Shown here: in pieces, positions 1-25,123 of the stretch
Position numbering within the stretch: position 1 is the stretch's first letter
How the letters are laid out: each line of letters opens with the position of its first letter
Origin: a virus
Strand: one strand, 5' to 3'
IMG/VR virus record: IMGVR_UViG_3300025086_002601
Span: 1 to 25,123 of that record
DNA: 25,123 nucleotides
Translations under genes and position numbers: made by a program
Notes under the pieces: generated by a model
The model's database searches: none
Told to the model about the DNA's origin: nothing
The model's input: the letters and a program-made list of their open reading frames with translations, nothing else

Positions 1-2
1 TC

Positions 3-131
3 CTGAACTCAGAAACAGAGCCAGTATTTAGAACACAAATAGAAAAATTAAAACAGGTTTATAATTCCGAGAATATAACAGATGCAGTTATGACAGCAAT
101 CAAGAACGAATATGAAAGTAATAACAGTTAA
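3..131 (+). CDS. C-terminal end of an unrecognised protein (5' partial)
   Basis: A frame open from the left edge ends at a TAA at 129-131 and encodes about 42 residues, starting LNSETEPVF and ending NEYESNNS. The other two forward frames contain stops at once, so this is the likely upstream gene. It overlaps the start of the dioxygenase gene by 20 nt, which suggests translational coupling and a shared operon with the DNA-modification genes. The visible part is polar and probably helical and has no motif I can name. A DNA methyltransferase or other modification enzyme would fit the neighbourhood, but nothing here shows it. Confidence 0.5.
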   Translation: MNSETEPVFRTQIEKLKQVYNSENITDAVMTAIKNEYESNNS

Positions 132-1032
132 AGAACAAAAAACTGAAGATGAACTTAATGAAATTAAAGGCACATATCTTAATGAATCTTACATAAAATA
201 TCCTATTCCTAAAGAGAACACTACATTCAAAAATGAAGATGGCGATATTGTTGCAGTTTATTTGAACAAAATTGTTCCATTTGAACATTGTAAAAAAGCA
301 TTTCCTTTTTTGAGGAAAGCATCATTAAGAGAGTCAAACAACAGAGGAATGGCATCAGGTCGTACTGATGAAATAAAAGTCGGCATGAAGATTGATGGTT
401 TGTATGTTGGGAAAGTTTTAAGTGGTGGTAGGTTTATACCTCTAAAAAAAGATGGAACTTTATCTAATTCTCCTAAAGCAATGGCAGTTAATTCATCTGT
501 TATAGGTTATATGGACAGATATGCTAGGATTCCATATTGTAGAATGACAGAGTTTAGCCAAAGATTTTTTAACGAATACAAACAAACTTTGCCATACATC
601 AGGTACATCTCAAAACTTTATGAAAAATTTGTTCCTGAAAAATACAAACTGCAAAAAGCATATTGGCAAAGAATACATAAAGATTTCAAAATTGATAACA
701 CTGCATTCACTACTGTTACTTTAAATAACAATTTTAGAACTGCTTGTCATACTGACAAAGGAGATTATAAAGATGGGATAGGTAATTTAGCAGTATTAGA
801 AAAAGGCAAATATGATGGTGCTTACACAGTTATCCCAAAATATGGTATTGGTTTAGATGTTAGGAATACTGATGTTGGATTCTTTGATGTTCATGAGATT
901 CATGGAAACACCGAGTTAGTTAAACATGGTGCTTGTGAAAGAATATCGGCAGTATGTTATATCAGGGAAAAAATGATTAAGTGTGGCAGTGCCAAAGAAG
1001 AATTAAAAATAGCATTAGAGAGGAACGAATGA
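112..1032 (+). CDS. TET/JBP-family 2-oxoglutarate/Fe(II) dioxygenase (DNA base hydroxylase)
   Basis: Probable 306-residue DNA base oxygenase that hydroxylates the methyl group of thymine or 5-methylcytosine using Fe(II), O2 and 2-oxoglutarate. The C-terminal half has the double-stranded beta-helix signature: HTD at 213-215 (iron ligands H213 and D215) in CHTDKGD, a GNLAVLEKG stretch, IPKYGIGLDV, then FFDVHEIHGN (distal iron ligand probably H264) and ERISAVCY, where R277 would bind 2-oxoglutarate, 13 residues after the distal His. This pattern resembles trypanosome JBP and phage TET-like proteins. The N-terminal half, with its NRGMASG segment, matches the family only loosely. The stop codon shares ATGA with the start of the glycosyltransferase that would act next. 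Whether the substrate is T or 5mC cannot be read from the sequence. The ribosome-binding site is weak, consistent with coupling to the upstream gene. Confidence 0.85.
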   Translation: MKVITVKEQKTEDELNEIKGTYLNESYIKYPIPKENTTFKNEDGDIVAVYLNKIVPFEHCKKAFPFLRKASLRESNNRGMASGRTDEIKVGMKIDGLYVGKVLSGGRFIPLKKDGTLSNSPKAMAVNSSVIGYMDRYARIPYCRMTEFSQRFFNEYKQTLPYIRYISKLYEKFVPEKYKLQKAYWQRIHKDFKIDNTAFTTVTLNNNFRTACHTDKGDYKDGIGNLAVLEKGKYDGAYTVIPKYGIGLDVRNTDVGFFDVHEIHGNTELVKHGACERISAVCYIREKMIKCGSAKEELKIALERNE

Positions 1033-1802
1033 ATTTTAGAATAGCGATACCAAGTTGTAGTAGAGCAGAAACATTATTAAATAAAACTATTAAATATTTA
1101 TCTACTACTAATATTGATTTTAAAAATGTTGATGTTTTTTTAAGTAGAGCAGATGAGCTTAAAGAATATACTGAAAAATTAAAAGATTATCCTGTCAATA
1201 TTATTGTTGCTAACAACAACAGCATAAATGCTCAAAGAAATTTTATGGTAGATTATTATCCTGTTGGTCAGTTTGTTATGGGTATTGATGATGATATCAT
1301 GAGTCTTGAAAGCAAAATGAATGATAAAAAAACTTTTCCTGTAACTGATTTGGTAGGTTTAGGAGAACAAGCATTTGCTCTTTGTACTGAACACAAACTA
1401 GACTTGTGGGGCATAAATGCATCTTTTAATCCATTTTTTATGAAAACCACCATTAGTTTCAATCTAAAATTCGTAATTGCTTGTTTTTATGGTTGGGTAA
1501 ATCGACATGAAGATAAAGCATATGTTTTGAACGAAAGATATCACACGAAAGAAGATTATGAGAGAACTATCAAATATTATATGAAAGATGGTGGCATAAT
1601 TAGGTTCAATTATTTAGCACCTAAAACGAAGATATATACAGAAAAAGGTGGGATTCAAGAATATAGAACACCTGATTCAGAACAATTATCTGCTGATTAT
1701 ATGCTCAAAAAATATCCTATGTTTTGTAAAATCAATAATGCTAGGAAAGGCAAGTTTGCACAAATCAGATTAATTGACCAAAGAAAAAAATTAAAAAGAT
1801 GA
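1029..1802 (+). CDS. TET/JBP-associated glycosyltransferase (DNA hydroxymethyl-base glycosyltransferase)
   Basis: A 257-residue GT-A type glycosyltransferase, predicted to move a sugar from a nucleotide-sugar donor onto hydroxymethylated bases made by the preceding dioxygenase. It starts with FRIAIPSCSRAETL, as in TET/JBP-associated transferases, which also cluster with these dioxygenases in other phages and relate to the base J glucosyltransferase. A hydrophobic strand leads into GIDDDI, with D87-D89 as the metal/sugar-nucleotide DXD motif. KEDYERT at 174-180 is a candidate acidic catalytic segment. I chose the ATG at 1029 because it forms an ATGA overlap with the upstream stop. A longer frame from 981 would lie inside the dioxygenase gene and adds 16 residues unlike the family N-terminus. 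The last 12 bases overlap a leftward 55-codon frame. The sugar and target base are unknown. Confidence 0.8.
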   Translation: MNFRIAIPSCSRAETLLNKTIKYLSTTNIDFKNVDVFLSRADELKEYTEKLKDYPVNIIVANNNSINAQRNFMVDYYPVGQFVMGIDDDIMSLESKMNDKKTFPVTDLVGLGEQAFALCTEHKLDLWGINASFNPFFMKTTISFNLKFVIACFYGWVNRHEDKAYVLNERYHTKEDYERTIKYYMKDGGIIRFNYLAPKTKIYTEKGGIQEYRTPDSEQLSADYMLKKYPMFCKINNARKGKFAQIRLIDQRKKLKR

Positions 1803-1958
1803 TAAAAGTTTTTTGACAACAATCAGTCTTTTAACACAGTTGTCATATTGAACTTTCCTTTCTCCCTCAATGTATCCATAACTACCTTTATCAAACAGAT
1901 TGATTTCGCACTCAAGGTTTTTCTTTTCACAATTTAATTCCCATTTAGTTATTTTCAT
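1791..1958 (-). CDS. Small hypothetical protein, 55 aa
   Basis: An open frame below 60 codons fills what would otherwise be a gap between the glycosyltransferase and the 69-aa leftward gene. It begins MKITKWELNC and ends VVKKLLSSF. Its ATG overlaps the end of the upstream leftward gene by 14 nt in another frame, a typical coupled arrangement, and AGAAGA lies just upstream as a possible weak ribosome-binding site. It is lysine-rich with three cysteines and shows no membrane segment. Its last 12 bases overlap the end of the glycosyltransferase on the opposite strand, so the two transcripts converge. No family recognised. The support is position, coupling and a complete open frame, so this is only moderately likely to be a real gene. 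Confidence 0.5.
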   Translation of the reverse strand: MKITKWELNCEKKNLECEINLFDKGSYGYIEGERKVQYDNCVKRLIVVKKLLSSF

Positions 1959-2154
1959 ATTCTTCTAATTCAACCTCAATCTGTTCATATGTTTCTTGCC
2001 ATTTATCTAGCCATTTTGCTTGTTCTTCAGTTAGTGTATCGTTCCAATATCTATTAGCCTCGAACTCAACATCTTCAAGATTAGGGTTATCAGCTATATA
2101 ATTAACATAATCCATATTATGTTTATTCATCAATTTTTCTACTTTTTCTAACAT
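1945..2154 (-). CDS. Small acidic hypothetical protein, 69 aa
   Basis: A leftward gene inserted between the modification cassette and the terminase genes. It encodes a highly acidic, probably helical protein, starting MLEKVEKLMNKHN and ending with an EVELEEYENN tail. There is no signal peptide and no membrane segment. The ribosome-binding leader GAGGATAATAATATG is identical to that of the leftward gene at 6999-7331, and the promoter has the same design. The strand switch and dedicated promoter make it a moron-like gene, expressed independently of the late rightward operon. A small acidic protein could be a DNA mimic or anti-defence protein, but that is speculation. No family recognised. Confidence 0.75.
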   Translation of the reverse strand: MLEKVEKLMNKHNMDYVNYIADNPNLEDVEFEANRYWNDTLTEEQAKWLDKWQETYEQIEVELEEYENN

Positions 2155-2176
2155 ATTATTATCCTCTATTAAGTTT

Positions 2177-2205
2177 ATACTTATAGTATACTATACTTAT
2201 AGTAC
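2177..2205. repeat. Operator-like ATACT/AGTAT half-site array
   Basis: The element ATACT-TAT-AGTAT lies at 2177-2189 and a near-identical copy with a final C at 2193-2205, with copy starts 16 bp apart. Half-sites alternate in orientation every 8 bp, so AGTAT-N3-ATACT-N3-AGTAC can be read at 2185-2205. It covers the -10 box and spacer of the leftward promoter. A dimeric repressor bound side by side would fit. The same arrangement occurs at 7389-7409. Confidence 0.6.
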
Positions 2206-2212
2206 AAGTAAA
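2185..2212 (-). promoter_or_regulatory. Leftward sigma70-like promoter for the 69-aa/55-aa genes
   Basis: Read on the minus strand there is TTTACT (2207-2212), a 16-nt spacer and TATACT (2185-2190). This puts the transcript start near 2178 and the gene start at 2154. The -10 box and spacer are overlaid by ATACT/AGTAT half-sites, as expected for a repressed promoter. The same boxes recur at 7389-7417. Confidence 0.7.
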
Positions 2213-2230
2213 GCATTTTAATCAAAAAAG

Positions 2231-2266
2231 TTGCTTTTTTTTTATTTTTACTCTATAAAAAGAGTA
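2231..2266 (+). promoter_or_regulatory. Candidate terS promoter and start-site hairpin
   Basis: TTGCTT (2231-2236), 17 nt and TATAAA (2254-2259) form a plausible rightward promoter that would start just before the terS ATG at 2270. A 6-bp inverted repeat, TACTCT at 2249-2254 and AGAGTA at 2261-2266, contains the only purine-rich segment upstream of that ATG. In read-through transcripts it could hide the ribosome-binding site. An AAAAAAG-TTG-CTTTTTT repeat followed by further T residues (2224-2243) could also be a weak terminator. The three readings compete, and none is proven. Confidence 0.35.
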
Positions 2267-2269
2267 TAT

Positions 2270-2653
2270 ATGCCAAAAATAGTAAAAAAAACTAAAGAAA
2301 TAAGCGAAATGGTCAAGAGATTGTCAGGAATAGGTATAACTCATGACATGATTTGCTCTATTGCTAATATATCTAAACCCACACTCTACAAGTATTATGA
2401 TGAAGAAATTAGGGTAGGAAAAGCACAATCTACTGCCACGATTGCCAATAATCTCTATCGTATGGCAACAGGAGAGGGCAAAGAGGCACTTACAGCATCT
2501 ATTTTTTGGCTTAAAACACAGGCTGGTTGGAAAGAAACAGATGTTGTGGAGATAAACAATGTATCAGATGAAAAAGAACGATTTGAAAGATTGCTCAAAT
2601 CAGTTCGACAAACTAAATCCATTAAATCAGATAGCAACGAATCTACTCATTGA
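2270..2653 (+). CDS. terS: Terminase small subunit
   Basis: A 127-residue DNA-recognition subunit of the packaging motor. Residues about 7-50 form a helix-turn-helix region: a GIGITHDMICSIA helix, the turn ISKPTLYKYY, then the YDEEI and GKAQST segments common in phage small terminases. The middle holds a typical ASIFWLKTQAGWKE segment, probably the oligomerisation core. The polar C-terminus probably contacts the large subunit. I chose the ATG at 2270 because the 13 residues before it, from an upstream ATG at 2231, are a hydrophobic run unlike the family and lie within the promoter region. The gene overlaps the large terminase gene by 95 nt, an unusually long overlap. Confidence 0.85.
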   Translation: MPKIVKKTKEISEMVKRLSGIGITHDMICSIANISKPTLYKYYDEEIRVGKAQSTATIANNLYRMATGEGKEALTASIFWLKTQAGWKETDVVEINNVSDEKERFERLLKSVRQTKSIKSDSNESTH

Positions 2654-3848
2654 TTGGTACGATAAAGCAAGACCAACACAATTAGTAGAGGATAATGATA
2701 AATATAATATACATTTATTCCTCGCTGGTCGTGGTTGGGGCAAAACTTTAACAGGTGCATATGACATTGTTGAATATTGTTTAACGAATGATAATGTTGT
2801 TTGTGGTGTAGTTGCTCCCACATATGGCGACTTAAAAAGAGTTGTATTCGCTGGAGATTCAGGGTTTATTAATATAATCGATAAAAGATTATTGAGTAGC
2901 ACAGGTTATAATAAATCAGCCAATGAGATACATTTTTATAATGGCTCACGAATAGTTGGCTTTCCAGCGATAGAGCCTGACAGATTAAGAGGAGTTCAGT
3001 TCCATAGAGTATGGTGTGATGAGTTAGCCTCTTGGAGATATTCAGAAACTTTCGATAACTTAATGATGGCATTAAGATTAGGACAGAATCCTAAATGTAT
3101 TATTACAACAACACCTAGACCAACAAAGATTATAAAAACTCTAGCCAAAAGAAGTGATACCAAACTAATAACTGGCTCAACATTCGAGAACATTGATAAT
3201 CTAGCTGAATCATCTGTACAAATGTTAAAAGAAAGATATGAGGGAACTCGTATCGGTAGGCAAGAACTTTATGCTGAAATACTAGAAGATGTTGAGGGTG
3301 CTTTATTTAATTATAAAAACATAGAAGAAAACAGAATTACCAATCATCCTATCGACTTACAAAGAATCGTTGTCGCTATTGACCCAGCAGTCACAAGTAA
3401 TGAAAACTCTGATGAAACAGGCATGATAGTTGCTGGTCGTGATATTAATAATCATTACTACATATTACATGATGCTAGTCAAATAAGTTCTCCTGATGAA
3501 TGGGTTAAGAAAGCCATATCACTTTATAAACAATATGAATGTGATAGGATTGTAGCAGAGGTAAATAATGGTGGCGATTTGATTGAAAGACTATTAAGAA
3601 CACAAAATCAATCAATTCCTTATACAAGTGTAAGAGCGAGTAGAGGAAAAATGATAAGAGCCGAGCCGATATCAGCACTTTATGAGCAGAATCGAGTTCA
3701 TCATGTAGGAGTTTTTAAAGATTTAGAGGAACAAATGTGTCAGTTTACAGGAAATGGGGTACAATATCATGATGACAGGGTTGATGCTTTAGTTTGGGCG
3801 ATAACCTCACTACAAAATAGTGGTAAAGCAGTGTTCAATATAAGTTAG
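2559..3848 (+). CDS. terL: Terminase large subunit (ATPase-nuclease)
   Basis: A 429-residue DNA packaging motor. Walker A is AGRGWGKT (56-63), Walker B is VWCDE (151-155) and the coupling motif is ITTTP (182-186). The C-terminal RNase H-like nuclease shows its acidic residues in AIDPAVT (D275), AEVNNGGD (E334) and HDDRVDA (D405, D406, D409). The protein pumps DNA through the portal encoded next and makes the end cuts. The start at 2559 has GGAG about eight bases upstream; the ATG at 2568 is an alternative. The long overlap with terS suggests coupled translation and subunit balance. All motifs look intact. By overall pattern it belongs with terminases found beside HK97-type portals. The packaging mode (cos or headful) cannot be told here. 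Confidence 0.95.
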   Translation: MYQMKKNDLKDCSNQFDKLNPLNQIATNLLIDWYDKARPTQLVEDNDKYNIHLFLAGRGWGKTLTGAYDIVEYCLTNDNVVCGVVAPTYGDLKRVVFAGDSGFINIIDKRLLSSTGYNKSANEIHFYNGSRIVGFPAIEPDRLRGVQFHRVWCDELASWRYSETFDNLMMALRLGQNPKCIITTTPRPTKIIKTLAKRSDTKLITGSTFENIDNLAESSVQMLKERYEGTRIGRQELYAEILEDVEGALFNYKNIEENRITNHPIDLQRIVVAIDPAVTSNENSDETGMIVAGRDINNHYYILHDASQISSPDEWVKKAISLYKQYECDRIVAEVNNGGDLIERLLRTQNQSIPYTSVRASRGKMIRAEPISALYEQNRVHHVGVFKDLEEQMCQFTGNGVQYHDDRVDALVWAITSLQNSGKAVFNIS

Positions 3849-3856
3849 GAGTTAGT

Positions 3857-5905
3857 ATGGGCATATTTGATAAATTTTTTAAAGGTAGTATTCAAAAAAA
3901 AGAATCTCCAACAGTTATGATTAATAGATTAGAGGCTTACATGGGTAAGTCTACTAGAAAATATAAAGAGTATGCTAAAGAGGGTTATCAAGACAATGCA
4001 ATCGTTCATAGATGTGTAAAACTAATATCTGATTCAGCGAGTGCTGTAAAAATAAAAGTATTTGATGGCGATATAGAATTAGAAAATCATGAGTTGATAT
4101 CTCTACTACAAAGACCCAATCCTTTACAAAGTGGTGGCGAATATTTTGGCTCATTGTATTCTTATCTTCTTATTTCAGGAAACTCGTATCTTTTAAGAGA
4201 TACAGAAAACGATACACCACCAAGAGAATTATATTTATTAAGACCCGATAGAATAAAAATAAAATCAAGCTCATCAATGATTCCTGATTATTACTGCTAT
4301 CTAGTAGATGGTCAAATAGTCAAAGAGTATCCTGTAGACCAAGACACAGGTCGTTCTCAATTAAAACAAATTAAGTTGTGGAATCCTTTAGATGACTTCT
4401 ATGGATTAAGTCCAATATTAGCAAGTGCTTATAACATTGACCAACACAACCTTGCTGGTTTACATAATGTTGCTTTATTAAAAAATGGTTGTACTCCGAG
4501 TGGTATGTTAAAGTTTGAGCCAAAAGATGAAACAGGAATGTCGGCTACTTTAACAGATGACCAACGAGCTAGACTGTTAGAAGATTTAGAAATGAGGTTT
4601 CAGGGTAGTTCAAACTCAGGTAGACCCATGTTGTTAGAGGGAAACTTTGATTATACACAGCTCGGATTAAACCCTAAAGATATGGACTTCTTAGAACTCC
4701 TTAACTTATCCGCAAGGGAAATAGCATTATGTTTTGGAGTTCCAGCACAATTAATCGGTATTCCTGAGGCTAATACTTATAGCAATATGGAAACTGCAAA
4801 ATTAGCATTATATGAAGAAACAGTTATACCTTTATTGACTAGAGTTCAATCTGACTTGAATGAGTTCTTATCACCTCTTTACGATGGCGATATTAGAATT
4901 GAATATGATTTAACTAGCATACCAGCTATGGCAGAAAAGACTAAACAAGTTTATCTCAATGTTTCACAAGCAGTACAGAATGGTATCATGACTCGTAACG
5001 AGGCAAGAGAGAAGTTAGGACTCGAAGAAATAGAGGGTGCTGATGAGTTATATATACCAAGTAATCTATTCCCTATTGGCGAAGTAGATGCCTCAAGTGT
5101 TCAGGATAATGACCAACCTGTTGATGCAGAGGGCAACGAAAAAGATTATGAGTTGGCTTATGGTAAAAAAGAGGCAGTTGATGTAGATACCTTTACTACC
5201 GAAGAAGAGGCACAAGAAAGAGCCGAAGAAATAGGTTGTGTTGGCATACACTCACACACAGAAGATGGTCAGACAGTTTATATGCCTTGCAAGACTCACG
5301 AAGAATATGAATCTTTACTAGCAGATAGTAAAGCATTAAGCGACTTGAAATTAGTTCCGACAGATACTATGTCTAATAATGCTAAGAGAGGATTAGAGTT
5401 AAGAAAAGAATTTAATCGTGGTGGCACACAAGTAGGAGTCACGAGAGCCAATCAGTTAGTTAATAAACAAAGACTATCTCCTGATACTGTTTTAAGAATG
5501 TATAGTTTCTTCAGTAGACACGAAGTAGATAAGCAAGGTCGTGGATTTAATTCAGGCTCTGAGGGATACCCAAGTGCTGGTAAAATAGCATGGTTGCTTT
5601 GGGGTGGTGATGCTGGTTTTAGTTGGTCAAAATCTAAAAGAAACCAAATAATGAAAGAAAGGGAAAGCAAAGCAGAATCGGATGCTTTAAAAGTAGGCGA
5701 TATGGTTTCTTGGGATTCCTCAGGTGGTAGAGCCAAAGGGAAAATAACAAGAATAGTTAGGTCAGGTAAACTAGCTGTGCCTAAAACTAGTTTTACTTTA
5801 AATGCCACAGAAGATAATCCAGCTTGTTTGATTAAGGTTTATCGTGGAGATGAGCCAACAGACACGATAGTAGGTCATAGATTTAGAACTTTAAGAAAGT
5901 TATAA
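3857..5905 (+). CDS. HK97-family portal protein with a multi-module C-terminal extension
   Basis: At 682 residues this is much longer than the usual 400-430. Residues 1 to about 420 are a normal HK97-type portal, including GYQDNAIVHRCVKLI, the LLQRPNP segment and the FGVPAQLIGI segment near 300. They form the dodecameric DNA channel that binds terminase and the head-tail connector. The extension has three recognisable parts. Residues about 458-489 hold a Cys/His-containing segment with GIHSHTEDGQTVYMPC. Residues about 505-600 hold a globular domain with RHEVDKQGRG and SAGKIAWLLWGGD. Residues 610-682 resemble a Tudor-like DUF2945 (Hva1) fold: KVGDMVSWDSSGGRAKGKI through DTIVGHRF. Such modules are known from head-gene regions of other phages. 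Their role is unknown; capsid-interior or DNA contact is a guess. AGGAG precedes the start, and the TAATG overlap links it to the next gene. Confidence 0.9.
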   Translation: MGIFDKFFKGSIQKKESPTVMINRLEAYMGKSTRKYKEYAKEGYQDNAIVHRCVKLISDSASAVKIKVFDGDIELENHELISLLQRPNPLQSGGEYFGSLYSYLLISGNSYLLRDTENDTPPRELYLLRPDRIKIKSSSSMIPDYYCYLVDGQIVKEYPVDQDTGRSQLKQIKLWNPLDDFYGLSPILASAYNIDQHNLAGLHNVALLKNGCTPSGMLKFEPKDETGMSATLTDDQRARLLEDLEMRFQGSSNSGRPMLLEGNFDYTQLGLNPKDMDFLELLNLSAREIALCFGVPAQLIGIPEANTYSNMETAKLALYEETVIPLLTRVQSDLNEFLSPLYDGDIRIEYDLTSIPAMAEKTKQVYLNVSQAVQNGIMTRNEAREKLGLEEIEGADELYIPSNLFPIGEVDASSVQDNDQPVDAEGNEKDYELAYGKKEAVDVDTFTTEEEAQERAEEIGCVGIHSHTEDGQTVYMPCKTHEEYESLLADSKALSDLKLVPTDTMSNNAKRGLELRKEFNRGGTQVGVTRANQLVNKQRLSPDTVLRMYSFFSRHEVDKQGRGFNSGSEGYPSAGKIAWLLWGGDAGFSWSKSKRNQIMKERESKAESDALKVGDMVSWDSSGGRAKGKITRIVRSGKLAVPKTSFTLNATEDNPACLIKVYRGDEPTDTIVGHRFRTLRKL

Positions 5906-6186
5906 TGAAGTCCAAAACATTGGCAGAAAAAAAACATATGCAAAAAGTTGCAGAATTAGGTTGTATTGCTTGTCGAAAGCTCGGTTTCTATGATACACCA
6001 GCAGAACTGCATCATATTAAGAAAGGAATGATGGGTAAACGAGCATCTAATTATGAGGTCATACCTTTATGCCCATATCATCATAGAAATTCTAAGGAGT
6101 CTTATCATCAGAATCCTTTATGGTTTACAGAAACTTTTGGTACACAAACTGAACTCTTACAGGAAACTTTACAATGGCTAAAATAA
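5905..6186 (+). CDS. HNH nuclease, Ref-like (RecA-dependent nuclease family)
   Basis: A small (93 aa) HNH-fold protein. The zinc/metal frame is CIAC (C20, C23), ELHHIKKG (H36, H37) and PLCPYHHR (C56, H59, H60), followed by SYHQNPLWF and a TFGTQTELL ending. This layout matches the family of phage P1 Ref, a RecA-dependent nuclease, better than the HNH proteins that assist terminase in HK97-like phages. Its place between portal and gpF-like genes, with a 1-nt overlap upstream and 13 nt downstream, means it is made with head proteins. Either role, recombination or packaging-linked cleavage, is possible. The motif residues look complete. Confidence 0.8.
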   Translation: MKSKTLAEKKHMQKVAELGCIACRKLGFYDTPAELHHIKKGMMGKRASNYEVIPLCPYHHRNSKESYHQNPLWFTETFGTQTELLQETLQWLK

Positions 6187-6950
6187 GAATCAATCGTAGA
6201 AAAGAATATAGACAAGCATTAAGAACTTATATCACCATGACTAGAGTCTTAATTAAGAAACTAGATAAATTCTTTGATAAATATAAACGATATGCTTTCA
6301 AAAACTATGCAGAACTCGGAGAGATACCTGATAAATATTATGATGACCATTGGCAAGATTTATATAAACTCTTAGAAATAAATTCTAAGCGAATTATCGA
6401 AGAATCATCAAGAACTATCAAGACATCTAAACTATTACAGAAAGCAGAAGATGAAGTAGCACAAGTCACTTATGATTATATCACTACTAATACTGCACAA
6501 AATGTCACTTACATAACAGAAACTACTAGAAAAAAAATACAGTCTGCTATCGCTTATTCAGTCAGCGAGGGATTCGGACAAGATGATACTGCTAAACAAA
6601 TAGCAAAGTCTACAGCATTTAGTACAGGAAGAAGTAAAGTTATAGCAAGGACAGAAACTCATCAAGCATATAATTATGGTAATAATAAGATTGCTAGAAG
6701 ATTAGCATTGAAGAAACCTAGAAAAGAATGGTTAAGTGCTATAGATGAAAGAACGAGGTCATGGCACACTAATATGAATGGCACTAACATTCCTATCGAA
6801 GATGATTTTCAAGTTTTTGCACCAAGTAAAGTAGACCCAATACCACAGCTTATGCAATATACAGGCGATATCAATGGTGGTGCTAGTAATGTTGTAAACT
6901 GTCGTTGCTTTACTATGTACTATGATGAAGATGATGTTATTGTAGATTAA
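6174..6950 (+). CDS. Mu gpF-like minor head / head morphogenesis protein
   Basis: 258 residues. The N-terminal 120 residues are helical and charged. The C-terminal domain carries the gpF (SPP1 gp7-like) signature: RSKVIARTETHQAYN at 153-167, WLSAIDERTRSWH at 186-198, and the closing GDINGGASNVVNCRC at 231-245 with paired cysteines. Family members are few-copy internal head proteins that bind the portal and help DNA delivery. The gene overlaps the HNH gene by 13 nt and ends at the A-run that forms part of the following terminator. It is the last gene of the packaging operon before the strand switch. Confidence 0.88.
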   Translation: MAKIRINRRKEYRQALRTYITMTRVLIKKLDKFFDKYKRYAFKNYAELGEIPDKYYDDHWQDLYKLLEINSKRIIEESSRTIKTSKLLQKAEDEVAQVTYDYITTNTAQNVTYITETTRKKIQSAIAYSVSEGFGQDDTAKQIAKSTAFSTGRSKVIARTETHQAYNYGNNKIARRLALKKPRKEWLSAIDERTRSWHTNMNGTNIPIEDDFQVFAPSKVDPIPQLMQYTGDINGGASNVVNCRCFTMYYDEDDVIVD

Positions 6951-6981
6951 AAAAAAAAGAGCCATATTGCTATGACTCTTT
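6949..6981 (-). terminator. Bidirectional intrinsic terminator between convergent genes
   Basis: AAAGAG at 6956-6961 pairs with CTCTTT at 6976-6981, with an inner CAT/ATG extension across one mismatch and a 6-nt loop. On the minus strand the hairpin is followed by ten T residues (A-run at 6949-6958), a strong stop for the moron transcript. On the plus strand it is followed by CTTTCTTTCT, a weaker stop for the packaging operon. Confidence 0.8.
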
Positions 6982-6998
6982 CTTTCTAACATAATTTA

Positions 6999-7331
6999 CT
7001 ATTTTGTTTTATATTTACCAAATAATTTATTCTGTTTTTCTCTCCAATCCTGTAATGATATATGACCATCTTCAATTTTATCATCTTCTGCTAATCTTCT
7101 ATCAAAAGTTATTTTTTCTACTGCCATAAGAACTCCCTCATCATTCAAATCTCTTGCTATATTACGTTCAATCGAATCTTTAATTTCATTTTTAAAATCC
7201 AATAGTTTTTTATTTTCTTCTAAAAGAACATAAAATGCCTTTTTTAGATTTTCATTATCATTTAAAAGAACATCGTTAAGTTTTTCAAGTTTATCGTAAC
7301 CCTGTGCTTTCATACTTGTTTTGTAGTCCAT
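6999..7331 (-). CDS. Hypothetical moron protein, 110 aa, coiled-coil-like
   Basis: A leftward gene between head morphogenesis and prohead protease genes. I chose the ATG at 7331 over the in-frame ATG at 7382: it follows GAGGATAATAATATG, a leader identical to that of the 69-aa gene, and the 7382 codon lies at the predicted transcript start. The protein is charged and helical. Residues about 15-60 (KLEKLNDVLLNDNENLKKAF onward) look like a coiled coil, and a polar tail ends GKYKTK. It has no membrane segment and no known motif. Own promoter, own terminator and strand switch make it a textbook moron, probably expressed at a different stage from the structural genes. The function is unknown; host takeover, superinfection exclusion or regulation are possibilities. 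Confidence 0.75.
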   Translation of the reverse strand: MDYKTSMKAQGYDKLEKLNDVLLNDNENLKKAFYVLLEENKKLLDFKNEIKDSIERNIARDLNDEGVLMAVEKITFDRRLAEDDKIEDGHISLQDWREKQNKLFGKYKTK

Positions 7332-7388
7332 ATTATTATCCTCGTTTATCGTTAAATTTAAGAGTCTTTTTATCAACTCCATATATAC

Positions 7389-7417
7389 AGTATATTATAC
7401 TAAAAGTATAAAGTAAA
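7389..7417 (-). promoter_or_regulatory. Leftward sigma70-like promoter with overlapping operator (moron promoter)
   Basis: On the minus strand TTTACT (7412-7417), a 17-nt spacer and TATACT (7389-7394) give a start near 7382 and a 51-nt leader before the ATG at 7331. AGTAT-ATT-ATACT-AAA-AGTAT at 7389-7409 covers the -10 box and spacer, as in the promoter at 2185-2212. Confidence 0.7.
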
Positions 7418-7423
7418 GGGTAT

Positions 7424-7486
7424 TTGATTAAATAAATGAAAATAATAGACTTATTTTACTAAATATGGTTAAAATACCTGTATATT
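7424..7486 (+). promoter_or_regulatory. Candidate rightward promoter for the protease-capsid operon
   Basis: After the strand switch the capsid genes need a new promoter or antitermination. TTGATT (7424-7429), 16 nt and TAGACT (7446-7451) is one candidate. A second possible -10 box, TATATT (7481-7486), has no well-placed -35 box. The region is AT-rich, so chance matches are likely. A phage-specific late promoter would not be recognised this way. Confidence 0.3.
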
Positions 7487-7508
7487 TACTAACTTTTTGG
7501 GTGGTTAA

Positions 7509-8186
7509 ATGGACAATAGTCAAATACAAGAGGATTTAGAGCAATTAAAAGAGATGATTACAGATGTACCCTGTGATTTTAAACAGCTCGATACAGAAGA
7601 AGATGGTACATTCGAGGGTTATGGCTCGGTATTTAACAACAAAGATTTAGGAAATGATGTCATTCGTAAAGGTGCATTTGCTAACACACTCAAATATAGA
7701 AAACCAAAACAAGTAAAATTATTATATCAACACAAAACAGATGAGCCGATAGGTGTCATTGACTCTTTAGAAGAAGATAATAAAGGGTTATACATCAAAG
7801 GCAGATTAGCAATGGGTACACAAAAAGGTCGTGAAGTTTACGAGCTTATGAAAATGGGTGCTTTAGATTCTATGTCAATAGGATATAGACTATCGCCTGA
7901 TGATTATAAATATGACCCAAAGCAGAAGAAAAGAATAATCAAATCTGTAGACTTAATGGAAATATCATTAGTCACTTTCCCAATGAATCCGAAAGCGAAG
8001 ATAACAAAAGTTAAACTCGCTGAAATGAATGTGAGAGAATTAGAGGAACACTTACGAGATGTCGGTTGTGAATCTTTTGCTGTTGCAAAACATACTGCAC
8101 AAGTGCTTTACAAATCATATCGGAGTGATGAGCAACGAGATGTTGTTGAAAGCATGAATCAGTTAATCAATACAATCAAAACATAA
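7509..8186 (+). CDS. Prohead maturation protease (HK97 family)
   Basis: 225 residues, normal for the family. It is a herpesvirus-like serine protease that removes the capsid protein's delta domain and the scaffold. Seen: GYGSVFNNKDLGNDVIRKGAF (38-58), the catalytic-His segment LLYQHK (H75), the nucleophile region ALDSMSIGY (S123 by family alignment; S121 is close by) and MEISLVTFPMNPKAKI with E151. The C-terminal 50 residues are polar and probably act in scaffolding or self-processing. GGGTGG just before the start serves as the ribosome-binding site. The capsid gene follows after 9 nt, as is usual. Confidence 0.92.
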   Translation: MDNSQIQEDLEQLKEMITDVPCDFKQLDTEEDGTFEGYGSVFNNKDLGNDVIRKGAFANTLKYRKPKQVKLLYQHKTDEPIGVIDSLEEDNKGLYIKGRLAMGTQKGREVYELMKMGALDSMSIGYRLSPDDYKYDPKQKKRIIKSVDLMEISLVTFPMNPKAKITKVKLAEMNVRELEEHLRDVGCESFAVAKHTAQVLYKSYRSDEQRDVVESMNQLINTIKT

Positions 8187-8195
8187 GAGGTTATT

Positions 8196-9410
8196 ATGTC
8201 AGAAGAAATTAATGATGTAATTGATAATCTAGGTAAATCTTTTGAAGATTTCAAAAGTGAAAACCAAAAGAATATTGATGAAATCAAAAAAAATGGTGTC
8301 GCTGACCCTATTCTTCAAGCAAAGGTAGATAAACTTGCAGATGATGTTGCTACGAAAGCAGAATTAAAACAAGATGCCGAGCTCAAAGAACAAGGATTAG
8401 AAGAGGCTAAAAAAAGACTTGATGCTTTAGAAACTAAATTAGCAAGACCCGAAACTGGTAATACTGCTAAAGAAGTTGACTTACAAATGAAAGCATTTGG
8501 TAAATATCTAAGGTCACAAGAGTTAGACCCAGAAGAAACTAAAGCACTTTATGAGTCAGATGATTCATTGGGTGGTTATTACTGTCCGACAGAATATGTT
8601 GCAGAACTTATCAAGTCTGTGACTGAGTTCTCACCAATGAGGTCTATCGTTAGAGTTAGAAGTACCGATAAGAGAGGGATTGAAGTTCCAAAAAGAACTG
8701 GTCAATTCTCAGCTCAATGGGTTTCTGAAACTGCTACAAGGAGTGAAACAACAGGGTACACAACAGGCTTAATGTCTATTGATGCTCATGAGTGTTATGC
8801 ACTAGTAGATATGTCACAAGCAATGTTAGAAGATTCTGCTTTTAATATGGAAAGTGAGATGGCTACTGAGTTTGCAGAACAGTTCGCTGTTGCTGAGGGA
8901 ACTGCTGTCATATCAGGAAATGGAGTTGGTAAACCTTTAGGTCTTACTGATTCTACTGCTGGTGTGGGTGCAACGAACTCAGGTAATGCAAATACACTAA
9001 CTGCTAATGGTCTTTATGACTTAATCTATGCACTTAAATCTGATTATTTAAGAAATGCAAGATTTGTTATGAATAGAGGCACTTTTGCTAAAGTTCTTCA
9101 ATTAGAAGATACTGCTGGACAAAAAGTGTTCCATGTTGGCTTGAACTTAGTAGCTGGTGCTCCAAGCACTATCGCTGGTTATGGTTATACCCTAGCCAAA
9201 GATATGCCTGATGTATCTGCTGGAACTAAACCTGTTGCATTTGGAGATTTCTCTAGAGCATACACTTTAGTAGACAGAGTTAATATGTCAATAGTTCGTG
9301 ACCCATTCACACAACAACATTTGGGTAATGTTCGTTATACTGCCAGACGTAGAGTTGGTGGTACAGTAGTTCTTGCAGAGGCAATCAGACTACAAAACAT
9401 ATCTGCATAA
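8196..9410 (+). CDS. Major capsid protein (HK97 fold)
   Basis: 404 residues. Residues 1 to about 95 form a charged helical delta domain (LQAKVDKLADDVATKAEL and following), expected to act as built-in scaffold and to be cut by the preceding protease. The mature shell domain starts near 100. It has DDSLGGYYCPTEY, the E-loop/N-arm stretch VRVRSTDKRGIEVP, the QWVSETA segment, the AEGTAVISGNGVGKPLG spine region, and the C-terminal FGDFSRAYTLVDR and RRVGGTVVLAEAI strands typical of phage capsids. The cut site is not defined by the sequence. The Asp codons before Pro in this gene are GAC, contributing to the GATC avoidance seen throughout. Confidence 0.95.
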   Translation: MSEEINDVIDNLGKSFEDFKSENQKNIDEIKKNGVADPILQAKVDKLADDVATKAELKQDAELKEQGLEEAKKRLDALETKLARPETGNTAKEVDLQMKAFGKYLRSQELDPEETKALYESDDSLGGYYCPTEYVAELIKSVTEFSPMRSIVRVRSTDKRGIEVPKRTGQFSAQWVSETATRSETTGYTTGLMSIDAHECYALVDMSQAMLEDSAFNMESEMATEFAEQFAVAEGTAVISGNGVGKPLGLTDSTAGVGATNSGNANTLTANGLYDLIYALKSDYLRNARFVMNRGTFAKVLQLEDTAGQKVFHVGLNLVAGAPSTIAGYGYTLAKDMPDVSAGTKPVAFGDFSRAYTLVDRVNMSIVRDPFTQQHLGNVRYTARRRVGGTVVLAEAIRLQNISA

Positions 9411-9426
9411 GATAGGAGTTATTATA

Positions 9427-9858
9427 ATGAGAGATATTTCAAATAATACTAAATCTGTGACTTGTCAAGATGCAAAAATTTTTACTGCTGATACTGATGG
9501 TACAACAGTAGATATTCAAGGTTTTGAATCTTGCATGTTTATTGTAAATAGTGGTATTGAGGGAGATACATTGTCAGGTAGTGTGAAATTTGATTTCATA
9601 TTACAAGATTCTGATGATGACTCTACCTTTACTGCTGTCACTTCAAGCAAAAGTGTGACAGAGGGAAGTGTTGATTCTTCAGGTATATTCTTAACTTTAG
9701 ATGCGAATGGAGAAACTCCACAAACATCTCAAATCGGATATATCGGTGGTAAAAGATATGCTCGTGTAAAAATTGATGCAACTGGTACTCATTCCAATGG
9801 CACACCAATTTCGGTACAAGCAGTCTTAGGTAATCCACAAGATTCAACAGATGCTTAA
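9427..9858 (+). CDS. Post-capsid head protein, beta-rich (possible decoration protein)
   Basis: 143 residues from the ATG at 9427, which follows AGGAG at the right distance. An in-frame ATG at 9373 lies inside the capsid gene and adds 18 unlikely residues. The protein is beta-rich and acidic, with DIQGFESCMFIV, FDFILQDSDDDSTF and a YIGGKRYARVKIDATG strand. Proteins of this pattern often follow the capsid gene in phages of Alphaproteobacteria and are probably virion parts, perhaps head decoration or stabilisation. Their exact role is not established to my knowledge. There is no export signal or membrane segment. Confidence 0.6.
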   Translation: MRDISNNTKSVTCQDAKIFTADTDGTTVDIQGFESCMFIVNSGIEGDTLSGSVKFDFILQDSDDDSTFTAVTSSKSVTEGSVDSSGIFLTLDANGETPQTSQIGYIGGKRYARVKIDATGTHSNGTPISVQAVLGNPQDSTDA

Positions 9859-9864
9859 ATAATT

Positions 9865-9919
9865 GACACTTTATGTGTCTTAGAATGTGGGAGTGTTTCA
9901 TATCATTGTTTTCACTCCC
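9865..9919 (+). other. Two hairpins between head genes (possible RNA processing or attenuation site)
   Basis: GACAC (9865-9869) pairs with GTGTC (9875-9879) across a 5-nt loop. GGGAGTG (9889-9895) pairs with CACTCCC (9913-9919) across a 17-nt loop. Neither is followed by a T-run, so they are not standard terminators. They could stabilise the 3' end of capsid mRNA or reduce downstream expression. Confidence 0.4.
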
Positions 9920-9941
9920 CATTCGCTAAAGGAGATAAACT

Positions 9942-10169
9942 ATGCAAATAAAAATGACACAAAATGCTTTCGGCACTGCTAATAAAAGTGGTAATGCAAG
10001 TAAAGAATACAAAGAGGGAGAAATAGTTAACTGCAAAGAAGAATGGCAAGTTAATTTAGGGAACTCGTTTGTATCATCAGGTTTTGCTATGGAAGTTAAA
10101 ATTACTGAGCCTACTGAAAAGAAAGCAAGTAAAAAAGTAGCAAAGAAAAAAGCAACTAAAAAGAAATAA
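9942..10169 (+). CDS. Small protein with lysine-rich C-terminal tail, 75 aa
   Basis: It has a strong ribosome-binding site, AAAGGAG, eight bases before the ATG. The first 50 residues look like a compact beta domain (GEIVNCKEEWQVNLGNSFVSSGFAM). The last 20 are almost only Lys, Ala and Thr/Ser, including KKVAKKKATKKK, as in histone H1-like or nucleic-acid-binding tails. Small proteins with such tails are common after phage capsid genes. DNA contact inside the head is possible but unproven. It is the last gene before the displaced tail-tip block. Confidence 0.65.
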   Translation: MQIKMTQNAFGTANKSGNASKEYKEGEIVNCKEEWQVNLGNSFVSSGFAMEVKITEPTEKKASKKVAKKKATKKK

Positions 10170-10175
10170 TGAACT

Positions 10176-10769
10176 ATGTCAAGAAGTATAGGCTCGACAT
10201 TTGGAACACAGCTAACTAGTGGTCGATTAAGACCATTTTATGCAGTCAAAATGAATTTCACTAGTGGTGCTTTACTTCTTGCTACAACATATTCTGACTT
10301 AGTTATAGGTGGTAATACTTATATTGGGTCAGGAAACATCTTAAACATATCAGCTATAACCGAAACCTCTGATACTAGGGCAAGTGGTATAGAAATAATT
10401 TTAAATGGCTTAGACTCATCAATACTATCTGCTGGTTTAACAGAAGATACTGCTGGAATGGTGGTAGAAGTTTATTTTGGTGTTATGACAACAACAAATA
10501 ATGCTGATGCCATAGTAGATACTCCATATCAAGTATTTTCAGGGTTCATAGATGCTATGGTGTTAACTGATGGTGGAGAAACCTCTACACTAACATTTAG
10601 TGTAGAAAACAAGTTAATAACATTAGAAAAACCAACAGACAGAAGATACACAGACCAAGACCAACAAAATTTATTCACAGGAGATAAAGGTTGTAATTTC
10701 GTGACATCATTACAAGACAAATCTGTGGCTTGGGGTGCTGGTGTAGAAATGCCTAGCAAAACAGCATGA
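10176..10769 (+). CDS. Tail-tip assembly protein, DUF2163-like
   Basis: 197 residues, beta-rich. The N-terminus LRPFYAVKMNFTSGALLLAT with GNTYIGSGNIL resembles the start of DUF2163-type tail proteins. The end has a conserved segment, DRRYTDQDQQNLFTGDKGCNF, then LQDKSVAWG, that I recognise from tail-tip genes of siphoviruses next to gpJ-like proteins. It probably builds the tail tip or baseplate hub. It lacks the longer C-terminal part of gene-transfer-agent homologues. It overlaps the next gene by 4 nt (ATGA). In related tail modules this type of gene follows the distal tail protein, here at 22915-23541, so its place is unusual. Confidence 0.6.
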   Translation: MSRSIGSTFGTQLTSGRLRPFYAVKMNFTSGALLLATTYSDLVIGGNTYIGSGNILNISAITETSDTRASGIEIILNGLDSSILSAGLTEDTAGMVVEVYFGVMTTTNNADAIVDTPYQVFSGFIDAMVLTDGGETSTLTFSVENKLITLEKPTDRRYTDQDQQNLFTGDKGCNFVTSLQDKSVAWGAGVEMPSKTA

Positions 10770-11173
10770 ATGAAAAAAATGAAGTTGTTGATTTATATAA
10801 AAGATTCGATAAATATAAAATACATACTAGAGAACAGATTTTATGTCACATCAATAAATCATTCGATTTAAATCAATATAAAATACAAAGAAACAATAAT
10901 GTCATAGTATCATTTACTAATTGGGCATTTATGAATGAGAAACATGAAGAACACTATAAAAAAACAGGTCAGATGTTGTTTAATTTTTGGAATAGTGGCG
11001 ATAGATGTTGGATAATAGATTCTATAGTCCATGATGATAACTTTGATGATGTATATAATTGGGCGAAAGAATATTTTGGAAAAGAGTTAGATGTTAATTC
11101 TGTTTCATGGTTAAGAATGAAAAGTATGACAGAGATTAGCGAACAAAAAACAATTTATAACAGGTATAGATAA
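10766..11173 (+). CDS. HlyC-type toxin-activating lysine acyltransferase
   Basis: A 135-residue protein that aligns by eye with HlyC, the enzyme that moves a fatty acyl group from acyl carrier protein to lysines of RTX toxins. The match runs through NQYKIQRNNNVIVSFTNWAF (HlyC has NQY then CSWANLS), a KHEEHYKK helix, NFWNSGDRCWIIDSI (HlyC DWTSGDRKWFIDWI) and the following helix ending YFGKEL. The catalytic His fits H20 (HlyC H23) and the catalytic Asp fits D85 (HlyC D92), so the enzyme looks active. It lies between two tail-tip genes with 4-nt and 1-nt overlaps, hence is made with them. The natural target may be a phage tail protein, since no RTX toxin is visible. HlyC itself is about 170 residues, so this one is short. 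The family call is from memory of HlyC, not from a search. Confidence 0.7.
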   Translation: MNEKNEVVDLYKRFDKYKIHTREQILCHINKSFDLNQYKIQRNNNVIVSFTNWAFMNEKHEEHYKKTGQMLFNFWNSGDRCWIIDSIVHDDNFDDVYNWAKEYFGKELDVNSVSWLRMKSMTEISEQKTIYNRYR

Positions 11174-14088
11174 TGGGAAGTGTAGTAAACACCATTCTTC
11201 AGGTAGTAGTTATCGCTGTGACAGTAGCTGTCTTGCCAGGTGGTGCATGGGCGAGTGCAATGTGGTACACAAAAATCGCAATCGTTGCTGGTACTACAAT
11301 CCTTGCTGGTGCTTTATCAGTAAAACCAAAACTAAGAAATGGTTCACTACAACAAGCATCTTACCAAGCTGAAAGTTCTAATCGTTCTATGATGTTAAGA
11401 CAACCAATCATTCCTAGAGATATGGTTTATGGTACTACTAAAAAATCAGGTGGTATTTTATTCATGGAAACTACTGATAACAATAAATATTTACATGTCG
11501 TATTACAAGTTGCTGGACATGAAATACAGTCATATGATGAGGTTTATTTTAATGATGAGGAACTAACATTATCTTCTGCTGGTAATGATGAAAATGGTAT
11601 CGCAAGGAATAATGTGACTTCTCCTAGCACTTATGCAACAGATTCAATATATGAAGATGGGAGAAAAACTGTAAGAATCAAACTTCATAAAGGAACTGAT
11701 GACCAACTAGCAGATGCAGACTTAGTTTCCGAGTGTGAAAAATGGACTACTGAACACAGGTTAAGAGGAATCGCATACATTTATGTAAGAATCGCTTATG
11801 ACCCTGATGTATTTCCGAATGGACTTCCAAATATAAGTGCAGTTATTAAAGGAAAAAAATTATTTGACTTTAGAGATTCATCTACTGCTTTTTCATCTAA
11901 TCCAGCATTAGTTTTATATGATTATCTTACTGACACTACTATGGGTCTAGGTGTTTCTACATCTGATATTGATACAACGAGTTTTACAACGATGGCTAAC
12001 TTATCTGATACGACTGTTTCTTTATCTGCTGGTGGTACTGAAAAAAAATATGAGGCACATGGAATAGTCTATTCAGATATAGCACCTATGGAAATAATTG
12101 ATGATATTCTAACTTCATGTATTGGAACATTAGCATATTCTAATGGTAAATTTATGCTAACAGGTGGTCAGTTCGTATCTCCTAGTATGTCTTTATCAGA
12201 AGATGATTTTTATGGAGAAATTAAATTAGTTGCTAAACAATCAAGAAAAGATATGTTTAACACAGTCAAAGGATTATTTACAAGTGATGAATCTGATTGG
12301 CAACCTACTGATTATCCTATGGTCACATCTTCTACTTTCGTTGATGCTGATGGAGAAAGCATTTTTGCTGATATAGATTTACCTTTCACAAAATCAAGCA
12401 CTATGGCTCAAAGATTAGGAAAGATAGTTTTATTTAAAAATAGACAGCAAATGCAGTTAAGTTGTAGAGTCAGCATGAAAGGTTTTACATTACAAGTAGG
12501 AGATACTGTTAATGTATCTAACACAAGATTAGGATTTGATAATAAAGTTTTTGAAGTTGCTGATTGGTCATTCTCTTTAGCTAGTGACATGGTTATAGAT
12601 TTAGCACTCAAGGAAACATCATCTAGTGTTTATGATTGGAATGCAGAAGAAACAGCATTTTCTTTAGACAATACAACATTACCTAGAGTAACAGATGTAT
12701 CGGCACCGAGTTTGACAGCAGTAGATGAGCTTAGAACTTTTTCCGAAACACCAATAGCAGTATTGATTGTGACTTGTTCATCTAATCAGGGAACAACGAA
12801 TGAGTTTGAAGTAGAGGCACAGAACACGAATATCGCTGATAGTGAATTTATAACATTAGGAAAATCTAAAGGAAATATATTTGAGCTTGTAAATGCACAA
12901 GATGGTGCTATCTATAACATAAGAGCGAGGTCAGTTAATGCTTTCAATGTTTATTCTTCTTTCACTACTATTCAACATACTGTAATCGGTAAAACTGCTC
13001 CACCGAGTGATGTGACTGATTTTTCAGTAAACATCATCAATGGTATGGCAGAGTTATCGTGGACTCCTATAACTGATTTGGATTTATCGCATTATGTGGT
13101 AAGGCATACTCCTGATACAACCTCTCCTACATTTGAGGAAGGAATGATTTTAGCTGAAAAAGTATCTAAACCAGCATCAACAGTTTCTTTACCAGCTAGA
13201 AATGGAACATATATGATAAAAGCTATAGATGTATTAGGAATATCAAGTTTAAATTCTACCAAGTCGGTAGTCATATTGAATAATATTGACTATAACTTCA
13301 ATGTAGTTACTACATCTACACAAAACCCAAGTTTTTCAGGAACTAAGTCAGATGTTTTTGTATTAGAACGAGCTGGTGTATCTTACCTACAATTATTGAC
13401 AGGAGAACTATTTGATGATGCTAGTGGAAACTTTGACTCACAATCAGGGAACTTTGATGAGGGTGGTAGTACAGCAGACAATGTTGAGGGTACATACGAT
13501 TTCCCTGTTATTGATGTCGGTGGTATATTCACTTCTAGAGTCACTATTAATTGCGACTTTACTAGGTTTGACCCAACGAGTTTATTTGATGCTTTTGGGG
13601 GCAATTTCGACTCTAGAGAGGGTCTTTTTGATGGTTCTTATAGTGAGTTTGATGATATTAATGTGCAAATAAAGATAGCAACAAGTAATGACAACAGCTC
13701 ATACACTGATTACAGAAATTATGTACTCGGTGATTATAAAGCAAGATATATAAAATTGAGAGCAGTATTGACTACAACAGGTCTGACATCTGCACCAGCA
13801 ATCAGCACATTATCAGCGACAGTAGATATGCCTGACAGAACTTTTGGAGATGGTGGTATCTCTAGTGGAACAGCAAGTGGTGGGAAAGTAATAACTTACA
13901 GTCCAGCATTCAAAGAAGTTCAAGCATTAGGAATCTCAGCTAGTAACTTAGCGACAGGAGATTTTTACGAAATAACCAATAAAACAGCAACAGGATTTAC
14001 TATTAAATTTAAAAATTCTAGTGATGCAGTTGTTGATAGAACTTTTGACTATGTAGCAAAAGGTTATGGAAACCTTGAAAGCAGTTAG
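11173..14088 (+). CDS. gpJ-like central tail hub / host-specificity protein
   Basis: The largest complete protein here, 971 residues. Two hydrophobic segments lie at about 4-27 and 31-50. Then comes a region typical of gpJ-like hub proteins with IIPRDMVYGTTKKSGGILF, VVLQVAGHEI and a YDEVYFNDEEL strand, and further conserved parts up to about 510. A fibronectin type III domain covers about 607-702 (APPSDVTDFSV, then AELSWTP). Residues about 745-830 carry two clusters of FD heptads. The C-terminal domain ends with a FDYVAKGYG strand. It probably forms the tail tip and binds the receptor together with the fiber proteins that follow. In gene-transfer-agent-like modules an NlpC/P60 peptidase gene often precedes it; here the HlyC-like gene takes that place. 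Confidence 0.78.
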   Translation: MGSVVNTILQVVVIAVTVAVLPGGAWASAMWYTKIAIVAGTTILAGALSVKPKLRNGSLQQASYQAESSNRSMMLRQPIIPRDMVYGTTKKSGGILFMETTDNNKYLHVVLQVAGHEIQSYDEVYFNDEELTLSSAGNDENGIARNNVTSPSTYATDSIYEDGRKTVRIKLHKGTDDQLADADLVSECEKWTTEHRLRGIAYIYVRIAYDPDVFPNGLPNISAVIKGKKLFDFRDSSTAFSSNPALVLYDYLTDTTMGLGVSTSDIDTTSFTTMANLSDTTVSLSAGGTEKKYEAHGIVYSDIAPMEIIDDILTSCIGTLAYSNGKFMLTGGQFVSPSMSLSEDDFYGEIKLVAKQSRKDMFNTVKGLFTSDESDWQPTDYPMVTSSTFVDADGESIFADIDLPFTKSSTMAQRLGKIVLFKNRQQMQLSCRVSMKGFTLQVGDTVNVSNTRLGFDNKVFEVADWSFSLASDMVIDLALKETSSSVYDWNAEETAFSLDNTTLPRVTDVSAPSLTAVDELRTFSETPIAVLIVTCSSNQGTTNEFEVEAQNTNIADSEFITLGKSKGNIFELVNAQDGAIYNIRARSVNAFNVYSSFTTIQHTVIGKTAPPSDVTDFSVNIINGMAELSWTPITDLDLSHYVVRHTPDTTSPTFEEGMILAEKVSKPASTVSLPARNGTYMIKAIDVLGISSLNSTKSVVILNNIDYNFNVVTTSTQNPSFSGTKSDVFVLERAGVSYLQLLTGELFDDASGNFDSQSGNFDEGGSTADNVEGTYDFPVIDVGGIFTSRVTINCDFTRFDPTSLFDAFGGNFDSREGLFDGSYSEFDDINVQIKIATSNDNSSYTDYRNYVLGDYKARYIKLRAVLTTTGLTSAPAISTLSATVDMPDRTFGDGGISSGTASGGKVITYSPAFKEVQALGISASNLATGDFYEITNKTATGFTIKFKNSSDAVVDRTFDYVAKGYGNLESS
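13409..13659 (+). repeat. FD-heptad repeats within the hub protein
   Basis: Two clusters of seven-residue units of the form [L/N]FDxxxG. The first is LFDDASG, NFDSQSG, NFDEGG. The second is LFDAFGG, NFDSREG, LFDGSYS, EFDDI. About 40 residues of beta-type sequence separate them. The spaced Asp residues suggest a metal-binding or solenoid-like loop, but the units are not RTX nonapeptides. Confidence 0.7.
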
Positions 14089-14128
14089 TAAGTATGCAAA
14101 AATTAAACAAATTGGAGTTTATAAATAA

Positions 14129-15226
14129 ATGAGCCAACACGATTATGATATAGCGAATCAGACATTTCCTAATACAAGGTCTGACTTAAATCTCGCCCTG
14201 AAAGCATTAGCAAGTACATCAAGTGGAACATCTGCACCAAGCACAACTTATGCAAACCAATTATGGTATGACAGTTCTGCAAATATTCTTTATATAAGAA
14301 ATGAAGATAATGATGCAAACATTACGATTATGGCACTAGACCAAGCTAATGATACTGTAGAATATTTTAAAGCTGATTCTATAAGAACAGCATTAATTGA
14401 GTTCACAGATGGTGATGATGCTCTTAGTATTGCAGATGGTGGTGCTTTAACTACATCAGGGAATCTATCTATCGGTGGTTCTAATAACGAGTTAAGATTT
14501 TATGAGGGTGCTAACTATGTAGGATTTGAGGCACCAGCATTAACTGGAGACCAAATATTTGTTCTTCCTAGTGCTGATGGCTCGGCTAATCAAGTATTGA
14601 AAACAAATGGAAGTGGAACTTTAAGTTTCGTAGACCAAGCAACAAACACGAATCCGACAGTAAGCTCAATTTCTCCAAGCACGATTACTAACAGTGCAAC
14701 GAATATCACGATAACAGGCAGTCAGTTTGTAAGTGTTCCACAGGTAGAGGCAATTTCATCAACAGGTGCTATAACTTCTGCAAACTCAGTTACATTTACT
14801 AATGCGACAACTCTTGTTGCAAACTTCACTCTAACAACTGATGGCACATATTTTTTAAGAATAGAAAATAATGATGGTCTAGCTGTTAGGTCGAGTTCAG
14901 CATTGCTCACTGTATCCGATGCTCCCACATGGAATACTGCATCAGGAACTCTTGGTAGTTTTTCTGCAGGAGGAAGTATCTCAGCAACGATATCTGCATC
15001 AGGAGATTCTACGATTGCATACTCAATCGCTAGTGGCTCATTGCCAGGGGGTGCATCTTTAAATACATCAACAGGTGCAATTACAGGTACTGAAAGTGGG
15101 GCATCAGCAACGACCACATATACATTCACAGCTCGTGCCACAGATGCAGAGGGTCAAACAGCAGACAGAAGTTTCAGTATAACAATCGAGGTCGGTATGC
15201 AGAACTCAGGACAATTTAATCCATAG
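14129..15226 (+). CDS. Tail fiber protein with IPT/TIG and Ig-like (He_PIG) domains
   Basis: 365 residues. The N-terminus, with FPNTRSDLNLALKALASTS and APSTTYANQLWYDSSANILYIR, is the attachment-type start shared by many marine phage fibers. Residues about 90-170 are fiber-shaft-like. Residues about 175-255 look like an IPT/TIG domain (NPTVSSISPSTITNSATNIT). Residues about 265-355 look like a putative Ig (He_PIG) domain (SIASGSLPGGASLNTSTGAI, then FTARATDAEG). It probably projects from the tail tip and binds the cell surface. GGAG precedes the ATG. Serine/threonine content is high and there is no signal peptide. Confidence 0.75.
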   Translation: MSQHDYDIANQTFPNTRSDLNLALKALASTSSGTSAPSTTYANQLWYDSSANILYIRNEDNDANITIMALDQANDTVEYFKADSIRTALIEFTDGDDALSIADGGALTTSGNLSIGGSNNELRFYEGANYVGFEAPALTGDQIFVLPSADGSANQVLKTNGSGTLSFVDQATNTNPTVSSISPSTITNSATNITITGSQFVSVPQVEAISSTGAITSANSVTFTNATTLVANFTLTTDGTYFLRIENNDGLAVRSSSALLTVSDAPTWNTASGTLGSFSAGGSISATISASGDSTIAYSIASGSLPGGASLNTSTGAITGTESGASATTTYTFTARATDAEGQTADRSFSITIEVGMQNSGQFNP

Positions 15227-15236
15227 GGGAATATAA

Positions 15237-16661
15237 ATGGCAACATCATATTTAACAAGAAGTGCATCAGGTGGCAATCAAAAAACTTATACAATTAGTG
15301 TATGGATTAAGATGGGTAATTTATATTCACACTTAACTAATCAAACAGCTAATAGAGTTATTATTACTAGTGATATTTCTGCTGATGCTGAAAACCATGC
15401 GTCATTATCATTATATAATGATGGCAACTTAAGATTTATGAATTTAACCAGTAATGACTGGGGAACTCATAAACGAACAACAAGAAAACTTTTAGACCCA
15501 ACATCTTGGTATCACATTGTATGTCGAATAGACACTACTCAATCAACAGCAGATGATAGAGTTAGATTATATATTAATGGAGTACAAGAAACATCTTTTG
15601 AGGGAACAAATGCAACACCTGACCAAAACGAAGACACAGGAATGTTTAGATATCAAACTGTAATTGGTGCAAGAAAAAGCTCATCTCCTGATGATGTTTG
15701 GGTTGGCAACTTGGCTCATATGCACATATGCGAGGGATATAGTTATGCTCCTACCGAGTTCGGAGAAACAGATTCAACGACTGGGGAATGGAAAGCCAAA
15801 TTAAATCCATCTGTAAGCTATGGAGCTAATGGTGCTTTTTTAAAATTTGAAAATGCTGGTGCATTAGGTACTGACTCAAGTGGAGAGGGGCATACCTTTA
15901 CAGTTAATGGAGATTTAAAACAATCGCCTGACACACCTAGTAATAACTTTTGCATATTAGATTTTAACCAAACATTAGTAGGGTATAGAGTAAGATATGC
16001 TGGTACTTCTATGTGGGGAACAACAGGAAATGCTGGTGGTGTAAATTCTACTCAAATGATGAAAAATGGTAAATGGTATTTTGAAGTCAAATCAACAAGC
16101 ACCAACACTCAAGCAGATGGCAATACAATATCAATTCAAAAAAATGGTACTCATGCCAACAGAAGATGGAGATATGAGGGAGCTAATGCAATCGTAGGTA
16201 AAGAAACAGGCTCGAATGGTTGTGAGGGTATTACTTACCAACCAATGACTAGCACACCAAACATTATAGATGATGGTGGTGGTGGAACTGTAAACTATGG
16301 AGTTCAAGCAAGTGCAAATGATATCATTATGTGTGCCTTTGATTTAGATAATGGCAAGATATGGTTTGGTAAAAATGGCACATGGTTTAATGCACCTAGT
16401 ACTTCCAATGTTGGCAACCCAGCAACAGGGGCTAATGCTGGATTATCTTTTACTAAAGGAGATGACTTTTGGGGTGTTAATTTAACAGCAGTAAATGATG
16501 GAGCAAACAAAGACATATATATTAATTTTGGAAATGGATACTTTGGAAATACTGCAGTAGCATCAGGCAATTCAGATGATGCTGGAATTGGTACTTTTGA
16601 ATATGATGTACCAGCTGGATTCTATGCAATCTGCACAAAGAATATTAAAGATTATGGATAG
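15237..16661 (+). CDS. Adhesin with LamG/concanavalin A-like and SPRY-like domains
   Basis: 474 residues. Residues about 1-215 are a laminin G-like jelly roll: a KTYTISVWIKMG strand, WYHIVCRIDTTQST, RLYINGVQE and VIGARKSS, continuing to GHTFTVNGDLKQSPDTPSNNF. Residues about 225-470 look SPRY-like, with KWYFEVKST, CAFDLDNGKIWFGKNGTWF and DVPAGFYAI. Both folds bind carbohydrate or protein surfaces, so this is likely a virion receptor-binding or decoration component. The arrangement is frequent in marine phage structural proteins. GGGGA upstream is the ribosome-binding site. It sits in an array of three beta-rich genes after the hub gene. Confidence 0.78.
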   Translation: MATSYLTRSASGGNQKTYTISVWIKMGNLYSHLTNQTANRVIITSDISADAENHASLSLYNDGNLRFMNLTSNDWGTHKRTTRKLLDPTSWYHIVCRIDTTQSTADDRVRLYINGVQETSFEGTNATPDQNEDTGMFRYQTVIGARKSSSPDDVWVGNLAHMHICEGYSYAPTEFGETDSTTGEWKAKLNPSVSYGANGAFLKFENAGALGTDSSGEGHTFTVNGDLKQSPDTPSNNFCILDFNQTLVGYRVRYAGTSMWGTTGNAGGVNSTQMMKNGKWYFEVKSTSTNTQADGNTISIQKNGTHANRRWRYEGANAIVGKETGSNGCEGITYQPMTSTPNIIDDGGGGTVNYGVQASANDIIMCAFDLDNGKIWFGKNGTWFNAPSTSNVGNPATGANAGLSFTKGDDFWGVNLTAVNDGANKDIYINFGNGYFGNTAVASGNSDDAGIGTFEYDVPAGFYAICTKNIKDYG

Positions 16662-16672
16662 GAGAATATAAC

Positions 16673-17725
16673 ATGGCATTTACAACAATAGCAAAACCAT
16701 CAGTACACTTTGATTCACTTTATTATGATGGTAGTGATTCTACATTAACAATTAGTTCTTTGGCTTTTAAACCTGATGCTTTGTTGTTTAAGAGGTCTAG
16801 TGGGGCAAGTGGCGATACAATATTTAATAATTCAACAAGAGGAACTGCACATAATTGGAGACCAAATGTAAGTGCTAGTTCTGATACTACAGTTTATGTG
16901 GCTAGTTATACATCTAATGGGTGTACATTGACTGGTAATTTAGAAAATACAAACAATAATGGCGATAAATATGTAGCAAATTTTTGGAAAGCGAATGGTG
17001 GAACAACCAGTGCAAATTCAGATGGCAGTATTAGCTCAGTAGTACAAGCTAATACAACTTCTGGATTTTCTGTTGTAACTTATACAGGAACAGGAAGTGC
17101 TGGAACAATTGGGCATGGTTTAGGTGTAGCTCCAAAAATGGTAATGGTTAAAAATACTACACAAGCCGACAGAGGTAAGGTGTTATGTATGGGAACTACA
17201 TTTGTTGCTGACCCACAAACAGATAGCACTGAATTTGCATTTACTGGACCACAAGCAGATAATACGGCTTTTAATGATACAGCACCTACTACATCAGTTT
17301 TTTCAGTAGGCACAGATAGCATGACTAACCAATCATCACAACCATTAGAGGCATATTGTTTTGCAGAAGTACAAGGGTTTTCTAAATTTGGATTTTATTC
17401 AGGCACAGGAAATGTTCAAGGAACTAAGGTATATTGTGGATTCAGACCAAAAGTACTTATAGTAAAAAGTATTGATGACAGCGAAGAATGGGTTATGAAA
17501 AGTCCAGTTCGAGCATTATCAGTAGGCACAGGTGGAGAGTTAAAAAGAAGTTTAAAATTAAATGGTGGTATGACTGATAATTGTTTTATAAATGCAGAAA
17601 GCAATGGGTTTAGACTTACAACTACAGATGCAAAAGCTAATGGTGAAAATACAAAATATGTATACATGGCTTTTGCTGAGATGCCAATGGTAGGAACTAA
17701 TGGGGTTATATCACTAGCAAGATGA
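16673..17725 (+). CDS. Beta-rich phage adhesin (DUF7483-like)
   Basis: 350 residues, made of two similar halves in which a strand of the form GFxPDAxLxK recurs: LAFKPDALLFKRSSG, GLGVAPKMVMVKNTT and GFRPKVLIVKSIDD. Other strands include GFSVVTYTGTGSAGTIGHGLG and a C-terminal KYVYMAFAEMP. I recognise this pattern from structural proteins of marine phages, often beside LamG/SPRY-type genes, and DUF7483 is my best family guess. It is probably a tail-associated receptor-binding protein. AGGAG precedes the ATG. The stop overlaps the next start as ATGA. Confidence 0.65.
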   Translation: MAFTTIAKPSVHFDSLYYDGSDSTLTISSLAFKPDALLFKRSSGASGDTIFNNSTRGTAHNWRPNVSASSDTTVYVASYTSNGCTLTGNLENTNNNGDKYVANFWKANGGTTSANSDGSISSVVQANTTSGFSVVTYTGTGSAGTIGHGLGVAPKMVMVKNTTQADRGKVLCMGTTFVADPQTDSTEFAFTGPQADNTAFNDTAPTTSVFSVGTDSMTNQSSQPLEAYCFAEVQGFSKFGFYSGTGNVQGTKVYCGFRPKVLIVKSIDDSEEWVMKSPVRALSVGTGGELKRSLKLNGGMTDNCFINAESNGFRLTTTDAKANGENTKYVYMAFAEMPMVGTNGVISLAR

Positions 17726-17904
17726 AAGTCACTAACGAGCAATTATACGACATGATGGTCAAACTAAACGATAAAATGACATCTTTGGAAGATAGAATAA
17801 TGGTCGTAGAGGCAGTCATGAATAGAGGTCGTGGTGCTGTCACATTGTTAGCATGGCTCGGTGGTATTGTTGCTATCGTAATAGGATATTTTTATCAGAG
17901 GTAA
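17722..17904 (+). CDS. Small coiled-coil protein with C-terminal membrane segment (holin-like?)
   Basis: 60 residues. Residues 1-35 form a charged amphipathic helix (LYDMMVKLNDKMTSLEDRIM). Residues 38-56 are one hydrophobic segment (AVTLLAWLGGIVAIVIGYF), followed by YQR. Proteins of this shape occur near phage tail genes and are sometimes annotated as holins or lysis-associated proteins. No endolysin is present in the window to support that, so an anchor or accessory role is equally possible. The ATGA overlap couples it to the adhesin gene. It closes the tail-tip block. Confidence 0.6.
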   Translation: MKVTNEQLYDMMVKLNDKMTSLEDRIMVVEAVMNRGRGAVTLLAWLGGIVAIVIGYFYQR

Positions 17905-17907
17905 ATT

Positions 17908-18582
17908 ATGGCAGGACTAAAGATACATACAGCTCAAACTGATTCTGCAATTACTTTAGCTGAATTGAAAGCATATTTAAAAGTGGATTCATCAGATGAT
18001 GATGTAGTTTTAAATATTATTAAACAAACAGTAGATTCATGGGCGAAAGAATACACTCATAGAACTTTATGTACTACTACTTATCAATTATTTATTGATG
18101 ATTTATCAGATTCTAATGTTCCTATACAAGAGGGAATGTATGATGGGATTGATTTAGTTTATAATAAAAGACCGATACTTCTACCTTTCTCGCCTGTCGC
18201 ATCAATAACTCATGCTAAATATTATTCAGATGATGACACAGCGACAACATGGGCGACATCAAACTACAGATTAGATAATGCGAGTGTTCCAAGTAGATTC
18301 ACATTACAAACAGGAAAAACATATCCGACAGGACTCAGACCAGTCAATGGTTTTGAAATACAATATGTTGCTGGTTATGGAGATAATACTGCTGTTCCTA
18401 TGCAAATAAAACAAGCTTGTCTAATTTATGGTAGCTATCTATTTGAAAATAGAGGCGATAATGAAAAATCAGTCAAAGCACCATATTCTGCTACAGCATT
18501 ATTGCAACCTTTCGTGGTCACTCAGTTATCTACGAATCCTTATAAAACGAATAAAACATATAGATATGGAGTTATTGGCTAA
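17908..18582 (+). CDS. Head-tail connector protein (gp6-like adaptor)
   Basis: 224 residues. The N-terminal part is characteristic of HK97 gp6-type connectors: ITLAELKAYLKVDSSDDDVVL, then NIIKQTVDSWAKEYTHRTL, a helical bundle that forms the ring under the portal. The C-terminal half has RPILLPFSPVASI, YVAGYGDNTAVP and MQIKQACLIYGSYLFENRG, again typical of the family. It begins the connector-tail module. Head connectors usually follow the capsid genes directly; here eight genes lie between. Confidence 0.85.
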   Translation: MAGLKIHTAQTDSAITLAELKAYLKVDSSDDDVVLNIIKQTVDSWAKEYTHRTLCTTTYQLFIDDLSDSNVPIQEGMYDGIDLVYNKRPILLPFSPVASITHAKYYSDDDTATTWATSNYRLDNASVPSRFTLQTGKTYPTGLRPVNGFEIQYVAGYGDNTAVPMQIKQACLIYGSYLFENRGDNEKSVKAPYSATALLQPFVVTQLSTNPYKTNKTYRYGVIG

Positions 18583-18584
18583 TC

Positions 18585-18917
18585 ATGTATCTCGGCGAGT
18601 TTAGAAACAGAGTCGCTTTACAAACTCTCGGTGGTAGTATTGATGCTGGTGGTGGCACATCAACAACATGGTCTACTGAGGCGACAGTTTGGAGTAAAGT
18701 AGAGAACACAACAGGCTCAGAGGGTTTATTTGGCGACCAAGTAAGAGCCACAGGAACTTTTAAATTTACAATAAGATATTATTCATCTCTAACAACTAAG
18801 TACAGACTATTACATCGTACTAAATTATTTGACATCACGAACATTAAAATATTAGATGAGGGTAAGGAAAGATACCAAGAGATAACTGCAACAGAGGGTG
18901 TAGCATTTGGGAATTAG
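18585..18917 (+). CDS. Head closure / head-tail adaptor protein (SPP1 gp16-like)
   Basis: 110 residues with the family pattern: LGEFRNRVALQTLGGSIDAG at the start, WSTEATVWSKVENTTGSE, then FTIRYYSSLTTKYRLLHR and FDITNIKILDEGKERYQEI. It forms the stopper ring that closes the filled head and docks the tail. The gene follows the connector after 2 nt and overlaps the next gene by 11 nt. Confidence 0.85.
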   Translation: MYLGEFRNRVALQTLGGSIDAGGGTSTTWSTEATVWSKVENTTGSEGLFGDQVRATGTFKFTIRYYSSLTTKYRLLHRTKLFDITNIKILDEGKERYQEITATEGVAFGN

Positions 18918-19323
18918 AGTAGAAATAAAATCGGATATTCGTAAACGAGTTAATGCTGTCAGCAAAAAATATAATGCTAGACAGAATCGCTGGGTTGATG
19001 CTACAGGTAGTTATTTTAGAAATCAAATAGCATTAGAAATGACATTATCACCAGCGACTGGTAAAACTAGAACAAAAGAAAATGGTGTTAGACATACTGC
19101 ATCATCAGTAGGAAATCCACCAAGAGTCGATACAGGAATGTTAAGAAGTAGCATACAATATAAAAGATTAAGACAGGGTCTAGGTTTAGTCAGCACTAAT
19201 ATGGATTATGCAGAAAGATTAGAAACTAATCTAAAAAGATATTTTATGGGTAAACAAAGTAAAGCATATAGAAATACAAAGATATTCGGTAAGATGTTTG
19301 CTAAGAACTTAGGAATTAAATAA
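18907..19323 (+). CDS. HK97 gp10-like head-tail joining protein (TTG start)
   Basis: 138 residues. The only sensible start is TTG at 18907, with GAGGG upstream; the first ATG would remove 45 residues of conserved N-terminus. Family features are the positively charged first helix, TGSYFRNQIALEMT, the central GNPPRVDTGMLRSSI motif and MDYAERLE. HK97 gp10 family proteins act at the head-tail junction. The overlap of 11 nt with the stopper gene, together with the rare start codon, suggests coupled, reduced expression. The gene ends as TAATG into the next. Confidence 0.85.
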   Translation: MGIRVEIKSDIRKRVNAVSKKYNARQNRWVDATGSYFRNQIALEMTLSPATGKTRTKENGVRHTASSVGNPPRVDTGMLRSSIQYKRLRQGLGLVSTNMDYAERLETNLKRYFMGKQSKAYRNTKIFGKMFAKNLGIK

Positions 19324-19733
19324 TGGGATTTCACTCTTTCGACTTACAATCTGCGATATTTAGTTTGTTATCAGGCGATAGCACTTTAGATAGTTTAGTA
19401 GGAAATAACAAGATATTTGATTCTACTGCACCACAAGATACAGCATATCCTTATGTCATAATCGGTTCTGAATCAATAACTAATGTTGGAACTAAAACCT
19501 TAGATGGCAATATATATAATATAAATATAGAGGTTTGGTCACAATATCGTGGTCAAAAGCAAATCAAAGAGGTCATGGAAAGAATTTACAATTTAGTCAA
19601 TAATGCTACAATATCGGTAAGTGGGGCATCATCTGTTATGAGTTATGTAAATAATGCAACAACAATGACAGAGGTTGATGGTATCACAAGACATGGTATA
19701 GTGAATATAGACTTTACTGTATACGACAACTAA
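19323..19733 (+). CDS. Tail terminator / tail completion protein (DUF3168 family)
   Basis: 136 residues. SAIFSLLSGDSTLDSLVG at the N-terminus, DTAYPYVIIGSES, then INIEVWSQYRGQKQIKEVM, and a late beta strand (RHGIVNIDFTVYD). This is the DUF3168 pattern, whose members form the ring at the head-proximal end of the tail tube. Its position, between the gp10-like and tail tube genes, is the usual one. Confidence 0.88.
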   Translation: MGFHSFDLQSAIFSLLSGDSTLDSLVGNNKIFDSTAPQDTAYPYVIIGSESITNVGTKTLDGNIYNINIEVWSQYRGQKQIKEVMERIYNLVNNATISVSGASSVMSYVNNATTMTEVDGITRHGIVNIDFTVYDN

Positions 19734-19747
19734 ATAGGAGTAATAAA

Positions 19748-20161
19748 ATGGCAGTCCAAAAAGGTAGTGCAGTTTTAATGAAGATAGGTAATGCTGGTAG
19801 TCCAGAGGCTTTTACTACCATTGGTGCTTTAAGAAGTACATCTATCACTATTAACTCTGAACAAATAGACATAACAAATAAAGACTCATCAAGAGTCAGA
19901 ACATTATTAGCAAATGCTGGTATTAAATCATTTAGTGTTTCAGGAAGTGGAATATTTGATGATGGTGCAAGTCATCAATCAGTATTGACTGCTTTTAGTG
20001 CGAGTACATTCTCAAACTTTCAATTCTTAGTACCTGATTATAATACTTTCACAGGTGCTTTTCAGGTCACAAGCATGGAATATTCAGGTGAATACAATGA
20101 TTCAGCACAATATTCTTTATCATTTGAAAGTGCTGGTGCAATAACTATAGCGACAGTCTAG
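19748..20161 (+). CDS. Major tail tube protein (TP901-1 family)
   Basis: 137 residues. It starts AVQKGSAVLMKIGN, contains ALRSTSITINSEQIDITNKD, the GIKSFSVSGSGIFDD strand and an FQVTSMEYSGEYNDSAQYSL segment. These match TP901-1-like major tail proteins, which stack as hexamers to form the tube around the tape measure. AGGAG precedes the ATG. Among the structural genes it should be one of the most highly expressed. Confidence 0.88.
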   Translation: MAVQKGSAVLMKIGNAGSPEAFTTIGALRSTSITINSEQIDITNKDSSRVRTLLANAGIKSFSVSGSGIFDDGASHQSVLTAFSASTFSNFQFLVPDYNTFTGAFQVTSMEYSGEYNDSAQYSLSFESAGAITIATV

Positions 20162-20171
20162 GAGTAATGTA

Positions 20172-20432
20172 ATGTGGCAAGAAACAGAAATTACTATAAA
20201 TGGTAAGAAAGTTAATGCACAAGTTAATAAGTCAAACGACATGATAGAAATAGAAATGATGTTTGACTTAAAACTTCTTAAATCTACTAATGTCACAATA
20301 GATTCAAAAGATTATAAAATTGAATCTATAGAAGATGTAGGAGAAAGAGGAGAAACTTTAAAAATAACAATCGAGGATAAAAACAATGACAAACCTATTA
20401 AAAGCAGAAAAGACTCTAAACTTTCCGAATGA
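20172..20432 (+). CDS. Small unrecognised tail-region protein, 86 aa
   Basis: A small beta-rich, charged protein (EITINGKKVNAQVNKSNDMI, then VTIDSKDYKIESIEDVGERG) with a polar tail. GGAG precedes the ATG at 20172. It lies between tail tube and chaperone genes, where gene-transfer-agent-type modules have no extra gene. It overlaps the chaperone start by 47 nt in another frame. No family recognised. The KDYKIESIEDV pattern faintly recalls head-tail adaptor strands, too weak to name. A role in tail assembly is suggested only by location. Confidence 0.6.
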   Translation: MWQETEITINGKKVNAQVNKSNDMIEIEMMFDLKLLKSTNVTIDSKDYKIESIEDVGERGETLKITIEDKNNDKPIKSRKDSKLSE

Positions 20433-20727
20433 TGTAAATTATCAAGCAAAAATGTCGCTTGATACAATCATGGGAATAGAAAGTGCTTTAGGAACTTCAA
20501 TACTTAAAATAGCCAACAAACTATCTGCTGGTGAATTGAGTCTTATGGAAATAATAACTATTATGACTTTAAGCATACGAGCTGGAGGGAATGATGTTAA
20601 AGATGCTGATATTAAAAAAATAGTTTCAGATTTAGGACTTATAGAATCTATCAAAGTTGCTGGAGATTTGCTAACACTAGCATTGAATACAGGCGAAAAA
20701 GAAGATGAAAAAAAAAGCGAGTCATAA
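20386..20727 (+). CDS. Tail assembly chaperone, gpG-like (GTA TAC family)
   Basis: 113 residues. The core pattern AKMSLDTIMGIESALGTSIL, then LSLMEIITIMTLSIRAGG and a DADIKKIVSDLG helix fits the tail assembly chaperones of gene-transfer-agent-like tails (phage TAC family). Such proteins bind the tape measure and recruit tube subunits. AGGA precedes the ATG within the 86-aa gene. Just before its stop comes a nine-A run in which the ribosome can slip by -1 into the next frame; the unshifted product ends KKSES. Confidence 0.8.
   Translation: MTNLLKAEKTLNFPNDVNYQAKMSLDTIMGIESALGTSILKIANKLSAGELSLMEIITIMTLSIRAGGNDVKDADIKKIVSDLGLIESIKVAGDLLTLALNTGEKEDEKKSES
20709..20715 (+). promoter_or_regulatory. 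Programmed -1 ribosomal frameshift site (A AAA AAA)
   Basis: In the chaperone frame the codons are GAA AAA AAA AGC, with nine A residues at 20708-20716. The heptamer A-AAA-AAA at 20709-20715 is a classical slippery site and is followed by G. Slipping back one base gives AAG CGA GTC and opens the frame that continues to 20930. The zero-frame stop is at 20725. A downstream SD-like AAGGA lies at 20728-20732; no strong pseudoknot was worked out. Confidence 0.8.
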
Positions 20728-20930
20728 AAGGAAATGAAGTTTTACCTGTAGAAAGATGGTTTGAAGTTTGTGTCGGTATGATGCACTTATCTCCTGAGTG
20801 CTTTTGGAGTATGTCAATTAGAGAAATCACTATGGCAATCAATGGTTTTAAAGAATATAATGGAAACAATGACAAACCTATGGAGAAGTCAGAACTAGAA
20901 GAATTGAAAGAAATGTACCCTGATTATTAG
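20715..20930 (+). CDS. -1 frameshift extension of the tail chaperone (gpGT-like, TAC_6/g10.1-like)
   Basis: This frame has no usable ATG, GTG or TTG at its beginning; the first ATG pair would cut into the conserved core. It therefore should be made as a fusion, read as 20386-20715 then 20715-20930, giving a 181-residue protein. The 71-residue extension contains VERWFEVCVGMMHLSPECFW, then SIREITMAINGF, the pattern of the second tail chaperone next to the GTA-type one (phage TAC_6). It stops 5 nt before the tape measure gene, exactly where gpGT-type extensions lie in lambda-like phages. Short length and the lack of a start would make an automatic annotation miss it. Confidence 0.8.
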   Translation, partial: KRVIKGNEVLPVERWFEVCVGMMHLSPECFWSMSIREITMAINGFKEYNGNNDKPMEKSELEELKEMYPDY

Positions 20931-20935
20931 AATTT

Positions 20936-22915
20936 ATGGCAACAGAACTAGATAAATTAATTGTTAAAGTCCAAGCTGACATCAGCGACTTACAAAGAGG
21001 ATTAGCAAAGGCAAATACTGCTGTCACAGGTGCATCTAAAAAAATGTCAGGTGGCTTTGATAAAGCCAATAAATCTTTAGATAAATTCGCAATGAGTGCC
21101 TTAAAAGTTGGTTCAGTAGTTGCTGGTGCTATTGGTGTTGTCGCTGTTAAAGGTTTCGTAGATGTTGCAGTTCAAATAGAAAATCTAAATGTAAGATTAA
21201 AAGCATTATTCGGTAGTGCAGAAGAAGGAGCTAGAGCCTTTGATAACATGGCATCATTCGCATCTAAAGTGCCTTTCAGTCTAGCAGAAATACAAAGAGG
21301 TTCAGGTTCGTTAGCTGTAGTATCAGATGATGCTGACCATTTAGCTGAACTCATGGAGATAACTGGTAATGTTGCCTCAATCACAGGATTATCTTTTCAA
21401 GCAACAGCAGAACAGATTCAAAGGTCATTCGCTGGTGGTATTGCATCAGCAGATATGTTTAGAGAGAAAGGTGTTAGACAAATGCTTGGTTTCCAAATGG
21501 GTGCTACTGTAAGTATTGAGGAAACTGCCGAGGCATTCTCAAAAGTTTTCGGCAAGGGTGGTAAGTTTGGTAATGCTACAGAAGAATTAGCAAATACATT
21601 GACTGGTACAGTATCAATGATTGGAGATAAGTTTTTTATTTTCCAAAGAGCAGTAGGTGATGGTTTCTTCGGACAATTAAAAGATAAAATGAAAGACTTT
21701 AATAAAGCATTAGCAGAAAACGAACATAAAATAAAAGCATTCGCAAACGATATAGGAAGTGTATTAGCATCAGCAGTAGAGGGTTTTGGAACTGCATTAT
21801 CTGTATTGGGTACAACTTTAAAAGCTGTATTTTCTTTAATGATTGCTACCTTTGGTGTAAAAATGGCAGTTGCATTATTTAATATAAAAAAAGGAATCGA
21901 GAATGTGACTAAAGCACTGGTGGCATTCAATGGTGTCTTGATGGCTAGTGGTATTGGTGGTATCGCTATTTTGATTGCAAAATTATTAACTGCAATAGCA
22001 GTATTCGTAGGCATTGATATGGCATTAGATAAATACAACAACACATTAGATGAAAATTCTGAACAACTTAAAGAACAAGAATCTTTAGTTAAAGGTGTCA
22101 CGAGTGCATATAATTTAAAAAACATGTCAGTCAAAGAGAGTGCTGAAGTAATGAGTGAGGAAAAAAAGAAAGCTATGGCATTAGCTGAAACTATGAAAAA
22201 AGTAGAAGATATATTAATAGAAGTTAAAAAATCATTCGAAGATGCTGGTAAATCAATATCAGATGCTTTCGCAGATGCAATAGTAACAGGGAATAGTTTC
22301 AAAGATGCTATGAAAGATATATTTAGAAGTATAATCCAACAAATAATTTCAACAATAACTCATGTATTAATTATTAAACCAATTATTGATAGTTTAACCA
22401 AATCATTACAAGATGCTAAAGCAGAAATGGTAGCACTTTCATCATTCGGTGGTGGTGGTGGTGGTTCAATACTAGATACCATATTGAGTAGTGCTTTAAC
22501 AGTATTCACAGGTGGTGGTTTTGGAACAGGTGCACCAGCAACTGCTGGAACGAGTGTTCCTGTTGGTAAAATGTTTGGTAGTGGTTATTCAGATAGTTCT
22601 TTGAAACAATTAATAGCCACTGGTGGAACTGCGAGAGCAAGTGGTGGTTTCGTATCTCCAAGTATGCCATATCTCGTAGGAGAAAAAGGTGCAGAGATGT
22701 TTATGCCTAAGTCTGCTGGTACAATTATTCCAAACGATAAGATGGGTAGTGGTGGTGTCACCATTAATCAAAACTTAAATTTCTCAACAGGAGTCGTTCC
22801 TACAGTACAAGCTGAAATAAGGAACTTGATGCCACAGATTAAAAAAGAAACAGTAGGTGCAGTCGCAGAGGCTAGAAGTCGTGGCGGTGCATTTGCTAGG
22901 ACATTTGGTGCATAA
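20936..22915 (+). CDS. Tail tape measure protein
   Basis: 659 residues. The N-terminus is a coiled-coil start (TELDKLIVKVQADISDLQRG, then LAKANTAVTGASKKMSGGFD). Hydrophobic segments lie at about 51-72, 280-312 and 330-360. The middle, LKALFGSAEEGARAFDNMAS to SADMFREKGVRQMLG, is typical of tape measures. A glycine-rich part lies at about 500-550. The lambda gpH-type end has GGFVSPSMPYLVGEKGAEMF, then PKSAGTIIPND. The protein sets tail length and forms part of the DNA ejection path. Using the family rule of about 1.5 angstrom per residue, the tail would be about 100 nm long (inference). No muramidase or peptidase domain was recognised. The large leftward frames opposite it are shadows. Confidence 0.92.
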   Translation: MATELDKLIVKVQADISDLQRGLAKANTAVTGASKKMSGGFDKANKSLDKFAMSALKVGSVVAGAIGVVAVKGFVDVAVQIENLNVRLKALFGSAEEGARAFDNMASFASKVPFSLAEIQRGSGSLAVVSDDADHLAELMEITGNVASITGLSFQATAEQIQRSFAGGIASADMFREKGVRQMLGFQMGATVSIEETAEAFSKVFGKGGKFGNATEELANTLTGTVSMIGDKFFIFQRAVGDGFFGQLKDKMKDFNKALAENEHKIKAFANDIGSVLASAVEGFGTALSVLGTTLKAVFSLMIATFGVKMAVALFNIKKGIENVTKALVAFNGVLMASGIGGIAILIAKLLTAIAVFVGIDMALDKYNNTLDENSEQLKEQESLVKGVTSAYNLKNMSVKESAEVMSEEKKKAMALAETMKKVEDILIEVKKSFEDAGKSISDAFADAIVTGNSFKDAMKDIFRSIIQQIISTITHVLIIKPIIDSLTKSLQDAKAEMVALSSFGGGGGGSILDTILSSALTVFTGGGFGTGAPATAGTSVPVGKMFGSGYSDSSLKQLIATGGTARASGGFVSPSMPYLVGEKGAEMFMPKSAGTIIPNDKMGSGGVTINQNLNFSTGVVPTVQAEIRNLMPQIKKETVGAVAEARSRGGAFARTFGA

Positions 22916-23541
22916 TGACCGAGCCGAGTTATCCTTTATCCATGCCTACAAGTCCGAGTAATTTTAGGACATCAGAATGGAGAATACAGACTACTGTAGC
23001 TGTAAGTGAATCTCCATATAGTTATAAATCGCAAACATCAGACTTCGGTGGTTCTAAATGGACTACTACTGTTGAACTTCCACCAATGAAAAGAGATGAG
23101 GCATATGCTTGGCAAGTTTTTTTTATGCAATTACATGGCAGACATGGAACTTTTTTATTGGGCGACCCTGATTCGAAAACAATTCGTGGTGGATTAAATT
23201 CAGTAATCAATGTCAATGGAGCTCATTCTGTTGGTGCTTATTCAATATCAGTAGAAAATGCTACTGCGAGTACAGTAATTTTTAAAGCTGGTGATTACAT
23301 ACAGTTTGGTTCAGGTGCTACTCAAAAACTACACATGGTCACAGCAGACTGTACTTCTAATGCGAGTGGTGTAGCCACAGTAGAAATTGAACCTAAATTA
23401 AAATCAGCATTAGCCAATGATTCAGCAATCGTATATGCCAACACAAAAGCAGTTATGAGAATGGACTCAAATGAATTATCTTGGACAGCAGACCAAATAT
23501 CAGTATATGGCATTTCTTTTAGCTGTAGCGAAGTTATATAG
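22915..23541 (+). CDS. Distal tail protein (minor tail protein)
   Basis: 208 residues. It begins PLSMPTSPSNFRTSEWRI, followed by VAVSESPYSYKSQTSDFGGS and WTTTVELPPMKRDEAYAWQ, then FFMQLHGRHGTFLLGDPDS. I recognise this pattern from minor tail genes that directly follow the tape measure and precede DUF2163-like tail-tip genes. The second half is beta-rich and may be an insertion or sugar-binding domain. It probably forms the ring joining tube and tip. It overlaps the tape measure stop by 1 nt and ends the rightward operon. Confidence 0.75.
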   Translation: MTEPSYPLSMPTSPSNFRTSEWRIQTTVAVSESPYSYKSQTSDFGGSKWTTTVELPPMKRDEAYAWQVFFMQLHGRHGTFLLGDPDSKTIRGGLNSVINVNGAHSVGAYSISVENATASTVIFKAGDYIQFGSGATQKLHMVTADCTSNASGVATVEIEPKLKSALANDSAIVYANTKAVMRMDSNELSWTADQISVYGISFSCSEVI

Positions 23542-23652
23542 TATATTCATACTAATTTAAGATAAAACAGTCAAAATGGGTCTATTAAGAGCCTTAGACA
23601 CGATATTAATTCTAAATTGACACCTCAATTCTAACACAATAAAAATAACTAT

Positions 23653-23665
23653 ATACTTTTAGTAT
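23653..23665. repeat. Third ATACT-N3-AGTAT element
   Basis: ATACT-TTT-AGTAT at 23653-23665 is the exact reverse complement of the element at 7397-7409 (ATACT-AAA-AGTAT). AGTAT-ATTC-ATACT lies nearby at 23540-23553, at the end of the distal tail gene. It sits downstream of the tail operon and just past the end of the leftward genes, and overlaps the candidate start of the short transcript. Confidence 0.45.
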
Positions 23666-23669
23666 CTCG

Positions 23670-23897
23670 CTACTGGGATAATGGATTATCCCTTTTTGCT
23701 TTCATCTCTGATACTATCGCATTGAGGACTTTAATTTCTGCCTCATTGATAGCGATTTGTTGTTCTAATGGTTTAATATCAGGTGCAGATTTAGATTCAA
23801 GTACATCAATCCTTTGAATTAATTGACCCTGATAAACGAATAGACCAGCTATCGTTATTACTAATCCTATACCTGTTGCTATGTTTTTAATATCCAC
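23670..23897 (-). CDS. Small membrane-anchored coiled-coil protein, 75 aa (GTG start)
   Basis: Start codon GTG at 23897, with AGGAAG upstream; it overlaps the end of the previous leftward gene by 11 nt. Residues about 6-23 form one N-terminal membrane segment (IATGIGLVITIAGLFVY). Residues 25-70 are a charged helix likely to form a coiled coil (LIQRIDVLESKSAPDIKP, then EQQIAINEAEIKVLNAIV). This shape resembles i-spanins (Rz-like), but it is short and no Rz1-like lipoprotein frame was noticed. The coupled large acidic gene suggests another role is possible. Function unknown. Confidence 0.7.
   Translation of the reverse strand: MDIKNIATGIGLVITIAGLFVYQGQLIQRIDVLESKSAPDIKPLEQQIAINEAEIKVLNAIVSEMKAKRDNPLSQ
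23675..23697 (+). terminator. Intrinsic terminator of the tail operon
   Basis: GGGATAAT (23675-23682) and ATTATCCC (23685-23692) are perfectly complementary, with a tight loop, and are followed by five T residues. This ends rightward transcription of the late genes. The hairpin overlaps the last codons of the leftward 75-aa gene, so the sequence serves both. Confidence 0.85.
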
Positions 23898-25123
23898 GAA
23901 TCTTCCTCAAATGTTCAACTGCTCTTATGGTGTTTGCTTTAGCCTCATCAATCTTTTCTTGATACTGGCTAAACTCATCATTATAAATGACTTGGCTCTG
24001 TTGATATATATTTCTGTTATCAACATATTCTCTGAACTCATCATAATTTCCACCATTCATAATAGTTTGATTATTAAATAAATTATTATTGATAGAACTG
24101 TAGCTGTCAATATTTATCTTCGATTGCATTGCTTTAGCAACAATCATATTAGTCACAACTAATTGTTTATTAACTTCTTTAACCACTTCGGCAACTTTGG
24201 TAGCAATCTTTTCAACTGAAATGTCTGAGATAGTATTTCTTTCAACTGCTGTATCTTCTGTAGCAGTATCATCAACAACACTGTTTTCTGCTGTTGTTTC
24301 TTCGCTTTCGTTATTGCTACTGCTAGATTCTTCACTTCCTGTTCTTGTTTCGTTAGTAGATTCGGATTGAGCTGTTTCTGTTTCAGAAACTTCTGTTTCT
24401 TCTGCTGATTGTTCAACACTATTTCCTGATGACTCATTTGGCTCGTTGGTTTCTTCGGCAGTAGATTCTGCTGACTCACTATTTCCTGTGCTAACTTCTT
24501 CTCGTACAGATTCTCGTTCAGTGATTGTTTCAGAGTTTGAGCTTTCTGTGATTTCTTCTGAGAGAGCAACGATTTCTGTTGCTTTAGGTTCTTCTTCAAT
24601 GATTTCGATTTCTGCTGAGAACGTTTCGAGGGTCTTTGGTTCTTCATATGCTACCTCCATAGCTATTTCTTTGAACACATTAATTGTTCCTATATTGATT
24701 TCTTCTTTTTTAATTTCTTCAATAAATACTTCTTCAAACTTTTCAAATACTATTTCAGGTTCTTCATAAACTTCAAAAGTAAATTCTTCTATAGGGATAA
24801 ACTCAACTGTTTCAACACTGCTAAATAATACTTCTTCTATCTCTTGAAAGGTTGTGGTGATGTGTGAGGTTTGTGTATTCGATAAAACGACTGGTTCATA
24901 AGTCATTATTACACTTACATTATCAACATTAGCACCACCAAGACCACCAGCAACACCATTAGTATCGGTACCACTAATATGAATATTTCCAATGTTCGCA
25001 TCAGACCCATTATGTGTGACACTATTTTCAAAAGTTTCTCCATTAATTCCTGTAACATCATATCTCTCCTGTGTAGTCGTAGATAATATATTATTATCAG
25101 TATCTTTTATTTGTAATCTAATC
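23887..25123 (-). CDS. Large acidic low-complexity protein, beta-rich N-terminal part (5' partial)
   Basis: At least 411 residues. The frame stays open upstream of the ATG at 24906 to the window edge, so that ATG is internal (context NVSVIMTYEP). Residues before it (SGTDTNGVAGGLGGANVDNV, then SVIMTYEP) look like the last strands of a jelly-roll or lectin-like domain. Next comes a Glu-rich part. Counted from M24906, a Ser/Glu/Thr low-complexity stretch covers about 110-225, followed by a C-terminal helical and Asn-rich part (YSSINNNLFNNQ, then NYDEFREYVDNRN) ending RAVEHLRKIRGY. Such disordered acidic linkers occur in marine phage virion-associated proteins, but I cannot name a family. It is transcribed leftward, toward the tail operon, so it belongs to a separate operon whose start lies outside. 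The strand is secure because opposite frames are short. Confidence 0.7.
   Translation of the reverse strand, partial: IRLQIKDTDNNILSTTTQERYDVTGINGETFENSVTHNGSDANIGNIHISGTDTNGVAGGLGGANVDNVSVIMTYEPVVLSNTQTSHITTTFQEIEEVLFSSVETVEFIPIEEFTFEVYEEPEIVFEKFEEVFIEEIKKEEINIGTINVFKEIAMEVAYEEPKTLETFSAEIEIIEEEPKATEIVALSEEITESSNSETITERESVREEVSTGNSESAESTAEETNEPNESSGNSVEQSAEETEVSETETAQSESTNETRTGSEESSSSNNESEETTAENSVVDDTATEDTAVERNTISDISVEKIATKVAEVVKEVNKQLVVTNMIVAKAMQSKINIDSYSSINNNLFNNQTIMNGGNYDEFREYVDNRNIYQQSQVIYNDEFSQYQEKIDEAKANTIRAVEHLRKIRGY

Follow-up and report, generated by a model that had tools for sequence, protein, structure and literature searches.

The window analysed here is the entire IMG/VR record IMGVR_UViG_3300025086_002601, a 25,123 bp stretch of the genome of a marine tailed phage, truncated at both ends. 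It opens with a set of three genes, encoding a ParB-like protein, a TET/JBP oxygenase and a glycosyltransferase (Table 1), which most likely adds sugars to bases of the phage DNA. The TET and glycosyltransferase ORFs share the ATGA at 1029-1032, and genes for the small and large terminase subunits follow, as an earlier sequence-only reading of this DNA had described. Given the truncation, the upstream genes had to come from relatives. Contig L007 shares 3,906 bp with the window at 100% identity and reaches 9 kb further upstream, and the two jointly span most of the corresponding genome. In L007, a gene for a DnaB-like ATPase (assigned from a scan of its equivalent in contig G005) lies 5' of the parB-like gene, so that, with the terminase genes on the 3' side, the cassette is located between replication and packaging genes. 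The dN/dS values against close relatives (TET, 0.03-0.09; glycosyltransferase, 0.05-0.06; ParB, 0.025) reveal purifying selection, indicating that these genes are kept for function. A scan of bacterial genome contigs yielded no close relative.

Table 1 Features of the hypermodification cassette and the adjacent genes in the window
Feature	Position	Strand	Remarks
ParB-like (PF02195) gene, C-terminal end	3..131	+	Cut by the window start; 20 bp overlap with the TET start
TET/JBP 2-oxoglutarate/Fe(II) DNA-base dioxygenase, 306 aa, putative thymine hydroxylase	112..1032	+	PF12851, predicted fold
Fe-binding HxD motif, H213-T-D215	748..756	+	Invariant in 52 relatives; aligns with HxD of human TET2
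D218	763..765	+	Position of TET2 N1387 in the alignment
HGN motif: H264 (second Fe-binding histidine), G265, N266	901..909	+	H264 invariant
R277 (2-oxoglutarate-binding; R277-x-S279) and R285	940..966	+	R285 at the position of TET2 H1904
TAGT (TET-associated glycosyltransferase), 257 aa from the ATG at 1029	1029..1802	+	PF20691, GT-A fold
DDD motif D87-D89 (within G85-IDDDI), metal/nucleotide-sugar	1287..1295	+	Invariant in 20 relatives and in isolates
Terminase small subunit	about 2270-2653		Downstream of the cassette
Terminase large subunit	2559-3848		Downstream of the cassette

The TET protein matched the Tet_JBP profile PF12851 with 86.9-88.8 bits (cut-off 34.9), and the same profile had no match in 14 control genomes (0/14). 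No further Pfam domain above the cut-off was found in its 306 amino acids, and thus no J-DNA-binding domain. The AlphaFold2 model, generated from an alignment of 52 relatives, reached a mean pLDDT of 94.2, and the best 26 matches in a Foldseek search of the PDB were all to NgTET1, CcTet, TET2 and CMD1 (E 1e-9 to 2e-11); the predicted fold is the TET/JBP variant of the double-stranded beta-helix. Among PDB sequences, a profile of close relatives matched no TET and a wider profile matched TET2 weakly (E 0.002), so that the family was settled by the fold search, which returned TET/JBP enzymes. The dioxygenase that had been called from its HTD, HGN and R-S motifs is thus borne out, with all motifs at the expected places and with H213, D215, H264 and R277 invariant among the 52 aligned relatives. 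The TET2 counterparts of D218 and R285, namely N1387 and H1904, are both base-contacting residues.

For the downstream ORF, the match to the TAGT profile PF20691 (52.3 bits, cut-off 27.5) and a confident model (pLDDT 90.8) with a GT-A fold, to which TarP, TarS and RmlT are the closest structures, agree with the glycosyltransferase deduced previously from GIDDDI. The sugar donor is presumed to be a host nucleotide-sugar; no sugar-nucleotide gene that might hint at the sugar was recognised. In two contigs (L014, 1433-2206, and L015, 10915-11676), TETs that are 88-89% identical to that of the window are followed by TAGTs with only 16-17% identity to the product of 1029-1802. The presence of another TAGT subtype behind such similar TETs indicates that the glycosyltransferase was replaced recently. 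In actinophages, ParB-TET-TAGT cassettes (L172, 4942-6290; L025, 1710-3028) have a gene for a glucosaminyl deacetylase next to them, hinting that GlcNAc may be put on the base and subsequently deacetylated. Arthrobacter phage Altadena combines a TAGT with a deacetylase.

The reading frame that precedes TET, which had escaped the sequence-only reading, is the end of a parB-like gene. Frame 3 of the window (bases 3-131) encodes LNSETEPVFRTQIEKLKQ...ESNNS*, identical to the end of the full ParB-like ORF of L007 (8542-9147, 201 aa), which carries an N-terminal ParB domain (PF02195, 32.4 bits); the product also resembles the C-terminal end of gp17 of Pelagibacter phage HTVC112P. Relatives of the window TET and, as a contrast set, of the TET of Methylophilales phage Melnitz were gathered from IMG/VR. 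In every window-type viral locus that includes the gene directly 5' of TET, this gene is ParB-like (80/80). Related ParB domains occur in other phages as fusions with adenine methyltransferases, and also alongside carboxymethyltransferases (PMC12783734), which suggests that ParB is a general partner of DNA-modifying enzymes. In many RefSeq records of Mycobacterium phages (H100-H164), the ParB-linked TETs are called 'queuine tRNA-ribosyltransferase', apparently a misannotation that has spread; PHROG 6059 carries this name too.

The main question regarding this cassette is whether its substrate is thymine or a methylated cytosine supplied by an upstream methyltransferase, the two options left by the sequence-only reading. 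The Melnitz TET adjoins a C5-methyltransferase annotated as HhaI-like, and PF00145 was found in 51 of the 51 Melnitz-type records. By contrast, the identical search found PF00145 in none of the 96 records of the window TET type, comprising 85 viral records and 11 isolates (HTVC112P, P12024L, S-CBWM1, Cr30, DLP6, Lilmac1015, Rich, Prince, LittleMunchkin, Altadena and Tonitrus), although both counts overstate independence, since these are related and for the most part fragmentary sequences, forming approximately 21 (window type) versus 8 (Melnitz type) clusters at 70% identity and 14 versus 3 at 60%. The annotated 'DNA methyltransferase' of P12024L belongs to the N6/N4 type (PF01555) and is therefore no C5 enzyme. 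A relative that could be followed from end to end is the 35,694 bp contig L010/G005, whose ends overlap (they share an exact repeat of 119 bp and are 90.5% identical across 496 bp), giving a unit of about 35.2 kb; it is syntenic with the window at 77-93% DNA identity, and no methyltransferase was recognisable among its early proteins. The thymidylate synthase family (PF00303) is absent from the window, from G005 and from HTVC112P, and across the window-type records searched it was represented only by a full thymidylate synthase in Cr30 and a sub-cut-off match in P12024L. With a ParB-like gene in the upstream position and PF00145 in 0/96 records, 5mC made by an upstream methyltransferase is unsupported for this type of phage and thymine is favoured; of the two earlier options, only the first has gained ground.

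The differences between the two sets of loci extend to individual residues of the TETs. At position 285, R is found in 85/85 marine ParB-type TETs and also in 4/4 related isolates, as opposed to D in 63/67 Melnitz-type TETs, and position 266 is N in 85/85 of the ParB type versus V in 66/67 of the Melnitz, C5-methyltransferase-linked type. These differences are in line with the existence of two TET classes, as judged from alignments, although actinophage ParB-TETs deviate at both positions, so that the two residues are leads rather than rules. Position 218, also considered as a marker of specificity for T versus 5mC, was rejected because D is found there in both types (85/85 and 67/67). The Melnitz-type loci resemble the window in that 10 of 66 encode a TAGT-like glycosyltransferase; ParB is not directly upstream in these loci, and profile searches found ParB-like ORFs in only 2 of the 66.

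The gene directly 3' of TET proved to be an exchangeable slot, overlooked by the sequence-only reading, which had correctly named both enzyme families of the cassette. Among the window-type viral loci, this slot holds a TAGT gene in 40 cases, an FkbM methyltransferase in 17, a P-loop kinase in 9, a module led by a glutamine amidotransferase in 15 and another module start in 5, modules with GATase, GNAT, ADDT and kinase genes amounting to about 20. When mapped on the maximum-likelihood TET tree, these modules require at least 15 exchanges (shuffled labels: minimum 33, mean 40). The exchanges are evident even between close relatives: one pair of TETs with 94% identity is followed by FkbM in one case and TAGT in the other, and a pair with 81% identity by ADDT and TAGT, respectively. 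Thus, comparison of the loci shows a constant ParB-TET core combined with a swapped decoration module. In five loci, a protein of about 250 aa (family 93; L058, 2502-3263) without a match in Pfam or NCBIfam is encoded between TET and the ADDT and kinase genes and is perhaps a new tailoring enzyme.

The most informative occupant of the slot is ADDT (amino acid:DNA transferase; PF18724, 65.8 bits), which is specific for 5-hydroxymethyluracil (5hmU) according to published work. It was found in 22 window-type loci versus 0/66 Melnitz-type loci, and 98% of its length is covered by homology to a Vi01 protein (Salmonella phage; E 1e-23). Hypermodified thymidine is reported for ViI/Vi01 and related phages (Lee et al. 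2018, 2022, cited in PMC11955845). Vi01, which served as a positive control, encodes PF00303 (54 bits) but lacks a TET, in keeping with a hydroxymethyl group that is formed at the level of the nucleotide. The ADDT module is thus common to ViI/Vi01 and relatives of the window cassette, but the hydroxymethyl group of ViI/Vi01 presumably arises at the nucleotide level, via the thymidylate-synthase homologue, whereas the window lacks PF00303. Rhodococcus phage Tonitrus encodes ParB, TET, ADDT and a kinase, and neither PF00303 nor PF00145. The P-loop kinase was dropped as a second 5hmU-specific marker since its relatives also occur in Melnitz-type loci; with kinase-like proteins accompanying both types of TET, ADDT alone is diagnostic.

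Among known systems, the closest cultured relative is HTVC112P (MN698246), whose gp17-gp19 begin, like the window cassette, with a ParB-like gene followed by a TET that is 54.7% identical. Like the records of the window type, the complete HTVC112P genome encodes no C5-methyltransferase; unlike the window, it has an FkbM-type methyltransferase in place of TAGT, and its TET is annotated as DnaJ/SNF2. In Tonitrus (genes 1-7, PP978825), a ParB-like and a Tet-like protein likewise feed a hypermodification module, which its authors termed a thymidine hypermodification system (PMC11955845); here, the TET is very divergent and aGPT-Pplase2/ADDT and a kinase replace the glycosyltransferase. In the base J pathway of kinetoplastids, thymine in DNA is hydroxylated by JBP1/JBP2 and a glucosyltransferase then acts (PMC10276184). 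The window cassette would share this two-step logic, a TET/JBP enzyme first hydroxylating thymine within DNA and a sugar then being transferred. The window TET differs from JBP1 in the lack of a J-binding domain, the phage is unrelated to kinetoplastids, and its modification presumably has a protective role, not a regulatory one. The suggestion that the product might be a relative of base J is nevertheless favoured by the lack of a C5-methyltransferase in the 96 records.

Given the homology of ADDT to the Vi01 protein and the lack of both PF00303 and PF00145 in Tonitrus, the simplest account is that ParB-TET makes 5hmU from thymine in DNA. Because TAGT occupies the same slot, next to the same ParB-TET core, as ADDT, the product in the window is most likely glycosylated 5hmU. 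We therefore regard the cassette, with a probability of roughly 0.72, as a post-replicative hypermodification system in which a ParB-assisted TET converts thymine to 5hmU and TAGT glycosylates the latter, yielding a base-J-like product that blocks restriction. Under this scheme, the ParB-like DNA-binding protein would work with TET, possibly by targeting it; TET would act after the DNA has been polymerised, hydroxylating thymine at its methyl group; TAGT would attach a host-derived sugar to the resulting hydroxymethyl group; and the base-J-like nucleobase formed in this way may protect the phage DNA from restriction. The glycosylated hydroxymethyl base proposed earlier for this phage accordingly holds at the levels of sequence, fold and context.

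The principal alternative, a cytosine pathway in which 5mC, methylated by the host or by a phage enzyme that escaped recognition (for example, one outside PF00145), is oxidised to 5hmC and glycosylated, appears unlikely. To our knowledge, the known phage TETs with demonstrated activity use 5-methylcytosine as the substrate. Such activity is ascribed to phage TETs in the passage of PMC11404850 that cites Burke et al. (2021), and the cytosine pathway would also fit the tie of the second TET type to a C5-methyltransferase in 51/51 records and the D218 base-contact position common to both types. Against it stand the 0/96 count for PF00145, which includes complete genomes, the consistent R versus D difference at base-contact position 285, and the use of the same slot by ADDT modules, kin of a protein from a phage with thymidine hypermodification.

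Much less probable are a different substrate of TET (RNA or some other methylated base) and a role of the pair in demodification or against the host, instead of in protecting the phage's own DNA. A fungal TET is active on both 5mC and 6mA (PMC11040006), and the fusion of ParB domains to adenine methyltransferases in other phages points in the same direction, but the steady coupling of the window-type TETs to enzymes that use a hydroxyl as their point of attachment (TAGT, FkbM, ADDT, kinase) and the position of the cassette beside replication and packaging genes argue for modification of the phage DNA itself. That the matches are fortuitous or the genes decayed and functionless is hardly credible considering the profile scores far over the cut-offs, the high-confidence models, the frames that are intact in dozens of contigs and the dN/dS of 0.03-0.09.

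Phages were already known to encode TETs, TAGTs and ParB-TET pairs, and a thymine role of phage TETs was previously proposed in annotation, one mycobacteriophage gene having been deposited as 'thymidine hydroxylase'. What is new here, from comparison of sequences, is the quantified split between ParB-linked and methyltransferase-linked TETs and the finding that ADDT and TAGT replace each other on one hydroxylase, which together make thymine the favoured substrate. More generally, we consider it fairly probable that the ParB-linked phage TETs are a separate functional class that oxidises thymine within DNA and is equivalent to JBP in viruses, that they depend on ParB for loading or targeting, and that a freely exchanged slot (sugars of several kinds, methyl, amino acids, phosphate) allows related phages to alter their base chemistry without replacing the hydroxylase. 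If true, the clean split would tell phages with modified cytosine from those with modified thymine, and abundant marine phages would offer an accessible viral system for studying how base J is made, thymine-specific DNA oxygenases and a set of base-tailoring enzymes.

Finally, several genes outside the cassette were observed in this type of phage. An HlyC-like acyltransferase (PF02794, 45.6 bits) is encoded within the tail module of the window (10766-11173, plus strand), and HTVC112P encodes such an enzyme (gp46) at a comparable position. A second 2OG-Fe(II) oxygenase, of the PKHD-like, non-TET family PF13640, is encoded on the minus strand in a leftward early operon in L007 (3249-3839) and L017 (3062-3652). 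At its 3' end, the window contains, on the opposite strand (23887-25122, minus), a gene for a long protein of low complexity in which E, T and S are abundant.

Follow-up and report, generated by a model that had tools for sequence, protein, structure and literature searches.

An uncultured marine virus of bacteria carries small add-on genes scattered among its structural genes, and two of its leftward units raise the question of how unrelated genes in a late region come to have the same control sequences. The first-pass annotation of the 25,123 nucleotides analysed here (the window; IMG/VR record IMGVR_UViG_3300025086_002601, positions 1 to 25,123) had described these units as morons with a common promoter, operator and leader, and had proposed a single regulator over scattered small genes.

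Two putative promoter–operator–leader units in the window

Inspection of the minus strand confirmed the sequences of both proposed promoters, TTTACT-16-TATACT (2212-2185) and TTTACT-17-TATACT (7417-7389) (Table 1). The annotated 21-bp overlay, AGTAT-N3-ATACT-N3-AGTA[T/C], proved to be enriched (4 matches at up to 2 mismatches, where 0.38 are expected and none of the shuffles gave 4) but set in the wrong register; what repeats is a 13-bp dyad, ATACT-N3-AGTAT, which lies in the −35/−10 spacer and in places forms a tandem pair. The 15-nt leader GAGGATAATAATATG occurs exactly twice in the window, once in each unit, and the downstream genes are dissimilar as had been claimed, their proteins being assigned to separate families. 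Unit 1 comprises two genes, and cargo gene 2 starts at 7331 and not at 7382, where an in-frame ATG lies farther upstream.

Table 1 Features of the two units and of a third dyad in the window.
Feature	Position	Strand	Description	Basis
Predicted leftward promoter 1	2185..2212	(-)	−35 TTTACT 2212-2207, spacer 16, −10 TATACT 2190-2185	Dyad and its position; hexamers alone at chance
Putative operator dyad 1a ATACTTATAGTAT	2177..2189	(.)	Exact copy, overlaps −10 of promoter 1	
Putative operator dyad 1b ATACTTATAGTAC	2193..2205	(.)	1 mismatch, within promoter 1 spacer, 16 bp from dyad 1a	
Leader GAGGATAATAATATG of cargo gene 1	2152..2166	(-)		Sequence match
Cargo gene 1a	1945..2154	(-)	69 aa, without confident family	
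Cargo gene 1b	1791..1958	(-)	55 aa, overlaps cargo gene 1a, both in unit 1	
Predicted leftward promoter 2	7389..7417	(-)	−35 TTTACT 7417-7412, spacer 17, −10 TATACT 7394-7389	
Putative operator dyad 2 ATACTAAAAGTAT	7397..7409	(.)	Exact copy, within promoter 2 spacer	
Degraded second dyad ATATATACAGTAT	7381..7393	(.)	Overlaps −10 of promoter 2	Sequence
5'-proximal leader hairpin GGAGTTGATAAAAAGACTCT	7361..7380	(-)	Upstream of cargo gene 2	
Leader GAGGATAATAATATG of cargo gene 2	7329..7343	(-)		Sequence match
Cargo gene 2	6999..7331	(-)	110 aa, family not found	
A-tract/hairpin/T-tract	6951..6986	(.)	Between ends of MuF-like gene and cargo gene 2	Seen by eye
Third exact dyad ATACTTTTAGTAT	23653..23665	(.)	Without gene behind	

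The A-tract/hairpin/T-tract looks like a two-way terminator, and is not among the elements listed by a terminator scan of the window; no terminator was seen downstream of unit 1. The third exact dyad is probably a relic, since the gene is absent here and a rightward 97-aa gene occupies the matching place in relative G001.

Counts within the window alone left room for the explanation that the two intergenic regions resemble each other by chance or common ancestry and are functionless: sigma-70-like hexamers were not above chance (31 found against 30.1 expected), and the 13-mer dyad with at most one mismatch was marginal (6 found against 2.35 expected, with 4 of 100 shuffles reaching 6). The case for the dyad therefore rests on relatives, where counts, intergenic enrichment and clade restriction all oppose this explanation and make it highly improbable.

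A clade-restricted dyad at predicted promoters

Among relatives with a large terminase at least 75% identical (259 kb), the genome-wide search proposed by the first-pass annotation returned 31 exact dyads against 1.1 expected, and the sister clade had none in 254 kb. By terminase identity, the dyad was present at 20 of 21 loci at 82% or above, at 16 of 23 between 75 and 81%, and at 0 of 36 below 75%. Dyad density in the dyad-bearing clades was 20-fold higher between genes than inside them, with no such enrichment in the sister clade; the proposed regulon, which a motif equally common inside genes would have contradicted, was thus not refuted. In de novo searches the dyad ranked first or nearly so in most clade A genomes, in G005 and in the upstream regions pooled from clades A and B; the sister clade yielded no comparable dyad. 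Dyads of at least 10 bits marked 31 of 201 gene starts in A and 14 of 178 in B (reversed sequence control, 2 and 0) and 0 of 382 in the sister clade. Predicted sites numbered 7 in the window and 9 in G001 (reversed control, 1 and 0), so that one conserved site stands at many promoters of a single genome, as expected of a regulon. An exact scan across viruses for the extended form ATACT-N3-AGTAT-N3-ATACT gave matches that, outside this group, mostly look like chance.

The distance from dyad to start codon is mostly 34–39 nt; half-sites are conserved, and the sequence of the N3 spacer is free. Many sites resemble dispersed copies of one ancestral promoter, and hence are not independent of one another. 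The dyad might accordingly be a promoter part rather than an operator, made of TATACT −10 elements in both orientations and spread via duplication of one strong promoter module, as the identity of the half-site TATACT with the −10 hexamer and the common flanking sequences and leaders would allow. We regard this as improbable, because the half-sites keep a fixed spacing of 3 in copy after copy, whereas tandem dyads stand at variable distances from each other (11, 13, 16, 18 and 23 bp). Furthermore, some early promoters have a TATAAT −10 of their own outside a dyad that fits entirely within the spacer, and the sister clade, of similar base content, lacks any dyad. Other half-site spacings in the dyad-bearing clades are near chance, apart from gaps between adjacent dyads. 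We consider it likely, from sequence comparison, that ATACT-N3-AGTAT is instead the operator of one dimeric regulator over genome-wide early promoters, most plausibly an Xre/Cro-type repressor.

Core early genes, cargo and their leaders

The dyad marks 42 gene families, comprising core early genes (the first leftward gene, the ERF annealing protein, the helicase operon and, weakly, the Cro-like gene) and unrelated cargo. Among orthologous core genes, it precedes 7 of 8 first leftward genes in clade A versus 0 of 7 in clade C, and 5 of 5 ERF genes in clade A versus 0 of 7 in clade B and 0 of 2 in clade C. Core early promoters of clade B have a degraded dyad at best, which counts against the regulon reading. 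The hidden regulon that the first-pass annotation had placed within the late region is well supported as a regulon but is not confined to that region, since core early promoters in both directions bear the same dyad.

Two hot spots in the late region hold the cargo: one lies upstream of the gene for the small terminase, and the other separates the MuF-like gene from that of the prohead protease. The second gap spans 44–71 nt when empty versus 490–2570 nt when filled, and relatives both with and without inserts are found on the small-terminase side. Extra genes thus lie between genes that are adjacent in relatives; dyad and cargo are present or absent together, and the recognised empty sites have no dyad, which supports the moron reading. 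Promoter-like hexamers with a dyad precede the cargo genes, whereas hexamers alone are at chance.

Dyad genes in the window phage have the common leader AACGAGGA. AACGAGG occurs at four of the six dyad genes and at none of the other 48, so the common leader is not simply the phage's general ribosome-binding sequence. A subset of leaders has a 5'-proximal hairpin with compensatory changes, seen in an alignment whose arms were joined by a uniform artificial loop, since MAFFT misplaced the loops of full hairpins. The leader of cargo gene 2 folds at an MFE of −5.5 kcal/mol (z −1.5 here, −3.6 in a close relative); the site 1 leader forms no stable RNA hairpin, and an Rfam search gave no match.

Together these comparisons give good support for an early regulon that spans the genome and takes in cargo genes. 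In the proposed scheme, transcription by the host's RNA polymerase would begin on entry and cover the ERF gene and the scattered cargo as well as the leftward early operon and the helicase operon. As the dyad lies in the −35/−10 spacer, or has a second copy over the −10, its occupancy would exclude RNA polymerase, and the regulator would later shut off early and cargo promoters. Genes acquired at the hot spots would carry the promoter–operator–leader module and so be early genes inside the late region, and the 5' hairpin of some leaders may protect the mRNA 5' end.

Candidate regulators and known operators

A common promoter–operator–leader before unrelated genes is best explained by one regulator, which probably controls cargo and main early promoters together; in this respect the first-pass annotation is supported. 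We name as best candidate a 61-aa Cro-like protein, because of its gene place (first in the rightward early operon) and its fold, an assignment to which we give a little less than an even chance. Its gene lies outside the window, in G017; the protein matches Pfam HTH_3 (31.3 bits against a cut-off of 23) and is predicted to adopt an Xre fold (pLDDT 92). Upstream of this gene, clade A has only a degraded dyad, mostly TTACT-TTT-AATAT (9.0–11.2 bits). The recognition helix is PEVTVNSW in clade A versus PF/LPTI/MSKY in clade B with an identical half-site, so helix and operator do not co-vary across the two clades, which argues against this protein, or for an unseen factor.

Two other proteins were rejected. 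For an initiator-like HTH_36 protein, Arg56 in the predicted recognition helix was at first the sole residue specific to dyad-bearing clades; this correlation broke with more sequences, Arg56 being replaced by Thr in dyad-bearing L041, L043, L108 and L055. No clade B member of an HTH_39 protein was found. Among the genes scanned, no repressor or integrase family was seen.

The dyad could alternatively be bound by a host transcription factor, which would make early genes and cargo respond to a host signal; the clade boundary would then reflect a host difference. In favour of this, neither the Cro-like nor the initiator-like protein tracks the dyad, and no phage gene family was found that every dyad-bearing genome has and the sister clade lacks. 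Still, in clade A the dyad is at core early promoters, with a weak form of it at the promoter of the Cro-like gene, an arrangement seen in phage-encoded circuits, and we judge a host factor unlikely. Regarding the host itself, cultured phages gave no near DNA match, and the best terminase match was 45%. In the genome collection a Flavobacteriales MAG matched at 55%, and most of the weaker matches came from Alphaproteobacteria.

The bacterial antitoxin MqsA binds DNA through an HTH domain. Its palindrome, AACCT-N3-AGGTT, found at several promoters of one regulator (PMC4894380), likewise has two 5-bp half-sites 3 bp apart, of a different sequence. Many copies of one short operator are also spread through phage P1, with 22 dispersed C1 operators (PMC8546580); these are asymmetric 17-mers of other sequence, unlike the symmetric 13-bp dyad, and P1 differs further in being temperate and having a known repressor, whereas here there is a candidate only. 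Cluster A mycobacteriophage stoperators are 13-bp repressor sites scattered between genes (24 in L5, 34 in Bxb1; PMC3029335), but they lack symmetry and have been proposed to stop elongation in a prophage, whereas these dyads sit in promoter spacers. SPBRE, a 15-bp element in about 10 SPbeta promoters, was likewise first found in silico, its binding repressor MrpR following more than 20 years later (PMC10516654). Site and protein differ: MrpR, which has the fold of a tyrosine recombinase, maintains lysogeny, whereas here the geometry of the dyad points to an Xre-type dimer and nothing supports lysogeny. A similar leader arrangement is SAS/ESAS of cluster K mycobacteriophages, a conserved ribosome-binding leader with upstream inverted repeats of unknown function before many unrelated genes (PMC3203893). 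The SAS sequence GGGATAGGAGCCC, which lies at the start site there, is absent here (one 3-mismatch match in the window against 1.29 expected); SAS is confined to the non-structural half, whereas dyads also occur in the structural region, and the ESAS repeats, 17 bp long and variably spaced, contrast with half-sites of 5 bp and a fixed N3.

Phage morons are defined as additional genes, each with a promoter of its own, inserted between genes that are neighbours in relatives (PMC3029335). The inserts described here resemble them in position and have a predicted promoter; they differ in that unrelated inserts have one clade-specific operator and leader in common. A broader reading, which we put forward tentatively and with less confidence than the Cro-like candidate, is that a few landing sites in this phage clade are equipped with a standard plug-in module (promoter, operator dyad, ribosome-binding leader and often a 5' hairpin). 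Whatever gene is gained at such a site, whichever way it points and even if it lies within the structural region, would enter the early regulon; cargo would be swapped and the module kept, same-family members in the sister clade being without it, and control would fall to a regulator yet unrecognised, possibly a host factor.

The accessory genes that uncultured phages carry are difficult to make sense of. An operator specific to one clade puts dozens of small unknown proteins under the same predicted control, and the families that it marks probably have early, host-directed functions; the dyad also provides a simple rule for finding further such genes. Such an arrangement would offer a way for newly acquired genes to come under control at once, and thus bears on the evolution of phage cargo.

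The predicted operator unit

The first-pass annotation had described two leftward promoter/operator sites ahead of morons, small add-on (cargo) genes lying among the structural genes, and both sites were recovered (Table). Its 21-bp operator pattern matched four times in the window (0.38 expected), with sigma-70-like hexamers alone at chance level (31 found, 30.1 expected), and the common leader, GAGGATAATAATATG, occurred exactly twice. Its register, AGTAT-N3-ATACT, had to be revised, as this joins the inner halves of two adjacent dyads. Counting ATACT-n-AGTAT at every n from 0 to 15 revealed strong enrichment at n = 3 only, with 31 exact copies in 259 kb of dyad-bearing genomes (1.1 expected; 27 remain without contigs G019, G020 and G021, which were chosen for carrying the motif), not all independent because contigs G001 and G016 are almost one phage; 254 kb of sister genomes contained none. 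The reverse arrangement, AGTAT-n-ATACT, was present in 8 copies at n = 3 and 9 at n = 4, which is the gap separating neighbouring dyads. By these counts, the predicted operator unit is ATACT-N3-AGTAT.

In de novo searches for intergenic dyads, this unit ranked first in W (the window joined to contig G017) and in G005, second in G003, and second in G001 behind its own overlapping register; G004 yielded the overlapping register only, and G007 nothing over the cut-off. When upstream regions were pooled by clade, the dyad or its overlapping register again came first for A and B, and the sister clade (C) gave no comparable dyad.

Table. Positions of the features discussed
Feature	Sequence	Position	Orientation	Annotation
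Site 1	window	2185-2212	minus strand	
Site 2	window	7389-7417	minus strand	
Cargo gene 2 (site 2)	window	6999-7331		
Adjacent gene, first	window	112-1032	rightward	matches family of unknown function
Adjacent gene, second	window	1029-1802	rightward	weak match to beta-glucosyl-HMC-alpha-glucosyltransferase family (phrog_842, E 1.6e-10)
Exact dyad without gene	window	23653		
61-aa protein gene	W	6882-7067	rightward	first in early operon; Pfam HTH_3 above cut-off
ERF promoter	W (G017, L231)	about 5050-5114	leftward	
Promoter before helicase operon	W (G017, L231)	about 7424-7485	rightward	
Repeated GATATAAT-like elements	L234 (G010)	about 4700-4800 and 9230-9360		near control region and another promoter
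TGGGT-N12-ACCCA, example	L218 (G001)	3653-3736		

Clade boundary and position relative to genes

We sampled 80 loci encoding relatives of the window's large terminase, together with the longer contigs containing them; G017 matches the window exactly across their overlap and adds 9,016 bases on the left. Exact dyads were found in 20 of 21 loci with terminase identity of at least 82% (39 copies) and in 16 of 23 at 75–81% (22 copies), and in 0 of 36 below 75% (347 kb). Clades A (the first group), B (the dyad-bearing part of the second) and C (the remainder) were defined post hoc, with the data already seen. The 35.7-kb contig G001 (L218, L219) carries the same genes at its two ends and so resembles a complete genome whose ends are redundant. 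A sister subclade, seen in G010, carries repeated elements of another kind (Table) and may use its own operator.

With at most one mismatch, the A and B dyad was 20-fold denser between genes (59 in 24.7 kb) than within them (28 in 234 kb), and clade C exhibited no intergenic enrichment (2 in 23.1 kb; 19 in 231 kb within genes). Genes were called with our own simple caller. Single or distal dyads mostly lay 34–39 nt from the start codon and proximal ones about 20–26 nt, with larger distances where the leader has a hairpin. Of 201 gene starts in A, 31 reached at least 10 bits with a weight matrix, as did 14 of 178 in B; these counts are partly circular, the matrix having been trained on A and B sites, and the checks were reversed sequence (2 and 0) and clade C (0 of 382).

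Core early genes and a candidate regulator

The first early leftward gene has a dyad ahead of it in 7 of its 8 distinct members in A and in 0 of 7 in C; for the gene of the ERF annealing protein the tallies are 5/5 in A, 0/7 in B and 0/2 in C. In clade A the dyad also lies ahead of the helicase operon, or of a small gene immediately before it, and a weak form lies upstream of the Cro-like gene itself; core early promoters of B have a degraded dyad at best. Altogether, 42 gene families have at least one dyad-preceded member. The ERF and pre-helicase promoters of W are near-identical over about 40 bases, and by sequence this pair is another duplicated promoter.

By place and fold, the best candidate regulator is the 61-aa Cro-like protein, whose predicted fold is that of an Xre-type domain (pLDDT 92.4) and whose closest solved structures, CylR2 among these, score a VIA-align Z of about 9. 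Against this candidate, clades A and B have different recognition helices in the protein, although the dyad half-sites are identical in both; a host factor is a possible alternative binder of the dyad. An initiator-like HTH_36 protein was also tested as regulator and dropped. The W proteins scanned, representing part of its genes, included no CI-type repressor or integrase family.

Cargo, leaders and known systems

The gap separating the MuF-like and prohead protease genes is filled in eight A loci (three near-identical), all of which carry small leftward genes and one exact dyad, 101–112 nt ahead of the start of the protease gene. No dyad is present in the empty A locus, L014 (71 nt). The five filled B loci have rightward genes with dyads, and eight filled C loci have no dyads. 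Upstream of the small terminase gene, a leftward insert goes with a dyad in 7/7 distinct A loci, and the A loci clearly free of an insert have none (L022, which the script did not resolve, was left out of this tally; in the same phage a dyad precedes the cargo gene). Some cargo families change place. The MENRYTNIK family (70 aa) occupies the MuF site in L022/G003 and, in L013, the small-terminase site; for the MKLTTEQLL family (100 aa) the two positions are early-left (G001) and the small-terminase site (L010). The family of window cargo gene 2 has an upstream dyad in 2/2 members in A, 0/1 in B and 0/2 in C. The geneless dyad of the window is probably a relic; G001 has a rightward 97-aa gene at the matching place. 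The window's two adjacent rightward genes (Table) possibly act in DNA hypermodification.

Of the six dyad genes of W, four have AACGAGG upstream, compared with 0 of 48 others (p about 5e-5). Some leaders, that of site 2 among them, begin with a short stem-loop (predicted energies −5.5 to −7.9 kcal/mol); energy prediction gave no hairpin for the site 1 leader. Over ten distinct arm pairs, pairing holds in 95% of cells (73% in shuffles) and arm covariation was 0.756 versus 0.324; 0 of 500 shuffles reached 0.756, and slid controls fell far below it. These figures are optimistic, as sequences were picked for a visible hairpin and aligned by it. A second intergenic dyad, TGGGT-N12-ACCCA, is repeated ahead of genes in both clade A and the G011 subclade; it possibly represents a hairpin of the terminator or attenuator type.

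Dispersed operators of one phage repressor are known from P1 (22 C1 sites; PMC8546580), SPbeta (SPBRE; PMC10516654) and cluster A mycobacteriophages (stoperators; PMC3029335), and start-site leaders with inverted repeats common to several genes from cluster K mycobacteriophages (PMC3203893). The geometry of ATACT-N3-AGTAT is shared by the MqsA palindrome, AACCT-N3-AGGTT (PMC4894380). Judged from sequence, what differs here is the combination: one predicted operator, limited to certain clades and accompanied by a leader hairpin, present both in core early promoters and in swappable cargo of the structural region.
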